Assembly: GCA_019187105.1 (NCBI GenBank)
Contig: JABAQM010000001.1
Span: 1,736,001-1,800,000 of the forward strand
Direction of reading: 5' to 3'
Source: Fimbriimonadaceae bacterium
GTDB lineage: Bacteria; Armatimonadota; Fimbriimonadia; Fimbriimonadales; Fimbriimonadaceae
DNA: 64,000 nucleotides
Positions 1 through 64,000 of this stretch are shown here, piece after piece. The notes beneath the pieces were generated by a model. It was not told where the DNA came from, ran no database searches, and saw only the letters and a list, made by a program, of their open reading frames with translations. Positions within the stretch are counted from its first letter, which is position 1. Every line of letters starts with the position of its first letter. The position numbers and the translations under genes were made by a program.

Positions 1-2394
1 GCCCGAATATTGCCGCCGATGCGGGATGAACTAAGCCAGGTTCCAGAAGCATGGCAACGGCCCGTGATGAACTTGGCGGCGACGTTGGCGGATGTCAACG
101 AGCAGATCAGGCAGGCGACAAGCGCCCTCTCGGGAGCGGAGAAGCGCACCCTCATCGAGTCCCTGCCGGTCCTCGCCGTCGAGGAACCTTCGGTCACGTT
201 CGATTTCGTCAGGCAGCCGGACTCCAACCGCGCCAAGGTCCTGGAACTGGCGGCCAAAGTCGACGGCCTCCGACTTCGATTCGCCGCCTACCTGCTGGAG
301 TCGAGCCTTGAGAAGGAGCTGGGGCCGCTCAAAGAAGCAGGCGTTCAGATTCCGGCCCGGATAGAACTGAAGCTCTACGGACAGAAAATCGTTCTCGGCT
401 CTTCAGGGGATGACCTCCACGAGGACTCCGATTCCATCCTGACCATCGATCCTGGGGGTAACGATCGCTATAGGGGCCGCCATGGAGCAGGCATTGGCTA
501 TGGGGCCGTCCTGATCGATCTGGGCGGGGACGACCGCTGCGAACCCAAAGACGCAAGCCTCGGCTGCGGTTTGGTAGGTATAGGCCTCGCTAGATTTGTG
601 GGCGGAAACGACCAGTTCTTCACCCCGTCTCTATGCCTTGGTGCCGGGCTCGTTGGCGTTGGCGGCTTTGTTAAGGAAGGCGGGGACGACCTCTACCGCT
701 CCAAAACGCTCTCCCAGGGCTTCGGCATGTTTGGAATCGGCTTGATGTTCGATTCTGCCGGCGTCGATCGGTATGAAGGAAGCCTGTTCGTACAGGGTGC
801 CGCCCGGACGTTAGGAGTTGGCTGGATCATTGACCGAACCGGAAACGACATCTATTTGGCTGGCGGCATGGTCTTAAACTCACCGCTGTTCGCTGACGTT
901 CATTACAGTTTTGCCCAGGGTTTTGGCAGCGGCTATCGCGAGGACTCGGGGGGAATCGGCGGCGGCATCGGCTTGCTGACCGACCTTGCCGGTGCCGACC
1001 ATTACCTGGCAGAAACCTATGCTCAGGCAGCTTCCTATTGGTATTCGATCGGAACCACATTCGACGCTGCCGGCCACGATACTTACAGTGCCCACCACTA
1101 CGCCCAAAGCAGCGCGATGCACATGACGTCTGCGTATCTCTTCGATCTGGATGGGGACGACTTGTATGGGGTCAAGTTCGGCGCCTCCCATGCGATCGGA
1201 CACGACTACGGCGTGGCGTTCATGCTCGACCGTGCCGGCAACGACGTCGTGGTTGCCCGCGACAGCACGCCTGCGGTGGGGAACGCCAACGGACTGGGTA
1301 TCTACATTGATTCGGCTGGCGACGATCGTTATCAAGGACCGCCGGGTGTCGGCAATGGCGCCCGCGGCAGCGGCTCGCTTGGCCTATTCGTCGATCTGAA
1401 AGGTCAGGACAAATACCGTGAGGGGCTTGCCGATGGCCAATCTGCCCTGCGAGACACCTGGGCTGCTGCCTACGACCTTGTCGATCCCCCACGCGGCGGA
1501 ACCATAACGCAGGATACGCCCGAAGCGCAGCCAAAGCCCGGATCGAAGCCCCGGCCAAACGACCAGGAGCTGCAGGAGCTGTTCCGCAAGGCCACCCAAT
1601 GGGGGGTCGGTACGGCTTCCGCCGAAGTAGCCGCCGCCCTGCGGGACCTCATCGCGATCGGCATGCCTGCGTTCCAGTGGATGGTCGACACCAAGCTTGC
1701 CAGTGCCGGAAGGTTCGAGATTCGTGCGTTTACGGCGGTGATCGCTGCCCTCGGAGACCCCGCAAGGGAGCTCATCGCTACGAAAGTCGCCAGCGACCAC
1801 GATGACACGGCAAAGGCGGCGATGCGAATTTGCATCGAGGCGAACGTAAAGCAGGCAGCGGCGCACCTTGCCGTAGCCCTTCGCAAGCCTCCGCTACAGA
1901 TGCTTGCCACCAGGCTCGCGGGTGTCGTCCAAGCCACGAGCGCGGTCCCCGAAATTCTCCCTCTTGCCGCATCGCCTGATGGATCGCTGGCCTTATCCGC
2001 CGCTGTCGCCCTCGCCCAGATCGGCGATGCCGGCGCCCTCTCGACCGCCGAAGTTCTCCTCGACTCATCGAGCCTGCCGATCCGCAAGGCCGCCCTCGCG
2101 CTGTTTGCCAAGCACACCGCCAACGCTCAGGAGGTCGGTCTCCGCAGGGTCAAGACGGGTGACGAAAGGTCGGCCCGCATTGGAGTCGAGCTGTTGGGAT
2201 TGAGCTCGAGCCGGGAGGCGCTGGACGTACTTGGATCCCTCCTCACCGATGGCAGACAGGGCGTGCGGCTGCAGGCGATGCTTGCGCTAAATGGACGGTG
2301 CCCGGAGGCGTTCCGCCCCCAGTTCTTGGCCCTCCGCAACGACCCGTCACCCTACGTGCGGTCGGCTGCCCAGCGTATGGACGTAGGTCGGTGA
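1..2394 (+). CDS. Beta-repeat protein with C-terminal HEAT-like repeats (5' end cut by window)
   Basis: The reading frame is open to the left window edge, no signal peptide is visible, and the first possible start (TTG at 10) lies inside what looks like continuing protein, so the gene is probably partial. Roughly residues 140-480 consist of about ten imperfect repeats of the type GxDxYxxxxxxQGxGxxGxGxxxDxxG (for example GGNDRY, GGDDLY, AGNDVV). Such repeats are likely to stack into a beta-solenoid. After a Pro/Lys-rich linker, residues about 510-790 are alpha-helical, with the AxxALxxIGD pattern of HEAT repeats. I know of no enzymatic activity for this architecture; a surface or periplasmic binding role is inference. 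It is followed by a candidate promoter and then carA. Confidence 0.75.
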   Translation, partial: ARILPPMRDELSQVPEAWQRPVMNLAATLADVNEQIRQATSALSGAEKRTLIESLPVLAVEEPSVTFDFVRQPDSNRAKVLELAAKVDGLRLRFAAYLLESSLEKELGPLKEAGVQIPARIELKLYGQKIVLGSSGDDLHEDSDSILTIDPGGNDRYRGRHGAGIGYGAVLIDLGGDDRCEPKDASLGCGLVGIGLARFVGGNDQFFTPSLCLGAGLVGVGGFVKEGGDDLYRSKTLSQGFGMFGIGLMFDSAGVDRYEGSLFVQGAARTLGVGWIIDRTGNDIYLAGGMVLNSPLFADVHYSFAQGFGSGYREDSGGIGGGIGLLTDLAGADHYLAETYAQAASYWYSIGTTFDAAGHDTYSAHHYAQSSAMHMTSAYLFDLDGDDLYGVKFGASHAIGHDYGVAFMLDRAGNDVVVARDSTPAVGNANGLGIYIDSAGDDRYQGPPGVGNGARGSGSLGLFVDLKGQDKYREGLADGQSALRDTWAAAYDLVDPPRGGTITQDTPEAQPKPGSKPRPNDQELQELFRKATQWGVGTASAEVAAALRDLIAIGMPAFQWMVDTKLASAGRFEIRAFTAVIAALGDPARELIATKVASDHDDTAKAAMRICIEANVKQAAAHLAVALRKPPLQMLATRLAGVVQATSAVPEILPLAASPDGSLALSAAVALAQIGDAGALSTAEVLLDSSSLPIRKAALALFAKHTANAQEVGLRRVKTGDERSARIGVELLGLSSSREALDVLGSLLTDGRQGVRLQAMLALNGRCPEAFRPQFLALRNDPSPYVRSAAQRMDVGR

Positions 2395-2427
2395 AAAAGT
2401 TTTCCACACCCAATCCCGAAAAATTAC

Positions 2428-2456
2428 TTGGGAAATCGGTGGAAAAGTCGTACCAT
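2428..2456 (+). promoter_or_regulatory. Candidate sigma70-type promoter for the carA leader
   Basis: TTGGGA and TACCAT are separated by 17 bases. The spacer contains GTGGAAAA, which forms an inverted repeat with TTTTCCAC at 2400-2407 just upstream, so an operator here is possible. Transcription would begin near 2463. Confidence 0.45.
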
Positions 2457-2462
2457 ACTCAT

Positions 2463-2563
2463 AGCTGCAGAAAGGGAGTCATGGTCTGCATACCCCCTAC
2501 GGCAGACCCATATTATCCGTTGGACTGGTATAAATTTTGGGAGCCCTTGCGGGCTCCCTTTTA
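2463..2563 (+). promoter_or_regulatory. Candidate attenuator leader upstream of carA
   Basis: Between the candidate promoter and carA lie a 7-bp hairpin (GGTCTGC at 2483-2489 with GCAGACC at 2502-2508) and a strong terminator. AAAGGGAG at 2471-2478 is perfectly complementary to CTCCCTTT (2554-2561), the 3' half of the terminator, so it could form an alternative antiterminator pairing. This is consistent with attenuation of carA, but an independent short RNA ending at the terminator is also possible. No PyrR-binding consensus was recognised. Confidence 0.4.
2539..2562 (+). terminator. Intrinsic terminator before carA
   Basis: A perfect 8-bp stem, GGGAGCCC and GGGCTCCC, with a TTGC loop is followed by TTTTA. 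It lies only 37 bases upstream of the carA start, which is why an attenuator is suspected. Confidence 0.7.
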
Positions 2564-2598
2564 TATGCGCGCCGCTGTAGGCGTCAAAATGAAGTGAA

Positions 2599-3693
2599 TT
2601 GATCGCCCATCTCGTCCTTGGGGACGGCACCATTTATGCGGGCAGGAGCCTGGGAGCGGAAGGAACTTCCGTCGGCGAGGTCGTTTTCAATACCGGCATG
2701 ACCGGCTATCAGGAAGTGCTGACAGATCCCAGCTACGCCGGCCAGCTGGTGGCCATGACCTACCCGTTGATTGGTAACTACGGCATCAACGACGACGACT
2801 TCGAATCGTCCCGACTGCAGCCCGCCGGTTACATCGTTCGAGAGGCTTGCGAGGAGCCGAGCAACTGGCGGAGCGGAGCGAACCTTAACGAATTCCTGAG
2901 GGATCGCGGCATGGTGGGCATCCAGGGGATCGACACCCGCGATCTTACCAAGCGAATTCGGTCGGAAGGCGTTACCATGGCCTCCATTTCGACCGAAGGT
3001 ATCGAATCCGCTCATGCCGCTCTCGATGCCGCCCCGACCTACGACGAGACCGACTTCGTCATGACCGTGACGACGAAAGTGCCCTATGCTTGGGGGCCAG
3101 CGGGTATGGAGCCGATCGAGGGCGATGCGACCGGATATCGCAAGCGCATTGTCGTTCTCGACTGCGGCCTGAAATTCAACATTCTTCGGCGGTTTGCCGC
3201 GCTCGGTGTTCGCTGCATCGTTTTGCCGGCAACCGCGGGCGCCGACGAGATTCTCGCCTGGAACCCGGACGGCGTCGTGCTGAGTCCCGGACCCGGCGAT
3301 CCACAGAGGTTGGGTCCAGTCATCGCAACGGTCCGCCAGCTCCTTGGCCAGAAGCCCATTTTTGGAATCTGCCTTGGCAACCAAATGCTATGTCATGCGG
3401 TTGGCGGATCGACCTACAAGCTCAAGTACGGCCACCGCGGGAGCAACCATCCGGTGAAGGACCTTGAGGACGGAACCGTCACCATCACTTCCCAAAACCA
3501 CGGTTATGCGGTCGATCCGGACTCGCTGAGTGGAACCGGCGCGGAAGTCACGCAGGTGAATCTCAACGACGGCACCGTTGAGGGCATCCGGATTCCCGAG
3601 CTTCGCGCAAGCAGCATCCAATACCATCCCGAAGCCGCTCCCGGTCCCTGGGATAGCCGCAAATACTTCTCTCGGTTTGTCGACCTGCTCTAA
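2599..3693 (+). CDS. carA: Carbamoyl-phosphate synthase small subunit (glutaminase)
   Basis: Hydrolyses glutamine and channels ammonia to the large subunit (CarB) to make carbamoyl phosphate for pyrimidines and arginine; cytoplasmic. The 364-residue length is typical for CarA. The start is TTG: a stop codon lies 9 bases upstream in frame, and the protein begins MIAHLVLGDGT, matching the family N-terminus. The N-terminal CPSase small-chain domain is followed by a class I glutamine amidotransferase domain with SPGPGDP, the nucleophile cysteine in GICLGNQ (about residue 258) and the catalytic His-Glu in QYHPEA (about residue 343). carB is not in the window. The stop codon overlaps that of the convergent aminotransferase gene by four bases (CTAA). 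Confidence 0.96.
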   Translation: MIAHLVLGDGTIYAGRSLGAEGTSVGEVVFNTGMTGYQEVLTDPSYAGQLVAMTYPLIGNYGINDDDFESSRLQPAGYIVREACEEPSNWRSGANLNEFLRDRGMVGIQGIDTRDLTKRIRSEGVTMASISTEGIESAHAALDAAPTYDETDFVMTVTTKVPYAWGPAGMEPIEGDATGYRKRIVVLDCGLKFNILRRFAALGVRCIVLPATAGADEILAWNPDGVVLSPGPGDPQRLGPVIATVRQLLGQKPIFGICLGNQMLCHAVGGSTYKLKYGHRGSNHPVKDLEDGTVTITSQNHGYAVDPDSLSGTGAEVTQVNLNDGTVEGIRIPELRASSIQYHPEAAPGPWDSRKYFSRFVDLL

Positions 3694-4808
3694 CTCGCGC
3701 CGACCACGGCGAGATACTCGGTGATCGACTGCGCGGCAAACTCAACCTGGTCGTCGGCCAGGTGCGCCTGAATCGGCAGGCTCAGGACTTCGAGAGCTGC
3801 CCTTTCGGTTTCTGGAAGCGAGCCCGGTCCCCCGCCATAGGCCTTGTAGGGCTCGTGGAAGTGGATCGGCACCGGATAGTAGATCATCGAGTCCACCTCG
3901 CGTTCCTTCAGGAACTGCTGCAGCCCGTCCCGACGATCGCACCGCACCGTGTACTGGTGGTAAGTGTGGTTGTTTCCCGCGAGGGTCTTGGGCAGGGTGA
4001 TCGGACAGTCTCGCAAGCGATTATCGTAAATTGAGGCTAGCCGGCTGCGACGATCGTTCCAATCGGCCAATTTCGTGAGCTTGGTGTTGAGGATCGCTGC
4101 CTGAAGCTCATCGAGGCGGCTCGTATATCCCACCTCGTCGTAGTAGTAGCGCTCGCGCCCCATGCCGTGAATCCGAAGGGAACGAGACCGCCGGTCGATT
4201 TCGGGATCGTTGGTCAGGATCATCCCGCCATCGCCCGCGGCCCCGAGGTTCTTTGTCACGTAGAAGCTGAGACTTGCGGCGATTCCAAAATTGCCGGCAA
4301 ACACGCCGCGATGATGCGAATCGATCGCCTGGGCGGCGTCCTCGATAACCAACAAGCCGTGCCGGTTGGCGATGTCGTTGATTCGAACCATGTCCGCGAG
4401 CTGGCCATAAAGGTGGATCGGAACAACTGCCTTTGTCCGCGAGGTGATGGCCGCCTCGACCTGCTCTGGGTCCAGATTGAAGGTCATGGGGTCGATGTCG
4501 ACGAAAACCGGGGTCGCCCCAAGCTGCAGGATGGTCTCTACGCTGGCGACGAAAGTGAAAGCCGAAGTGATAACCTCGTCGCCCGGCCCGATGTCCGCAG
4601 CCTGCATCGCGATTCGCTGAGCGTCCGTCCCGCTATTGACGGCGATTGCGTGCTTGACTCCATGCCGTGCCGCCATCGCCTCCTCAAAAGCACGGTTGTG
4701 TTTGCCGACGACATACGCGCCGCTGGCAAGAATATCAAGGACCACCGAATCCAGCTCTGACTTGAGGTCTTCGTACTGTGATTTGGTGTCGACAAAGGGG
4801 ACCCGCAC
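3690..4808 (-). CDS. DegT/DnrJ/EryC1/StrS family PLP-dependent aminotransferase
   Basis: Family members transfer an amino group, usually from glutamate, to a keto-sugar nucleotide, making amino sugars for surface polysaccharides or glycosylation. The N-terminus RVPFVDTKSQYEDL is the usual family beginning, and the GTG just before it is preferred as start over an upstream extension, giving 372 residues. Visible motifs include the family's EDAAQAID segment, SFYVTKNLGAAGDGG with the PLP-binding lysine, and a C-terminal QYTVRC domain. A TACAAT box lies six bases before the GTG, which suggests a leaderless transcript. The gene diverges from speE with a 46-base gap. The sugar substrate cannot be deduced. 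Confidence 0.9.
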   Translation of the reverse strand: MRVPFVDTKSQYEDLKSELDSVVLDILASGAYVVGKHNRAFEEAMAARHGVKHAIAVNSGTDAQRIAMQAADIGPGDEVITSAFTFVASVETILQLGATPVFVDIDPMTFNLDPEQVEAAITSRTKAVVPIHLYGQLADMVRINDIANRHGLLVIEDAAQAIDSHHRGVFAGNFGIAASLSFYVTKNLGAAGDGGMILTNDPEIDRRSRSLRIHGMGRERYYYDEVGYTSRLDELQAAILNTKLTKLADWNDRRSRLASIYDNRLRDCPITLPKTLAGNNHTYHQYTVRCDRRDGLQQFLKEREVDSMIYYPVPIHFHEPYKAYGGGPGSLPETERAALEVLSLPIQAHLADDQVEFAAQSITEYLAVVGAS

Positions 4809-4814
4809 CCTATG

Positions 4815-4820
4815 ATTGTA
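4815..4820 (-). promoter_or_regulatory. -10 box for leaderless transcription of the aminotransferase
   Basis: TACAAT on the reverse strand, six bases before the GTG start, so the start codon would be at or next to +1. No clear -35 element is visible. Confidence 0.4.
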
Positions 4821-4842
4821 TCTGGTCAGGAGCTTCCACCAG

Positions 4843-4848
4843 TAAACT
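4843..4848 (+). promoter_or_regulatory. -10 box for leaderless transcription of speE
   Basis: TAAACT lies six bases before the speE ATG. It mirrors the arrangement on the opposite strand for the divergent aminotransferase gene. Confidence 0.4.
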
Positions 4849-4854
4849 TCGGGG

Positions 4855-5700
4855 ATGGCCGAACCCCTCTTCTTGCCCTTCCCGATACGAAGCGACAAGT
4901 TCTCTTGCCAGGTTCGGATCGAGCGGCATCTGGCCCACGTACAGACTCCCTTTCAAGTCATCGACATCTATGACACGGAGTGCTTTGGCAAGATGCTGTT
5001 CCTCGATGGACACATTCAGCTTGCGGAGCTCGACGAGCATGCCTACCACGAGGCACTCGTCCACATTCCCGCCCTTTCGATCGCCGGACTCCATTCGGCG
5101 CTGGTGGTTGGCGGCGGCGATGGAGGGGTGCTTCGGGAGCTTTGCCGACATCGTACGATCGACCGCATCGACATCGTCGAAATCGACCAAGCGGTGATCA
5201 GCACGTCCCTCGAGCTCCTGCCCGGACTCAGCGCCGGGGCCTTCAGCGACCCTCGAGTCAACCTCATCGTTGGAGACGCCTTCGATTTCGTCAGGTCGTC
5301 CACCAGCTCTTACGACCTCATCGTTCTGGACGCGACCGATACCTACGAGGAGGCAGAGGGCGAGCTAAGTGAGCAGCTCTGGACAAGCGACTTCTACCAA
5401 GACTGCATCAACCGGCTCTCGGACAAGGGCTTTGTCGTTACGCAGGCCGACAATCTGGTCTTCTGCCCCTACTCGTTGAATGCAATTCTCCGAGTGTTCT
5501 CGGCCGTCTTTCCAGCGTGCGGCTTCTACCAAGCCTTGGTGCCGAGCTTCGGAGGCTTTAGCGGCTACGCCTGGGCGAGCAATGGCTCCCGCCCCCAGGA
5601 ATCGATGCCGGCACACGACCTTGCCCTTCGTTATCTGAATGACGTCACGTGGAAACTAGCATTCACCAGCCTCGGTTTCGATGTCGAATCGGAGGGCTAG
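4855..5700 (+). CDS. speE: Polyamine aminopropyltransferase (spermidine synthase)
   Basis: Transfers an aminopropyl group from decarboxylated S-adenosylmethionine to putrescine or a related diamine; cytoplasmic. The 281-residue protein shows the N-terminal beta domain (CFGKMLFLDGHIQLAELDEHAYHEALVH), the SAM-type nucleotide loop VVGGGDGGVLRE, the acidic residue of VEIDQAV, VGDAFDFV, and the catalytic aspartate in VLDATD. The motif order and length match SpeE well. The exact polyamine made is not predictable. The ATG start lies behind a TAAACT box with no Shine-Dalgarno sequence. Its last 45 bases overlap the end of recX on the other strand. Confidence 0.93.
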   Translation: MAEPLFLPFPIRSDKFSCQVRIERHLAHVQTPFQVIDIYDTECFGKMLFLDGHIQLAELDEHAYHEALVHIPALSIAGLHSALVVGGGDGGVLRELCRHRTIDRIDIVEIDQAVISTSLELLPGLSAGAFSDPRVNLIVGDAFDFVRSSTSSYDLIVLDATDTYEEAEGELSEQLWTSDFYQDCINRLSDKGFVVTQADNLVFCPYSLNAILRVFSAVFPACGFYQALVPSFGGFSGYAWASNGSRPQESMPAHDLALRYLNDVTWKLAFTSLGFDVESEG

Positions 5701-6084
5701 GGCGGCCTCGACCGTCTCTTCGTCGTAGCCTTTGGCAGCCAAAAATCGAGCCGCTTGCGCGGGATCTTTCCAGTTACGCCTCTTCTCGAGTAGACCGACG
5801 GCAAAGGCAAGCTGTTCTTCGCTCGTTATGGTCGCAAGAGCGTCCGTTATCGCCTCCTCGGCCGCGCCCCGGCTCAGCAGCTTGGCATGGATCTTCAGGG
5901 GGCCTTCCTGCCGTTCGATGGCCGAATAGTCGACCGCGTTCCGGATAGCTCGGTCATCGTTAAGGTAGCCCTTTGCTCGCAGTTCGGCCACGACGCTCTC
6001 GACTACCGCAGGCTCAAATTCCCGACGCTCCAGTGCGGTGCGTATTTCTGCTTCAAGCCGCTCGCGCCTGGCGAGCATTTCCAT
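5656..6084 (-). CDS. recX: RecX family regulator of RecA
   Basis: RecX binds the RecA filament and limits or adjusts its recombinase activity. This 142-residue protein is all-helical with the RecX-type pattern: ELRAKGYLNDDRA, IRNAVDYSAIERQEGPLKIHAKLLSRGAAEEAI, and a final AARFLAAKGYDEETV repeat. It lies 34 bases downstream of recA on the same strand, the usual recA-recX order, so it is probably co-transcribed. Its 3' end overlaps the 3' end of speE by 45 bases, tail to tail. It is shorter than many RecX proteins but contains recognisable three-helix repeats. Confidence 0.88.
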   Translation of the reverse strand: MEMLARRERLEAEIRTALERREFEPAVVESVVAELRAKGYLNDDRAIRNAVDYSAIERQEGPLKIHAKLLSRGAAEEAITDALATITSEEQLAFAVGLLEKRRNWKDPAQAARFLAAKGYDEETVEAALALRFDIETEAGEC

Positions 6085-6118
6085 CGCCAGGCGCAGGGCT
6101 TGGTTATAAGGGGACGGT

Positions 6119-7171
6119 TTACGCTTCCTCGTAGGCGGCGGTTACCAGGGCCTTGGCCTTCTCAGTCTCGTCGGAGAACGATGCGCGGACCTTGCCGTCG
6201 ATCTCTTCGAAGATTTCCGGATTGATCTCGAGGAATTCGCGCGCATTGTCCCGACCCTGTCCGAGCCGGACGTCGCCATAGTTGTAGAACGTGCCCGAGC
6301 GAGTGACGACGCCTTGCGTCACCGCGACATCGAGCAGATCTCCCGCTCGGCTGATGCCCTTGCCGAAGATCACATCGAACTCGACCTGCTTGAAGGGAGG
6401 AGCAACCTTGTTCTTGACGATCTTGACCTTCGTTCGGGCTCCGATCTGTTCGGAACCCGACTTGATGGCGTCGCCTTTGCGGACCTCGAGCCGGACCGAT
6501 GAGAAAAACTTGAGCGCTCGGCCACCCGGCGTGGTCTCGGGGTTGCCGTACATGACCCCGATCTTCTCGCGAATCTGGTTGATGAAGATGGCAGCCGTCT
6601 TCGTGTTGCCGATGCTGGGTCCGAGCTTTCTCAGGGCTTGCGACATCATCCGGGCGACGATGCCGACATGGGAGTCACCCATCTCGCCCTCGAGCTCAGC
6701 CTTCGGCACCAGTGCCGCAACCGAGTCGAGCACGACGATGTCCACCGCACCCGACCGGACCATCGCGTCCATGATTTCCAATGCCTCTTCGCCACTGTTC
6801 GGCTGCGAGACATATAGCCGATCTACGTCTACACCTAGCTGCTTGGCATACGCCGTATCGAGGGCATGCTCGGCATCGACAAACAGGGCGAGCCCGCCCC
6901 GCTTTTGCGCCTCGGCGATGATGTGAAGCGTCAAGGTCGTCTTGCCACCGCTCTCCGGACCATAGATCTCCGTGATGCGGCCGCGAGGTATTCCGTTCAC
7001 CCCAAGCGCCATGTCGAGGCTGAGAGAGCCGGTCGGAATGCTTTCGACCTTCTCCCGTTCGTCGTCACCGAGTCGAATGATGGCCCCGCGTCCAAATTGC
7101 TTTTCAACTTGAGAGAGCGCGAGCTCCAGGGCGCGCTGCTTGTCAGTGTTCGCCGTCTTCTCTACTGCCAC
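6119..7171 (-). CDS. recA: Recombinase RecA
   Basis: Forms ATP-dependent filaments on single-stranded DNA for homologous recombination and SOS signalling. The 350-residue length is normal. Walker A reads GPESGGKTT at residues 71-79 (most RecA proteins have GPESSGKTT). Other signatures are [22 protein letters not shown]-like [14 protein letters not shown], loop L1 with MGDSHVG and loop L2 near [25 protein letters not shown]. The start is GTG, set by the reverse-strand Shine-Dalgarno GGGAGGA at 7180-7186, eight bases upstream. It diverges from the transport-protein gene, and a shared inverted repeat lies in the spacer. Confidence 0.98.
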
Positions 7172-7192
7172 TTCTACAATCCTCCCGATACG

Positions 7193-7222
7193 TTGACATT
7201 AGTATACATCATACTTGGCTAT
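7193..7222. promoter_or_regulatory. Divergent promoter region with inverted repeat between recA and the transporter fusion gene
   Basis: AGTAT (7201-7205) and ATACT (7211-7215) form a perfect 5-5-5 inverted repeat. On the reverse strand TATACT (7206-7201) is a good -10 for recA and overlaps the left arm. On the forward strand TTGACA (7193-7198) and GGCTAT (7217-7222) have an 18-base spacer that contains the repeat. A repressor bound here could control both genes. A LexA role is only a guess, since the repeat matches neither the classical proteobacterial nor the Gram-positive LexA box. Confidence 0.45.
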
Positions 7223-7244
7223 CCACGAAGTTAAACTGCATTAT

Positions 7245-9626
7245 ATGCGATCGCTCGCCCTCGTCTTCGGTGTATGGGCGACCGTCGTCGCGTTTGCCCA
7301 GCCGGTCGAGATCCGAATGATGGGCGGCAAGAGCTGGGGAATACCGCCCAAGGAGGCCAGCGACCCCCGCAGCCAGGCGCGAAGGGCTATCTTCGAAGCC
7401 TTTCATCGCGAGCATCCCGACGTTCGCGTCGTGAATGCCGGTGGGCTGGAGGTCGTCGGCAACACGATTGAGAGCGCATTCCTCATGTCCATGGCGGGCG
7501 ACACAGCGCCAGATGTCTTCTATGTTAACTTTCGCCAATACTATTCCTTCATCGAGCAAGGCTTTTGCCTCCCACTCGATCCGCTCATCGATCGCGACCC
7601 CTCAGTTCTGAGCCGGATTAGTCCGATCGTTCGCGAGGTCCTCACCAGTTATGACGGGCGGATCTACGCGATGCCGTGGTTCCAAGTCGCTAACGGACTG
7701 TATTACCGCAAGGACCACTTTCTGGAAGCTGGACTTGACCCCGCCAAGCCTCCCCGCACATGGGCCGAACTCCATGAGTACGCGAAGAAACTCACCGAAT
7801 CCAAGGCGGGACGAATCGGGTTTTCCCTCGCCAAAGCCTATCACTGGAGCAACCTGCTGTGGCAGGCCGGAGGCGAGATCGTCGTACCCGGAGAAGGCGG
7901 TTATTGGAAGGCCGCAATCGCCTCGGAAGCGGGGGTCCAAGCGCTTGAGTTCTACCGGCGACTGATGACTGATAAATGGGTGGGGGCAGATGGTGCCGAA
8001 AAAGGGCCCGCTGCCCAGGACACCCTTAGCCACAACACCGATGTCCAGACGGGCAAGGTCTCGATGTGGTTCAGCTACACGAATGACGTGATGCTCAACA
8101 CGTCGGACATCAACCCGGCGCTGCTCGGAGTCGCAAGGATGCCGGCCGGTCCGGGTGGCCACGCTAACGAAATCAACGCCGGAATGTGGGCGATCAACTC
8201 CCAGATCAGAAATCCGGCCAAGCTGGAGGCTTGCTGGAAGTTCATCCGCTACTTCGCAGGTGATGAAGCCGCGCGGGTGAACACGGTCAAGTTCGTCGAA
8301 CTGGGCCTCGGAAGCTTGGTCAACCCTGTTTTACTGCGGCGGTATGGCTTCGGCGACTTGGCAACCCAGGTGGATCCGGCGTTCGTCAAGGCCAATGAGG
8401 AGCTGTTTAAGAGCGGTAAGCCAGAACCGTATGGCCGCAACTGCCAGCAGGTCTATGTCGTCATGGACGGCGCCCTGGACCGGTCGCTGCTGGAACCGGA
8501 TACTCCCGCGATCGACATTCTTCGCGATACCGCAAAGGAGATGGATGAGAAGTTGCTGGGTTACACGCCCAAGGAGGTGCAGCAAGTACGCCGAACCTGG
8601 GCTTGGACCATTCTCGGCATCGTGATGGCGGGCTGCGTGGTCCTTGTTTGGGTAACGATCAGCAGCGGCAAGCGGTCGGCAAACTATGTTGCCCCAATTC
8701 GGGTCACCCCTGGCCAATGGCGGTTCTTTTGGGCTTGCCTGCTCCCTGCCGCATTGAGCATTGCCGTTTGGGCCTACTACCCCCTGGTTCGCGGGCTCGT
8801 GATTGCCTTCCAGGACTACAAGCTCGTCAAAGGGTCGACCTGGGTGGGGCTCGACAACTTTATCGCTGTCTTCACCCAGCCAATCTTCTACCGCGCAGTG
8901 CTGAACAGCTTCCTCTACGTCGGGCTGACCATCCTCATCGGCTTCCTGATCCCCATCTTCCTCGCCCTCGCACTTAACGAGATTCCACGAGGCAAGGTGC
9001 TGTTCCGCACCCTCTTCTATCTGCCCGCGATGACGAGCCCCATCGTCATCGCCTTCCTGTGGCGTCAGTTTTACGATAAGACTGACCAGGGCCTGCTCAA
9101 CGTCTTCTTCTCGCCCGTGATCGGGTTCATCAACTCAATCTTGGGAACGTCGCTTCCCCTCACCAACGACTGGTTGGGGAATCCTCAGCTCGCGATGTTC
9201 GCCGTGGTCTTGCCCGGAATATGGGCGGGGGCAGGTCCCGGGTCGATTCTGTACTTGGCTGCCCTCAAAAACATTCCGGAGGAACGGTACGAAGCGGCGG
9301 ACCTCGACGGAGCGACCTGGCTCCAGAAGATCCGCTGGATTACGCTCCCCGGCCTTCGGCCGCTGATGTTGATCAATTTGCTGGGCGTCTTCATCGGCGG
9401 CTTCAAAGCGATGGAAAACGTCTTCGTTCTCACCGGCGGCGGACCGCTCTACGCAACCCATACGCTTGGGCTGGAGGTCTGGACGAACGCGTTTATGTTC
9501 CTCAAATTCGGCTACGCGACAGCGGCCGCGTGGGTCATGGGAGCCATCCTGATCGGCTTCACGTTGATGCAAATCCGATACCTGCTTCGCATGCGCTTTG
9601 GAACGACGCCGAGCGAAGCTCGATGA
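7245..9626 (+). CDS. ABC transporter fusion: extracellular solute-binding protein plus MalF-type permease
   Basis: A single polypeptide joins two parts normally encoded separately. The ATG at 7245 is chosen because it begins a signal peptide (RSLALVFGVWATVVAFAQ). Residues about 20-440 are a family 1 solute-binding protein (AFHREHPDVRVV, TAPDVFYVN, YAMPWFQVANGLYYRKDHF, FIRYFAGDEAA). A transmembrane helix near 452-473 links it to a permease domain with several helices and the ATPase-contact EAA loop, EERYEAADLDGATWLQKI, near residue 680. This suggests a carbohydrate or oligosaccharide importer with a tethered binding protein. No partner MalG-type permease or ATPase is adjacent; priA follows with a four-base ATGA overlap. 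The substrate is unknown. Confidence 0.88.
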   Translation: MRSLALVFGVWATVVAFAQPVEIRMMGGKSWGIPPKEASDPRSQARRAIFEAFHREHPDVRVVNAGGLEVVGNTIESAFLMSMAGDTAPDVFYVNFRQYYSFIEQGFCLPLDPLIDRDPSVLSRISPIVREVLTSYDGRIYAMPWFQVANGLYYRKDHFLEAGLDPAKPPRTWAELHEYAKKLTESKAGRIGFSLAKAYHWSNLLWQAGGEIVVPGEGGYWKAAIASEAGVQALEFYRRLMTDKWVGADGAEKGPAAQDTLSHNTDVQTGKVSMWFSYTNDVMLNTSDINPALLGVARMPAGPGGHANEINAGMWAINSQIRNPAKLEACWKFIRYFAGDEAARVNTVKFVELGLGSLVNPVLLRRYGFGDLATQVDPAFVKANEELFKSGKPEPYGRNCQQVYVVMDGALDRSLLEPDTPAIDILRDTAKEMDEKLLGYTPKEVQQVRRTWAWTILGIVMAGCVVLVWVTISSGKRSANYVAPIRVTPGQWRFFWACLLPAALSIAVWAYYPLVRGLVIAFQDYKLVKGSTWVGLDNFIAVFTQPIFYRAVLNSFLYVGLTILIGFLIPIFLALALNEIPRGKVLFRTLFYLPAMTSPIVIAFLWRQFYDKTDQGLLNVFFSPVIGFINSILGTSLPLTNDWLGNPQLAMFAVVLPGIWAGAGPGSILYLAALKNIPEERYEAADLDGATWLQKIRWITLPGLRPLMLINLLGVFIGGFKAMENVFVLTGGGPLYATHTLGLEVWTNAFMFLKFGYATAAAWVMGAILIGFTLMQIRYLLRMRFGTTPSEAR

Positions 9627-12028
9627 ATCGTATCCGCATCGCAGAGGTGGGGATTGAAGCTCGCGTGGGGGGTGCCGATGCGGTGTACACGTATCGGGTC
9701 GACGAATCAACGGCCGTTGGACAGGCGGTGATCGTTCCCCTTGGGTCCCGGCAGGTGCTGGGGATCATTTTGGATATCCGGACGATTCCGCCCTCGGAGT
9801 TGGGATTCGATGCTTCGAAGCTGAAGCCTATCGCGGGCGTCGTCCGAAACGTGAGGGTTCCCGAAGAGGTCGTCGGGTTGCTTCATTCGGTGGCGAATCG
9901 CACAATCTCCCCGATTTCACAGGCGGTCGCCCTCGCGATCCCCCCGGGCATGCGAAAGCGGATGACGTGTGAGTGGAAACTGCTCCCCCCACCGGAGGGC
10001 GTGAATCTGAGCACCCCCCAGGCAGAGGCGCTTCGCGTCGTACAGGATCAGGGAGGCACCTTTCGGGAACGGCCGTCCAAGCCGCTCACAAGCGGGATGA
10101 AGCGAATTCTGAGCGCTCTGCGTGCCAAAGGCTTTCTCACCAGTGGGCTCACGGTCGACCCCGAACCCAATCCGAGATCGGGAGGCGTCCTCTTCAGGCT
10201 CACTGCCAATGAATCCGACGTGGAGCGGTTTCTAAAAACGTCCGCCAAGAAAAAACCAGCCCAGTGCTTGGCGGTGATGCGGCTGCAGGCGGCCGAGCAC
10301 ACCGGCCTCAGTTCTACCGAGATCAAGCTGTTGAGCGGCGTGACCGACCAGGGACTCAAGGCGCTCCAGCAAGCGGGCCTTATTGAAAAGCTAGAAGAAG
10401 AATCCAGCCGGCCCGATGCGCCGAAGCAGCTTAACGAGGAACAGGCAGCGGCATTTGCATCGATCGCCGAAGCCGTCGATCTTCGCCAGGCGTCGTCCTT
10501 CCTGCTGTTCGGCATCACTGGCAGCGGCAAGACCGAGGTCTATCTGCAGGCGGCGGAGCGGGCGCTGAAGCAGGGCAGACGCGTGCTGTTCGTCGTTCCC
10601 GAGATCGCGCTTACGGCCCAGGTGATTGCCCAGCTGCGCGGCCGGTTCGGCCGCAAGGTCGCCATCTTGCACAGCGCTCTGGGTGAGTCCGAACGGATCG
10701 ACACCTGGTTGAAGATTTGCCGAGGCGATATCGGGGTGGTCGTGGGAACTCGCAGCGCCATCTTTGCGCCCATCGACAACCTCGGCTTGATCGTGGTCGA
10801 CGAGGAGCACGAAACCAGCTATAAACAGGACACTTCACCCCGCTACCACGCCAAACCGGTAGCCCTCGAGCTCGCCGCCCGCCACCGCTGCCCGATCGTT
10901 CTTGGCTCGGCCACTCCGAGCATCGAGACGTTCCAGGAAGCCCGGGTTGGCAGGCACCACCTGTTGAAGCTCACCCGCCGTATCGCGGAAGCCAAGCTCC
11001 CGACCGTTGAGATTGTCGATCTTGCTGCCGCCTACCGCGAGGGCCGACCGGCGGTTTTCTCCGAGCCGCTGTTGAGGCACCTGAAAACCTGCCTGGCGAA
11101 CGGACATCAAGCCATTCTGTTCCTTAACCGAAGGGCCTATTCGCCAGTCTTGGTATGCCGGGATTGCGGCTTCAATTTCCCTTGTCCGAACTGTGCCGTC
11201 AGCATGGCTTACCACCGCCACGAGCGGAGCCTGAGGTGTCACCATTGCGATCATCGCCTGCCGGAGCCGGATTTCTGCCCGTCATGCGGCGGTTCCAAGG
11301 TGTCGCCGCTTGGCATCGGCGTCGAACGGATCGAGGAGGCCGTAAGGACCGAATTCCCAGACGCGACGATCGCAAGACTGGACCGTGACGTCGCTCGCCG
11401 AAAAGGGGCCGTCGAGGAGATCTTCGCGCAACTTCGGAGTGGTGAGATTCAGGTCCTTGTCGGCACCCAGATGGTCGCCAAGGGACTCGACTTTCCTCGG
11501 GTTGCGCTGGTCGGTGTGGTCGTTGCCGACATCGGCCTCAACCTCCCTGACTTCCGCGCCTCCGAGCGAACCTTCCAACTGTTGGCTCAGGTCTCCGGTC
11601 GCGCGGGCCGCGGCGAGGTGCCCGGACATGTGGTTATCCAGACCTTCAACCCCGGAAACGAGGCCATTCTCCGCACCGAGACGCACGACTTCGAAGGGCT
11701 GTACCACTCACTGATCGAAGAGCGCAAGCGAGCGAAGTACCCGCCCTTCGTGCAATTGGTGAACGTGATTCTGTCCGGTCCTGAGCGAGGGGCCGTGCAA
11801 AGCGCGGCGCTGCATCTGCGAGACCGCCTCGCGGGAGCATTCGATAAGGCTTTCATTCTTGGGCCGGCGGATTGCCCGTTGGAACGGCTCGCCGGGAACT
11901 GGCGCAAACACCTGCTGGTGAAGCTTCCGGTTGGGGAAGATGTCTCTCCGCTTGCAGCTGCCCAGGAAGAGTGGCGCTCGGCAACGGTGAAGCTCGCCAT
12001 CGACGTCGACCCCTACTCGCTGATGTGA
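9623..12028 (+). CDS. priA: Primosomal protein N' (PriA replication-restart helicase)
   Basis: PriA recognises stalled forks and loads the replication machinery. The ATG at 9623 overlaps the previous stop (ATGA) and begins NRIRIAEVGIEARVGGADAVYTYRV, typical of the PriA DNA-binding domain. The 801-residue length fits. The helicase core has Walker A GITGSGKTEVY, the DEEH box in VVDEEHETSYKQ, GSATPSIET and LNRRAYSP. Eight cysteines in CxxC pairs from about residue 512 to 552 (CRDCG, CPNC, CHHC, CPSC) form the two zinc sites. The motif QVSGRAGR follows. Coupling to a transporter gene is unusual and may be only compaction. Confidence 0.96.
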   Translation: MNRIRIAEVGIEARVGGADAVYTYRVDESTAVGQAVIVPLGSRQVLGIILDIRTIPPSELGFDASKLKPIAGVVRNVRVPEEVVGLLHSVANRTISPISQAVALAIPPGMRKRMTCEWKLLPPPEGVNLSTPQAEALRVVQDQGGTFRERPSKPLTSGMKRILSALRAKGFLTSGLTVDPEPNPRSGGVLFRLTANESDVERFLKTSAKKKPAQCLAVMRLQAAEHTGLSSTEIKLLSGVTDQGLKALQQAGLIEKLEEESSRPDAPKQLNEEQAAAFASIAEAVDLRQASSFLLFGITGSGKTEVYLQAAERALKQGRRVLFVVPEIALTAQVIAQLRGRFGRKVAILHSALGESERIDTWLKICRGDIGVVVGTRSAIFAPIDNLGLIVVDEEHETSYKQDTSPRYHAKPVALELAARHRCPIVLGSATPSIETFQEARVGRHHLLKLTRRIAEAKLPTVEIVDLAAAYREGRPAVFSEPLLRHLKTCLANGHQAILFLNRRAYSPVLVCRDCGFNFPCPNCAVSMAYHRHERSLRCHHCDHRLPEPDFCPSCGGSKVSPLGIGVERIEEAVRTEFPDATIARLDRDVARRKGAVEEIFAQLRSGEIQVLVGTQMVAKGLDFPRVALVGVVVADIGLNLPDFRASERTFQLLAQVSGRAGRGEVPGHVVIQTFNPGNEAILRTETHDFEGLYHSLIEERKRAKYPPFVQLVNVILSGPERGAVQSAALHLRDRLAGAFDKAFILGPADCPLERLAGNWRKHLLVKLPVGEDVSPLAAAQEEWRSATVKLAIDVDPYSLM

Positions 12029-12035
12029 GAGAGGT

Positions 12036-12057
12036 CCCCGGACAGCTTCGTCCGGGG
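12036..12057. terminator. Hairpin between convergent priA and rplA
   Basis: A perfect 8-bp stem, CCCCGGAC and GTCCGGGG, with loop AGCTTC. Neither side has a long T run, so termination efficiency is uncertain, but the position between converging genes fits a bidirectional terminator. Confidence 0.45.
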
Positions 12058-12083
12058 CTCAGTTAGGCTTGGTCAAATCTAGT

Positions 12084-12806
12084 CTACGCGCCGGCACCCT
12101 TCTGGGCCAGCGAAGGATCCACCGGAACACCGGGGCCCATCGTGCTGCTGAGGGTGACGCTCAAGATGTACTTGCCTTTCGCACTTGCCGGCTTCGCCTT
12201 GATGATGGCGTTGAGCGCAGCATTGAAATTCTCAGCCAGCTGGCTTTCGGTGAAGCTAGCGCGACCAAGCGGAACGTGAACAACGCCCGCCTTGTCTGCG
12301 CGATACTCCACGCGGGTTGCGCCCTTGATCTCGCGAACCGCCTGCCCGATGCTGTTGGTGACCGTGCCATTTCGCTTGTTCGGCGTCTTGGGGCCGAGCA
12401 TCTTACCGATCTTTCCGATCTGAGGGGCCATGTCCTCCGCGGCAAGGATAACGTCGAAGTCCTTCCACCCGTTCTGGATTTCCGTGATCAGGTCCTCGGC
12501 GCCGACGCGGTCAGCGCCGGCATCCTCAGCGTCCTTGGCCATGTCGCCCTTGGCGAGAACGGCGACCTTCTTGATCTTTCCTGTCCCGTGGGGCAGATTG
12601 GTGAGGCCTCGTACGTTCTGGTCGCTCTTTCGGGGGTCGATTCCAAGCCGGATGGCGGCGTCGACGCTCTCCTTGAGCTTGGTAGTGGCGTTCCGCTTGA
12701 CTAGCTCGATGGCGGGAACGACATCGTACAGCTGATCCTGGTCAACGGTGGCGGCTGCCGCCATAAAACGCGCCGAATGGCGATTCTTTCTCTTTTGTTT
12801 TCGCAT
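12084..12806 (-). CDS. rplA: 50S ribosomal protein L1
   Basis: L1 binds 23S rRNA at the L1 stalk and helps release deacylated tRNA. The ATG at 12806 is chosen because the protein then starts MRKQKRKNRHSARF and has GGAG six bases upstream; the open frame extends further but without L1 similarity. The 240-residue length is normal. Recognisable parts are the KLKESVDAAIRLGIDPRKSDQNVRG segment, LPHGTGK, the conserved MLGPKTPNKRNGTVT, and the final GKYILSVTLSSTMGPGV. It usually follows rplK; here the upstream neighbour is a divergent gene of a different type, so rplA stands alone. Confidence 0.96.
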   Translation of the reverse strand: MRKQKRKNRHSARFMAAAATVDQDQLYDVVPAIELVKRNATTKLKESVDAAIRLGIDPRKSDQNVRGLTNLPHGTGKIKKVAVLAKGDMAKDAEDAGADRVGAEDLITEIQNGWKDFDVILAAEDMAPQIGKIGKMLGPKTPNKRNGTVTNSIGQAVREIKGATRVEYRADKAGVVHVPLGRASFTESQLAENFNAALNAIIKAKPASAKGKYILSVTLSSTMGPGVPVDPSLAQKGAGA

Positions 12807-12930
12807 GGTTGCTCCGTGGTCATAGCGGCCGTGTAACTGGCCTGCCACTCGCTCGGCGGTGCCGAACGGACCTAGGAGAGTACCAGACCTATGCCGCAAA
12901 TGGAACCTGGGTAGCGGAATTCCGGTTCAA

Positions 12931-13542
12931 ATGAGTATGAAAACCTGGTCGAACAAGCTGCGCTGGGGACTTGGAATCAGCCTCGGCATCGGCATTGGCA
13001 CCCTCATTTCCAGCCTGAGTGGTTCCAGCCAGGAGCTAAGCCGGACCACCGCCCTGCCGCTGGTTCTGGAGCGCGTTAGAGCGATCGGAGACCTCCACAC
13101 CGTTCAGCACGCTTACTCCCAGGTGTTCGAATTCGAAACCGCACGTCGACCCACCGACTGGGCCGCCAAGATTCCTGGAGTCGAGGGTGTGGTTCTGGCG
13201 GCAACCCGAAACAGGGGCCTGGTTTCAGTCGCAGGAACGGTGGAAGCGGGCGTCGACTTTACCAAGGCTCGCTACGAGCGCCTGGGTAACCGGGTCGATC
13301 TGGTGCTTCCCAAGCCGAAAATCTATCCGGCTTACGTGGAGGCAAAGGTCAATCACCAGGCCGATGGGTGGTTCTGGCGGGACCAGAACTTCGGCCTAAA
13401 GGCGCTGGACTCAGCCCGAGCGCGGTTTCAACAAAATTCCCGCGAGCGCGGCATCTTGACGGAGGCGGAAGCGGAAGCCAGGACCCGTGTTTTGGCCATG
13501 CTGCGCCCCGTCGCTTCCAACGTCGCCGTTCGATTCGAATAG
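12931..13542 (+). CDS. DUF4230 domain-containing membrane-anchored protein
   Basis: About 203 residues starting at ATG 12931 (a second ATG follows six bases later). An N-terminal transmembrane segment (LRWGLGISLGIGIGTLISSL) is followed by an exported domain with VLERVRAIGDLHTVQHAYSQVFEFE, the start pattern of DUF4230, and later VEAGVDFTKARYERLGNRVDLVLPKPKI, also typical. The function of DUF4230 is unknown. The start has no strong Shine-Dalgarno sequence. It is divergent from rplA and lies 30 bases before an ACT-domain gene, without overlap. Confidence 0.75.
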   Translation: MSMKTWSNKLRWGLGISLGIGIGTLISSLSGSSQELSRTTALPLVLERVRAIGDLHTVQHAYSQVFEFETARRPTDWAAKIPGVEGVVLAATRNRGLVSVAGTVEAGVDFTKARYERLGNRVDLVLPKPKIYPAYVEAKVNHQADGWFWRDQNFGLKALDSARARFQQNSRERGILTEAEAEARTRVLAMLRPVASNVAVRFE

Positions 13543-13572
13543 GCCACTTCCGGGTTAAATCGAATAGCGTTC

Positions 13573-14055
13573 ATGTCGCATTCGACTCCCCCAGCAGAGC
13601 TTGATTTTGAAAAACGGCGCGGGATCAGCTCCGTAGAAATTCGCACCGGTTTCGCCCAGGTCCACATCTCCGAACTTCCCGAACCGGTTCGGACGAGCCG
13701 GCTTGACGCCCTACGGAAGGTCGCCGGAGCTGGCATCAGCATAGACTTTCTGAAGCTCACGCCCTACGGGGTCTCGTTCCTCGTTGCCGAAGGGGAAGTT
13801 CCCCGGCTGGAGTCGGCGGTGGCCGGAAGTACGGTTTCGATCAGTCCGGGCATGGGCGTGGTCATGGTTCATGCCGTAAACATGAGAGACGAAGACGGGC
13901 TCGTCGCAAGCATCGTCAGCCATGCAATCGGTAGCGGTGCTCGCATCGAGCACCTTGGCGACATGCACGACCGCCTGCTGATCGTTTCCGACCTCGCCGG
14001 TGCGAAAAGAATCCAGGACGCGTTGGTTCCGGTTAGCGAAGGGGCCCTGCGATGA
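13573..14055 (+). CDS. ACT-domain protein coupled to aspartate kinase
   Basis: A 160-residue protein with two ACT-like halves: VEIRTGFAQVHISELPEPVRTSRLDALRKVAGAGISIDFLKLTPYGVSFLV, then VVMVHAVNMRDEDGLVASIVSHAIGSGARIEHLGDMHDRLLIVSD. No catalytic domain is present. Its last four bases overlap the ATG of the aspartate kinase gene (ATGA), so the two are translationally coupled. ACT domains bind small ligands, commonly amino acids, so a role as a separate allosteric sensor for aspartate-pathway flux is a reasonable inference. It could also have become a stand-alone regulator of something else. Confidence 0.75.
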   Translation: MSHSTPPAELDFEKRRGISSVEIRTGFAQVHISELPEPVRTSRLDALRKVAGAGISIDFLKLTPYGVSFLVAEGEVPRLESAVAGSTVSISPGMGVVMVHAVNMRDEDGLVASIVSHAIGSGARIEHLGDMHDRLLIVSDLAGAKRIQDALVPVSEGALR

Positions 14056-15398
14056 GGGTCAAGGTCATGAAGTTCGGTGGCACCAGCGTCGCCACTCCCG
14101 AAGCCCGGCTGTCCGCCGCGCTGAAAGTCATCTCGGCCAAGGAGCAGGGCGGATTTAGCCCCGTCGTCGTGGTTTCGGCAATGGGACGCAAAGGTGAGCC
14201 CTATGCTACCGATACCCTGATCAGCCTCCTCAGAGAGATTGACCCAAGCGTCACCCCCGATGCCCGGGAGCTCGACCTCATGATTGCCTGTGGCGAGATC
14301 TTTTCATCCGTCGTGTTCGCCCATCTGCTTAAAACATTGGGCCACCCGGCTCAGGCGTTCCGCGGCGGCCAAGCCGGTATTCGCACCGACGGCGTTTATG
14401 GAAATGCCCGGATAACGAGCATCCACCCCGTTAGCTTGTTCCGTAGCATCGAGCACGGCTACATTCCGGTGGTCTGTGGCTTCCAGGGCGTTCACGTGAA
14501 GGGCGATGGCGCTCCCGGCGGCGAGTTGACGACCCTTGGCCGAGGAGGTTCCGACACGTCGGCGGCAGCCCTGGGCGCTGCCATGCGGGCTGAAGCCGTG
14601 GAGATTTTCACTGATGTGGATGGCGTCAAGACCGCCGACCCCGACTTCGTCAAGAACGCGCCGACCCTCCGCAAGGTGACCTACGACGAGGTCGCTGAAA
14701 TCGCCCACCTCGGAGCCAAAGTCCTTCACCCGAGAGCCGCTGAGATTGCGATGAAGTTCGACATCCCCCTGTGGGTCAAGTCGACCTGGGGCGATGAAGA
14801 AGGCACGGAGGTCGTTCCGCGGGAGCGGTTTCCTGGCCGGCGTGTTACGGGTGTCACCCACACCGGAAAGCTCGTTTACCTCCAGTTCGATCTGGCCGGC
14901 GTCAAGTCGGAGCACCGCACCACCCTCGAAGCCCGGGTCTATGAAATGCTTGAGCGCTACGCACTCAATCTCTTCATGATCAACCTGAGCCCGGACGGGA
15001 TCGGCTTCGCCGTACCCCGTTCCCAGCACCAAACCGCGCTCGATCTCCTCGACGGGCTCGTTGTCCCTGTGGAGAGCTCCATCTACATGCTTCAGGTCGG
15101 AGGGACGCCGAGCAAGGAGGCGGAAACTCAGGCCAAGCTCCTTTCTCCCCTGGGAGACGTCCACGTCGTCAGACTTGGCTTGACCGAGAACTGCACCATG
15201 GTCTCGCTCGTGGGCCACGAGTACATGCAGCAGGCCGGCCTCTTCCTGCGCGTGTTGGAGACCCTCGAGCACAACCAGATCCCGGTCCTGCAAACCTCGG
15301 ACAGCGACTACTCGCTCAGCTGCCTGGTTCCCGAAAGCGAAACCGAGCGTGCAGTGCGCATCCTCCACGAACGCTTCGAACTTGCAGAGGTGCGATAA
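14052..15398 (+). CDS. lysC: Aspartate kinase
   Basis: Phosphorylates aspartate, the first step toward lysine, threonine, methionine and diaminopimelate. The 448-residue protein starts VKVMKFGGTSVA (the kinase motif KFGGTS) and contains LTTLGRGGSDTSAAALGAA, IFTDVDGVKTADP, and KVLHPRAAEIA, in the usual order. The C-terminal third holds two ACT domains (KLVYLQFDLAGVKSEHRTTLE; VHVVRLGLTENCTMVSLVGHE), which normally mediate feedback inhibition. The ATG overlaps the stop of the ACT-domain gene upstream. Next downstream is folP with a three-base gap, so these genes probably form one transcript. Confidence 0.95.
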   Translation: MRVKVMKFGGTSVATPEARLSAALKVISAKEQGGFSPVVVVSAMGRKGEPYATDTLISLLREIDPSVTPDARELDLMIACGEIFSSVVFAHLLKTLGHPAQAFRGGQAGIRTDGVYGNARITSIHPVSLFRSIEHGYIPVVCGFQGVHVKGDGAPGGELTTLGRGGSDTSAAALGAAMRAEAVEIFTDVDGVKTADPDFVKNAPTLRKVTYDEVAEIAHLGAKVLHPRAAEIAMKFDIPLWVKSTWGDEEGTEVVPRERFPGRRVTGVTHTGKLVYLQFDLAGVKSEHRTTLEARVYEMLERYALNLFMINLSPDGIGFAVPRSQHQTALDLLDGLVVPVESSIYMLQVGGTPSKEAETQAKLLSPLGDVHVVRLGLTENCTMVSLVGHEYMQQAGLFLRVLETLEHNQIPVLQTSDSDYSLSCLVPESETERAVRILHERFELAEVR

Positions 15399-15401
15399 GC
15401 G

Positions 15402-16199
15402 TTGCCGGCTCCCCTGATCATGGGGATCCTCAACGTGACCCCCGATAGCTTCAGCGACGGCGGACGCTATGACACCCTCCCCGCCGCGCTGGATCACGCC
15501 AAGCGGCTGATCGACGAGGGCGCCGACTGGATCGATGTGGGTGGGGAAAGCACTCGACCCGGCGCTGATCCCGTTTCCGTTGAAGAGGAGGTGCGGCGGG
15601 TCGTCCCCGTGATCGCTGCGGTCTCCAACTTGGGCGTCAAGGTCTCGGTCGATACGATGAAGGCGGAGGTCGCGCGGAATTCCCTCCAAGCCGGAGCGAC
15701 AATGGTAAACGATGTCAGCGCCTTGGGCGATCCCGGGATGGCCGCAGTCTGCGCCGAGGCCGGCTGCGAAGTGTGCCTCATGCACATGCAGGGTGAGCCG
15801 CGATCCATGCAAGCCGAACCGCGTTACGAAAACGTGGTGGAGGACGTCCTCGGCGAGCTGCTGGCCAAAGCCGACAAAGCGATACAGGCCGGCGTCGATC
15901 GACACAGGATCTGGCTTGACCCCGGCATTGGCTTCGGAAAAACGTTGAGCCACAATCTGGCGCTTCTGCACCATATCGGACGCTTTGTCGATTCTGGGTT
16001 CGACGTTCTCCTTGGCGTTAGCCGCAAGTCCTTCATCGCGAGGGTGGACCCAAGCGCCTCCGAGCCAGCCGGGCGGCTTCCTGGGTCGCTTGCCGCCCAA
16101 GTGTGGGCCCAGACCCAAGGGGTCCGCATGATACGGGTTCACGATGTGCGCGAGGCGAAGCAAGCGGCGTTGGTGATGAGCGCGATCCTCGAACCTTGA
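15402..16199 (+). CDS. folP: Dihydropteroate synthase
   Basis: Condenses hydroxymethyl-dihydropterin pyrophosphate with p-aminobenzoate in folate synthesis; the sulfonamide target. The start is TTG, three bases after the lysC stop, giving 265 residues beginning PAPLIMGILNVTPDSFSDGG. Other signatures are DVGGESTRPGA, VSVDTMKAEVA, MVNDVSA, LMHMQGEP, LDPGIGFGKT, and LLGVSRKSFI. All are standard pterin- and substrate-binding motifs. No other folate-synthesis genes are adjacent; folD lies about 5.5 kb away on the other strand. Confidence 0.95.
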   Translation: MPAPLIMGILNVTPDSFSDGGRYDTLPAALDHAKRLIDEGADWIDVGGESTRPGADPVSVEEEVRRVVPVIAAVSNLGVKVSVDTMKAEVARNSLQAGATMVNDVSALGDPGMAAVCAEAGCEVCLMHMQGEPRSMQAEPRYENVVEDVLGELLAKADKAIQAGVDRHRIWLDPGIGFGKTLSHNLALLHHIGRFVDSGFDVLLGVSRKSFIARVDPSASEPAGRLPGSLAAQVWAQTQGVRMIRVHDVREAKQAALVMSAILEP

Positions 16200-16284
16200 T
16201 GGCATTCATGGTCTATTCACGCGTTTGACAAGGCAACGACAACCTCGGCCGGCATAACAAGAGGCATAGCAATGGACCTGACCC

Positions 16285-17178
16285 ATGAAACGAGCCTTCA
16301 CCCTTATCGAACTTCTCGTCGTGATTGCCATCATCGCAATCCTGACCGCCCTTCTGTTCCCGGTCTTCGCCCAGGTTAAAGCTGCCTCCCGCAAAACAGG
16401 ATGTCTCACCAACCAAAAGCAGATCGGGTTGTCGGCGATGCTGTACATGGCCGATAGCGACGGCGCCCTCTTTCGCCACCATGAGGACTGGGTGCTGGAT
16501 GATGGGACCCTGGTGACCGAGCTCCCAGCGACGGCCGAAGGCTGCGTTGGCGGCGGCTTCGGCAACTCCCAGGCGGAGAAGCCGTGGATGATCTTCTTCC
16601 AGCCCTACGCGAAAAGCCGTGCCATCGGCTTCTGCCCAAGCGACATGAGCCTAAAGAGCCTCCGCCAGGCGAACAACATCGTCGACTATAACGGTGGCAT
16701 CGAAGCGGTCGACACCGAATGCGATGCCGCGCCTGAAAGCGAGCAATGCCTCGCCAGCCAGAACGGCTGGACGATGTGGAGCTACCTCCTTAACTCGATC
16801 TTCACCCACAAAGCCTGCCGGTATGCGGTGGAAGGCGTGCTATCAGGTTTTGCAACCGAATCTGCGCTTGCCGGGTTGGATGACCCGAACGTCATCATGT
16901 TCTCCGAACGCAATAGCGAGGGCTTCAGCGACCCCGATTCCGGATTCCATTACATTCCTCAGGACGATTACGACGCCTGGGCGGGTGAAGCGGCGATGGT
17001 GCGCTGGGGCGAGGGCAGCCGGCCGAACGAGGGTTGGATCAAGTACAACCGGCACGGCGAAGGCGCAAACTACATTTATGCTGACAGCCACGCCCGATTT
17101 ATGCGGTGGGGCAAAGCGCGCCACGACCATTATCCCGACCACCAGGTTCGATATCCGCTCTCCAACCCGCCGAAGTAA
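16285..17178 (+). CDS. DUF1559-type secreted protein with prepilin N-terminus
   Basis: The N-terminus [19 protein letters not shown] is a class III (type IV pilin-like) leader: a short basic start, cleavage before the phenylalanine and a hydrophobic helix with glutamate at position 5. After it come [34 protein letters not shown] and a 230-residue C-terminal domain containing the [12 protein letters not shown] ending. This family (prepilin-type cleavage plus a processing-associated H-X9-DG segment) is greatly expanded in planctomycetes, verrucomicrobia and Armatimonadota. Cellular function is unknown, perhaps surface attached. It is 85 bases after folP, and no terminator is visible between them. 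Confidence 0.85.
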
Positions 17179-17206
17179 TTAATCTGCAAATCTTTCCCGA
17201 CAACCC

Positions 17207-17234
17207 TAAAGATCCGTCTCGAACATTCCGTTAT
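17207..17234 (+). promoter_or_regulatory. Weak candidate sigma28-like promoter for the riboswitch-flgM transcript
   Basis: TAAA followed by 16 bases and TCCGTTAT, which resembles the flagellar sigma28 consensus (TAAA, 15 bases, GCCGATAA) at five of eight -10 positions with one extra spacer base. The context (flgM) makes it plausible, but the match is weak. Confidence 0.25.
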
Positions 17235-17265
17235 TCCTAGTGGAGTCCTTACGGACCCAGACAGC

Positions 17266-17345
17266 TAATGGCACGACGGAGGCGACTCCGATCACGCAAA
17301 GCCTATGGGTCTCGCCGAGAAAGCGAGAAAGCCGGGTTGCCTGTC
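17266..17345 (+). promoter_or_regulatory. Cyclic-di-GMP-I (GEMM) riboswitch upstream of flgM
   Basis: The hallmark ACGCAAAGCC is followed by a second helix and closes with AAGCCGGGTTGCC, as in GEMM-I aptamers. Helices seen: GGCA (17270-17273) with TGCC (17338-17341); CGGAG (17277-17281) with CTCCG (17286-17290) around a GCGA tetraloop, the GNRA loop expected to dock; TCTCGC with GCGAGA in the third stem. It ends 23 bases before the flgM start, so it could control translation initiation. Whether it prefers c-di-GMP or cGAMP cannot be judged by eye. No terminator is visible in the expression platform. Confidence 0.8.
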
Positions 17346-17367
17346 CGAAAAATCGAGAGTTACTGAC

Positions 17368-17625
17368 ATGAAGATTTCGGACGCCCAAATTCAGGTCATC
17401 CTGCGGTCTCAGGCCGCCGCTACCATCGAGCAGCTTACAGAAACTGCAACCGATGCCGATGACGAACTGATCAACAACGTCACCCAAGCGGTCATGGCCA
17501 TGCCGGATCGTGAAGAAATGATCGAGAGCCTGCGAGCCCAGATTGCGGCGGGGACCTATGCCCCAACCAGCAGTGAGATCGCCGAGGCGATGATTCGCCG
17601 GGCGATTGCCGACCGAGTCAGATAA
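17368..17625 (+). CDS. flgM: Anti-sigma-28 factor FlgM-like protein
   Basis: FlgM binds and inhibits the flagellar sigma factor FliA until the hook-basal body is finished. This 85-residue protein begins MKISDAQIQVILRSQA, with GAGAG before the ATG, and ends YAPTSSEIAEAMIRRAIADRVR. The latter matches the FlgM C-terminal pattern (Y, then spaced EIAE and a basic helix). Small size and the two-helix C-terminus fit; the N-terminal part is poorly conserved in the family. It follows a cyclic-di-GMP riboswitch, which gives a direct route from second messenger to flagellar gene control. No other flagellar genes are in the window, so the assignment rests on the motif. Confidence 0.7.
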   Translation: MKISDAQIQVILRSQAAATIEQLTETATDADDELINNVTQAVMAMPDREEMIESLRAQIAAGTYAPTSSEIAEAMIRRAIADRVR

Positions 17626-17640
17626 AACAAAACCAAGCCT

Positions 17641-17673
17641 TGCCCCTGGCAACTCAAAGAGATGCCAGGGGCA
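17641..17673. terminator. Strong bidirectional hairpin between flgM and the convergent secreted-protein gene
   Basis: A perfect 11-bp stem, TGCCCCTGGCA and TGCCAGGGGCA, with an 11-base loop. On the reverse strand it is followed shortly by a T-rich stretch (GGTTTTGTTTTATC), so it is a good terminator for the reverse gene; the forward side is T-poor. Confidence 0.7.
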
Positions 17674-17682
17674 TGTTGGGCT

Positions 17683-19107
17683 TTAGTCCTGCTGCTTGAA
17701 GACCTTGTCCGAGATAATCAGCTCGTTCGAAGGTCCGCCAGGGTCCCGAAAGATCGAGAATCCCTTGCTCGTTCCGTCCTGGAAGTTCAGCCAAAGCGTA
17801 TTGCGCTTCACCGAGTACCGCCCAGCCACCGGTCGCGGCCGAACGGCAGGAGGAGGGCCGTCGATGGACCCGGTCATCACAAACCGACCGTCCGCACCGA
17901 ACTCAATGGTGACCAGGTCGATCCGGCCGCCCGTTCCAATCGTCATCTGGTACGGCTCGTAAAGGAACTTTCCTCCAAGCCTTTCCCCGTCCATTGTGCG
18001 AATGCGATGGTATTGGAGTCCATTCGCCAGAAACGTCTGGCTGCCGGCAGCGCCGAGGGTCAAGACCCACGGCTCACGCTCTCCGATCCAGGTGATCTGA
18101 GTGGCGGCCTTCGAAACTGTCAGCGTGCCGCAGAGCTTTGGCGAGGTCTTCGCCATCTGCTGCCAATTGAGAGCATGGGGATCTGGACCGGCCGGAAGTC
18201 CGTTATAAACCTTCATTTCCGCGCTGATCCACAGATAGTCGCGTACCGGCTCCACTTCCGAGCCTCCCGTCGCGACGTTGAAATTCTCGCGCATGGCGCG
18301 TGCAACGTAGATGCCCTCTTGGATCCCGGTCTCGCCTGAATTGCTCGAGCTGCCGCTGCTGGAGCCTGAAGTCTTCGCCGCCGCTTGGTCTGCCTTTGCG
18401 GAGCTTGATCCACCGCCGGATACCGATCCCGAAGCAGACCCGCTCACCGATCCACCGGCGGATGCCGAGCCACTTGACGAGGCCGAGCCGCTCGCGGTCA
18501 CGGAAACCGACACGCCATTGCCGGACTTCGTAACGGACTTCTTCACCGAAGTCGAAGTTCTATCGCCCCTTGCAGTAGCCGAGCCGCTGGCATCGGCGTT
18601 GGCGGAGTGGTAGCTCAGGTTGTTGCGCCGCCACTCGTTCTGAAACTGGTTCCAAACCGGCCCATACTTCGGTTGCCGATCGTCGAGGTTGTTGGAGTAA
18701 GCGATTGCTCGAAAGTCGCCGCCGGGAGCCTCTGCCACGAAGTTTGTTGCGAATAGGCGGCCCGCGCGACCCTCTCGTCGTTCTTGGATCGAAACGCCGT
18801 CGAACGGTCCATCGAGCATCGTGACCTTTTCGGTGGCGTTGTCCAAACCCTCAATGGACTGTTGCCAGCGTGACCTGATGGCCTTGACCTTTTCGTCGAA
18901 AGATCCTTTGAGCTTGTCGGTCTTGAACTGGACGATCGCGATCTGGTCGCCGGCGTCAAGGTTGGCAGGACGCCAAATGACCATATCCAGCAGCTCCTTC
19001 TTCTCCCAACCGGCCGGTCCGATCTGGGCCGACCTCGAAGCCGCAACCTGGGCAAACGCCGCGCCGGCGGCGAGGACGCCGAAAAGTGGCAGGAAAAATC
19101 GTCTCAT
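17683..19107 (-). CDS. Secreted protein with Ser/Gly/Ala low-complexity linker
   Basis: The 474-residue protein has a clear signal peptide (RRFFLPLFGVLAAGAAFAQ). A first domain of about 150 residues (WEKKELLDMVIWRPANL, VTMLDGPFDGVSIQERREG) precedes a low-complexity stretch of about 80 residues built of Ser, Gly, Ala and Thr (SGSASSSGSASAGG type). A beta-rich C-terminal domain follows (DGERLGGKFLYEPYQMTIG, RPVAGRYSVKRNTLWLNFQDG). I do not recognise a family. The C-terminal part resembles domains that report a fit against template text, but that is weak. Start ATG has GAGGGAG eight bases upstream. acs lies upstream on the same strand with 60 bases between. Confidence 0.75.
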   Translation of the reverse strand: MRRFFLPLFGVLAAGAAFAQVAASRSAQIGPAGWEKKELLDMVIWRPANLDAGDQIAIVQFKTDKLKGSFDEKVKAIRSRWQQSIEGLDNATEKVTMLDGPFDGVSIQERREGRAGRLFATNFVAEAPGGDFRAIAYSNNLDDRQPKYGPVWNQFQNEWRRNNLSYHSANADASGSATARGDRTSTSVKKSVTKSGNGVSVSVTASGSASSSGSASAGGSVSGSASGSVSGGGSSSAKADQAAAKTSGSSSGSSSNSGETGIQEGIYVARAMRENFNVATGGSEVEPVRDYLWISAEMKVYNGLPAGPDPHALNWQQMAKTSPKLCGTLTVSKAATQITWIGEREPWVLTLGAAGSQTFLANGLQYHRIRTMDGERLGGKFLYEPYQMTIGTGGRIDLVTIEFGADGRFVMTGSIDGPPPAVRPRPVAGRYSVKRNTLWLNFQDGTSKGFSIFRDPGGPSNELIISDKVFKQQD

Positions 19108-19167
19108 GGCTAGTACTCCCTCAAGTCTTTGACGCCTTTCGGGCGTTGCCGATTCATCAATAGTTCG

Positions 19168-21219
19168 TCAACTTTCCGTGCTTTCGTACTGATCCCTCAA
19201 CGAAGCCACGATCCCAGGGTCGGCGAGCGTGGTGACATCCCCGAGCGCTCGGCCCTCCGCGACGTCACGCAACAGCCTCCGCATGATCTTCCCGCTCCTT
19301 GTCTTCGGCAGGTCGCCGCAGACAAAGATATCGTCCGGCCGCGCGATCGGACCGATCTTGGTGGCCACGTGGGATTTCAGCTCATTGATGAGGTTGTCGG
19401 TGCGGAGGTGTCCGGCTCGCAACAGGACAAATGCGGCGATAGCTTGTCCCTTTAGCTCATGGCTGCGCCCAATGACAGCGGCTTCTGCCACGGCGTGGTG
19501 ATCGACCAGCGCGCTTTCGACCTCCATCGTGCTGATGTTATGCCCGGCCACGAGCATGATGTCGTCCACCCGTCCGAGGAGCCAAAAATCGCCGTCCTCG
19601 TCGACTTTTGTGCCGTCGCCCGGAAAGTACATGCCGGGGAATTTTCGCCAGTAGACGTCAAAAAACCGCTCCGGATCGCCATAAATCCCACGAGTCATCG
19701 AGGGCCAAGGCTCCAGGATCGTTAGGAAACCGCCGACTTCCGGGCCGGTTGCGGGTGCGGTCTCGCCACGCGCACATCCGTAGTAGCCCAAGCCCCCATG
19801 AATCGGCGTGATATCCTTCCCCTCCTCGTCGACGACCGCAGCCCGAATGCCCGGGAACGGCTGTGTGGCGCTACCCGGCTTTGTCGTCGTAATGCCGGGC
19901 AGCGGCGAGATCATAATGGCGCCCGTTTCGGTTTGCCACCACGTGTCGACGATGGGGCAGCGCTTGCCGCCGATAACCTCGTGGTACCAAATCCAGGCTT
20001 CTGGGTTGATCGGCTCGCCAACCGAGCCGAGAAGCCGCAGACTGGACAAATCGCAGCGCGATGGGAAATCGATCCCCCACTTCATGAACGTCCGGATCGC
20101 GGTCGGGGCCGTGTAGAGGATGGTCACCCGATGCCTTTCGATGAGTCGCCAAAATCGATCCTTGTCGGGGCTGTCGGGCGAACCTTCGTACATCAGCACG
20201 GTGGCCGCGTTGGCGAGGGGGCCATACACCACGTAGCTATGGCCGGTGACCCATCCGCAGTCGGCGGTGCACCAGTAGACGTCGGTCGGCTTGAGGTCAA
20301 AGACCCACTTCGCCGTTGCAAACACGCCGGTCAGGTAGCCGCCGGTGGTGTGCACGATCCCCTTCGGTTTGCCGGTAGAACCGCTCGTGTACAGGATGTA
20401 AAGAAGGTCCTCCGCATCCATCGACTCGCAGGGGCAGGTATCCGCCTGTTTCGAGACCAGGGAAGCCCAGTCCACGTCACGACCGTCCTGCCAGTCCCCC
20501 GGCCAATACTGTGGTGTCGATCGATCGCCAATCTTGGTGCCGGGCTCGCCGGCCCGCTTTAGCACCAGCACCTTTTCGATCGAGGGGCATCCCATATCAA
20601 GCGCGGCGTCGATCGTCGCCTTCAAGGGAACGATGTTGCCACGGCGCCAACCACCGTCTGCGGTCAAAACAACTTTGCACTGGGCGTCGTTGATGCGCTC
20701 ATGGAGCGACTCGGCACTGAACCCCCCAAAAACCACGGAATGGGCGGCGCCGATCCTGGCACACGCCAGCATCGCGAACGCGAGCTCCGGAACCATCGGA
20801 AGATAAATACAGACTCGGTCACCACGCCCGACCCCGAGCGCCTTCAAGGCATTGGCGAGCCGGCTGACTTCGCTCAGCGCCTCGCTATACGAGATGTGCC
20901 GGGTGTCACCCGGCTCACCCTCCCAGATGAGGGCGGTCCTGTCGCCTAGTCCGTCTCGCACGTGGCGGTCAAGACAGTTGAAGCAAGCATTCAGCTTGCC
21001 GCCAACGAACCACTTGGCGTTGGGGAGGTTCCACTCCAGCACGGTGTGCCACGGTTCAAACCAGTCGAGCTGCTTGGCCCAGTCCTCCCAGAATGCGGTT
21101 GGGGACTTTAATGCGCTGGCGTAGACAGCTGGATCGGCGATGTTTGCCTGGGCTTTGAATCCTTCCGATGGTGGAAAATGCCGCGTTTCTTCAAGCAGGG
21201 TGTCGATCGTATGGGACAA
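19168..21219 (-). CDS. acs: Acetyl-coenzyme A synthetase
   Basis: Activates acetate to acetyl-CoA via an acetyl-adenylate; cytoplasmic. About 683 residues, slightly longer than common Acs proteins. Motifs: WFVGGKLNACFNCLDRH, the AMP-binding loop YTSGSTGKPKGIVH, DVYWCTADCGWVTGHSY, the WWQTETGAIM box, and the C-terminal hinge/lysine motif LPKTRSGKIMRRLLR, whose lysine is the usual acetylation site. Two in-frame TTG starts are six bases apart (21225 and 21219). The second is preferred because GAGG lies six bases before it, whereas it abuts the first. The upstream control region is shared with the divergent hypothetical gene. Confidence 0.96.
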   Translation of the reverse strand: MSHTIDTLLEETRHFPPSEGFKAQANIADPAVYASALKSPTAFWEDWAKQLDWFEPWHTVLEWNLPNAKWFVGGKLNACFNCLDRHVRDGLGDRTALIWEGEPGDTRHISYSEALSEVSRLANALKALGVGRGDRVCIYLPMVPELAFAMLACARIGAAHSVVFGGFSAESLHERINDAQCKVVLTADGGWRRGNIVPLKATIDAALDMGCPSIEKVLVLKRAGEPGTKIGDRSTPQYWPGDWQDGRDVDWASLVSKQADTCPCESMDAEDLLYILYTSGSTGKPKGIVHTTGGYLTGVFATAKWVFDLKPTDVYWCTADCGWVTGHSYVVYGPLANAATVLMYEGSPDSPDKDRFWRLIERHRVTILYTAPTAIRTFMKWGIDFPSRCDLSSLRLLGSVGEPINPEAWIWYHEVIGGKRCPIVDTWWQTETGAIMISPLPGITTTKPGSATQPFPGIRAAVVDEEGKDITPIHGGLGYYGCARGETAPATGPEVGGFLTILEPWPSMTRGIYGDPERFFDVYWRKFPGMYFPGDGTKVDEDGDFWLLGRVDDIMLVAGHNISTMEVESALVDHHAVAEAAVIGRSHELKGQAIAAFVLLRAGHLRTDNLINELKSHVATKIGPIARPDDIFVCGDLPKTRSGKIMRRLLRDVAEGRALGDVTTLADPGIVASLRDQYESTES

Positions 21220-21230
21220 GGGCAACCTCG

Positions 21231-21256
21231 GGCTAACGTGCTAGCCTATTATCACA
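21231..21256. promoter_or_regulatory. Overlapping divergent promoters and inverted repeat between acs and a hypothetical gene
   Basis: Reverse strand: TGTGATAAT (21256-21248), an extended -10 for acs. Forward strand: TATTAT (21247-21252), a -10 for the hypothetical gene. The two boxes occupy the same bases, so polymerase can serve only one gene at a time. Downstream of the acs -10, GGCTA (21231-21235) and TAGCC (21242-21246) form an inverted repeat suited to an operator. Confidence 0.4.
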
Positions 21257-21266
21257 CGAGGGTTGG

Positions 21267-21764
21267 ATGACGCTTCAGGTCCCATTTCGCAATTTCATAT
21301 CGGCGGTCAGCAGGCATCTTGAGCGGCCGCTCGTGTACCTGCACCGCGACGGGGCAACGACGACGGTCTCGGCGGCTGATCCCGGTCGGGGCGTTGTGGT
21401 CACCTCGACGACGGACGAATCTCTGAGCAAGATCAAAGAGAGGCTGGACCACGAGGGTTTTTCCGTTTCCGACGGACAATGGACCGAAGGTCATGCCCTG
21501 CAAAGCGAGGAAGAGCGCCAGGAAACCTATATTGGCGCCGTCGCCTATCGCACGCGCGACGAGAGCCCCGGACTTTGGCTGGATGCGTTCCCGTCTGAGC
21601 CCACCCCCGCGATCGTGCTGCAGGCCATTTATTCCGAGTTTGAGACTCACGGCGAGATGGGTGAGGTGTCGTTCGAGGAATTCCTGCGTCTGGCCAAGCC
21701 CACCGTGGTAATCGTGTCCCCAGAGCAAGTGGCTGCCTTCCTTCGCCAGAGAGCCGGCTGCTAG
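21267..21764 (+). CDS. Hypothetical protein, 165 residues
   Basis: I do not recognise a family. The protein is soluble, without signal peptide or membrane segment. It has a mixed alpha/beta N-terminal half (FRNFISAVSRHLERPLVYLHRDGATTTVSAADPGRGVVVTSTTDESLSKIKERLDHEGF) and an acidic second half (YIGAVAYRTRDESPGLWLDAFPSEPTPAIVLQAIYSEF; EVSFEEFLRLAKPTVVIVSPEQVAAFL). The ATG is preceded by GAGGG. It diverges from acs with shared promoter DNA and ends tail to tail with folD, with the two stops sharing CTAG. Codon use looks like its neighbours, so it is probably a real gene. Confidence 0.7.
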   Translation: MTLQVPFRNFISAVSRHLERPLVYLHRDGATTTVSAADPGRGVVVTSTTDESLSKIKERLDHEGFSVSDGQWTEGHALQSEEERQETYIGAVAYRTRDESPGLWLDAFPSEPTPAIVLQAIYSEFETHGEMGEVSFEEFLRLAKPTVVIVSPEQVAAFLRQRAGC

Positions 21765-22612
21765 CGAAGCGCTTCCGCCGATTCCACCGTGTTCATCAAG
21801 AGACACGCGACGGTCATCGGGCCGACTCCGCCGGGTACGGGCGTGATCCAGGAAGCAACCTTGGAAGCAGCCTCGAAATCCACGTCGCCGACGTCGTGTG
21901 ACCGGCCTTCGACCTTGTTGTATCCGGCATCGAGTACAACCGCCCCCGGCTTGATCCAATCCCCCTTGATCATCTCTGGTCGGCCGACGGCGGCTACCAG
22001 GATGTCGGCTTGCCGACAAAGATCGGGCAAATTCCGGGTTTTGGAGTGGGCGACGGTCACCGTCGCGTTCTTCTGCAGCAGCATGAGCGCGGCGGGTTTA
22101 CCGAGAATCACGCTCCGTCCGATCACCACGGCATGCTTGCCGGCGACGTCGATCTCATAGCGATCCAGAAGCGTCATCATACCGAGCGGCGTCGCACATC
22201 GAAAGCCGGGAAGGTCCGACACGAGGCGGCCAAGCGATTGCGGCGTGATGCCATCGACGTCCTTGGTGTGGCCCAGAGCGGCGAGGGCGGCCGCTTCGTC
22301 AAGGTGCGCCGGCAGCGGGTGCTGAATCAGGACGCCGTGGACCTGAGGGTCGTCGTTGAAGCGCAGGATCGTGTCGATGAGCTCGGACTGCGAAGTCGAA
22401 TCAACTATCTCGGTGGAGCCGCTGATCATGCCTGCGTCTTCGGCCCACTTTCGCTTCATGCGAACATAGGCGAGACTGGCCGGGTCCTGGGCCGCGACCA
22501 GTGCCTCCAAACGCGGGATGATCCCTGCCTTTCGAAGAGCGGCAACGCGTTCGGCGACCTCTTGCCGGAGCTGTTTGGAGATGGCCTTGCCATCAATGAT
22601 CTGTGCCGTCAA
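21761..22612 (-). CDS. folD: Bifunctional methylenetetrahydrofolate dehydrogenase/methenyltetrahydrofolate cyclohydrolase
   Basis: Interconverts 5,10-methylene-, 5,10-methenyl- and 10-formyl-tetrahydrofolate using NADP(H). The TTG at 22612 overlaps the nusB stop (TTGA) and gives 283 residues beginning TAQIIDGKAISKQLRQEV, which matches FolD. An ATG further upstream would add 13 residues inside nusB. Motifs: YVRMKRKWAEDAG with the catalytic lysine, VLIQHPLPAHLD, KDVDGITPQSLG, the dinucleotide loop VIGRSVILGKPAALML, and PVPGGVGPMTVACLL. It is the last gene of the overlapped accB-like/pseudopilin/accC/nusB/folD operon. Confidence 0.95.
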   Translation of the reverse strand: MTAQIIDGKAISKQLRQEVAERVAALRKAGIIPRLEALVAAQDPASLAYVRMKRKWAEDAGMISGSTEIVDSTSQSELIDTILRFNDDPQVHGVLIQHPLPAHLDEAAALAALGHTKDVDGITPQSLGRLVSDLPGFRCATPLGMMTLLDRYEIDVAGKHAVVIGRSVILGKPAALMLLQKNATVTVAHSKTRNLPDLCRQADILVAAVGRPEMIKGDWIKPGAVVLDAGYNKVEGRSHDVGDVDFEAASKVASWITPVPGGVGPMTVACLLMNTVESAEALR

Positions 22613-23197
22613 CGTTTGGATGGCGCCTCCGACCGAGTCTTGATCGTCCAAGGTATCGCCTTGACAAACTCCTCGTGCTCGGCCGTGCCTTCTTCCACCA
22701 CTTCGAGCTCGGGTTCCGGTGTCAAGTCTTCCTCTCCTTCATCTTGAGGCATCTCCTGACCCCCTTGCCAGTCCCGCTTTTCGGTGACCTTCAGCAGGCT
22801 GCCGAGTACGCCGTTGACAAATTTCCCGGAATCGGCGGATCCAAAGCGCTTGGCCAGAGCCACGGCCTCGTTGATCGTAACCTTGGGAGGCATCTCGGGC
22901 AGGTGGAGAAGCTCGTACGCCGCCACAACCAGGATGCAACGATCCGTCCAAGCCAATCGCGCGAGCGGCCATTCTGCCGAAAGGTGCGGAACGATCGACC
23001 GAATCAGACTCTCTTCGTTCTGAACGCATCCGTCGGCCAGCTGCTTGGCAAAAGCCGAGGTCTCCGGTGTGAATGCATACCGATCGAGAACGTCCTGCAC
23101 GCAGTCTTTGGGCCCCCCAAGATTGCACTGATAGAGTGCCTGCAGCGCCGCCTCACGGGCCACGCGTCGTGACCGTATTGGCTTTGGCTCGACCGAA

Positions 23198-23205
<8 letters not shown>
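22609..23205 (-). CDS. nusB: Transcription antitermination factor NusB
   Basis: NusB with NusE binds boxA RNA and supports rRNA antitermination. 198 residues starting from TTG inside the end of accC (eight-base overlap). The core RRVAREAALQALYQCNL, ADGCVQNEESLIRSIVPHLSAEWPLARLAWTDRCILVVAAYELLHLPEMPPKVTINEAVALAKRFGSADSGKFVNGVLGSL is standard NusB. An extra C-terminal tail of about 50 residues is very acidic (DEGEEDLTPEPELEVVEEG). The tail is not needed in other NusB proteins; its role is unknown. Translational coupling with accC and folD is likely. Confidence 0.93.
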
Positions 23206-24576
<1,371 letters not shown>

Positions 24577-24577
<1 letters not shown>

Positions 24578-24960
24578 CAGTACTTTTCATGCCCGAGGTG
24601 CGGGCAACGGACTTCGCCAGATTCGGTGTTCAGCTCGTAGGGCTCTCCACCCAGCGGGCAGCTCGAAAATTCCTTCGGCAGCTTGAGGTCTGCGATCGAC
24701 GCGGGCGGTGCATCGTCGGCGTTGGTACGGTAGATCATGATGGCCTGACGAACTTGATTCAGGTTGCTGCGGCAAACCGTGTCCTTTCCTGCCGCCTTCG
24801 ATCTCCCCACGATCGTCTCGCCCACGCCATCGGCTCGTGGCTTCGACCCTGCAGAGCCCTTCAATAGGCCAAAGCCGCCGGTCGAGAACGCACCGATCAA
24901 GACGCCGACGATCACGAGCACCACCAGCATTTCGATGAGACTTGCTCCTCGCGACTTCAT
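24577..24960 (-). CDS. Pseudopilin-like protein inside the acc operon
   Basis: 127 residues with a type IV pilin-like start: KSRGASLIEMLVVLVIVGVLIGAF, a short basic stretch, conserved glutamate at +5 after the SLIE cleavage region, and a hydrophobic helix. The C-terminal part (CRSNLNQVRQAIMIYRTNADDAPP, FSSCPLGGEPYELN, VRCPHLGHEKY) resembles small type II secretion or competence pseudopilins and carries four cysteines. Its ATG overlaps the accB-like stop (ATGA) and its TGA overlaps the accC ATG, so it is fully embedded between two fatty-acid genes. Expression with acc genes is unexplained; it may simply share a transcript. Confidence 0.8.
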
Positions 24961-25376
24961 ATTCCTACCTCTACGCGAACGATCGGCTGCCCGTATTCCA
25001 CCGGATCGCCATCCCCGACCATGGCCTCCGTAACCTCGCCCGCAATGGGCGAAACAACCTCGCTGACGATGCCGAGCGCCGTAATCGAGCCAATGACATC
25101 GCCTTCGTGAATCTCGGTTCCAGGCTTCAAAGGACCGTTTGAGAACTTGAAGTAGCCAACCATCTCGGCTTCGACCACACCGTAGGACTCCGAAATCGGT
25201 TCGATGACTTCCAGCTCGGGACTTCCTTCCGGAATCGTCATCCCGCCGGAGGATGGGACTCCCCCGATCTCGGCCCGAAATTTAAGATCGCCCTGCTTGA
25301 GCCTTACCGTCCGAAATCCATGCCTGGACGCAGTTTCAAGCGCGTGTCGGATGGCCGATGCATCGCTATCGCCCAT
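24957..25376 (-). CDS. AccB-like (BCCP) protein lacking the biotinylation lysine
   Basis: The layout is that of the biotin carboxyl carrier protein: an N-terminal helix/strand (IRHALETASRHGFRTVRLKQGDLKFRAEI), a short linker, then a biotinyl/lipoyl domain (VEAEMVGYFKF, PGTEIHEGDVIGSITALGIVSEVVSPIAGEVTE, DPVEYGQPIVRVE). At the position of the biotinyl lysine in the canonical EAMKM hairpin it reads TALGI, with glycine at 25071-25073. It therefore cannot be biotinylated in the usual way. The second ATG (25376) is chosen because a TACAAT box overlaps the first (25388). Plant BADC proteins are comparable lysine-less BCCP homologues that restrain ACCase; a similar role here is inference. Confidence 0.85.
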   Translation of the reverse strand: MGDSDASAIRHALETASRHGFRTVRLKQGDLKFRAEIGGVPSSGGMTIPEGSPELEVIEPISESYGVVEAEMVGYFKFSNGPLKPGTEIHEGDVIGSITALGIVSEVVSPIAGEVTEAMVGDGDPVEYGQPIVRVEVGI

Positions 25377-25386
25377 GAGTCCCCGC

Positions 25387-25392
25387 ATTGTA
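25387..25392 (-). promoter_or_regulatory. -10 box for the accB-like operon
   Basis: TACAAT on the reverse strand, ten bases before the ATG at 25376. It overlaps the alternative ATG at 25388, which would then not be transcribed. No good -35 is visible. Confidence 0.35.
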
Positions 25393-25531
25393 CCGCTTGG
25401 ACGCAGGCCCTCCTTCTTCTTGCCCGATCGTTATGGCACCAAATGCCACCCCGAAAAGTGCCGGGGAAAAGGCCAGAGACTACAAAGCCCGCTCAGCGAT
25501 TCCGAAGATTTAGCCAAGGATTGGTGTGTGA

Positions 25532-25861
25532 ATGGCAAGTCCAATGCAAGAGGCGGCGGCTCAGTCTTGTCCTAGCTGGGTGCGGCTCGTCGAAGATTCG
25601 TTGCGAGAAGCATTTATTGGGTTGAGACCGTTGGTTGATCAGATGCCGACCGTGGTCTCACGCGTTCCGTTGGCAGATACCACGCCATCTACAGGCGTGT
25701 GGGAACCGACCATCGAAACGCAGTCGGCACCGAGCAAGTCGCATGACCGCGACTGTGGATTCCACTTCTTTTGGCCCGAAAGTCGATCCCAAGGGATCGT
25801 CTTCCACCACGGCTTGGGAACCCTGCCGTTTACCGCGAACAACTCGAAGGAGGCAGCTTAA
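25532..25861 (+). CDS. Hypothetical 109-residue protein at the head of the CheD cluster
   Basis: I do not recognise this protein. It starts MASPMQEAAAQSCPSWVRLVEDSLREAFIGLRPLVDQM, a plausible amphipathic helix, then becomes irregular with several Trp, Phe and His (CGFHFFWPES, GIVFHHGLGTLPF). No signal peptide or membrane helix. Its TAA overlaps the cheD ATG (TAATG), and the cheD Shine-Dalgarno lies within its last codons, which supports it as a real, coupled gene. Codon use is less biased than in the neighbours, so a non-coding leader for cheD is the alternative. The 140 bases upstream of it show no convincing promoter. Confidence 0.45.
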   Translation: MASPMQEAAAQSCPSWVRLVEDSLREAFIGLRPLVDQMPTVVSRVPLADTTPSTGVWEPTIETQSAPSKSHDRDCGFHFFWPESRSQGIVFHHGLGTLPFTANNSKEAA

Positions 25862-26409
25862 TGTCGCTCGTACCAGAGGTCGTCGGCATGGCCGAAATTA
25901 AAGTTTCTTCCAAGCCAACGCTTTATTCACGTGTTGGCCTGGGCAGCTGTATAGCGATTATCGCCTTTGATTCATCAACCTCGATAAGTGGGTTCGCCCA
26001 CGTGATGCTCCCGCAGTCCTTCAAGGACCGCCCCGTTGACCGCGCAGCAAAGTTCGTCGATACGGCTGTACCGGCCCTATTCGACGAGATGATTGCCCAC
26101 GGGGCCGAACGGTCAAAGATCTCGTTCGCGATTGTCGGAGGCGCGCAAATCTTTCAGTTCGGCAGGCACCAAGATTCGGGAAACCCAGCGCACGACCTTG
26201 GAGCGAGAAATGTCCAAAGTGCGTTCGACGTGTTTGCCCAACAAGGGATCACAAAGTTCGTCGGACAAGATACCGGCGGCACTCTCGGTCGAGTCGTCAC
26301 TTTTCATTCGGAATCTGGGGAGATTCGAGTGCGAACGCTCGCCAAGGGCGAGCGCATTCTCTGCAAGTTCGAGGTGGTTGAAGGAGAAGTCGAATGCCGG
26401 CAACGGTGA
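25861..26409 (+). CDS. cheD: Chemoreceptor glutamine deamidase CheD
   Basis: CheD deamidates glutamines in chemoreceptors and interacts with CheC-type phosphatases. 182 residues from the ATG at 25861, which has AAGGAGG seven bases upstream; the open frame extends further up but without similarity. The catalytic cysteine is in LGSCIAII, the histidine in SGFAHVMLP, and the third region in KISFAIVGGAQIFQF and DTGGTLGRVVTFHSESGEIRV. All active residues look intact. It overlaps the downstream HDOD gene by 16 bases. No receptors are nearby. Confidence 0.93.
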   Translation: MSLVPEVVGMAEIKVSSKPTLYSRVGLGSCIAIIAFDSSTSISGFAHVMLPQSFKDRPVDRAAKFVDTAVPALFDEMIAHGAERSKISFAIVGGAQIFQFGRHQDSGNPAHDLGARNVQSAFDVFAQQGITKFVGQDTGGTLGRVVTFHSESGEIRVRTLAKGERILCKFEVVEGEVECRQR

Positions 26410-27263
26410 TAACGATTGAAGATATCGTCCGAAAGACAACCGACTTGCCAAGCGTTCCGGCTGCGGCATTGAAGGTCATGCGGGAATCTGAGAGTCCAAA
26501 CGGTACGGCGGCAAATGTCGCATCGGGACTCTCGCAGGATCAGAGCCTGAGCGCCCGGGTGCTTCGGCTTGCCAACAGCCCGTACTACGGTCTCACCAAA
26601 CAGATTGTCAACCTGCAGGAGGCCGTCGTCGTTCTCGGCATGCGAAGCATCCGCAACCTGGCCATGGTTGCCGCCACCTATCCCTGGATGACCCGACCCT
26701 TGAAGGGCTACTGTCTGGGACCCAAGGAGATGTGGACGCACTCGTTCGGCGTCGCCGTAGGTTCGCAAATGGTGGCCCAGCAGGCGAAAATGGCCAACCA
26801 CGAGACCGTGTTCGTCGCGGGCCTGCTTCATGACCTTGGCAAGCTGGCGCTCAGCATCTGGCTTGAAGGCAAGCTTGCGGCGATGATCAATCTTGCCGGT
26901 AGGGATGGGCTGACCTTCGATCAGGCGGAGCAGCGCGTCCTTGGCTTTGACCACACCGAGGTCGGCGCCCATCTCGGCAACGCCTGGAATCTGCCGGACG
27001 TGCTGGTCACCGCCATTCGTTACCACCACCAGCCCAACGCTTGTACTCCCCACGACCCCGTAACGGATTGCGTCCACGTGGGCGACTACCTAACCATGAC
27101 GCTGGGGTTTGGTATCGGTGGCGACGGACTCCACTACGCCTTTTACACGGATGCTCTAGACCGCCTTGGATTGACGCTGGATGATCTGGACCGGATCAGT
27201 GACGATTTCGTCTCAAACTACGAGGCCTACGAAGCCTTCTTCCAGGAACTTGCTGCCGCGTGA
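26394..27263 (+). CDS. HDOD domain-containing signalling protein
   Basis: 289 residues consisting essentially of one HDOD domain: LPSVPAAALKVMRES, QDQSLSARVLRLANSPYYGLTKQIVNLQEAVVVLGMRSIRNLAM, then TVFVAGLLHDLGKLAL and RVLGFDHTEVGAHLGNAWNLPDVLVTAIRYHHQP. HDOD proteins are related to HD phosphohydrolases but usually lack full catalysis; they act as scaffolds in chemotaxis, motility or c-di-GMP signalling. It overlaps cheD by 16 bases and the CheB-like gene by four (GTGA), so all are in one operon. Confidence 0.9.
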   Translation: MPATVITIEDIVRKTTDLPSVPAAALKVMRESESPNGTAANVASGLSQDQSLSARVLRLANSPYYGLTKQIVNLQEAVVVLGMRSIRNLAMVAATYPWMTRPLKGYCLGPKEMWTHSFGVAVGSQMVAQQAKMANHETVFVAGLLHDLGKLALSIWLEGKLAAMINLAGRDGLTFDQAEQRVLGFDHTEVGAHLGNAWNLPDVLVTAIRYHHQPNACTPHDPVTDCVHVGDYLTMTLGFGIGGDGLHYAFYTDALDRLGLTLDDLDRISDDFVSNYEAYEAFFQELAAA

Positions 27264-28285
27264 GGATTCGCGTCCTGATCGCCGACCCGTCGCCGTTCTG
27301 CCGGCGGTTGATGTCGGATTGGGTCAGGGCGGATGCTGAGCTTGAATGCGTAGCCGCTACCGCAACACCAGTCGAAACGATCGCCGCTACCGCCGAGCTC
27401 CAGCCTGACGTACTTTGTCTCGATATTGCCGCATGGGGTGAACAGGGCCTCCACTGCCTCAGCGAGATCATGCTGCGGAATCCCGTCAAAATACTCGTGT
27501 TGACGTCGCCGACTGCAGACGGCTCGACGATCGCGTTTGAATCGCTGTCGGCAGGTGCAATCGATTTCCTGGCCAAACCCTACGCCTCTCCGAGCCTGCG
27601 GATGGTGGCTTCCCGTTCGAGGTTCTTGGAGAAGGTGCGGCTGGTTGCCAATGCGCCGCTACCCGGCGATCGTCGGCTCGCCCTGCCGGAAGCCCGTCCC
27701 TTTGGGGCGGTCGAGCGCGTTGTCGCCATCATCGGCACCGCCGGCGGTCCAAAGTCTCTGCAGGCCGTGTTCTCGCCGTGGCCGGCAACCGACTCGGCTA
27801 CGGTCTTCGTCCTCCAATCGTTACCGACGGGCTACGGCCCAGCATTGGCTAGCCGACTGAACGGTGTCGGCGCCCTTCCCGTCGCTGAGGCCGTCGACGG
27901 TGGTGCCGTGAATCCCGGCCGTGCAATACTCGTACCGACGGGCTGTAACTTCGAGCTTTTGCCCACCCGGCACCTTCGACTGCAACCCTCGATCCGCGTT
28001 ACCGATCCGAGTGCCGACAGTTTCCTTGAGCATCTGGCGAAAGCGTATGGGTCGGAACTCGTCGCCATCTTCGTCAGTGGCGTGGGAAGCGATGGCCTTG
28101 CTGGCGCTGACAAGGTCCGGAAACAAGGTGGCGCCGTTCTTGTCGAATCGGAGGCAACGACGACGGTTCCCGATACGATCCGGCGTCTGAAGGCCGCAGG
28201 ACTGGTGGATGGCGAAGCCGAAGCGGCACTCCTGCCGGCAGCATCTGCCGCGTTTGTGCCGACAACTAAGAAGAGGGCCGGATAA
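27260..28285 (+). CDS. Degenerate CheB-like protein (receiver plus methylesterase-like domain)
   Basis: Starts with GTG overlapping the HDOD stop. Residues 1-120 form a receiver: the phosphoacceptor aspartate is present (PDVLCLDIAAW), as is the lysine (FLAKPYA), but the acidic pair near the N-terminus is reduced to IADPSP. Residues about 150-330 form the CheB C-terminal domain. Compared with the catalytic Ser-His-Asp triad, the serine motif GASTGG becomes GTAGG (Thr160), the QHMP histidine becomes serine (QSLP, Ser187), and only the aspartate is kept (GVGSDG, Asp278). Methylesterase activity is therefore doubtful. It may instead bind CheD or receptors. Confidence 0.85.
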   Translation: MRIRVLIADPSPFCRRLMSDWVRADAELECVAATATPVETIAATAELQPDVLCLDIAAWGEQGLHCLSEIMLRNPVKILVLTSPTADGSTIAFESLSAGAIDFLAKPYASPSLRMVASRSRFLEKVRLVANAPLPGDRRLALPEARPFGAVERVVAIIGTAGGPKSLQAVFSPWPATDSATVFVLQSLPTGYGPALASRLNGVGALPVAEAVDGGAVNPGRAILVPTGCNFELLPTRHLRLQPSIRVTDPSADSFLEHLAKAYGSELVAIFVSGVGSDGLAGADKVRKQGGAVLVESEATTTVPDTIRRLKAAGLVDGEAEAALLPAASAAFVPTTKKRAG

Positions 28286-28671
28286 TGGAGCAAAGAACGC
28301 CGATCACGGTACAAATAGCAACCCTGACGTTTGCCGACGGGCACCGACTCTCGCAGATCATCTCGGCCGCCGGCTACCAAATTGTGGGAACCTCTTCGAG
28401 CCTTAAGGAGGCGATCGCCATCCAAATTGAGCATCGCCCGACGGTTGCCATTATCGACGCGTCCCTGTCGACGACCCCGGGGGTCGATGTTATCCAGGCC
28501 CTGAGACAAGTCGATCCCGACTGTTGGATCGTCGTCTCCCTTGCTCCCATGCAGCTCCACTTCCAAACTCCGGCGATCGTGGCTGGCGCTAACGAACTGC
28601 TTTACCGACCCTATACCGCCGCCAAAGTCGTCCGGGCGATCCAGGGTTCGGACCAACCGCGAGCCGCCTAG
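28285..28671 (+). CDS. Degenerate receiver-domain protein
   Basis: 128 residues with the receiver fold pattern: ITVQIATLTFADGHRLSQIISAAGYQIVGTSSSLKEAIAIQIEHRPTVAIIDASLSTTPGVDVIQALRQVDPDCWIVVSLAPM. The aspartate of AIIDASLS is at the phosphoacceptor position. The N-terminal acidic pair is missing, and the conserved lysine is arginine (LLYRPYT). It probably is not controlled by normal phosphorylation. The ATG overlaps the TAA of the CheB-like gene by one base. Its stop shares CTAG with the convergent oxidoreductase gene. Confidence 0.8.
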   Translation: MEQRTPITVQIATLTFADGHRLSQIISAAGYQIVGTSSSLKEAIAIQIEHRPTVAIIDASLSTTPGVDVIQALRQVDPDCWIVVSLAPMQLHFQTPAIVAGANELLYRPYTAAKVVRAIQGSDQPRAA

Positions 28672-29651
28672 GACGACACTGCTACCGAGTCGCCGTTCTT
28701 CGCCGCCGAACGCCAGGCAGCCTCGGTCAGTTCGATCACGCGGAGACCACACTCGAAGGGAGCTTCGACCTCGGCCCGGCCCAGGATCGCATCGATGAAA
28801 TTCACGTCGGGCGAGCTTCCACCGGTCAGGTGGTCGCATGTCATCCGATTGCCATTGGCGTCCGTCCACGAGAGCTTTCCGCTGCGGAGATAGAAAGCGC
28901 CGCGTTCGCACCACACCGTGATGTCTTCATACCAGTGCGGGGCGTCTCCGGCAATCGAGATCGATCCGAGCGCGCCACCGTCGAACTGGATCGATAGGCT
29001 GGAGTCGATGTCCACCGGGGTTCCTCGGTTGTCGATGTAGGCGCTGACGCGCTCGGCCCGCAAACCCGTCATCCACAGCAGTACGTCCAGCATATGGCTC
29101 CCGCTGTCGTTCAGCTGGCCACCGCCAGAGAGCTCCAGAACCTGCCGCCACGTGCCGGCCGTCGCCCGCTTCCACTCTTGCCCCAGCAGCGCCTGCACGA
29201 ACGTCGGCTTTCCAACCGCCCCCGAAGCGATCGTCTCCCGCATGAAGCGGTACTCAGGCTGGAAATGGCGCTGATAGGACACCATGCCGACTTTGCCGCT
29301 ACGGTCCCGCGCGGCAATGACCTCGTGGGCGTCGGCGACGGTTGTGACCAGCGGCTTTTCGCAAAGGACGTGCACGCCTGAGCTGAGCGCATCCAAGATC
29401 TGACGCTTGTGCTGAGTGTGGGGTGTAGCAATCGCTACAGCATCGATTTTGCCTGCCGCCAAGGCCTTCTCGTGCCCGTCAAAGACGTCCACGCCGGCCA
29501 GTTGCGGATACCGCTCCAGCGTCAAGTCGATCATCTCTTGGGCCGGATCGACCAACGCCACAACCTCCACACCGGGAATCGCCATCAGATTTCCCATCCG
29601 ATACCGCTGGAAACCGCCGCAACCGATCAAACCCACGCGCACTCGAGACAT
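28668..29651 (-). CDS. Gfo/Idh/MocA family oxidoreductase
   Basis: NAD(P)-dependent dehydrogenase of sugars, inositols or related compounds; cytoplasmic. The ATG at 29651 is chosen so that the protein starts MSRVRVGLIGCGGFQRYRM with the Rossmann loop near the N-terminus (327 residues). Other motifs are VDPAQEMIDL, IATPHTQHKRQILDALSSGVHVLCEKPL with the catalytic lysine of CEKP, and GGGQLNDSGSHMLDVLLWM with the conserved HxxD. The substrate cannot be named. Divergent from the methyltransferase gene downstream on the other strand. Confidence 0.92.
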   Translation of the reverse strand: MSRVRVGLIGCGGFQRYRMGNLMAIPGVEVVALVDPAQEMIDLTLERYPQLAGVDVFDGHEKALAAGKIDAVAIATPHTQHKRQILDALSSGVHVLCEKPLVTTVADAHEVIAARDRSGKVGMVSYQRHFQPEYRFMRETIASGAVGKPTFVQALLGQEWKRATAGTWRQVLELSGGGQLNDSGSHMLDVLLWMTGLRAERVSAYIDNRGTPVDIDSSLSIQFDGGALGSISIAGDAPHWYEDITVWCERGAFYLRSGKLSWTDANGNRMTCDHLTGGSSPDVNFIDAILGRAEVEAPFECGLRVIELTEAAWRSAAKNGDSVAVSS

Positions 29652-29707
29652 CCGCGCAGGTTTACCCGCCAATCAGCCGAAAATGAGGTCGTAAAGGGGT
29701 CGACTGG

Positions 29708-29713
29708 TATAAC
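29708..29713 (+). promoter_or_regulatory. -10 box next to the methyltransferase/MTHFR start
   Basis: TATAAC lies one base before ATG 29715 and seven bases before GTG 29721. If it is the -10, the GTG would be at +1 and be the real, leaderless start. Confidence 0.35.
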
Positions 29714-29714
29714 G

Positions 29715-31535
29715 ATGGGAGTGAAGCTTGCGGAGGCGCTCAAGCGCCCGTTTCTCCTGGGCGATGGGGCTAACGGCACCTGGCTGTCAGACCAAGGATT
29801 CAAAACCCAGCCCTACGAGCTTGCCAACCTGCATGCCCCTGAGCTGGTCATCGCCGCCCACCAGGCCTATATCGATTCCGGCAGCGATTTCGTCGAGACC
29901 AATACGTTTTCTGCCAACGAGATCAAAATGCCGGGCGCGTCCCACTTGCTCCATGATCTCACCCTCGCCGGCGCCCATCTCGCCAGGAAGGCGGCGGGAC
30001 CGGAAAAGCTCGTGCTGGGATGCATCGGTCCGATGGGCAAGCCAATCGAGCCGATCGGCAGCATCACGCGACAACAGGTTTTCGATGCGGTCCGAAACCA
30101 GGCGATCGCCTTAGCCGAATCCAACGAAGTCGACGGCTTCATTCTCGAGACGTTCATTCACCTCGATGAGCTCGCCATCGCGGTCGAGGCCGTCAAGAGC
30201 GTTTCCGATCTGCCAATCATCGCCTGCAAGGCCTTCATCGAAGATGGCGAAGCCTTGGCCGAGGGCCTCCCTGGCCGATGCGCCACCGAAATGGCCAGTC
30301 TGGGGGTGGCAGCCCTCGGCGCCAACTGCGTCGTTGGGCCGCAGCGGATGGTCGATATCGTTCGCCAGCTCTCGGAGCACACCGATCTGCCTGTGCTCGC
30401 CCAGCCAACCCCTGGCTTGCCGCAGCTCGTCAAGGGTGAGATTGTTTACGACATCCAGCCGGAGTACTTCGCCAAGGCCTGTATGAGGCTGGTGGAAGAA
30501 GGGGCCCACATCATTGGCGGCTGCTGCGGCACGACCCCGGAGCATATTGCGCGAATGCGCGCGCTCTTGGATGCGGGAGCTTATCGACCACAGGCACGTA
30601 CGTCCGTCGAGCGCCGCGTCAAGGAGCAAAAGCCGCTCGCCGAAACCGAGCCCACCGAACTGGCGATGAAGCTGAAAAACGGCAAGTTCATCATCACCGT
30701 CGAAATGGACTTGCCCAGGGGCCTGAACGTCGACAAGATTCTTCGCGGCTCAAAATCCCTGAAGGTGCATGGCGCAGACCTTGTCGACATCTCCGATGGT
30801 GCCCGCGCCCGGCTTCGCATGAACCCGATGTCGGTCGCCACCCTGATTCAAGACAAGGTCGGGATGGAAGTCATGATGCACTTCTCGTGTCGTGACCGAA
30901 ACTTGCTGGCCATCCAGGCCGACCTTTTGGGGGCGCATGCGCTCGGTGTCCGCAACATCCTCGCGATCACAGGAGATCCCGCCAATATTGGCGACTACCC
31001 CAGTGCAACCAGCGTGTTCGACATCGATGCGATCGGCCTCGTCAGAATTCTGAGCCGGTTCAATGAAGGGATCGATCTCGCCGGCTACAGCATCGGCGTG
31101 AAATGCGGTTTCGTGATCGGGGTTGCCTTTGATCCGATTGCTCGAGATTTGGAATCGGAACTCGATCGGTTGAAGCGAAAGGCCGACGCCGGAGCCCACG
31201 TGGTGTATACGCAGCCCCTGTTCGAACGCCAAGCCGCCGATGTCGCCGCCGAAGCGTGCCGGCAGGTTGGTTTGCCCTTATTCGTGGGTATCCTGCCCCT
31301 TCGCAACGCCCGCCATTGCGAGTTCATGCATAACGAAGTGCCCGGAATCGTCATTCCTGACTGGCTTCGCAAGGCCATGGCCGATGCGCCCGACGACGAC
31401 AATGCCCGTGAAGTCGGCATCTGTGAGGCCCAGAAGCTAAGCACTCATATTCGGACCCAGTCGCAGGGCCTTTATCTGATGCCGCCCTTTGGTAGCCATC
31501 AAATTGCGGAGCGCGTTATGGAGGCGGTCCTCTAA
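29715..31535 (+). CDS. Bifunctional homocysteine S-methyltransferase/methylenetetrahydrofolate reductase
   Basis: About 606 residues, like Bacillus YitJ. The N-terminal half is a zinc-dependent homocysteine methyltransferase: LLGDGANGTWL, the first zinc cysteine in GANCVVG, and the pair in IIGGCCGTTPEH. The C-terminal half is an MTHFR domain: FIITVEMDLPRGLNVDKIL, NILAITGDPANIGDYP, CGFVIGVAFDP, KADAGAHVVYTQPLF, LPLFVGILPL. Together they would link the folate pool to methionine. The frame is open 300 bases upstream of ATG 29715 but overlaps the divergent gene; GTG 29721 is another start. It is followed three bases later by the phosphoesterase gene. Confidence 0.94.
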   Translation: MGVKLAEALKRPFLLGDGANGTWLSDQGFKTQPYELANLHAPELVIAAHQAYIDSGSDFVETNTFSANEIKMPGASHLLHDLTLAGAHLARKAAGPEKLVLGCIGPMGKPIEPIGSITRQQVFDAVRNQAIALAESNEVDGFILETFIHLDELAIAVEAVKSVSDLPIIACKAFIEDGEALAEGLPGRCATEMASLGVAALGANCVVGPQRMVDIVRQLSEHTDLPVLAQPTPGLPQLVKGEIVYDIQPEYFAKACMRLVEEGAHIIGGCCGTTPEHIARMRALLDAGAYRPQARTSVERRVKEQKPLAETEPTELAMKLKNGKFIITVEMDLPRGLNVDKILRGSKSLKVHGADLVDISDGARARLRMNPMSVATLIQDKVGMEVMMHFSCRDRNLLAIQADLLGAHALGVRNILAITGDPANIGDYPSATSVFDIDAIGLVRILSRFNEGIDLAGYSIGVKCGFVIGVAFDPIARDLESELDRLKRKADAGAHVVYTQPLFERQAADVAAEACRQVGLPLFVGILPLRNARHCEFMHNEVPGIVIPDWLRKAMADAPDDDNAREVGICEAQKLSTHIRTQSQGLYLMPPFGSHQIAERVMEAVL

Positions 31536-31537
31536 GC

Positions 31538-32365
31538 GTGAAACCGGCAGCCGTCGCCGCCGCCGCGGTGGGGGCGGGACTCGGCCTGCTGCTCTATGGC
31601 TCTCTCGTCGAGTGGCATCGACTCACGCTGACCAAGCGGATTCTTACGTTGCCCCGATGGCCGGAGCCGCTCAATGGGTTCAGGATCGCCATCCTTTCCG
31701 ACTTCCATTTGAGGGATCGATATACCGTCGACTTAACGCGCCGGGCGGTCGAAATGGCGATGGACGCTGATCCGGACGTCATCGCCATGCCCGGGGACTT
31801 CGTTGGCTATTGGAAAGCCGATTCCGATGCCTTGCTGTGGTCGGCGATGAGCGAGTTGCGTTCCTACCGCGGAAGAGTGGTCGCCGTACCCGGCAACCAT
31901 GATTACTGGGCTGGAACTCCCGAACGTCTCGAACCCGTCTTTGCCGACCTCGGCATTACCCTCCTTCGCAACGAGAATGTCAGCATCGAAGGCGTGCGAT
32001 GGATCGGTATCGACAGCTTCAACCAGAAGTTCGCCGATCCTGACAAAGCATTTTCTGGAGCTGGAGACCCGCTTGAGGCGAAGATCGTGCTTTGGCACGA
32101 GCCCGACGTCGTCGATCAACTGCCCGAGCCGGCTGCCCTCATGCTCTCGGGCCATACCCACGGTGGCCAATTCGTCACACCTTGGGGTTGGCCGCCGATC
32201 CGAACCAGGAATGGCGAAAAGTATCTGCGCGGCTTCTTTGAGGAAGCTGAAACGCCCCTCTTCGTCACCTCGGGCATTGGCACCACGGGTCCTCCATCAC
32301 GATGGAACTGTCCGCCGGAAGTGGCAGTCTTGACCTTGTTCAGCTCCTCCGTTCTTGCCGCCTAA
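31538..32365 (+). CDS. Metallophosphoesterase (YkuE-like), membrane anchored
   Basis: 275 residues from GTG, two bases after the previous stop. An N-terminal hydrophobic segment (AAVAAAAVGAGLGLLLYGSLV) anchors or exports the enzyme. The metal-binding motifs of calcineurin-type phosphoesterases are all present: ILSDFHLRD, MPGDFVGYW, VPGNHDYW, LWHEPD, and LSGHTHGGQ. YkuE-type proteins of this layout are Tat-exported or membrane-bound phosphodiesterases; the substrate is unknown. Likely co-transcribed with the methyltransferase gene, without obvious functional link. Confidence 0.9.
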   Translation: MKPAAVAAAAVGAGLGLLLYGSLVEWHRLTLTKRILTLPRWPEPLNGFRIAILSDFHLRDRYTVDLTRRAVEMAMDADPDVIAMPGDFVGYWKADSDALLWSAMSELRSYRGRVVAVPGNHDYWAGTPERLEPVFADLGITLLRNENVSIEGVRWIGIDSFNQKFADPDKAFSGAGDPLEAKIVLWHEPDVVDQLPEPAALMLSGHTHGGQFVTPWGWPPIRTRNGEKYLRGFFEEAETPLFVTSGIGTTGPPSRWNCPPEVAVLTLFSSSVLAA

Positions 32366-32406
32366 AGCAAAAGTCCCGATCTTCGGCAAGGGGCGCGATC
32401 TGTCGC

Positions 32407-32412
32407 TATAAT
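32407..32412 (+). promoter_or_regulatory. -10 box for the metalloprotease lipoprotein gene
   Basis: A consensus TATAAT about 35 bases before the ATG. The -35 region is only TTCGGC-like with a long spacer. AGAGG precedes the start. Confidence 0.45.
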
Positions 32413-32447
32413 GCCAAACGTCCGATAAGGATAGAGAGGCGTATAGG

Positions 32448-33329
32448 ATGAAGCGTGGATTTGCATACTCTGCCGCATGGCTGACTGGATTGACCGGTTT
32501 GGCCATGGGCCTGATTCTGATGAGCGGCTGCGGCGGCTCCGGTTCCATTTTCGACGGACTGACCACCAGCACGACCGGTACCGGCGGCACCAATACCGGG
32601 GGAACGAACACGGGTGGAACGAACACCGGAGGCACCAACACCGGAGGGACGAATACCGGAGGTACGACCGGCGGCACGAATGCCGGAGCGGCCTGTACGA
32701 CCGATACCTATCAGCCGAATTACGCCCAGAACATGGCCGACATCGACGGCAAGACGTTCCGGCTACTTTACTGGCCCAAGTTCCCGATCAAGATCGTGTT
32801 TGAAAAGGACGCCAACTGGTCGCAGGAGCGAGAGGACGCGGTTCGGGCGGGATTCCAGCGATGGGTCGACAAGACGGTTGCAGCAGCCAATGGGCAACCG
32901 GCCGTCGAGTTCGTGGACGGCACGAGTACCGCCCAAGGCGAATACGGCATCAAAGTCAAGTTCGTGACTCAGGCGTCGCTCGGTGGCAACACCCTCGGCA
33001 TCACCACGACGTTCTTCTTCAACAACCGGGAAATTGATCACGCCGACATGGACATCGGCATTACCGCACCGGGCGGAAAGGTGAATTCGGCCGATGACCT
33101 AAAGGCGATCGCAGGCCACGAGATGGGCCACGCGCTCGGCATCAGCGGACACAGTCCGACCGACACCGATCAGATGTACTTCGCGTACAACGGTACGAAC
33201 CAAACCGAAGTGACCACCAACGACGTGAACACGTTGTTCACCAGCTATTGCGGCACCTTCAGCCGGAGCCGCCTGGCTGACCGTCCGAACGGCCCGTTGA
33301 ACAAGATCACGATCGCCTGCGGCGACTGA
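32448..33329 (+). CDS. Matrixin-like zinc metalloprotease lipoprotein
   Basis: 293 residues. A lipoprotein signal (LMGLILMSGC-like, with cleavage before the cysteine of MSGCGG) is followed by a Thr/Asn/Gly spacer of five TNTGG repeats and then a metzincin domain. The protein starts the domain with FPIKIVFEKDANWSQEREDAVRAGFQRWVD. The zinc motif is HEMGHALGISGHS at about residues 224-236 (HExxHxxGxxxH), so all three histidines and the glutamate are present. Length, order and the ALGISGHS run fit matrixins. The substrate is unknown; the repeat could hold the domain away from the membrane. A strong terminator follows. Confidence 0.9.
   Translation: MKRGFAYSAAWLTGLTGLAMGLILMSGCGGSGSIFDGLTTSTTGTGGTNTGGTNTGGTNTGGTNTGGTNTGGTTGGTNAGAACTTDTYQPNYAQNMADIDGKTFRLLYWPKFPIKIVFEKDANWSQEREDAVRAGFQRWVDKTVAAANGQPAVEFVDGTSTAQGEYGIKVKFVTQASLGGNTLGITTTFFFNNREIDHADMDIGITAPGGKVNSADDLKAIAGHEMGHALGISGHSPTDTDQMYFAYNGTNQTEVTTNDVNTLFTSYCGTFSRSRLADRPNGPLNKITIACGD
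32589..32663 (+). repeat. Five tandem 15-bp repeats encoding TNTGG
   Basis: Five in-frame copies of a 15-base unit of type ACSAAYACSGGNGGN, each encoding Thr-Asn-Thr-Gly-Gly. Copies differ mainly at synonymous positions, so they are not very recent. Changes in copy number would keep the frame and lengthen or shorten the spacer. Confidence 0.85.
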
Positions 33330-33352
33330 CATTCACCCGACTTACCTCCCAA

Positions 33353-33379
33353 CCCCGCCAGGCAATTGGCGGGGTTTTT
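33353..33379 (+). terminator. Intrinsic terminator after the metalloprotease gene
   Basis: Perfect 8-bp stem, CCCCGCCA and TGGCGGGG, loop GGCAAT, followed by five T residues. Confidence 0.9.
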
Positions 33380-33482
33380 GCTGCCCCGGCAACCGCAGTA
33401 AGGGTCCCTGTTTTTCGTGCCGCCGACCGTATTTGCGGGCGTAGCCTGGCGACCCTGCGTGTCAGGCGATCGCCTGCCCCGA

Positions 33483-34472
33483 CTAGACAAGGGCGACGAC
33501 CGGCGAGCCATCCGTGACCCTGCCGATTTCGACGCCCAGCGAGGGTGGGGTCACACTGAAAATGGCCAAGCCCCCCGAGGTCTGCGGGTCCAGCGCGAGC
33601 TGAAGGTACCAATTCGGAAGGTTCGCTGGGGCTTCGAGGCGATCGTCGAGATAAGTCCTGGTCTTCATCGCTCCACCCGTGATCGCACCCTTCTCGACGA
33701 GTGCGGCGATCCCGGAGAAATGCGGCAGCTTGTCGGCGCTGATCTCGATACGGACTCCAGATGCCGCCGCGATATTGTAAAGGTGGCCGGCCAAACCAAA
33801 GCCGGTGATGTCGGTCGCGCAGCGGGATCCAACGGCGTGAGCCGCTTCCATGGCCCCTCGATTCAGGGTCGACATCGCGGCAATCGCTTCCTCTAGCGCA
33901 GTGCCCGTGTCCACGTCGTTCATCGCTGCCGTCGTCACGATGCCGCTTCCGAGCGGCTTGGTCAAGAAGATTCGATCTCCTGGCTTGGCCCCCGTATTAA
34001 CGAACATCCGCTCGGGATCGACCACACCGGTAACTGCCATTCCAAATTTGGGTTCCTTGTCCTCGACCGAATGTCCGCCCACGACGACGGCGCCCGCCTC
34101 GACTGTTTTGTCGAAGGCGCCGGTTAGCACCGCAGCCCAAACTTCGGCTGGTGCAACCGTTGGGTCGAAGCAGGCGATGTTGAGCACGGTTAGCGGCGTG
34201 CCTCCCATCGCGTACACATCGCTCAGCGCATTCGCCGCCGCAATCGCCCCGTACGCATACGGATCGTCGACGATCGGCGTGAAGAAATCGACGGTTTGAA
34301 CCAGGGCTTGGCCGTTCGGAAGGCGAAAGACGCCGGCGTCGTCTTTGTGATCAAATCCGACGAGAAGATTCGGGTTCACCGAAGAGGGCAAGCGTCGGAG
34401 CACGTCCGACAGTTGGGCCGGGCCCAACTTGCTCGCTCAACCCGCGCAGCTTACGAGATGCGTCAATCGCAC
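33483..34472 (-). CDS. selD: Selenide, water dikinase, probably a selenoprotein with in-frame UGA
   Basis: SelD makes selenophosphate from selenide and ATP. The ordinary frame starts only at a TTG (34427), so it would lack the catalytic N-terminus. Reading on upstream through a TGA at 34437-34439 gives VRLTHLVSCAG-U-ASKLGPAQLSDVL. This aligns with Escherichia coli SelD [21 protein letters not shown], with the UGA exactly at the catalytic Cys17 and the lysine conserved. GTG at 34472 is a good start, six bases after a TACACT box. A hairpin follows the UGA directly. Downstream motifs include DPNLLVG-like NPNLLVG, DAGVF, TVDFFTPIVDDP, NALSDVYAMGG, GGHSVEDKEP, DITGFGLAGHL and DPQTSGGL. It predicts 329 residues with selenocysteine at 12. 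Confidence 0.9.
34411..34439 (-). promoter_or_regulatory. Candidate SECIS hairpin next to the selD UGA
   Basis: Seven bases after the UGA (34437-34439), AGTTGGGC and GCCCAACT form a perfect 8-bp stem with a CCG loop (34411-34429). Bacterial SECIS elements are hairpins at this distance, recognised by SelB. The loop has a G, as usual, but is very small. Confidence 0.6.
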
Positions 34473-34478
34473 GGTGCG

Positions 34479-34484
34479 AGTGTA
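34479..34484 (-). promoter_or_regulatory. -10 box for leaderless transcription of selD
   Basis: TACACT on the reverse strand ends six bases before the GTG at 34472, the same spacing as the aminotransferase and speE starts. This supports GTG 34472 as the true start and the reading through UGA. Confidence 0.45.
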
Positions 34485-34545
34485 CCGGCAGCTTCTAACC
34501 GGCTTGAAAGGTGGCCGTGGAAGGAGAAGCGGAAGAACAAACATA

Positions 34546-34574
34546 TTGGACGGATGCGATCTCATTGATATAAT
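34546..34574 (+). promoter_or_regulatory. Strong sigma70-type promoter of the phage-like cassette
   Basis: TTGGAC and TATAAT with a 17-base spacer, the best promoter match in the window. Transcription would start near 34581 and run through the G tract into four tandem genes. Confidence 0.65.
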
Positions 34575-34603
34575 GCAGCTATGTCGCACTACCGCGGCCT
34601 CCC

Positions 34604-34613
34604 GGGGGGGGGG
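34604..34613 (+). repeat. G10 homopolymer in the cassette leader
   Basis: Ten consecutive G residues lie six bases before the ATG at 34620, at the Shine-Dalgarno position. Such tracts change length by slippage; here that would alter ribosome access. Sequencing error in the run length is also possible. Confidence 0.7.
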
Positions 34614-34619
34614 CAATAA

Positions 34620-35000
34620 ATGACAAACGAAGCCTATACGGCAATTCAAATGGCGCCCTTCACCGCGCCACCCATTCGTAGCTATCAGTGGCTGCGCTTC
34701 GGCAGCGTGGATGTCACGTTCAAGGGTTGCCTGCTAGATAGAAGCGGGCAATCCATCGGCAACTTCGAACTCACCATCGGCAATGCCGCCGTGACCCTGC
34801 AAGATGCTTCCGTAAAGAACCCGTCGACCGATTTTCCCACCATTAATGCGGTCGGGGCCATTGGCCGCCTCTCTGGCCCCGTGTACTGCAACACCGGCGT
34901 CGACCCTACCGACGATTCTGTGGTGATCACCCTGGACGATGAGAGGTGTTGGGTCGAACCGGCGAACGAGCGATACATGATCGGGGTCGTGATGGTTTGA
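34620..35000 (+). CDS. Hypothetical protein, first gene of the phage-like cassette
   Basis: 126 residues, no signal peptide or membrane segment, apparently beta-rich: FGSVDVTFKGCLLDRSGQSIGNFELTIGNAAVTLQD, GPVYCNTGVDPTDDSVVITLDDERCWVEPANERYMIGVVMV. Not recognised. It is preceded by a strong promoter and a G10 tract in place of a Shine-Dalgarno sequence. It is followed, after 38 bases with an AGAGGG ribosome site, by two paralogous small proteins and a beta-helix protein, an arrangement resembling tail-fibre regions of phages. That interpretation is inference from gene size and order only. Confidence 0.6.
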   Translation: MTNEAYTAIQMAPFTAPPIRSYQWLRFGSVDVTFKGCLLDRSGQSIGNFELTIGNAAVTLQDASVKNPSTDFPTINAVGAIGRLSGPVYCNTGVDPTDDSVVITLDDERCWVEPANERYMIGVVMV

Positions 35001-35038
35001 TGGCAAGTGTCGTTCGCATCGCAAGAGGGTTAGCGTAA

Positions 35039-35455
35039 ATGCCGGTCGCATCACCCTTCGCCCCGTCGATCGATCAGACGATCTATAGCCTGGAGTCGAG
35101 CTTTGACAGCACGGGCAAGTTTTTCGCGATCTCAGGCAGCAAGCCTGCATCGACCACGCAATCCCACCACGAGATTCTCGTTGACCGACCAACCGTGTTC
35201 CGCAATCTAAGGGTGTATGTCACGGCGAAGCCCGACATCTCGGAAAGCATCCAAATCTTCTTGATCGTGAACGACGTGCAGCTCAGCCTGATGGTGGCGA
35301 TCAACGCAACGACCACGCTGAACGCGTGGGAATCCGACGTGACCGACACCGTCACCTGCTTGCCGGGCGACCGCGTCTGTTTTCAGGTCGTGCCCAGCGG
35401 TACCTCGCCAACGGCCACCATTCAGACCGTCACGATGACGAGGGAGACGCAATAG
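35039..35455 (+). CDS. Small beta-rich protein, paralogue A
   Basis: 138 residues starting MPVASPFAPSIDQTIYS and ending TIQTVTMTRETQ. It is clearly homologous to the next gene (shared start MPxASPxxPxIxQTIYS, shared LRVxV segment, shared end TIQTVTMTRET), so the pair arose by tandem duplication. Mostly beta strands, no signal peptide, no known domain recognised. AGAGGG precedes the ATG. The stop TAG is directly followed by the ATG of the paralogue. Confidence 0.7.
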   Translation: MPVASPFAPSIDQTIYSLESSFDSTGKFFAISGSKPASTTQSHHEILVDRPTVFRNLRVYVTAKPDISESIQIFLIVNDVQLSLMVAINATTTLNAWESDVTDTVTCLPGDRVCFQVVPSGTSPTATIQTVTMTRETQ

Positions 35456-35869
35456 ATGCCCACCGCGAGTCCCTACGTTCCAACTATCGGGCAAACCATC
35501 TACTCGTCAGAGGCGGTGCTAACCGGAACCCGGTATTTCGAGATTGAGGGGAGCCGCACGCCGAGCGTGACGCGGGGCAACCAGGAGGCTTTTGTCGATC
35601 GGTTTACGCGGCTGATGACGCTGAGGGTCTTTGTCAGCTCACCGCCCGCGAGCGGTAAGACGGTAACCATCAAGCTCCTGAAGAACGGATCGGCGACGGA
35701 TCTGGCCGTGACGCTCACCTCCAGCACCTCAGCCAATAGTTGGGTCGCAGACCTGGAACACGAGGTCTCGGCAAACCGGGAAGACCTCCTCTGCTTTGAA
35801 GTGACAACGACTGGATCGTTCCCGTCGGCGACAATACAGACGGTCACGATGACGCGGGAGACTTCATGA
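35456..35869 (+). CDS. Small beta-rich protein, paralogue B
   Basis: 137 residues, MPTASPYVPTIGQTIYS to TIQTVTMTRETS, the duplicate of the preceding gene with large divergence in the middle (GSRTPSVTRGNQEAFVDRFTRLMTLRVFVSSPPASGKTVTIKLLKNG). It starts immediately at the previous stop and overlaps the following beta-helix gene by four bases (ATGA). Strong coupling suggests that the three proteins are made together, perhaps as parts of one surface or tail-like structure. Function unknown. Confidence 0.7.
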   Translation: MPTASPYVPTIGQTIYSSEAVLTGTRYFEIEGSRTPSVTRGNQEAFVDRFTRLMTLRVFVSSPPASGKTVTIKLLKNGSATDLAVTLTSSTSANSWVADLEHEVSANREDLLCFEVTTTGSFPSATIQTVTMTRETS

Positions 35870-37599
35870 GGCTCCTCCACCGACGACCGTATCTGCGCCC
35901 GCCGGCGATCCCGCGGCAAGGAGCAACCTATGAGGACCAGGCGCCGTTTCTCAACAGCCTGATCGAAGACGCCTACGAGAGTGAAGCCGGCATCTTCACG
36001 CTGCCGATGGGCGAACTGACGCTTGGTAGCCCCCTTTACATCAAGAAGGGCTGGGAGAACTTCATCTTGCAAGGTCATCCTGGTGGAACGGTCCTTAAAG
36101 CCTTGCCGGACTTTGTGGCGGCTCCGGACGACTGCCTGATAGGTATCGCTATTAACGGGGGGAATGACGTCAATGACCTGTGGGATATCACGGCCAGCGG
36201 ACGCCGTACGACAGCTGGATTACGGGCCGGTGACACGACGATCGAGCTTCTGCCTGGCCAATCGGAAATCTCATCTCCAACTTTCTGGGGGTTAGCTGAT
36301 CAGGATACGATTCCGGAATGGGATGACAGCCTTGATGTGTGGGAACGGATAACGTACCGGGCGGAACTTGTGGAGGTCGTGGATTACAACCATGATCTCC
36401 GCCGTGCAGTCTTATCCCGCCCTGTGTCTCGCGATTATGACCAATCGGTACAACTCCTTCCGCTTGGATGGAATGAGGTCGGTGTTCGGATGTGCAAAAA
36501 CATCACCGTGCGGAACCTCACACTTGACGGCTTACAAAACGTCGTAACGCCAATCTACTTACCCTTCGGCATCTATGGTGCGCTGTGCTGGGGCTTGCAG
36601 ATCCAGAATATTCAGACCCGATACTTTCGAGATAGCCATCTTCGCCTAGATGCCTGCTCGAATCTTGGTCTTTCAGGCGTTGAATGCTTCGGTGAGCATG
36701 AGTTTTCTGACCTACTCCGCGGCTTGAACTTCTTCTATTGTCGGGATATTTATGTTTCCAATATCTCGGCGGACAAGCTCCGCCACGGTGTCCAGTTCTC
36801 CCAGGGCAACTCATACTTCACGCTGGATGGTTACGTCGCGACAGATTCCTATGATGCCTCCCTTGATACCCACGGGGCTCGTAATCAGCATGGCACGTTA
36901 CGTAACTTTCAGATCGACGAATCCTGCAAAGTTGGAAATACGAGCTATCCGGCCGGCGATCAAGATATCACGCTCCTCAACGGCGCGGTTGGCAAGGCGC
37001 TCACGATCCAAGGCGGGAGCCAAGCAAGCGTCACATCGGTGACGGCACAATACCTCTTACTGCAAACGATTGCACGCTTCCCCCAATTCTATCCGCATGA
37101 CTGCACCTACACCAATTGTACGTTCGACCATGATATCTCGGCGTTTGGAACGAACGCCTTAACGACAAACTGCCATTCCAATGCGGTTACTGATAATGCT
37201 TTCAGACGGAGTACGAACCAGCACTTTTATGGCTGCACGTTTTCACAAGCACAAGTGGGTGCCTCCCAGTGGTGCATCTACTTTGAGGCAATTGACAATC
37301 CGAGCGAGTTTCGTTTCTTCGACTGCACTTTTGTCTCCTTTGCATTTAATCCGCTTATAGATTATCTGAATGGCGATACGGCGCCAGTCTGGCGGCTTAA
37401 CCTCACTGTAGATAGCTGCCATTTCGTCAGCGAGGATGACTATCCAAATGCAATCGAGTTTCAGGCTAACACTAGGGCCGGTATACGACTTTCAAACTCC
37501 TCATTCGTAACGGGTGATCCGACCCCAAACTTCTTAACCATGGGCTCGGGTAGTCTTATTAGTATCGATGAAGACGTAGATAATGTAATCAACCCATAG
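35866..37599 (+). CDS. Right-handed beta-helix protein, tail-spike-like
   Basis: 577 residues without signal peptide. A short N-terminal segment (RRPYLRPPAIPRQGATYEDQAPFLNSLIEDAYESEAGIFTLPMGELTLGSPLYIKKGWENFILQG) is typical of phage tail-spike and pectate-lyase-like proteins, in which a region like this introduces the helix. The rest has repeating short strands (NITVRNLTLDGL, LQIQNIQTRYFRDSHLRLDACSNLGLSGVECFG, RDIYVSNISADKL, CTYTNCTFDHD, FYGCTFSQAQ). Such a fold binds or cuts polysaccharide. No catalytic residues could be assigned. Base composition becomes AT-richer within this gene than in its surroundings, consistent with recent acquisition. Confidence 0.75.
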   Translation: MRLLHRRPYLRPPAIPRQGATYEDQAPFLNSLIEDAYESEAGIFTLPMGELTLGSPLYIKKGWENFILQGHPGGTVLKALPDFVAAPDDCLIGIAINGGNDVNDLWDITASGRRTTAGLRAGDTTIELLPGQSEISSPTFWGLADQDTIPEWDDSLDVWERITYRAELVEVVDYNHDLRRAVLSRPVSRDYDQSVQLLPLGWNEVGVRMCKNITVRNLTLDGLQNVVTPIYLPFGIYGALCWGLQIQNIQTRYFRDSHLRLDACSNLGLSGVECFGEHEFSDLLRGLNFFYCRDIYVSNISADKLRHGVQFSQGNSYFTLDGYVATDSYDASLDTHGARNQHGTLRNFQIDESCKVGNTSYPAGDQDITLLNGAVGKALTIQGGSQASVTSVTAQYLLLQTIARFPQFYPHDCTYTNCTFDHDISAFGTNALTTNCHSNAVTDNAFRRSTNQHFYGCTFSQAQVGASQWCIYFEAIDNPSEFRFFDCTFVSFAFNPLIDYLNGDTAPVWRLNLTVDSCHFVSEDDYPNAIEFQANTRAGIRLSNSSFVTGDPTPNFLTMGSGSLISIDEDVDNVINP

Positions 37600-37628
37600 T
37601 TAATGTTGTGTCAGAGGCAAGGTAAAGA

Positions 37629-39080
37629 ATGATGATTCCAGGTATTGTTTGCTTGTTGTTAGCGGTTTCAGGTAGCACTCAAAGCAATAGTGCTACGTTT
37701 CAACGCACTGGCTACGTCGATGGAAACCAGCCCTATAGTAACGTAAGGCGCATTTCGGACGATGGCAGCACATGCGTTGGAAGCTCTAAAGTCGGATCAC
37801 AAACTGTGCCGTTTAGGTTTGTGGAGGGTAGCTCGGCTGAGTCACTTGGATTCCTACTCGAGCATGACAATCGCGCATTAGGAGTGTCTCATGATGGATC
37901 AACGATCGTAGGGGAATCTGGAGTAGGTTTTATTTGGGACGAAGCTCAAGGAATGAGACAATACGTATTGGATGGCGGGGGCACGGTTCGTGTCGACGAT
38001 ATCACGCCTGATGCTGCAACGGTGGTTGGGTTTGCTGGTAGCGGCTATTTTCGACACAGCATCTTAGGTGGCAAGATCGTGGTTCCTTTAGCTGTACAGT
38101 CGCTTAATGCAGACGCGAGCTATGTGACCGGCCAAGTTAGTGCGATTGCTGGTTTGTGGTGTGAGGATTTGCCCCTTGTGAAAATAGATATGGGCGACAC
38201 GAGTAATGAGTGGTGTATCGACGTAAGTGCGGACGGCAGCCTGGCGACTCTTTACAATGATCGGAGCTTAAGGGTTTGGAAGGAAGGCGTAGGGGTACTT
38301 GACCTACCACCACTATTCGTAAATTCGGATGGGCCTGGTAACAACGTGTGGGCAACAAGCGCAGATGGTCAGGTGTTGGTTGGAGAAGCTGAGGAGGTTG
38401 GTGGATCGCGAAGCGCCGTCATTTGGACTTCAGAAACGGGGACACGTCGAATAAAGGATGTCTTGACTTCGCTAGGTCTTGATGTCGGTAACTTTCACTT
38501 ATGGGCGGCGTTGGACATCTCCGCTGATGGCACCGCAATCTGCGGGAACGGTCGACCTGGTGGACCAGGGTTTCCAACAGAAGGCTGGATGTGTCGCATC
38601 CCGCGCACGGCGCTGTCCCCATATTCGGCGCGGCCAAACTACGTCAAGCCCATCTTCGGCAGCATCACCGCCGGCGACCGGCGCGGGACGTTCAAGCCCG
38701 ACGACGACCGGGAAGAGTTCACCAGCGGGGTCACCCCTACCTTCAACTCCGCTCCCATCACCGTCGAATTCTCGGCCACCCAAGCCCGGACCTATGGCAA
38801 GCTCGACTTCGAGATCGAGCTCCAAGCCAACAAGGTCGGATTGCAGCAGAGCATCGACCTCTGGGATTGGGACCTGAACAATTGGGTGCAAGTGGACACC
38901 CGCGCCGCCAAGAAGGACCAAGACCAGCTCGTCTCCCTTAGCTTCCCGCTCGGGCACTTCTACGTGCGATACGACGGCCGCGTGAAGGCCCGTCTGCGCG
39001 TGAAACCCAACAGCCCCCAATCCCAACCCGGCTTCAAGGCGAAGGTGGATTACGTGGCCTGGAAGGTGACCCCGCCCTAG
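37629..39080 (+). CDS. Secreted HAF-repeat-like protein with mosaic composition
   Basis: 483 residues. A signal peptide (MIPGIVCLLLAVSGSTQSNS) leads into about 300 residues with repeats of type ISDDGSTCVGSS, VSHDGSTIVGES, ITPDAATVVGFA, VSADGSLATLYN, TSADGQVLVGEA, ISADGTAICGNG: the pattern of HAF repeats, with the final repeat entering a W-C-R-I-P ending. From about residue 322 the sequence becomes a GC-rich beta domain (RRGTFKPDDDREEFTSG, LDFEIELQANKVGLQQSIDLWDWDLNNW, RVKARLRVKPNSPQSQPGF), probably a C-terminal module shared with other secreted proteins. The base composition switches sharply near 38590. Function unknown. Confidence 0.8.
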   Translation: MMIPGIVCLLLAVSGSTQSNSATFQRTGYVDGNQPYSNVRRISDDGSTCVGSSKVGSQTVPFRFVEGSSAESLGFLLEHDNRALGVSHDGSTIVGESGVGFIWDEAQGMRQYVLDGGGTVRVDDITPDAATVVGFAGSGYFRHSILGGKIVVPLAVQSLNADASYVTGQVSAIAGLWCEDLPLVKIDMGDTSNEWCIDVSADGSLATLYNDRSLRVWKEGVGVLDLPPLFVNSDGPGNNVWATSADGQVLVGEAEEVGGSRSAVIWTSETGTRRIKDVLTSLGLDVGNFHLWAALDISADGTAICGNGRPGGPGFPTEGWMCRIPRTALSPYSARPNYVKPIFGSITAGDRRGTFKPDDDREEFTSGVTPTFNSAPITVEFSATQARTYGKLDFEIELQANKVGLQQSIDLWDWDLNNWVQVDTRAAKKDQDQLVSLSFPLGHFYVRYDGRVKARLRVKPNSPQSQPGFKAKVDYVAWKVTPP

Positions 39081-39136
39081 GATATGGGACGTTGCGCTGG
39101 TTGGTTGTCTTTGCCCTGCATCAAACCTAACCGCGC

Positions 39137-39142
39137 TACACT
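39137..39142 (+). promoter_or_regulatory. -10 box for leaderless transcription of the M1 aminopeptidase gene
   Basis: TACACT ends seven bases before ATG 39150; there is no Shine-Dalgarno sequence. Confidence 0.4.
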
Positions 39143-39149
39143 TCTACCC

Positions 39150-41486
39150 ATGTGGCTTCAGTTCGCCATTCTGCCGATGGTTGCCCTGACATCGACTCAG
39201 AGCCCTCCTAACCGACCCGCGAGGACGTACGATCTCATCCACCTCAAGGTTGACCTCGGCCTCGATTTCGAGAAGCGCGCGATCAGCGGCACCGCGACGA
39301 ATTTGCTCAAGCCCCTGCGCCCGGGCACCAAGAAGCTCGTCTTCGACTGCGCCAAGCTCAAAGTTGCCGCCGTCAGGGTTAACCGCAAAGCCGTCCGGTT
39401 TGAGCAGCAAGGCGAATCGCTGACCGTTCATTTGGCCACCGCCGCCGGCCCCAAGGATGCGCTGTCCGTCGATATCAGCTATTCGGGCCGGCCCGAAGCC
39501 GGTCTCTACTTCGTTCGCAAGCAGCACGCTTTTCCCGCGAAGAGTGCCGTCGTGTTCACCCAGGGCGAATGCGAAGACACGCGCCACTGGATTCCCACGT
39601 ACGACTATCCCGACGACCGCACCACGACGGAAACGGTCATCAGGGTGCCGAAGAACAATTTCGTCCTGAGCAACGGCAAGCTGGTGGAAGTCCGAAAAGG
39701 GGCCGACACCTGGACCTACCACTGGCGGATGGACCAGCCCCATTCGACCTACTTGATCAGCGTCGTCGCGGGCGATTACGTCCAAGGGCGCGAAAAATGG
39801 GGCACCTTGCCAGTTGACTGGTATGTCCCGCGCGGCCTCGAGGAAGAAGGGCGCGGAGCCTTCGCCGGCACCGCCGACATGGTCAAGTTCTTCTCCGAGC
39901 TCACGGGTCTGAAATACCCGTTCGCCAAATACAGCCAGTCCGCCGTCCCCGACTTCATGTTCGGCGGCATGGAAAACACCACCTGCACCACCCAAACCAT
40001 CCGCTGCCTGCATCACCCCGACGAGCACCCCCTTGAGGACTGGTCCGGACTGGTCCTGCACGAGCTTGCTCACCAATGGTTCGGAGACACGGTCACGTGC
40101 GCGACCTGGTCCCACATCTGGATTAACGAGGGCTTCGCCACGTTCCTCCCCTCGTTCTATGTCCGCAAGCGTGATGGAGAAGATGCCTTCCACCTTTCTC
40201 GCTACGGCACCTTCCAAGGCGGATTCGGAGGCATGATGGCGGCCAACCGCCCAATGGTAAGTACGAAGTACCAGATTCCAATGGATATGTTCGATGGCAA
40301 CGCCTATCCCGGCGGCGCCTCCCGAATGTTCATGCTCATGCACGAGCTCGGCGAGAAGGTCTTCTGGAAATCCGTTACGGACTTCCTTCATGCGTACAAG
40401 CACAAGAACGCCACAACGGAGCAATTCTTCGCTTCGGTCGGCAAGTCGTCTGGCAAGAACCTCGACGCGTTTCGCAAGCAATGGTTCTACACCGCCGGCG
40501 CCCCCAAGCTAAAGCTTTCCAGGGAAGGCGAGGACATCATCATCACCCAGACCGCACCGCTTTTCAACCTCAAGACGCAGATCGCCTTCTGGCAAAACGG
40601 AAAGTGGACCCGTCGGCCGGTCACGATCGCGGGGCCCACGACCAAAGTGCCTGCGACCGATTTCTCGAACGCCTCCTACATTCTCGATCCCGATGTCTGG
40701 ATCATGGGCCAGATCGACTACAGCGGCGAGCTTTCCGGAACGGAATGTGCCGAGCTTTTCGTTTCAGGCGTCAACGGCGCACAGCGCGCCCGGTTGCTGG
40801 ACCGCGTTGGCAATCGCCTGAGCCAACAGCAAGTTGCCGACCTCCTGGAGTGGGAGAAGCTCGTCGACTTGCGGACGCGGCTCGTCGGTCTTCTTGGAGC
40901 CGGATCCGAAAACCTGCTGCTCAGGCTTCTTGACCACCCGGACAAGCGGATCGTCAACGCTGCTATCGCAAAGTGGGCTGGAATGCCGGCCGATGACGAG
41001 GCCAAACGTGGCATCCAGTCCGTCTGGACCACCAGCCGGAGCCAAGCCCTTCGGCAGACCGCCTTGAGCACGCTTTTGGCTTGGAGCCAAGACCTTTCCG
41101 TTGCCGAAGAAGCGCTCAATACCCCCAGCCTGCACGACAGCTTCCGGATGGCCGGCCTCGGCAAGATTTGCGAAAAGGATCCCGAACGAGGCCGCATGCT
41201 GTGCCTGGCAATCCTCACCGACGACTCCTCGGAACCGTTGCGAATCGAGGCCGTGAGGCGCCTGGGCGGGCTTAAGGATGCCAACGGCTCGACCGCGGTT
41301 TTCGACGGGCTGGTCGCGACGCTGGAAAATGGCTCCTTCAATGCGAGGCGGACTGCGATCGACAGCCTTAAACAATACGGCGACAAGCGCGCGATTGCCC
41401 ATATCCAGCCCTTCCTCACCCACGGGATGCACTTCATGCGGAGAGTCGCCCGGTCCGCCGTGGACGAACTAGGGAAGCTGCCGTGA
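39150..41486 (+). CDS. M1 family metallopeptidase with C-terminal HEAT-like repeats
   Basis: Zinc aminopeptidase of about 778 residues, probably exported: the ATG at 39150 gives WLQFAILPMVALTSTQ, a short signal peptide. The N-terminal beta domain (YDLIHLKVDLGLDFEKRAISGTATNLL) is followed by the exopeptidase motif GGMENTT (GAMEN family) and the zinc motif HELAHQWFGD with a downstream glutamate (INEGFATFL), all intact. The last 230 residues are alpha-helical repeats (ALNTPSLHDSFRMAGLGKICEKDPERGRML, EAVRRLGGLKDANGSTAVFDGLVATLENGSF). Peptide specificity is unknown. The GTGA overlap couples it to a lipoprotein gene. Confidence 0.92.
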   Translation: MWLQFAILPMVALTSTQSPPNRPARTYDLIHLKVDLGLDFEKRAISGTATNLLKPLRPGTKKLVFDCAKLKVAAVRVNRKAVRFEQQGESLTVHLATAAGPKDALSVDISYSGRPEAGLYFVRKQHAFPAKSAVVFTQGECEDTRHWIPTYDYPDDRTTTETVIRVPKNNFVLSNGKLVEVRKGADTWTYHWRMDQPHSTYLISVVAGDYVQGREKWGTLPVDWYVPRGLEEEGRGAFAGTADMVKFFSELTGLKYPFAKYSQSAVPDFMFGGMENTTCTTQTIRCLHHPDEHPLEDWSGLVLHELAHQWFGDTVTCATWSHIWINEGFATFLPSFYVRKRDGEDAFHLSRYGTFQGGFGGMMAANRPMVSTKYQIPMDMFDGNAYPGGASRMFMLMHELGEKVFWKSVTDFLHAYKHKNATTEQFFASVGKSSGKNLDAFRKQWFYTAGAPKLKLSREGEDIIITQTAPLFNLKTQIAFWQNGKWTRRPVTIAGPTTKVPATDFSNASYILDPDVWIMGQIDYSGELSGTECAELFVSGVNGAQRARLLDRVGNRLSQQQVADLLEWEKLVDLRTRLVGLLGAGSENLLLRLLDHPDKRIVNAAIAKWAGMPADDEAKRGIQSVWTTSRSQALRQTALSTLLAWSQDLSVAEEALNTPSLHDSFRMAGLGKICEKDPERGRMLCLAILTDDSSEPLRIEAVRRLGGLKDANGSTAVFDGLVATLENGSFNARRTAIDSLKQYGDKRAIAHIQPFLTHGMHFMRRVARSAVDELGKLP

Positions 41487-42100
41487 GAGTCGCTATTCCT
41501 CTCGCCCTGTTGCTCATTTGCGGCTGCGCCAAGCAGGAAGCGCAGAAGAGCACGAAGAAGGATGAGTCGATCGTCGGCATTGCGACCCAGGAGATCACCG
41601 GTAAGGCCTACCAATTCCATATCCCCGCCGACTGGAAGCCTTACGACCTGACCAACGACCAATTTGAGAAGTCGATCAACAAAGTAGATGTGGGCAAGAA
41701 CCCGGAGGAGACCCGCCAGATGCTGCGCCAGGCCAAGAAATCCGGGATCATCCACTTCATGGCCTTCGCAAGCCAAGCGTCTGACAATTTCTCGCCCAAC
41801 GTGCACGTCGTCGTAATCCCCAGCGGCGAGAAGGACCTCAAGGTCCACTTCGAAGGAGCCAAGAAGCAGCTTGAGCAATACGGCAAGATTGTCCGGGCGG
41901 AAATCGACCAGCCCAACATGACCTCCATCGTCGAGGCCGAGATTCCGGCTGGCAGCCCGCCCCAGCCCGTCCGCACCATGAACATCACGAAAGTCACCGG
42001 CAAACAGGCGATCTCGCTGAACTACAGCTATCTCCCGAGCCAAGCCGAGCGAGTCAAGCCGGCGATCGACCTCGCGATGAAGACGTTCAAGACAAACTGA
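41483..42100 (+). CDS. Predicted lipoprotein, paralogue 1
   Basis: 205 residues from GTG that overlaps the aminopeptidase stop. Lipoprotein-type N-terminus RVAIPLALLLICGCAKQ with two close cysteines. The body (KAYQFHIPADWKPYDLTNDQFEKSINKVDVGKNPEETRQMLRQAKKSGIIHFMAFASQASDNFSPNVHVVV) is homologous to the next gene (shared layout DWKPYDLT/GWQRFDLT, VGKNPEETRQML/VGKDPEKAREML, FSPNVHVVV/FSPNVNVVV). I do not recognise a named family. It resembles small periplasmic proteins that bind outer-membrane components, but no function can be given. Confidence 0.75.
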   Translation: MRVAIPLALLLICGCAKQEAQKSTKKDESIVGIATQEITGKAYQFHIPADWKPYDLTNDQFEKSINKVDVGKNPEETRQMLRQAKKSGIIHFMAFASQASDNFSPNVHVVVIPSGEKDLKVHFEGAKKQLEQYGKIVRAEIDQPNMTSIVEAEIPAGSPPQPVRTMNITKVTGKQAISLNYSYLPSQAERVKPAIDLAMKTFKTN

Positions 42101-42105
42101 GGCCC

Positions 42106-42717
42106 ATGAGATTCCTTGCGATCGCCGGACTTGTGATGCTGGTTGGATGCGGTGCCGATCCGCAAGGAAAGGTCGTGGACCTGAAAACGGCGGCCCAACC
42201 TAGTTCAAGGACCATAAACGGCGAGCACTTTACCTTTGATCTGCCCGATGGCTGGCAACGCTTCGATCTGACGCAAAAGAATGCCGAAAAGGCCATTGAA
42301 TCCCTCAGCGTCGGCAAAGATCCGGAGAAGGCGCGAGAAATGCTCAGGGCTGCGATAAGCAGTGGGCTGGTCAAGTTTATGGCCTTCAAGGCCGAGTATG
42401 AGGGCGACTTCTCCCCCAACGTCAACGTGGTCGTCACCCCGACCGTCTCCAAGGACCTTCGCACAGAATTCGACGGGCTGAAAAAGGCGATGCAATCGAT
42501 TGGCACCGTAAAAAGCTCTCGCCTGGACGAGGCTGGAGGAGTTATCGAAATGCAGTGCCAACTCCAAGGATCGGCCGCCCAACCGTACCAAACCTATCAG
42601 TTGATTCGGCTGAAGGATCAGAATTCGGTCACGCTGACCGTGAGTTTTCTGGAAAATCAGCGATCGGCACTCAAGGAAACGGTGAATCTCGTGAAGCAAA
42701 CCTTCACCGTGAAGTAA
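42106..42717 (+). CDS. Predicted lipoprotein, paralogue 2
   Basis: 203 residues with a clear lipobox (RFLAIAGLVMLVGCGAD). Homologue of the preceding gene by tandem duplication; it keeps FTFDLPDGWQRFDLT, LSVGKDPEKAREMLRAAISSGLVKFMAFKAEYEGDFSPNVNVVV and the C-terminal strand/helix ending LVKQTFTVK. Five bases separate the two genes. The end lies just before a reverse-strand tRNA-Gly gene. Function unknown; coupling with the M1 peptidase suggests a shared periplasmic setting. Confidence 0.75.
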   Translation: MRFLAIAGLVMLVGCGADPQGKVVDLKTAAQPSSRTINGEHFTFDLPDGWQRFDLTQKNAEKAIESLSVGKDPEKAREMLRAAISSGLVKFMAFKAEYEGDFSPNVNVVVTPTVSKDLRTEFDGLKKAMQSIGTVKSSRLDEAGGVIEMQCQLQGSAAQPYQTYQLIRLKDQNSVTLTVSFLENQRSALKETVNLVKQTFTVK

Positions 42718-42723
42718 TTCTGG

Positions 42724-42795
42724 AGCGGGTGAAGGGACTCGAACCCTCAACATCAACCTTGGGAAGGTCGCGCTCTACCATTGAACTACACCCGC
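42724..42795 (-). tRNA. tRNA-Gly (anticodon CCC)
   Basis: Reverse strand: acceptor GCGGGTG with CACCCGC; anticodon stem CGACC/GGTTG with loop TTCCCAA, anticodon CCC; T arm GAGGGTTCGAGTCCCTT. CCA is not encoded. Confidence 0.95.
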
Positions 42796-42808
42796 CCGCT
42801 TGCCCAAC

Positions 42809-44503
42809 TTATACCCGACCGGCCGGAAGCTGCTCCTTCAAGTCGTGCAGTAGCCTGTTGGGATGGAGCCCCGCCCGGAACACCACCACTTGCTTGCCGA
42901 TCTCCTTCGCTTCGTCGATGATCTCCTTGTAGCCGTGTCGGCTGAATCGAATCAGGAGACAGACGAGATCCGCATGAGCGAGCTTCGGCCGCAGCACGTT
43001 GAGGTTGGTGTCGTCCTCCATGTCCGGCCATTCCAGCTCGCAGGCAAATAGACGCTCGATCGCCTGCCGGCGAGGCTCCTGGCCCTTGTTGCCTCCCACG
43101 AAGAGCAGCCGCTTCCCGGCCAGCACCGGCTTCATGCCTTCAAGAAGGCGCTCGTCGACGCTCGTGAAGGAACGCTGCAGGCCCTCCATAAACTCGGGGT
43201 CCTTCTTCCGATATTGGTCGATCGCGAACTGGGCAATTTTGCCCGCCTGCCGATGCTTGCAGCCGGCCTGTACCACGCCCAGGAAGTCGACCAAAAGCGG
43301 CACGAGCTCAAGACTGCTGGGAGGCACCTTCGCCTCCAAGCACGCATCCGTCAGCTCACAGAGTCGATCGTTCCACGTGCTCTCCTGCTCCTCGATGATC
43401 TCTGCGTGCTCGATATGGCGTCGCAGCGCATTCATCGCGGCGTCTTTACGCTGCTGAAGCTCGTGCTTGTCGCGCTCCTCGCGCCATTTCTTCCCCAATT
43501 GCGAGAGTTCGTCCTTCTTCGGCGTCTCAAACTCCCGATGCGTCTTCGATTGGCCCTTCCACCAGTCGCGAATGAGGGTTTGCGGCCGATCGCTGACGGC
43601 GAACTGCATGCGATGCAGCGTTTCGTATAGCCAGCGGTCGGTTTGCCCGATGAGGCTGACAATCTCGGCGCGACGCTTCTGATCGAGGTCAGGCGTCACG
43701 TCGAGCCACTCCTTGGCCTCGAATGCCTCGGCAAGCCACTCAAAGGCCTGAGCGAGTTCCTTCCAATCAGTCTCCTTGGCAAAGTAAGCCTCGGTATTGA
43801 AAGCGAAAAACGGGGAGTCCAGAGTGATTTCGTCCGCGCGGTTGGACAGCTGCTCGAGCTCGCCCATGAAGTAGCCACGGTCACTTCTTGCTTCCTTTGC
43901 CGCTTCCAGTCCGGCTCTCGCGATGCAAACCGCTTGACGCCAGTGACACCAATCCGGCATCGTCCAGTCTCGGCCCGTCGGTAGCTGGTGCAACAGCTCG
44001 ACAAGTACCTCTCGGTGCCGCTGCAGCGCCTTACGTTCGGCCGGCTTCGGCTTGCGTGGGCTGGGAATCCCCTCGTCCTTGGTTCGGTTCCCCGGCGTCG
44101 ACCGTGCATCCTCCTCCTTGGGTACCGAGACCGCAACGGATGCGCTTGCGCCGCCCGAAGCCGTGTCCGAGACGCCAGGAAGAGCCTCCGAGACGACCGA
44201 AGCGGCTTCTGGAGCGACCGGAACGGCTTCCGTAACGAGAGTGGTGCCTTCCAAGACGACAGGAGAGGCTTCCGTGGCCGCAGGAGGGGCTTCTAAGGTG
44301 ACTGGGGAGGCTGCCATGGACCTAGCAGATGGGTTGCTGGCTTGATGGATCGCCTGGATGGCACGGGTTAGCGCCTCGGCCGCAAAAGTGAGTCCGCGCA
44401 GCGTTTCCCAATCTTCGGCATCGAGCGCACTCCAGATCGCCGAACGAATCCGCTTCAGTTCGTGATCCAGGATCGTAATGGCGTCGGCCGACTGATCTCC
44501 CAT
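42809..44503 (-). CDS. DUF2325 domain-containing protein
   Basis: About 564 residues from ATG 44503 (a TTG 21 bases upstream, next to the tRNA-Gly gene, is less likely). Residues 1-45 are helical. Residues about 50-110 form an Ala/Val/Glu/Pro repeat region (SPVTLEAPPAATEASPVVLEGTTLVTEA). The middle is a long helical, charged section (WKGQSKTHREFETPKKDELSQLGKKWREERDKHELQQRKDA). The last 100 residues match DUF2325: GKRLLFVGGNKGQEPRRQAIERLF, a central HADLVCLLIRFSRHGYKEIIDEAKEIGKQVVVFRAG. Similar domains are found beside phage or stress genes; function unknown. It lies between two tRNA-Gly genes on the same strand. Confidence 0.8.
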   Translation of the reverse strand: MGDQSADAITILDHELKRIRSAIWSALDAEDWETLRGLTFAAEALTRAIQAIHQASNPSARSMAASPVTLEAPPAATEASPVVLEGTTLVTEAVPVAPEAASVVSEALPGVSDTASGGASASVAVSVPKEEDARSTPGNRTKDEGIPSPRKPKPAERKALQRHREVLVELLHQLPTGRDWTMPDWCHWRQAVCIARAGLEAAKEARSDRGYFMGELEQLSNRADEITLDSPFFAFNTEAYFAKETDWKELAQAFEWLAEAFEAKEWLDVTPDLDQKRRAEIVSLIGQTDRWLYETLHRMQFAVSDRPQTLIRDWWKGQSKTHREFETPKKDELSQLGKKWREERDKHELQQRKDAAMNALRRHIEHAEIIEEQESTWNDRLCELTDACLEAKVPPSSLELVPLLVDFLGVVQAGCKHRQAGKIAQFAIDQYRKKDPEFMEGLQRSFTSVDERLLEGMKPVLAGKRLLFVGGNKGQEPRRQAIERLFACELEWPDMEDDTNLNVLRPKLAHADLVCLLIRFSRHGYKEIIDEAKEIGKQVVVFRAGLHPNRLLHDLKEQLPAGRV

Positions 44504-44529
44504 GGCCGGATTGGCTGCGGTCAAGTTGG

Positions 44530-44600
44530 AGCGGGTGGCGGGAATCGAACCCGCATGACCAGCTTGGAAGGCTGGGGCTTTACCACTAAGCTACACCCGC
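44530..44600 (-). tRNA. tRNA-Gly (anticodon UCC)
   Basis: Reverse strand: acceptor GCGGGTG with CACCCGC; anticodon stem CCAGC/GCTGG with loop CTTCCAA, anticodon TCC; T arm GCGGGTTCGATTCCCGC. CCA is not encoded. Confidence 0.96.
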
Positions 44601-44628
44601 GACCTCCAATGTTGTACCCCGACGGCGG

Positions 44629-44634
44629 TACCCT
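44629..44634 (+). promoter_or_regulatory. -10 box for leaderless transcription of the SLBB export protein gene
   Basis: TACCCT ends seven bases before ATG 44642. AAGG occurs within the spacer. Confidence 0.35.
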
Positions 44635-44641
44635 CAAGGCT

Positions 44642-46048
44642 ATGCGAAGGTTCGGCCGCTGGCCGTTGTTGATAACGATCGCCCTGCTGTTGGCTCTGGT
44701 GCTTCCCGGGCACGCCCAAACCAATGGCCCCGCTAAGCTCAAATCGGGGGACGTCGTGATCGTCACCATTCTCGGACAGCCACTGTTCAGCGGCGAGTTT
44801 CCTGTGCTCAGCGACGGCTCCATCGCCACGCGATTTGGACGCCTCGTCGTGGCCGGCAAGACGATCGAGCAAGCCAAAGCCGATCTCACGAAGCTCGCAT
44901 CCAAGCGGCTGAAGAACCCTACCGTCGACCTCCTCATCCATTCCCAGCGACCGGATCTGGTCTACGTTCTCGGAGAGAAGGTTCAGGGCAGCGGTCCACG
45001 ACCCTATTACGCCGGTCTCAGCGTCAAGCAGCTTCTGGCCGACCTCAACCTGCCGATGGACCTTGAGGTGAACGACGTGTCCCTGTCCCGTGGCGGCAAG
45101 GTGATTTGGCATGCCAAGCTCCTCGACGTCGTGCGGGGCATCATGCCGGATCTGGATCCGCCCCTCATGCCCGATGATGTTGTCTCGGTTACGTCCCGCG
45201 AGCAGGTTCGCGTATGGGTGATCGGCGAGGTCGCTCTCCCCGGTCCCGTTAAAATCGCCGAGGGCGACAACGTCTATCAAGCCATCGCCAAAGCCGGCGG
45301 ATTCGCCGCCAAGGAAGGGTCGACGCCCCAGGCAGTGGCGGAGGCCGACGTGCTCGTGACGCTGCGTCGCGGACCCGACTCGATCCAAGTGCCGTTCCGT
45401 GCCGACCCTACCGCCGACGCGCCCAAGGTCGAAAGTGGCGATACCATCTATGTGCAGAGCCCGCGGCCGATTCGAATTCGAATCATTGGGGAAGTGCGCA
45501 CCGAAGGCGAATACGTGATGAAGGAAGGTTCCACCATCACCTCGGCGATCGCCGTGGCCGGAGGCTTGAGCGACAAGGGGTCGATGACCTCGATCATGCT
45601 GTTCCGCGATAACGAAGCCATTTCCATCGATGCCAGTGGCGCCCTAACCGGCAGCAAGCCGAACTTTGAGCTGAAGGACGGCGACCTCGTCGTCTTCCGC
45701 AGCAATCCTCGCTACGCTGTCGTGCTTGGCAAGGTCAATCGCCCTGGTCGCGTGCTGTTCGAAGATGGCAAGGATTACCAGCTGAGCGACGTCTTGGCCG
45801 AAGCCGGCGGTATCACCGAACGCGGCACGCTACGGCGAGTCCATATTGGGCGGAAGGGCGAGGACGGCAAGATCGTCATCACCCAGTACAACCTTGACGA
45901 GTACATCAAATCGGGCAAGCTCACGGCCAATCCAAGGATCGAGCCAGGCGACGTCGTGATGTTCGACGAAAAGCGCGAGCTCAACATCTCGACGATCTCG
46001 CAGGTGATCTCGTCGGCCCTGCTGCTGGATTCGCTCTTCCGCCGCTAG
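44642..46048 (+). CDS. Polysaccharide export (Wza-type) SLBB protein
   Basis: 468 residues from ATG 44642, which begins a signal peptide (RRFGRWPLLITIALLLALVLPGHAQ). Then comes the poly-export domain (LKSGDVVIVTILGQPLFSGEFPVLSDGSIATRFGRLVVAGKTIEQAKADL) and repeated SLBB domains (VWVIGEVALPGPVKIAEGDNVYQAIAKAGGF; IRIIGEVRTEGEYVMKEGSTITSAIAVAGGL; AVVLGKVNRPGRVLFEDGKDYQLSDVLAEAGGI). Members form the periplasmic and outer-membrane channel for capsule or exopolysaccharide. No sugar-transferase genes are near. The stop shares CTAG with the convergent barrel gene, which may be a functional partner. Confidence 0.92.
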   Translation: MRRFGRWPLLITIALLLALVLPGHAQTNGPAKLKSGDVVIVTILGQPLFSGEFPVLSDGSIATRFGRLVVAGKTIEQAKADLTKLASKRLKNPTVDLLIHSQRPDLVYVLGEKVQGSGPRPYYAGLSVKQLLADLNLPMDLEVNDVSLSRGGKVIWHAKLLDVVRGIMPDLDPPLMPDDVVSVTSREQVRVWVIGEVALPGPVKIAEGDNVYQAIAKAGGFAAKEGSTPQAVAEADVLVTLRRGPDSIQVPFRADPTADAPKVESGDTIYVQSPRPIRIRIIGEVRTEGEYVMKEGSTITSAIAVAGGLSDKGSMTSIMLFRDNEAISIDASGALTGSKPNFELKDGDLVVFRSNPRYAVVLGKVNRPGRVLFEDGKDYQLSDVLAEAGGITERGTLRRVHIGRKGEDGKIVITQYNLDEYIKSGKLTANPRIEPGDVVMFDEKRELNISTISQVISSALLLDSLFRR

Positions 46049-46839
46049 AAAGCGAAGCTCAGATTCCAAAACGCATACTTTCCGCGAACCAGGCCGAACG
46101 TGCTTACGGCCTGGACGCGCGGATTTCCGCCAATCTCGCCAAGCCGAATGGCGAGTCCTGCGTTCCAATGCCACCCCTCATACTCGAGGAGGGCGTTGAA
46201 GCGGTTCGCAAGCGGCACGCTGTAGGACGCGAAGCCGTTCCGAAAGCGTCGCGTCCCGATGCCGGCGGAGAGGTGGCCGGGACCTGCTTTGATGGTTCCC
46301 GCGACAAAGAAGGAGCGAGAGGACGCTCCATCCCCCGGGAGGTTTTCTCCCGATGAGCCGCCCTTGCCTGTGATGTCCTGTACGCCGATGCTGACGCCGA
46401 GAGTGTCATGGCGAAGACGCAGAGGCAGTTGCCATTGTAGGTTCTGGGCGTTGTCGCCGATGCTGCTGAGGTAGGTGTGGCTAATCGTAATTCGGCCCCA
46501 GCGCGGTATCTCGAATCCAGCCATCGCGGCAAGGGTGCCGTTGCCGCTGCCGCCCTGCGTGTTGGATCCACCCGAGTCCAAGGCACGGAATCTGCGATCG
46601 AAGCTGACGCTGCCGAAGGTGACCGCGAACCGCCTCGCGCCGAGCGAATAGCCGATCGGGGTGGTGAAGGCCAGCGCGCCGTTGATCGAAGGCACACCGT
46701 CCTTGCCGATGCCAAATCCCCCGCCCGGCAACCCTGATAGCACCCGAAACTGAGGGAACAGGTCCTTTCCCGTGAGCTCGTTCTGTGCCAACGCCAGAAT
46801 CGGCGCCAAAATCAACCCCGCAACCGCAACCTGCCTCAT
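46045..46839 (-). CDS. Predicted outer-membrane beta-barrel protein
   Basis: 264 residues with signal peptide (RQVAVAGLILAPILALAQ). The body is made of alternating strands rich in aromatic and small residues (RRFAVTFGSVSFDRRF, GRITISHTYLSSIGD, TLGVSIGVQDITG, AFWNLSFAF). The last residue is phenylalanine, the signature recognised by the BAM machinery. It resembles YjbH-like exopolysaccharide porins but the family is not certain. The genomic partner, a Wza-type protein tail to tail, fits an export role. A TATACT box seven bases before the ATG suggests a leaderless transcript. Confidence 0.7.
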   Translation of the reverse strand: MRQVAVAGLILAPILALAQNELTGKDLFPQFRVLSGLPGGGFGIGKDGVPSINGALAFTTPIGYSLGARRFAVTFGSVSFDRRFRALDSGGSNTQGGSGNGTLAAMAGFEIPRWGRITISHTYLSSIGDNAQNLQWQLPLRLRHDTLGVSIGVQDITGKGGSSGENLPGDGASSRSFFVAGTIKAGPGHLSAGIGTRRFRNGFASYSVPLANRFNALLEYEGWHWNAGLAIRLGEIGGNPRVQAVSTFGLVRGKYAFWNLSFAF

Positions 46840-46846
46840 TCGCGAG

Positions 46847-46852
46847 AGTATA
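46847..46852 (-). promoter_or_regulatory. -10 box for leaderless transcription of the barrel-protein gene
   Basis: TATACT ends seven bases before the ATG at 46839 on the reverse strand. Confidence 0.4.
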
Positions 46853-46902
46853 GCTTCACACCCGACCTGTCCAACGCGCCGCAGCCGTCCGAAACAACTA
46901 CT

Positions 46903-47112
46903 GTGAAATCACCGCGGACCGGAATCGCCCTTCTCATCGTCGCCTGGCTCGCCCTCGTGGGGTGGGTATCGATCGAGAAGTCGCATCACGACTCGCATGC
47001 GAAACCTGCCGCCAAGGGAACCAAGCCACACGACCCCAAGACTTGCGAGTGCTGCCGCGAAGGACACACGCACGAGGGTCATGGCGACGACCATCACGGC
47101 CACGATCATTGA
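46903..47112 (+). CDS. Small His/Cys-rich membrane-anchored protein
   Basis: 69 residues from GTG. One N-terminal transmembrane or signal helix (TGIALLIVAWLALVGWV) is followed by a tail with twelve histidines and CECC: HHDSHAKPAAKG, DPKTCECCREGHTHEGHGDDHHGHDH. Such tails bind zinc, nickel or copper; a metal buffer or chaperone is the likely use. No transporter is adjacent. The gene lies between a divergent barrel gene and asnS (29 bases downstream). The codon pattern and signal helix support it despite its size. Confidence 0.7.
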   Translation: MKSPRTGIALLIVAWLALVGWVSIEKSHHDSHAKPAAKGTKPHDPKTCECCREGHTHEGHGDDHHGHDH

Positions 47113-47141
47113 GCCGACCGTTCGCGTAAACTTTCGCCCAG

Positions 47142-48535
<1,394 letters not shown>

Positions 48536-48539
<4 letters not shown>

Positions 48540-49912
48540 GCGATCTGCGCGAATCCCGGCTGGGCATGAAGCTTCTTCGCCCGTCTCAATTGGGCCGCGT
48601 AGGCTCTCGTTCCGGTGGAGCCCGCACTTTGGCGATTGGAGATGATCGTTGCCGGGGACAGGGCGGTGATCAGTTCCTTGATTTCCCTATCCGTCAGACG
48701 GTCTCCGAGCACGCTGCGCATCGCGGCGGTAGTGGGCTCTCCCTTTGGCGCGGACGCCCGTACGACGTCGGCAACCAGGTGGTGGGCTTCGCGGAACGGG
48801 ATTCCGCGTTCCGCAAGGCGATCGGCGAGCTCTGTCACGCAGCTGAAGCCCTGGGCGGCGCGGAACTTCATGGCAGTCGCGTTCCAGTTGGCCGAACCTA
48901 ACATGCCCGAGATCAAGTGCAGCAGACGGCCCGTGCGTGAGAGCATGGCGAAGAGCGGCGGCTTGTCGTCCTGATAATCCCGGTGGTAGCCGAGCGGCAA
49001 GTCACCGACGAGAGCAGCCATCGCCACATAGTCGCCAATCGACTGGCTCGATCGGCCACGGACCAGCTCCGCCACGTCGGGATTACGTTTTTGGGGCATG
49101 ATGCTTGATCCCGTGGTGTACGGATCCCCGAGCAGGACGAAGCCGAATTCGGTGCTCGACCAGAGCACCAGCTCGTTGGCGATCTTGGAGAGTTGAATGT
49201 CCAGTTGGACAGTCGCATGGGCGATGTCGAGGGCCCACGATCGATCGCTCGTCGCGTCGAGTGCGTTGGGCGCAGGTGAATCGAAGCCAAGCTCCCGCGC
49301 CGTCATTTCCCGATCGATGGGAAAGCGCGTACCGGCGAGCGCGGCACTGCCCAGCGGGCAGGTCAGGAGGAATTCACCGGCGTGTTCAAAGCGGCGACCG
49401 CAACGCTGCAGTGCCCAAAAATGTGCCAGGTAGTGGAATCCAAGGGTCAGAGGCTGCGCAAGCTGAAAGTGCGTGTAGCCGGGCATCGCCGTCTTTCGAT
49501 GCTCCGTTCCGATCGCCAACAGCACGGCTTGGAGACCTTTGATGTCTTGCGCCAGCCGGTCCAGTCGTCGCCGAAGATAGAGCTTGGCGTCGGTTGCGAC
49601 CTGATCGTTGCGGCTTCTCGCCGTGTGCAGCTTGCCGGCGACCTCGCCAATCAGCTCGTGAAGCCGGAACTCCACCGCCGCATGAATATCCTCCACATCG
49701 TTCGGAAGTTCCTCTGGACCTTCCGCAAGGATTTGCTCAAGCCCGTCGATAATCCGTCCGGCCTCTTCGTTGCCGAGTATGCCGGTCGCGCCAAGCATCC
49801 TGGCGTGCGCAATCGATCCCTCGACATCCTCCTTCCAGAACCGCAGGTCCGAATATATCGACTGGCCATAATCGGCGACGCTCGAGTCACCTGGCTGCCA
49901 AAGCGTCCTCAT
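48536..49912 (-). CDS. argH: Argininosuccinate lyase
   Basis: Last step of arginine synthesis: argininosuccinate to arginine and fumarate. 458 residues: [60 protein letters not shown], and the family signature [12 protein letters not shown]. All are in the expected places. Its ATG overlaps the stop of the creatininase-family gene upstream (ATGA), and its stop overlaps asnS on the other strand by four bases (TTAG). Other arg genes are not in the window, apart from carA, which feeds the pathway. Confidence 0.96.
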
Positions 49913-50664
49913 GGGATCGGTTCCGGCCCCACCAGCACGAACCCCTCGTAAATGGCATCGAGCTCGGCTAGGAGCCCATTGACGCAGGCATCCATGATGA
50001 TCCTGCCCTTCTGCGCATCCGCATGAGTCGCAAAACCCAGGCTCCCTTCTTCCGTTCGCTCGTCGAAGTGGAGGATGACGCCCCGCACCGGAGGAGAAGG
50101 CTCAAGCCCATCATCCCGCAGCTTTTCTTCCCGAACCAGGTCGGGCCGTACATGCAGCATCAGGCTGGCCTCCGCCTCGCAAGCATGGCGGATCGACTTC
50201 CACGGCCCCGTCATAACCTCGGCCGCCTCCTTTTCGCCAAAGGAAAAATAGCCGCTGTGCCCGAATACCCCCGTGGGGTACTTGGCCTTCAGTTCACGCA
50301 GAACCATGCCGTTCGGCTCGCTGTTGCCACCGTGTCCATTCACGATGTAGAACTTCCGAAAGCCGTGCGGCCACAGCGAGTCAACAATGCTCGCGATCGC
50401 CCCCATGTAGGCAGGAAATGACGCGCTCAGGGATCCGGCGAACGCCAAGTGGTGTCCCGATGCGCCAAGCCACAAGGTGGGCGTGAGAAGCAACCGATCC
50501 GGCCGATGACTTTCAACCTGCTCAGCCGCATGGGTGGCAAGGATGCTATCCGTAAAGAGAGGTAGATGCGGTCCGTGTTGCTCGAGCGAACCGGTTGGGA
50601 TGACCACCACGATCTCCCGATCCAGGTCCCGCACATCCTGCCATGTCAACTCCGCCAGTTTCAT
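49909..50664 (-). CDS. Creatininase family amidohydrolase
   Basis: 251 residues from ATG 50664 (start MKLAELTWQDVRDLDREIVVVIPTGSLEQHGPHLPLFTD). The motifs EQHGPHLP (metal-binding histidine and glutamate), D of FTDS, GHGGN, and EASLMLH belong to the creatininase/mycofactocin-MftE-like metal-dependent amidohydrolases. The reaction here is unknown; the family includes creatininase, formamide hydrolases and peptidases. A four-base overlap couples it to argH, hinting at nitrogen metabolism, but this may be compaction. No other mycofactocin gene is present. Confidence 0.9.
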   Translation of the reverse strand: MKLAELTWQDVRDLDREIVVVIPTGSLEQHGPHLPLFTDSILATHAAEQVESHRPDRLLLTPTLWLGASGHHLAFAGSLSASFPAYMGAIASIVDSLWPHGFRKFYIVNGHGGNSEPNGMVLRELKAKYPTGVFGHSGYFSFGEKEAAEVMTGPWKSIRHACEAEASLMLHVRPDLVREEKLRDDGLEPSPPVRGVILHFDERTEEGSLGFATHADAQKGRIIMDACVNGLLAELDAIYEGFVLVGPEPIP

Positions 50665-50758
50665 GAATAGCTTGATGATCTTGGCACGAACCACCAAAAC
50701 GAGGAACCAGCAGCCATGCACCAGACATAGATACTATTGTTTCTACACTGGAGGAACC

Positions 50759-51316
50759 ATGAATAAAATCGCTATCTTCGCAGTCCTCGCCGCAATTATG
50801 CTCCCCGCCGTCGCTCGAAATGTGGATTCGGGCTTGAAAGTCGGCGAGAAAGTCTTCGCATTCCATCCGAAGCACGTTGCCGGTCCTCACAAGGGAACCG
50901 ATGCCTGTCCGCCCTGCACCTACGGCAACCTGCCGCAGGTCCAAGTCTGGATCAATGGTGACGGCGTCGAGAACTACGGCCCGATCGCCAAGCTGCTGCA
51001 AAACGCCATGGAAGCGCATAAGGACCAGAAGCTCAAGGCTTTCATGATCGTCATGGTCGAGCCGGGCAAGGCCTCCCAGATCGCCGGCGGCCTCGAGCAC
51101 ACAGCTGCCAAGCTTGGCCTCAAGGATGTTGCCGTCGCATACCTGCCGACCAACGACGAAGCCGTTTCCAACTATCAGGTCAATACCTCGAAGGACGTCA
51201 AGAACACGATCTTCGTCTACCGGGATCGAACCGTCAAGTCCAAGTTCGTCAATCTGAAGTCGGACGCCAGTGGCCTCGGCGACCTGAAGAAAGCCATCGC
51301 CGGCATCGTCAACTAA
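50759..51316 (+). CDS. Secreted thioredoxin-like protein with CPPC motif
   Basis: 185 residues from ATG 50759, preceded by GGAGG. Signal peptide MNKIAIFAVLAAIMLPAVARN. Mature part: GLKVGEKVFAFHPKHVAGPHKGTDACPPCTYGNLPQVQVWING, the redox CPPC at the position expected in thioredoxin-like proteins, then IVMVEPGKASQIAGGLEHTAAKLGLKDVAVAYLPTNDEAVSNYQVN and NTIFVYRDRTVKSKFVNL. The overall form resembles redoxins or a thioredoxin-fold protein without obvious peroxiredoxin motif. A strong terminator follows. Confidence 0.85.
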   Translation: MNKIAIFAVLAAIMLPAVARNVDSGLKVGEKVFAFHPKHVAGPHKGTDACPPCTYGNLPQVQVWINGDGVENYGPIAKLLQNAMEAHKDQKLKAFMIVMVEPGKASQIAGGLEHTAAKLGLKDVAVAYLPTNDEAVSNYQVNTSKDVKNTIFVYRDRTVKSKFVNLKSDASGLGDLKKAIAGIVN

Positions 51317-51337
51317 GCCTTACGATTCTATAACTAA

Positions 51338-51370
51338 GGGCCGGAACGCTCAGGCGTTCCGGCCCTTTTT
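51338..51370 (+). terminator. Intrinsic terminator after the thioredoxin-like gene
   Basis: Perfect 12-bp stem, GGGCCGGAACGC and GCGTTCCGGCCC, TCAG loop, followed by five T residues. Confidence 0.95.
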
Positions 51371-51445
51371 CCGTCGGTTTTTTGCCAAACTGTAGTCGGA
51401 AAAGTTGAAGTTTCGCTGGGCCGGAACCGAAACAAATACTGGCAA

Positions 51446-52381
51446 GTGGCAAAGGGGATCGCTATTACGATCGGCTGCCTCCTCCTCGGGGCGGCAAGTG
51501 GCTCAGCAGCGCAAGGGCGCTTCTCGGGCGAGATCGAAACGTTCTTCTCCGCCATGAAATTCAGGGGACCCTTTGTGGGAAGGGAACGCGGCACCCGTCT
51601 GCTCGGAATGTACGACACCGGCGCCTGGTCCTTCCAGCTCTCCTACTTCCTCTATCCCCTCTGCGAATATCGAGAGATCGGGGAGTCCGGGATCACATAT
51701 AGAGCTGGCAACCTTGCCCTTCGCGCCGGGAGAATTCTGCCGGCCATCGGACAAACCGAGTGGTACCAGCAGTGGCACTCCGGGTTCCTGATCGTGCCCC
51801 AAATCGAATACACCACCTTCGACGGCGTACCTAATCGAACTCGGCCTGTAAACGGAATCGATGCCGACTACTCCTTCGGAAAATTTCGAGCCCAAGCCGG
51901 TGTCCACTGCCGCAATCTAGAGGAGGAGCGCTTGTTGCCGGACAATCTGGAACAGGCTTTTGTCCGGATTCAGGGCTACGAAGGCAACGTGGTGGCTGGC
52001 CTAAGCTATTGGGCGGACACGAATACCTTCGGTTCCAAGCGCCGGAACTTCACCATCGATGCCCGCTGGACGATCCCGAACCTCAACCTGCGCGCAGAAT
52101 ACTCCTGGAACCACTCGGCCACGAACAAGGTCCACGGCGGGTTCTTGGAAGCGCATTATCGACTTCCCGGTAGCGAAGATGTCACCCTTCTTGGCCGTCA
52201 GGAATTCCTTACCGCCAAGCCTGGACGTGCGACAGGCACGCTCATCACCATCGTTGGCGTCAAATATCGCTTGCCTTACGACGTCTTCTTGGCCGCGAAC
52301 TACACGTTCGGTCCCGACATGAACCGCCTGTTCCGCGCCGGAGGGTGGTCCTTCCAGGTCTATCGATCGTATCGCTTCTGA
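51446..52381 (+). CDS. Predicted outer-membrane beta-barrel protein, first gene of a cupredoxin/HD-GYP operon
   Basis: 311 residues from GTG. A signal peptide (KGIAITIGCLLLGAASGSAAQ) precedes a body of amphipathic strands (YDTGAWSFQLSYFLYPLCEY, GNLALRAGRILPAIGQTEW, NLNLRAEYSWNHSATNKVHGGFLEAHYRL, GTLITIVGVKYRLPYDVFLAANYTFG) and a C-terminal phenylalanine (QVYRSYRF). Together these indicate a porin-like barrel. The family is not recognised. A TTGCCA-type region and no clear promoter lie upstream; the terminator of the previous gene separates the operon. Fifteen bases separate it from the cupredoxin-like gene. Confidence 0.75.
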   Translation: MAKGIAITIGCLLLGAASGSAAQGRFSGEIETFFSAMKFRGPFVGRERGTRLLGMYDTGAWSFQLSYFLYPLCEYREIGESGITYRAGNLALRAGRILPAIGQTEWYQQWHSGFLIVPQIEYTTFDGVPNRTRPVNGIDADYSFGKFRAQAGVHCRNLEEERLLPDNLEQAFVRIQGYEGNVVAGLSYWADTNTFGSKRRNFTIDARWTIPNLNLRAEYSWNHSATNKVHGGFLEAHYRLPGSEDVTLLGRQEFLTAKPGRATGTLITIVGVKYRLPYDVFLAANYTFGPDMNRLFRAGGWSFQVYRSYRF

Positions 52382-52396
52382 ACCCAAAGGTCTCTC

Positions 52397-52942
52397 ATGC
52401 TGACAACCATTCTCTGCGCCGTACTCGCAAGACCACCCGCAACCGTGAGCGGAACCGTCACCGACGGAAAAAACCCGGTCTCGGAGGCCGCAGTGTGGCT
52501 CGAGGGCCCGGTGGAATGGAAGCCGATGAAGGGCAAAATCGACCAGAAAAACAAGCGGTTCGAGCCCCACCTGCTGATCGTGACAACGGGTTCCAAAGTT
52601 GATTTTCCCAACAGCGACGCGATCTATCACAACGTCTTCGCCGAATACAACGCCAAGAAGTTTGACCTCGGCATGTATCCGCGGGGACAATCCAAGCAGG
52701 TCGAATTCGACAAACCAGGGCTGGTCTCGGTCCTCTGCAACGTCCACTCCGAAATGAGCGCTTACATCGTGGTCGTGGATTCCCCGTACTTCGCCAAGAC
52801 CGACAAAAAGGGCCAGTTCAAAATCGCTGGAGTCGCCCCGAATGACTACACGTTGAAGGTCTGGCACGAAAGTAACCGAAGGGCCAGCGAACCGCTCAAG
52901 GTGGTGGGTGACACAGAACGGACAGTCAAGATTCAGCGATGA
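52397..52942 (+). CDS. Cupredoxin-like copper protein with carboxypeptidase-regulatory-like region
   Basis: 181 residues. Signal-like N-terminus MLTTILCAVLARPP, then VSGTVTDGKNPVSEAAVWLEGP (carboxypeptidase-regulatory-like beta sandwich) and a plastocyanin-type domain: LLIVTTGSKVDFPNSDAIYHNVFAEYNAKKFDLGMYPRGQSKQVEFDKPGLVSVLCNVHSEMSAYIVVVDSPYF. The candidate copper ligands are the histidine of IYHNVF and Cys, His, Met in LCNVHSEM. Such proteins are often labelled methylamine-utilisation-like. They occur in operons with a barrel and a diguanylate-cyclase or HD-GYP protein. It overlaps the next gene by four bases (ATGA). Confidence 0.85.
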   Translation: MLTTILCAVLARPPATVSGTVTDGKNPVSEAAVWLEGPVEWKPMKGKIDQKNKRFEPHLLIVTTGSKVDFPNSDAIYHNVFAEYNAKKFDLGMYPRGQSKQVEFDKPGLVSVLCNVHSEMSAYIVVVDSPYFAKTDKKGQFKIAGVAPNDYTLKVWHESNRRASEPLKVVGDTERTVKIQR

Positions 52943-55038
52943 TCCTCCACGTGTCGCTCCGCACCAAGATCCTGCTCCACGCTGCGCTCTTGGTCGTGCT
53001 GACCGCCGTCGCGATTCTTATCAACCTTGAACTGCTCACCCGATCACAGGTCGACGCCGCCATCCGGCAGGCCAACTCCCGGACACGAACCCTATTGCTT
53101 GCCGAAGTCGATGCCGAGCTCAGGGCGCTCGCTCAAGGCGCCGCACTGCTCGCCGACCGTCCGGGAACCAAGAACGTCTACCTGGCCGACGCCGTCTCGA
53201 TTGCCGATCACCTTCGTGAGGTTCGGTCAATCGTTGGCGCGGACTGGCTCATCATCTCCGATGCGCAAGGAAAGGTGCTGGGCTGTTCCGACCCCGGTTT
53301 GACCGCACCCGGCCAGTCCACAGCCGACAGTTTTGGGGTGTCGTTTGCGACCCAAGGCAAGTCTTGGAAGGGCATCGGCGCCATCGGAAGCCACTTGGCA
53401 ACCGCCGCAACCCACCCGATCCGGATTGGCGAGTACGTTCAGGCGACCATTACCGCCGGCATCACGATCGACAACCGCTTGGCGAATCATATTGCAAAGG
53501 CCATTGATGCCGAGGTCGTGCTCTTCGCCGGCGACCGTGCCGTCGCCACCACGTCCGCAAACCTTCAATTGAGCCCTGCTCTCCACCGCGTTCAGCGCGT
53601 AAAGACCCGCAGCGGCGTCCTCATCGGGCAAGTCTCGCGAGTGCCAGGCAGCCAGGCCGGTCTTTCAGCCATTGCCCTGCTGCCGGAAAGTGCGATCACC
53701 GGACCATTCATCAGCCTTCGCAACGGCATCTTCATGGTGCTGGCAGGCGCCTTGCTGGCAACTGGCGTTCTTGCCGCCTGGTTCTCGGCCGGCATGACCA
53801 AGCCGATCTCTGCCCTGACCCGGGCGGCAAATATCCTTCAGGCGGGCGCGTGGCCGGAACCGTTCAACAGCCGGCGCGATGACGAGCTGGGCCTTTTGCA
53901 AGGCGTGTTCGACGACATGACCGACTCTTTGCGCCGCAGCCGTGAAAAGCTGATGGCCATTCTCCAGATCGATCCCCTGACCGAGCTGTGGAATCATCGG
54001 ACGTTTCGCGAAAAGCTTTCCCTGTGTGCGAAGGAAGCCTCGGAGAATCGTCGGCCCCTGGGTTTGATCATCATTGACGTCGACCAATTCGAAGCCTTCA
54101 ACCGCGAGCACTCCGCAGACGAAGGGGACCGAGCCCTCCTCCAGATTGCGCAGATTCTTCGTGAGGAATCGGGTGAGAGCGACATCCTGTCGCGATACGG
54201 GGGCAACGACTTCGCCCTTGCCACCCACCGGCCCAACCCGACACAGTTGGCCGAGCGACTGCGATTGCGTGTCGCGACGGAAACCGCGGTGACCGTGAGC
54301 GTTGGCGTCGCGAGTCTCTCCGAAAGTACGTCCCGCCCCGAACTGCTGATCCTGGCCGCCAGTACCGCAACTCAGCAGGCCAAGCAGGGCGGCCGCAACC
54401 GGGTGAGGGAGTTTTCTTCGTTCCACTATTCAGGCAGCGAAGACGAGCTTCAGGAGTTTCTGCAGCATGGCAACTATGCCGCAGTAAGGGCGCTGGCCGA
54501 GGCCGTCGACGCCAAGGACGAGTACACGCGGGGCCACAGTCAGCGCGTCGCCGAATACGCCAGGCAACTGGCACGGGCGGTGGGACACGATGCCGGGTTC
54601 GTCGAACTGGTCTATATGTGCGGAACCCTCCACGATGTCGGAAAGATCGGCGTACCGGATAGCGTGCTCAAGAAGCAGGCGAAGCTGACCGACGAAGAGT
54701 TCGACTTCATCAAGAAGCATCCGGAAGCCGGCGAACGAATCGTCGCCCAGATCCCCACGCTTCGCGATGCCCTTCCCGGCATTCGCAGCCACCACGAACG
54801 GTGGGACGGAAAAGGCTATCCCGACGGGCTCGAAGCCGAGAATATCCCGCTGCTCGGCAGAATTCTCGCTGTCGCCGACACCTATGACGCCATGACCTCG
54901 GATCGACCCTATCGAAAGGGCTTGCCGATCAGCGTCGCCCTGGATGAGATTCGCAAATCCGCCGGAACGCAGCTCGATCCCGAGTTGGCCCTGAAGTTCG
55001 TCGAAATCTTCGAATCCGAATGGCAGGCCGCAGCTTAG
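52939..55038 (+). CDS. Membrane sensor with HAMP, degenerate GGDEF and HD-GYP domains
   Basis: 699 residues. Transmembrane helix near 10-30 (LLHAALLVVLTAVAILINLEL), a periplasmic sensor domain of about 230 residues (WLIISDAQGKVLGCSDPG), a second helix (FMVLAGALLATGVLAAWFSA), then HAMP (TKPISALTRAANIL). The GGDEF domain reads GGNDF at residues 421-425, so diguanylate cyclase activity is unlikely. The HD-GYP domain is intact: HSQRVAEYARQL, TLHDVGKIGVPD, HHERWDGKGYPDGL, ADTYDAMTSDRPYR. It should act as a c-di-GMP phosphodiesterase controlled by the periplasmic signal. It overlaps a reverse-strand receiver-like fragment by four bases. Confidence 0.93.
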   Translation: MILHVSLRTKILLHAALLVVLTAVAILINLELLTRSQVDAAIRQANSRTRTLLLAEVDAELRALAQGAALLADRPGTKNVYLADAVSIADHLREVRSIVGADWLIISDAQGKVLGCSDPGLTAPGQSTADSFGVSFATQGKSWKGIGAIGSHLATAATHPIRIGEYVQATITAGITIDNRLANHIAKAIDAEVVLFAGDRAVATTSANLQLSPALHRVQRVKTRSGVLIGQVSRVPGSQAGLSAIALLPESAITGPFISLRNGIFMVLAGALLATGVLAAWFSAGMTKPISALTRAANILQAGAWPEPFNSRRDDELGLLQGVFDDMTDSLRRSREKLMAILQIDPLTELWNHRTFREKLSLCAKEASENRRPLGLIIIDVDQFEAFNREHSADEGDRALLQIAQILREESGESDILSRYGGNDFALATHRPNPTQLAERLRLRVATETAVTVSVGVASLSESTSRPELLILAASTATQQAKQGGRNRVREFSSFHYSGSEDELQEFLQHGNYAAVRALAEAVDAKDEYTRGHSQRVAEYARQLARAVGHDAGFVELVYMCGTLHDVGKIGVPDSVLKKQAKLTDEEFDFIKKHPEAGERIVAQIPTLRDALPGIRSHHERWDGKGYPDGLEAENIPLLGRILAVADTYDAMTSDRPYRKGLPISVALDEIRKSAGTQLDPELALKFVEIFESEWQAAA

Positions 55039-55291
55039 CCAGGTAGGACGACGACCTCAAACTGATCGCAGTCGACCCGCTGCTGAAGCTGCCTGCCAGA
55101 GCGGAGCCACCCGACGCCTCGTCCACCACTGCCGCGTCAAATGCCTCGGCGGTTGCCATCTCGCACGCATCGTCTGCGGAATCCGCGAAGAGTGGCTTAT
55201 GGCCCTGCCGACGCAGCATGGCTTCCACTAGGCGGCCGATGTGCCGTTCGGAAACACACACCAGAATCCGTTTTCCTTGCCCTTGGATCAC
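55035..55291 (-). pseudogene. Frameshifted receiver-like fragment
   Basis: From GTG 55291 the frame reads GKRILVCVSERHIGRLVEAMLRRQGHKPLFADSADDACEMATAEAFDAAVVDEASGGSAL, a normal receiver start with aspartate at AAVVDEA. It then continues into low-complexity serine and into the antisense of the HD-GYP gene. A one-base gap near 55094 restores ARQLQQRVDCDQFEVVVLPG and a TAA that shares TTAG with the HD-GYP stop, as in the other convergent pairs here. This indicates a receiver gene with a one-base frameshift, or an assembly error. It would still lack the last receiver helices. Confidence 0.5.
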
Positions 55292-55378
55292 AAGCCTTGA
55301 CGTCCCCTGCCTAATTGCATCTCCAGGTATCTGCCCTGAACATGATAGCAACCGCTCAAGGTCTTCCCGGGACTCCGG

Positions 55379-55384
55379 TATCCT
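55379..55384 (+). promoter_or_regulatory. Candidate -10 for the MOSC gene
   Basis: TATCCT, ten bases before ATG 55395. It would give a very short leader or none. Confidence 0.3.
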
Positions 55385-55394
55385 GCTTCACGTC

Positions 55395-55826
55395 ATGTCG
55401 AGCGGACGCGTGGTGGCTTTGCACCGCAAGGTGGATGGCGGTGTCGAGCCGGCTGAGGAGCTATCAGCCGTTGCCAGCCGCGGTTTCATCGGCGACAAAT
55501 GCTACGGTCGACCCACCCGGCAAGTGTTGTTTGTTGCAGTCGACCATCTGGAGGCTCTCGGATACCGCCCGGGCGACCTTCGTGAACAGGTCACCGTCGA
55601 CCTTCCCGGCCTTCAAACTCTAAGCGAAGGCGCCGTCTTATCCATTGGCGATACACGCTTCGAGATCGTAGGCGATTGCGCCCCTTGTTCAAAGATGGCT
55701 GGCTATATGGGAGAAGAACCACAGTCCTTTATCGCCAAGACGACGCGCAAGCGGGGCATGCTTGCCAAAGTGCTGAACGACGGAACGATCCGTGTCGGCG
55801 ACACCGTCACCACCCAAGATGTCTAG
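55395..55826 (+). CDS. MOSC domain-containing protein
   Basis: 143 residues from ATG 55395 (SSGRVVALHRKVDGGVEPAEELSAVASRGFIGDKCYG). Motifs of the MOSC fold: RQVLFVAVDHLEALGY, REQVTVDLPGLQTLSEGAVLSIGDTRFEIVGDCAPCSKM with the conserved cysteine. MOSC proteins are sulfur carriers linked to molybdenum-cofactor enzymes or to detoxification of N-hydroxylated compounds. No Mo enzymes are in the window. The small size matches stand-alone MOSC proteins such as YiiM-like ones. The ATG of the next membrane-protein gene lies within its last codons. Confidence 0.88.
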   Translation: MSSGRVVALHRKVDGGVEPAEELSAVASRGFIGDKCYGRPTRQVLFVAVDHLEALGYRPGDLREQVTVDLPGLQTLSEGAVLSIGDTRFEIVGDCAPCSKMAGYMGEEPQSFIAKTTRKRGMLAKVLNDGTIRVGDTVTTQDV

Positions 55827-56154
55827 TGGCCCCGTCCGCGTCGGTTCGTCGGTTGGAATCCTAGTTTTCCTCATCGGCATCGGCATGCTTGGGCTGACGT
55901 TTGCTCTCGCCTATCGAATGTTTGAGGTCCCGCCCGCTCAGGCACTCGGACAGACCCAGGGCCAAACCTTGGACCTCAACGAAGCGCTTCGCTCCGGCGT
56001 CAACCTCATCGGGAGAATTCTCATGCTCCTCGTGATGTGCGTGGTGAGCTCCGTCATTGCCAACCGGGGAATCCGGATGTACGCCGCCCAGAGAATTACC
56101 AAACCGGAGCCGCATGAGCCCGAATCGTCGCAAAGTCCACCCTCTGGCGGGTAA
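55819..56154 (+). CDS. Small two-helix membrane protein
   Basis: 111 residues starting SSGPVRVGSSVGILVFLIGIGMLGLTFALAYRMF with the first membrane helix, then a polar loop (PPAQALGQTQGQTLDLNEALRSGVN), a second helix (LIGRILMLLVMCVVSSVIANRGI) and a basic/Pro tail. No family recognised. The ATG is inside the end of the MOSC gene (eight-base overlap), so it is probably coupled. It is followed by the tRNA-Pro gene. Confidence 0.7.
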   Translation: MSSGPVRVGSSVGILVFLIGIGMLGLTFALAYRMFEVPPAQALGQTQGQTLDLNEALRSGVNLIGRILMLLVMCVVSSVIANRGIRMYAAQRITKPEPHEPESSQSPPSGG

Positions 56155-56189
56155 CTTAAGAGTTCGGTCCACTCTGTGGTGGCCGATTT

Positions 56190-56266
56190 CGGGATGTGGC
56201 TCAGCTTGGTAGAGCGCCTCGTTCGGGACGAGGAGGTCGGAGGTTCAAATCCTCTCATCCCGACCA
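56190..56266 (+). tRNA. tRNA-Pro (anticodon CGG)
   Basis: 77 bases including encoded CCA. Acceptor CGGGATG with CATCCCG; anticodon stem CCTCG/CGAGG with loop TTCGGGA, anticodon CGG; T arm GGAGGTTCAAATCCTCT. Confidence 0.97.
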
Positions 56267-56288
56267 TTTCTAACCCCAGCCAAGTGAA

Positions 56289-56960
56289 GTGAACGTTCCG
56301 CCGATCTTTCCGGAGCAGATCGTCATCCCGGGCAACATCGCCGACGCCAGTTACATGGTTCGCCTTGGCTTCATCCGCCGCGTCGTCTACCTGCACCTTA
56401 TTCCCGTCGTCGTAACCGCGGCCTCAAGCCTCTACTGGATCGAGCCGCCCGTGGCGCGCTGGTGGATGCTTTGGCTGGCATCGCTTGTCGTCCTAAGCGG
56501 GTTGCGGGCTTATACGGCTCCCAGGCCGCTAGCGGTAGCAGTTCACTGGGCTGCCCTGCTCGTCTGCTGCTTCACCACCGGACAGTTCGCGAGGGAACTG
56601 CGGTACGACGGGTTTGCGACCGTCTTGCTTGTCGTGGCCGCCCTCGCCGCAACCCTGTATGCGGCTCTCTGTGGGCGCGATTTCAGCTTTGTCGGTCAGT
56701 TCGTGATGGCGTGGCTGGCGATTATCTTGGGCGCGGTCGCGCTCCGCGTCTTTTCTGCCCAAACCGGTCCCGAGATCATCTCTGGCTGGGTATTGGCCAC
56801 CGCATGGCTCTTCTATTTCGTCTACGACCTGGCCGCCCTGCTGACTCGACGCCGCTCTGGTGAGGAAGTCTTTGCCGTGACCGACCTGGTTCGCGATCTC
56901 CTGAATTTCGTCACCTACCCTTGGCGAGTGATCAAACATTGGAGGACGATCCGCATTTAG
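56289..56960 (+). CDS. Multi-pass membrane protein, possibly Bax inhibitor-1/YccA-like
   Basis: 223 residues from GTG, 22 bases after the tRNA-Pro gene. Six or seven hydrophobic helices: VVYLHLIPVVVTAASSLYWI, WWMLWLASLVVLSGL, LAVAVHWAALLVCCFTTGQF, FATVLLVVAALAATLYAAL, FVGQFVMAWLAIILGAVAL, ISGWVLATAWLFYFVYDLAALL. The last helix with YDLAALL and the C-terminal VTDLVRDLLNFVTYPWRVI follow the Bax inhibitor-1 layout (Tyr-Asp-like motif, then an Asp-containing helix), but the match is not strong. It is adjacent to the PII-like gene without overlap. Confidence 0.65.
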   Translation: MNVPPIFPEQIVIPGNIADASYMVRLGFIRRVVYLHLIPVVVTAASSLYWIEPPVARWWMLWLASLVVLSGLRAYTAPRPLAVAVHWAALLVCCFTTGQFARELRYDGFATVLLVVAALAATLYAALCGRDFSFVGQFVMAWLAIILGAVALRVFSAQTGPEIISGWVLATAWLFYFVYDLAALLTRRRSGEEVFAVTDLVRDLLNFVTYPWRVIKHWRTIRI

Positions 56961-57299
56961 ATGATTCGTGTGACCTGCTACATCCGTCCCCATCGGCTGG
57001 ACCCGGTTAAAACGGCCCTCGCCTCGCTCGGCATCACCGGACTGACCGTAAACGACGTACGCGGCTGTGGCAACTCGGAAGAAACCGCTACCCTGTTCGC
57101 GGGCCGCAATATCGTGATTCCGATGCCAGTTCGAAGCAAAGTAACGGTTTTTGCGACCGATTCGATGAAGGATCTGATTATCGAGGCCATTCGAAAAGCT
57201 GCCTTCACAGGAGAGCCTGGAGACGGCAAGATATTTGTGGAGCGTACGCTCGACGCGATTCGGATTCGAACCAAAGAACGGGGCGAAACCGCCCTATAG
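56961..57299 (+). CDS. PII-like signal protein without T-loop tyrosines
   Basis: 112 residues, a normal PII length: MIRVTCYIRPHRLDPVKTALASLGITGLTVNDVRGCG (the family signature ending), then an altered T-loop and KVTVFATDSMKDLIIEAIRKAAFTGEPGDGKIFVERTLDAIRIRTKERG with the C-terminal GEPGDGKIFV signature. Compared with E. coli GlnB, the T-loop is ATLFAGRNIV where GlnB has ELYRGAEYMV, so both tyrosines (46 and 51) are replaced by Phe and Ile. Uridylylation is therefore not possible. It may still bind ATP and 2-oxoglutarate. It begins directly at the stop of the membrane-protein gene. Confidence 0.9.
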   Translation: MIRVTCYIRPHRLDPVKTALASLGITGLTVNDVRGCGNSEETATLFAGRNIVIPMPVRSKVTVFATDSMKDLIIEAIRKAAFTGEPGDGKIFVERTLDAIRIRTKERGETAL

Positions 57300-57340
57300 T
57301 TCGTTCTCGAACGTCATAATCTTCGTTAAGTCGCGATACC

Positions 57341-59008
57341 ATGCTTACCAATCTCCTCGCCGCAGTCGTTGCCGTGTCATTGACGCCGGCCAAGATCGAG
57401 CTCGAAGTCGACACCAAAGATGGCGCCGTAATCAAGGGCGAACATGTTTTCAAGGTGCTCGTCAAGTCGGACCATCCCGTAACCCAGGTCGAGTTTTATG
57501 TCGGCGACGATCTGCGCGAGACCGACCAGAGCACTCCGTACGAGTTCCGCTTGGATTCGCTGGCCGAGTCCGAAGGCAACGTCAAACTCATGTTTGCCGC
57601 TTACAGCTCGGAGGGCGAGAATGCCAAGAAAACCATCACGGTCTCAATCAACAACGAGCTGTCCAAGGGTGCCGATGCCCACGTCGCGATGGGCAAGGAT
57701 GCGCTCCAAGTCTCCAAGTGGGATGAAGCCATGTACCATGGCCGGGTAGCCCTGAAAATCCAAGCCGGCTACAACCCCGCACGTATTGTGATGGCCCGCG
57801 CCAACTATGGCAAAGGCGTCCTCGACCTCGCTCAAAAATTCGCTGAGGACGTGGTCGCCACCGATGCCGCCAATGTGGAGGCCCTTGAGCTCCTTGCCGG
57901 CATCAACCTCAAGAAGGCGTTCTCTGCCGTTGCCCGAGGCGGCACCGACCGGAACGAGACGCTCAAGCTGGTGAGCAGCAGCCTGAAGACGGCAATCGCC
58001 AGCCGCAAGAAGAGCCTGGAGACCCAGTTCGAGAAGATGGGATCACCCTCCGACTCGAATTGGAAGGCGTATGACGATGCCGCCCTTCGGGCCGGACGAT
58101 ACTCCCTCGCCCTCATGGATCTTCGACCGCGATTCGTCAAGGACAACACGGATTTCAATATCGCCAACCGACTGGTCTATGGCCAGCTTCGCTCCGGACG
58201 AGTCACCGACGCCGCCAAGACAATGGAGACGTTCCGGAAGTACGGGACATTCGACGGTTATGGCTATGGACTAAGTGCTGCCCTCTACAGCTATTACGGC
58301 GACGAAGACAAGGCGCGCGAGGCTGAGAAGGAAGCGATCCTCGGTGATGGCGAAAACCTCGGAGTTCGTACCATCCAGGCCTACCTGGCCCTGAAGCGCA
58401 ATGACGCCGGCGTTCTGAGCCAATTGGCGCGCCGACTGGCCGAGACCGACTCGCAAGTGCCTGAGGTGCAGTATTACCTGGCCTGCGTGAACTACATGCA
58501 GGGGGACTTCGAGCCCGCCCGGCGAGCCTTCGAAGCATCCATTCTGGCCGAGCCCGTTAATCCCGCGATGCTTGTTGAGCGTGGCAACCAAGCCATCCTC
58601 CAAGCCCAGACTTTCAAGCCCGATACGCCAAACCTCGAACAGGAAAAGGGCTACCAATACGCCTATGCGCGGGCGATGTACGAGGCCGCTCTCGAAGCTC
58701 GCCCAGAATCGTTTGAAGCCTTGACTGCCATGGCCCTGCTCAGTCTTTATGAGGGCAAGAATGCCGACGCCCTCTCCTGGGCCAGAGCAGCGGTGGCTTC
58801 CGGCCCCGATTACGCCGCCGCCCACTACGCTCTCAGCGCAGCGTTGGGAATGAGCGAGCGCAACGCACGCGATGCAGAAAAGGCGGCCGAGAAGGCAGGG
58901 AAGCTCGATGCTCCAAACCTCGAGGGTCGCTCCACCCCGGGCGTTGGGGACGCGTTCGTGTACTTCTATCGCCACGGACGATTTTTCGTCTTCGTCGCCC
59001 CGAGGTAA
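57341..59008 (+). CDS. Secreted tetratricopeptide-repeat protein
   Basis: 555 residues. A short signal-like start (LTNLLAAVVAVSLTPA), then a beta-sandwich region (IELEVDTKDGAVIKGEHVFKVLVKSDHPVTQVEFYVGDDLRETDQSTPYEFRLDSLAESEGNVKLMFAAYSSEG) and helical repeats in the rest: AHVAMGKDALQVSKWDEAMYHGRVALK, QYYLACVNYMQGDFEPARRAFEASILAEPVNP, YARAMYEAALEARPESFEALTAMALLSLYEGKNADALSWARAAVASGPDYAAAHYALSAALG. These are TPR units. It should act as a protein-binding scaffold in the periplasm; partner unknown. Confidence 0.85.
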   Translation: MLTNLLAAVVAVSLTPAKIELEVDTKDGAVIKGEHVFKVLVKSDHPVTQVEFYVGDDLRETDQSTPYEFRLDSLAESEGNVKLMFAAYSSEGENAKKTITVSINNELSKGADAHVAMGKDALQVSKWDEAMYHGRVALKIQAGYNPARIVMARANYGKGVLDLAQKFAEDVVATDAANVEALELLAGINLKKAFSAVARGGTDRNETLKLVSSSLKTAIASRKKSLETQFEKMGSPSDSNWKAYDDAALRAGRYSLALMDLRPRFVKDNTDFNIANRLVYGQLRSGRVTDAAKTMETFRKYGTFDGYGYGLSAALYSYYGDEDKAREAEKEAILGDGENLGVRTIQAYLALKRNDAGVLSQLARRLAETDSQVPEVQYYLACVNYMQGDFEPARRAFEASILAEPVNPAMLVERGNQAILQAQTFKPDTPNLEQEKGYQYAYARAMYEAALEARPESFEALTAMALLSLYEGKNADALSWARAAVASGPDYAAAHYALSAALGMSERNARDAEKAAEKAGKLDAPNLEGRSTPGVGDAFVYFYRHGRFFVFVAPR

Positions 59009-59109
59009 ACCCTCGCTCGATAGCAGAGGCGGAATCAGCGCGGCTTATGCGCCAAAGAAGGCGTGGCGCTGCCGTTCGAACAAGATACACTGCGTCCTGG
59101 TCGGACCGA

Positions 59110-59883
59110 ATGAAGATCGCCACGTACAACGTCAACTCCATCCGCCAGCGCCTTCCGATCGTGCTCGATTGGATCGCGGTTAACGATCCCGACGTCATGG
59201 CCCTTCAGGAAACCAAGGTGACCGATGACCTCTTCCCGCGCGAGCCGTTTGAGGAACTGGGGCTGCACCTATCCGTACATGGGCAAAAGTCCTACAACGG
59301 GATTGCGATCATCAGTAAACACCCGATCATCGCCCCGCAAACCGGCTTTTGCGACCCGTCGATGCCGGAGGATTGTCGCGTGCAGAAGGCAGAGATAGCT
59401 GGCGTAACCGTCCTCAATACCTATGTTCCGAACGGTACCAAGGTGGGTACCGACAAGTTCGCCTACAAGCTCCAATGGTTGGAGCGCTTCCGCCGGTATT
59501 GCGATACCCAGCTCGGAAAGGACGAACCGGTTATCTGGCTCGGCGACATCAATATCGCCCGCCAGTCGATCGACGTCTACAATCCATCGAGGTTTCTGGG
59601 CACTGTGGGCCACCATCCTGACGAGTTCCTTGCCCTCGACCGGGTCGTGGATTGGGGTTGGACAGACTGTTTTCGAGAGTTCACCAAGGAAGGCGGACAC
59701 TTCTCGTTTTGGGATTTCTTGCTCCCGAATGGGTTCGAACGCAACCTGGGCTGGAGGATCGACCTGATCTACGCCTCTCCTGCCCTTGCGTCCAAATGCA
59801 CGTCATGCACGATCGATAAAGGCCCTCGCGGAGAGGCAAAGCCGTCCGATCACACAACCGTAGTCGCGGAGTTCGACGTGTAA
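59110..59883 (+). CDS. xthA: Exodeoxyribonuclease III / AP endonuclease
   Basis: Base-excision repair enzyme that cuts at abasic sites and removes 3' blocks. 257 residues from ATG 59110: MKIATYNVNSIRQRLPIVLDWIAVNDPDVMALQETKVTDDLFP, with the metal-binding glutamate in LQETKV. Other motifs are NGIAIISKHP, WLGDINIARQSIDVYNP, FSFWDFLLP, LGWRIDLIYAS, and the catalytic histidine in SDHTTVVAEF. All residues of the EEP family core are intact. A TACACT box lies 18 bases upstream. Confidence 0.95.
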   Translation: MKIATYNVNSIRQRLPIVLDWIAVNDPDVMALQETKVTDDLFPREPFEELGLHLSVHGQKSYNGIAIISKHPIIAPQTGFCDPSMPEDCRVQKAEIAGVTVLNTYVPNGTKVGTDKFAYKLQWLERFRRYCDTQLGKDEPVIWLGDINIARQSIDVYNPSRFLGTVGHHPDEFLALDRVVDWGWTDCFREFTKEGGHFSFWDFLLPNGFERNLGWRIDLIYASPALASKCTSCTIDKGPRGEAKPSDHTTVVAEFDV

Positions 59884-59884
59884 C

Positions 59885-60649
59885 GTGGTCGTCACCATCC
59901 GCGACATTCATCACGCCTTCGATAGCCGCGAAGTCCTCAAAGGAATATCGCTCGATGTCAGCGCGGGCGAGATTCTCGCCATTATGGGCAGTAGCGGAGG
60001 CGGAAAGACGACGCTCCTCAAGATCATCGCCGGCCTCCTTCGACCCACTTCGGGCGACGTCAAGATTGGCGACACGAGCGTCGTTCAGGATCCTGAGCTC
60101 GCCCACCAGCTCATGGGCATGGTCTTTCAATACGCCGCCCTCTTCGATTACATGTCCGTTGCTGAGAACATCCTCTTTGGAATCAAGCGAAAGCAGCATC
60201 TGGACCGAAAGCAGCAGGAGCAGCTCGTCAAGCGAAAGCTAGAAGTCGTCGGGCTGCCCGACGCAGGGCCGTTGATGCCCTCGCAGTTAAGCGGCGGCAT
60301 GCGAAAGCGGGTCGGCTTGGCACGTGCCCTCGCCATGGAACCCAAGATCCTCCTCTTTGACGAGCCGACCAGTGGGCTCGACCCAATAACCGCCTACTCG
60401 ATCGACCGCCTCATCGTCGATACACGCAACCAAACCGGCTCGACCAGCCTTGTCGTGAGCCACGACGTCAACTCGGTGCTGCGGGTCGCCGACCGGATCG
60501 CCTTTCTCCATCATGGCGAACTTGCTTTTGTCGGCACGCCAAAGGCCTTCAAAGACGAGAAAAACGCCGCAATCCGGGAGCTCGTCGATAAAGCCGAAGC
60601 AAAGGCCTTCGGAGAAGTAGCCTCCGCCATCTACGACCCGTCCTCCTGA
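59885..60649 (+). CDS. ABC transporter ATP-binding protein, Mla/Mce-type
   Basis: 254 residues from GTG. Order of motifs: Walker A IMGSSGGGKTTLL, Q-loop VFQYAALFDYMSVAENILFGIK, signature LSGGMRKRVGLARALA, Walker B ILLFDEPTSGLDPITAYSID, switch histidine VVSHDVNSV. The FQYAALFDYMSVAENI stretch and SGGMRKRV, instead of SGGQQQRV, are typical of MlaF/Mce-type ATPases for lipid transport between membranes. MlaE- and MlaD-like partners are not adjacent. It ends over the convergent ribbon-helix-helix gene (19-base overlap). Confidence 0.92.
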   Translation: MVVTIRDIHHAFDSREVLKGISLDVSAGEILAIMGSSGGGKTTLLKIIAGLLRPTSGDVKIGDTSVVQDPELAHQLMGMVFQYAALFDYMSVAENILFGIKRKQHLDRKQQEQLVKRKLEVVGLPDAGPLMPSQLSGGMRKRVGLARALAMEPKILLFDEPTSGLDPITAYSIDRLIVDTRNQTGSTSLVVSHDVNSVLRVADRIAFLHHGELAFVGTPKAFKDEKNAAIRELVDKAEAKAFGEVASAIYDPSS

Positions 60650-60822
60650 TCCGCGTCGCCCGGCAAAATCTCGTCTCCACCGAATCCCCGCCGCCGCAGT
60701 CCCTCCCGCAGCATGAACTCGATCTGCCCGTTCACACTCCGCATTTCCCGAGCGGCGAGGCGCCGGAGCTCGTCGTATAGCTCCGGCGCCAACCTCAGCA
60801 CATAGGCTTTTCGCTCGGCCAT
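60631..60822 (-). CDS. Arc-type ribbon-helix-helix DNA-binding protein
   Basis: 63 residues, starting MAERKAYVLRLAPELYDELRRLAAREMRSVNGQIEFMLREGLRRRGF: a strand (KAYVLRL), a first helix and a second helix with SVNGQIEFML, the Arc/Mnt pattern (often annotated Arc family). The ATG at 60822 is preferred to a TTG two codons upstream. It follows the SPFH gene by seven bases on the same strand. SPFH proteins are often next to such a small RHH gene in other bacteria, so a functional link is likely. The acidic tail (GDADQEDGS) is not conserved. Confidence 0.85.
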   Translation of the reverse strand: MAERKAYVLRLAPELYDELRRLAAREMRSVNGQIEFMLREGLRRRGFGGDEILPGDADQEDGS

Positions 60823-60829
60823 TGTCAAC

Positions 60830-61714
60830 CTAGGTGTAGAGCGTTCCGGTATTAAGGACCGGCTGCGCGGCTTGCTCGCTGCAAAGAACGACCAGTAGGT
60901 TGCTCACCATCGTGGCCTTGCGCTCTTCGTCGAGCTGGATGACTTTCTCGCGATCCAGGCGTTCCAGGGCCATCTCCACCATGCCGACGGCGCCATCGAC
61001 GATGCGCTGGCGGGCGGCGATGATCGCCTCCGCCTGCTGGCGTCGCAACATCGCACCGGCGATTTCAGGAGCGTAGGCGAGGTGGCTGAGTCGTGCCTCC
61101 AGGACATTCACGCCGGCTCGGCGGAGTCTGTCGCGCAGCTCTTCTTCAAGATGCTCCGACACTTCTGTCGTGTTGCGCCGCAGCGAGGTCGTCGGCTCTT
61201 CCGCGTCGTAAGGGTACGTCGAAGCCGAATGTCGAACAGCGGTTTCGCTTTGGAGCGCCACATACTGCTCGTAGTTGTCGACCTCAAAGCTTGCATCGTA
61301 GGTGTCGGCGACCTGCCACACCACAATCGCCGCGATCTCGACGGGGTTACCCGCGTTGTCGTTGACCTTGAGCCGTTCGCCGTTCAAGGTGCGGGCGCGC
61401 AGGGAGATGTTCCGCTTTGAAAGGAACGGGTTGGCCCAATGGAACCCGGATTCCTTGACGGTCCCTTTGTAGTTGCCGAACAAGAGCATGACCTTGCTGC
61501 CGTTCGGTTCGACGATGAAGAAGCCTGGGGTCAGCAGAATCGCGACAAGCTCACTCAGCGCCATTGCCCAAACCATCGGCACATTGATGGGCTGACCGGC
61601 CTTATCGGCTTGGATTACCTGCACCAGCCCCCAAATCGGCCACAAGTACAGCGCTAGCACCAGGATCAACATCAGACCGCCTGGCAAGGCCTTGGTGATT
61701 TTCTCTTTGGTCAT
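60830..61714 (-). CDS. SPFH/Band 7 domain membrane protein
   Basis: 294 residues. Two N-terminal membrane helices ([45 protein letters not shown]) are followed by an SPFH domain: [68 protein letters not shown], then [61 protein letters not shown]. The last is a coiled region typical of prohibitin and flotillin proteins. Such proteins form membrane scaffolds and control proteases. RBS GAGGAG precedes the ATG. The RHH gene follows in the same operon. Confidence 0.93.
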
Positions 61715-61784
61715 GGATATCTCCTCGACATTAAAATGATATCACATTGATGTCGACTCTTGGGACTTTGGGCCCAGCCGCGAC

Positions 61785-62582
61785 CTACATTCCGGCGCCG
61801 GAGTAGTGGCGCATGCCTCGATGAAGGAGCAAATCGCCCAAGAAATAGAGCCCGACGCACCAGGCGAGCTGAATGCCCAGACCCTGCTGCAAGCCTTGCG
61901 GGGTGATCCGGTCCATGAGTACATCCATCGGGAACGCGATCGTGTACTTGAACGGCATCCAGTCGGCGATGCCCCGCGCCCAAGCCGGAAGCGTGTCGAG
62001 AGGCAGCATTCGACCCGACAGGAAGGCTTCGGGAAAGTAATAGAGTCGGAAGATGCTGAAGAATTCGGTTGTCCACAGCGTCACGAGCGACATGCAGTAA
62101 GCGCAGAGAAAGGAAAGCGTGTGGGCAAGGATGATACTGAGGAAGAAGGCGAAGGAGAAATTTAGATCCTGGACTCGGATGCCCCCATATGCCCAGGCAA
62201 CGATGAACAGCACGGGAAAGTAGAGCACCGCTTTGGTAACTCGCCACGACATGTTGCGCGAGACGGACTGGCGAAAGAAAGAAAAGGGCCGAACGATGAA
62301 GGAGGAAAAGACACCCTCCCGAATGTCCCATGCGATGTCCCAGAGCAAGTGGCAAACGATGAATTGGCTGAGGGCACTGGTGACGAGATAGTAGGTGACG
62401 ATCTCTTTGCCGTCGAATCCGGCGATCTGGCCACTGGGACCCATAGAAGCCAGCCAAACCGCAGGCAGGATCAACGCCGCCTGTACGTCGGCCACGACCC
62501 AGATCATGGTCGCGGCAGGATAGGCGAAGCACTCCTTGAGATAAATGACAAAGATGCTCCAGTGCTTTTTCAAGCACAGCAT
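61785..62582 (-). CDS. ABC-2 family transporter permease
   Basis: 265 residues with about six membrane helices (FAYPAATMIWVVADVQAALILPAVWLASM; TYYLVTSALSQFIVCHLLWDIAWDI; TKAVLYFPVLFIVAWAYGG; FAFFLSIILAHTLSFLCAYCMSL; IQLAWCVGLYFLGDLLL). The sequence WDIREGVFSSFIVRPFSFFRQS between helices 2 and 3 is typical of ABC-2 permeases of the DUF990 type, usually with an ATPase and a second permease. The partners are not in the window. The substrate is unknown. The TrkA-type gene lies four bases upstream. Confidence 0.85.
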   Translation of the reverse strand: MLCLKKHWSIFVIYLKECFAYPAATMIWVVADVQAALILPAVWLASMGPSGQIAGFDGKEIVTYYLVTSALSQFIVCHLLWDIAWDIREGVFSSFIVRPFSFFRQSVSRNMSWRVTKAVLYFPVLFIVAWAYGGIRVQDLNFSFAFFLSIILAHTLSFLCAYCMSLVTLWTTEFFSIFRLYYFPEAFLSGRMLPLDTLPAWARGIADWMPFKYTIAFPMDVLMDRITPQGLQQGLGIQLAWCVGLYFLGDLLLHRGMRHYSGAGM

Positions 62583-62586
62583 CTGG

Positions 62587-63255
62587 CTAGGTTCGGCTGC
62601 TGAAAAGCAGATCCTTCAGGTCCTGCGCGTGACGCGTGGGTACCAACGCGACGAGTGAGTCGTCGACTTCCAGTCGGGTGTCCCCGTCCACCATGATGCC
62701 TTCACCGTTGCGGATGATGTAGACGAAGTTGGTATGCGGTGGGAGGGTAAGTTCGCGGACCAGTTTGCCAGCCACAGGCGATCGAGAGCTTATGACCGTC
62801 TCAAGCACCTCAATGTTTCCTTTTGCGAGGGCGCCAACCGGAATCATTTCGTCGACGGCAATCTGCTGTTCGAGCAGGGAAAAGATGATGCCCGTTGCGC
62901 TGACGGTCTCGTCGATGCCGATCTCCTTGAAGATCCCTTCGTGACCAGGGTCGTTGACACGGGCGAGCACGCGGTCCACTTCCCAAATCAGCTTGGCCAT
63001 TTGGCAAACGACAAGGTTATCCTCGTCTTCACCGGTTACGGCCACGATGACATCGGCCCGTCCGAAACCCGCCGACTTTTGGGTTGTCACTTCACAGCCA
63101 TCACCGTGCATGACGTGTTCCTCGCCGATGAGCTGAGCAAGGTGCTGGGCGGTTCGACTGTCTTTTTCGAGCAAAAGGACTTCGTGGTCGCGGGCAATCA
63201 GCCGCTTTGCCAACTGGAGTCCGACATTCCCGCCGCCAATGAGGATCATGTACAT
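62587..63255 (-). CDS. TrkA-type potassium-uptake regulator (RCK domains N and C)
   Basis: 222 residues: Rossmann loop MYMILIGGGNVGLQLAKRLIARDHEVLLLEKDSRTAQHL, DGCEVTTQKSAGFGRADVIVAVTGEDEDNLVVCQMAKL, then a TrkA-C part (GNIEVLETVISSRSPVAGKLVRELTLPPHTNFVYIIRNGEGIMVDGDTRLEVDDSLVALVP). It binds NAD(H) or ATP and gates a Trk/Ktr channel or related transporter. It begins two bases after the stop of a second, N-domain-only homologue. The two may form a hetero-complex. No channel gene is in the window. Confidence 0.93.
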   Translation of the reverse strand: MYMILIGGGNVGLQLAKRLIARDHEVLLLEKDSRTAQHLAQLIGEEHVMHGDGCEVTTQKSAGFGRADVIVAVTGEDEDNLVVCQMAKLIWEVDRVLARVNDPGHEGIFKEIGIDETVSATGIIFSLLEQQIAVDEMIPVGALAKGNIEVLETVISSRSPVAGKLVRELTLPPHTNFVYIIRNGEGIMVDGDTRLEVDDSLVALVPTRHAQDLKDLLFSSRT

Positions 63256-63708
63256 TTAGAACTCCAGCTCCGGCGGCAGCTCATTGTAAGTGTCGAGGGT
63301 CTTGAAGGGCTCTTTCATAAGCCAGTCGCGCATGTAACCGGCAACGAGGCTGCTTGCCGTCACGCATTCGTACCCGAGTTTTCGATAAGCTTCGGCGCGG
63401 TGGGGGTCGGCGACCTTCACGCAAACGTAGGGGACCTTATACTTCATGCGCACGATCTGCGCAGCCATCAGGTTTGAGTTGTCCCCCCGGGTGACCGCGA
63501 AAAAGGCATCGGCGTTCTCGATGTTCGCGGCAAGCAGAACATCTTCGTCGATGCCGCTGCCGATGATGATTTCGCAGTTGTGGTTCTTACCCAATCGCTT
63601 TAGCGCGTCGGGATTCTGTTCGATGACCCAGACCTTGTGGCCGCGGGCAGCCAGCTGGAGGGCGAGCACCGAACCGGTTCGGCCACAGCCGAATATGACG
63701 ACGTTCAT
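63256..63708 (-). CDS. TrkA-N domain protein, single RCK domain
   Basis: 150 residues from ATG 63708, MNVVIFGCGRTGSVLALQLAARGHKVWVIEQNPDALKRLGKNHNCEIIIGSGIDEDVLLAANIENADAFFAVTRGDNSNLMAAQIVRMKYKVPYVCVKVADPHRAEAYRKLGYECVTASSL. The dinucleotide loop GCGRTG is intact but there is no TrkA-C domain. It lies directly before the full TrkA-type protein, so the pair is probably transcribed together. The start has TATAAC twelve bases upstream, inside the end of the neighbouring ACT-domain gene. Confidence 0.92.
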   Translation of the reverse strand: MNVVIFGCGRTGSVLALQLAARGHKVWVIEQNPDALKRLGKNHNCEIIIGSGIDEDVLLAANIENADAFFAVTRGDNSNLMAAQIVRMKYKVPYVCVKVADPHRAEAYRKLGYECVTASSLVAGYMRDWLMKEPFKTLDTYNELPPELEF

Positions 63709-63721
63709 TGGAACCGCTCGG

Positions 63722-64000
63722 TTATACCTTCTGGGCCAGGGCTCGTTCGACCTGGTCGGACCCAATTGGCTCTCCGTCGGCCCGTTCGATATAGAATGCA
63801 GCGGTTCCATAGCCCGCCCATTGGCCAACTCGGGCGGCAAGCACGTTCCAACCTTCTCTCAGGATCATGTGACTGAGCCGGTAGGGCATGCCACGGCCCC
63901 GGGGGGCGGTGAATTCCAAGATTGCGGGATCTCCGGGCACGAATTGCCATCGAAAGTCCTCTTGCCGGCGGGCAGGGTCCTTTCCGTGCTCGGTCAAGAC
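63722..64000 (-). CDS. C-terminal ACT-domain fragment (5' part beyond right window edge)
   Basis: The frame is open to the window edge, so only the last 92 codons are seen. FRWQFVPGDPAILEFTAPRGRGMPYRLSHMILREGWNVLAARVGQWAGYGTAAFYIERADGEPIGSDQVERAL fits an ACT domain (EFTAP, then a G-P-Y-R-L-S-H helix and a G-x-A-A-F-Y strand) as at the C-terminus of GlnD uridylyltransferase. It could also belong to another HD- or nucleotidyltransferase-plus-ACT protein. If it is GlnD, it sits in a genome whose PII here lacks the target tyrosine. Confidence 0.55.
   Translation of the reverse strand, partial: VLTEHGKDPARRQEDFRWQFVPGDPAILEFTAPRGRGMPYRLSHMILREGWNVLAARVGQWAGYGTAAFYIERADGEPIGSDQVERALAQKV

Follow-up and report, generated by a model that had tools for sequence, protein, structure and literature searches.

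An AccB paralogue lacking the biotinyl lysine in the accC operon of Fimbriimonadaceae: a candidate bacterial analogue of plant BADC

BADC subunits have been described as 'unique to the plant htACCase', in which they aid assembly and make contact with the BCCP thumb (PMC11926652). An inhibitory role was proposed for them from in vivo plant studies and has been argued against for the plant protein, and the epsilon subunits of actinobacterial acyl-CoA carboxylases are cited as non-catalytic components that are said to aid assembly (PMC11926652). The motif CYIEQLGGQFPIES was printed for Brassica in a study that called several of its proteins orthologues of the Arabidopsis BCCP-like protein (PMC9578262); the same study gives CYIEQLGGQFPIESDVTGEVVKI as a new biotinylation domain, though the site is without lysine and several of the proteins are BCCP-like orthologues. 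No lysine-less bacterial BCCP was found in the open-licence literature in PMC; priority is judged within that literature and is not certain.

The window analyzed here is a stretch of 64,000 nucleotides from a Fimbriimonadaceae bacterium (Armatimonadota; GCA_019187105.1, contig JABAQM010000001.1, positions 1,736,001 to 1,800,000). An AccB-like gene heads an operon with the order accB-like, prepilin-like, accC, nusB-like and folD-like, all on one strand and with overlapping ends; we take the last two names from family knowledge and the conserved order. The preliminary description had placed the AccB-like gene two genes from accC, and it was right, with the prepilin-like gene lying between. The features are, in coordinates of the window:

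24957..25388, minus strand: lysine-less AccB paralogue ('type A' BCCP), 143 aa, ATG start
25269..25370, minus strand: its N-terminal helix and two strands, residues 7-40, matching E. coli BCCP (profile alignment, AF2 model)
24969..25184, minus strand: its biotinyl/lipoyl-type domain, residues 69-140, pLDDT ~98, 'thumb' insertion absent (alignment, AF2 model, Foldseek)
25071..25073, minus strand: codon GGC for Gly106, the biotinyl-lysine position, motif ALGI (sequence and alignments)
24577..24960, minus strand: prepilin-like gene, 127 aa, sharing 4 bases with the accB-like gene at its stop
23198..24577, minus strand: accC, biotin carboxylase, 459 aa (TIGR00514, 636 bits, above cut-off)
22609..23205, minus strand: nusB-like gene (conserved order)
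21761..22651, minus strand: folD-like gene (conserved order)

The protein had been described as having the BCCP layout with ALGI in place of AMKM, and the profile searches bear this out. It matched Pfam Biotin_lipoyl with 27.9 bits (gathering score 22.1) and the NCBIfam BCCP model TIGR00531 with an E value of 4e-9 and 37.1 bits, under the cut-off of 115.2; the intact, type-B BCCP of the same genome (see below) likewise stays under this cut-off, with 90.5 bits. The family profile was aligned end to end with E. coli BCCP (4hr7_B residues 20-176, E 8.5e-32), N-terminal helix and hairpin included, so that EAMKM of E. coli corresponds to TALGI (ALGI from residue 104) and Gly106 occupies the column of the biotinyl lysine. 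The AlphaFold2 model obtained with the family alignment (mean pLDDT 84, ~98 across the C-terminal domain) has a helix at residues 7-23, strands at 27-32 and 35-40, and then a biotinyl-type sandwich in which Gly106 sits at the hairpin turn, between strands 98-104 and 107-112. Its top Foldseek match in the PDB was the E. coli biotinyl domain 1bdo (TM 0.81, target length), and 4hr7 and Arabidopsis BCCP1 (9a87) were matched as well. Profile, model and Foldseek agree on the presence of both the biotinyl-domain fold and the N-terminal domain of AccB/BCCP, and the biotinyl-type domain is the best-conserved part of the family (VEYGQ, invariant glycines). The thumb insertion, present in the type-B BCCP, is absent from the aligned window protein.

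No lysine in an E-x-M-K-x context was found at the hairpin, and the only lysines of the protein are K31, K36, K81 and K88, the last 55 residues having none; a shifted lysine is thus ruled out, as is a single sequencing error, since GGC differs from AAA/AAG at all three bases. Because Gly106 stands in the lysine's place and no other lysine is available nearby, biotinylation in the usual way is, judged from the sequence, impossible, as had been claimed.

A match was obtained by protein search in 96 of 101 relatives, with Fimbriimonas and Fimbriimonadaceae MAGs as the named ones, and the lysine-less protein is present in nearly all members of the window's family. Glycine was found at the biotin site in 28/28 aligned orthologues (27 from the window's own family and one from the same order; identity to the window protein 28-42%), mostly within the motif A[LV]G[LIM], which rules out a local mutation of an AMKM kept by close relatives. 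For the close lysine-less pairs where dS could be estimated, dN/dS was 0.04-0.34, similar to lysine-bearing pairs; the gene is therefore under purifying selection and encodes a maintained protein, and a pseudogene is ruled out.

The suspicion that a true BCCP might be encoded elsewhere proved correct. The window genome (3.31 Mb, two contigs, 99.6% complete) encodes a second, thumb-bearing BCCP of 158 aa with the motif IEAMKVFNEI (C1:2003147-2003623), which adjoins a homoserine dehydrogenase gene, is unlinked to accC and lies 0.24 Mb from the lysine-less gene. This protein is referred to as type B. Only two biotin carboxylases are present, the AccC of the window and an MCC-like one, and a further carrier has the motif EAMKTQQ (L004). 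As accA, accD and birA (biotin ligase) were also found beside accC and the unlinked BCCP, a complete ACC can be made by this genome with type B as the carrier.

The site was then compared across Armatimonadota, where the accC-locus paralogue was read in 107 genomes from 38 families. Because the genomes were sampled with resemblance to the lysine-less profile as a guide, the residue counts (G 49, K 32, R 14, H 4, T 4, S 3, D 1) are not unbiased frequencies. The lysine was missing in 75/107 of these sampled genomes, and 22 families were without it, twelve had K only and four were mixed (f9, f12, f13, f36). Mapped on the AccC tree, K versus non-K requires no fewer than 12 changes, and the identity of the residue requires 21. 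Nested cases with good support are serine or threonine within the K-bearing family f36, histidine next to lysine in f9, and arginine next to lysine in f13. Lysine is the ancestral state of BCCP, and the nested cases are for this reason best read as losses; the lysine appears to have been lost repeatedly across the phylum. Motifs of intermediate decay were also seen, such as AMGLMNEV (f8), SMRLMNEC (f17), SLTLMNEI (f4), ALGLPNEI (f5), and ALGLANDV (f1). The order accB-like, prepilin, accC, nusB, folD is kept in most Armatimonadota loci, with accC in 43/52 and prepilin in 43/52 of the loci over 4.3 kb. As a separate observation, a pseudopilin-like gene is coupled to ACC in most of these loci by its place between accB-like and accC.

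A match to a second BCCP was found in all 21 representative Armatimonadota genomes, and in the 20 where it was read (for G063 there is a match only, with the site residue unread) it was a distinct, lysine-bearing and thumb-bearing type B, mostly with EAMKVF(N/S)E and overall with EAMK(V/L/I)F. Every lysine-less genome checked had a second BCCP. In a tree of 92 BCCPs, type-B proteins of Armatimonadota, Chloroflexota and others formed one group (31 rows, SH-aLRT 93), in a tree whose deep branches are weak given the short protein. In some Armatimonadota families type A keeps its lysine despite the presence of type B, and may still carry biotin there.

The same pairing was met in other phyla. A scan of named genomes gave lysine-less proteins in Ktedonobacteria (site residue N or H; including Thermosporothrix hazakensis, Dictyobacter arantiisoli and Ktedonospora formicarum), in two related MAGs, one of them labelled Nitrospira (G), and in a Spirochaetota MAG (N). 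A lysine-bearing type-B BCCP accompanied the protein in 13/13 lysine-less genomes from these phyla, and all but two of the roughly 20 genomes from other phyla that keep K in type A had one ACC-type BCCP only (Fisher p 2e-7, not corrected for kinship). In a further Chloroflexota sample, the genomes with both types read had R, D, N or G in type A and K in type B, and the other single copies that were read kept K. An apparent Actinomycetota case (L114) was not counted as another phylum, as it is the same protein segment as one in a genome that the genome search puts in the window's phylum (G213).

Gene neighborhoods differ between these groups. In one Chloroflexota genome (G343, L369) the order is accA, accB(G), fabD, accC, fabZ, fabF, accB(K), fabH, tightly packed and with 4-base overlaps at several junctions, accA/accB(G) included; the position of accB(G) inside this acc-fab cluster therefore ties the lysine-less protein directly to the fatty-acid ACC. 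In another locus (L161), the three genes accC, accB(H) and accB(K) stand side by side. With neighbors named from the starts of their sequences, the lysine-less gene of most Ktedonobacteria lies away from accC, at aroKB-aroQ-pepP-efp-accB-xseA, and that of a Nitrospira-like MAG (L166) occupies the classical accB position, aroQ-pepP-efp-accB-accC.

Some side observations concern BCCPs in these genomes. The lysine-less protein of the Nitrospira-labelled MAG (L245/L134) scores 130.8 bits with TIGR00531, above the cut-off of 115.2, and would be called BCCP by automatic annotation, while the type-B BCCP of the window genome falls below it. Merdimmobilis hominis (L101) has two accB copies (4974-5414 and 8313-8753) separated by 3.3 kb and apparently identical in the part compared, either a duplication or an assembly effect. 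In Gastranaerophilales loci (L117, L135, L136, L151, L155) the BCCP linked to accC has the unusual motif ETIKL(V/I/M)NKI, and the one such genome checked (G309) encodes a further BCCP, with EAMKLMNEI, at a different place. The ETIKL motif keeps the lysine and has lost the methionine, which may represent an early step along the same route.

Genus g30 of the window's family is represented by two species (G029 and G047) with 1.5-Mb genomes that are 97% complete. Neither the lysine-less protein (apart from one weak match in the protein search) nor type-B BCCP nor AccC was found in these two genomes; their only BC is the orthologue of the MCC-like one, and no carrier was found other than one with EAMKTQQ. 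The lysine-less protein and ACC look to have been lost together, in one event and one genus. The apparent lack of AccC and of any ACC-type BCCP in g30 suggests, as an aside, a dependence on outside fatty acids.

We consider it probable that the non-biotinylated AccB paralogue is a structural or regulatory subunit of ACC, most likely one for assembly, and a bacterial analogue of plant BADC: its fold is kept while its site is lost, it is co-encoded with accC, selected, and paired with an intact BCCP, and the disappearance of AccC together with both BCCP types from g30 lends further support. Counted against this reading are the single instance of co-loss, the lysine that type A keeps in some families with type B, the distance from accC in most Ktedonobacteria, and the lack of a thumb in the window protein. 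A duplication would have given rise to types A and B, after which type B would have taken over biotin transfer, and type A at the classical locus would have been kept for assembly, its lysine then being dispensable. The lysine-less protein would dock on biotin carboxylase, on type-B BCCP or on both through retained surfaces and occupy some of the places for BCCP in the BC-BCCP assembly, where it would hold the complex together, which we favor, or cut the share of active arms. As the window protein is thumbless, a BADC-like contact would need the thumb of type B. In its general form, the proposal is of a two-BCCP ACC in which biotin is carried by one type and AccB at the classical locus is a biotin-free subunit for assembly or control, BADC-like and evolved many times by loss of one residue, in Armatimonadota, much of Chloroflexota and at least two other lineages; we would give this wider statement about an even chance.

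Among the alternatives, the closest is a negative regulator that competes with type-B BCCP for BC and throttles fatty-acid synthesis, as in the original inhibitory model of BADC from in vivo plant studies (PMC11926652). The shared fold, the co-encoding with accC and the missing cofactor would all suit a competitor, but a standing subunit would fit at least equally the co-loss and an association with core ACC genes that holds throughout the phylum, and inhibition has been argued against for the plant protein itself (PMC11926652), which makes this reading rather unlikely. It is still less probable that the protein is kept solely to regulate the transcription or translation of its own operon, for which biotin would not be needed. 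E. coli AccB is reported to act on accBC in this way, and the window gene is the first of its operon and retains the N-terminal domain; set against this, the best-conserved part is the biotinyl-type domain, superfluous for an N-terminal regulator, and the operon context varies between phyla. A functionless type A drifting to loss after the takeover by type B would account for the wide spread of site residues across the phylum (K/G/R/H/S/T/D), but hardly for the low dN/dS, the invariant glycine in the window's family, the presence in nearly all its members and the conservation to phylum depth, and is very improbable. The assignment to a different biotin enzyme, for which the second, MCC-like BC speaks, or a modification at another residue has equally little in its favor, given that the other carrier with EAMKTQQ exists, that g30, which has lost the lysine-less protein, retains the MCC-like BC and a counterpart of this carrier, and that no lysine lies near the hairpin.

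The role of BADC, described from plant plastid ACC only, is disputed between inhibitor and assembly factor, and bacterial systems, cultured Ktedonobacteria among them, could settle it. The natural series from K kept through only K lost to the whole motif replaced would give a view of a catalytic carrier turning into a structural subunit. A further consequence is that many BCCP-annotated genes encode proteins unable to receive biotin, a point of importance for metabolic reconstruction and for ACC engineering.

Set beside the known systems, the window protein shares with E. coli-type AccB/BCCP (TIGR00531) the full-length layout and fold, the conserved VEYGQ end and the position before accC, and differs from it in having no biotinyl lysine (AMKM replaced by ALG[LI]), no thumb and a score below the TIGR00531 cut-off. 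The actinobacterial epsilon subunits resemble it as non-catalytic subunits, a role that is only proposed here, and are to our knowledge unrelated to BCCP in sequence. Closest is plant BADC or BCCP-like protein (BCCPL) of the plastid heteromeric ACC, likewise a BCCP homologue without the biotinyl lysine beside a real BCCP. The window protein is a BCCP homologue without the biotinylation motif that coexists with the lysine-bearing BCCP and the BC of a heteromeric ACC, and the BADC-like character assigned to it in the preliminary description holds in that the three are kept together. Even the replacement is alike, as CYIEQLGGQFPIES of Brassica differs from plant BCCP CIIEAMKLMNEIE by K-to-G and M-to-L, as does ITALGIVSEVVS here; this comparison rests on one printed motif, and the plant and bacterial losses are assumed to be convergent. 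Unlike plant BADC, the window protein is bacterial and encoded in the accC operon, and the bacterial lysine was lost many times and to several residues; BADC is reported to contact the BCCP thumb in plants, whereas the window protein is itself thumbless. A lysine-less BCCP paralogue is thus known from plants, and what seems new is its recurrence in bacteria and its pairing with a second type of BCCP.
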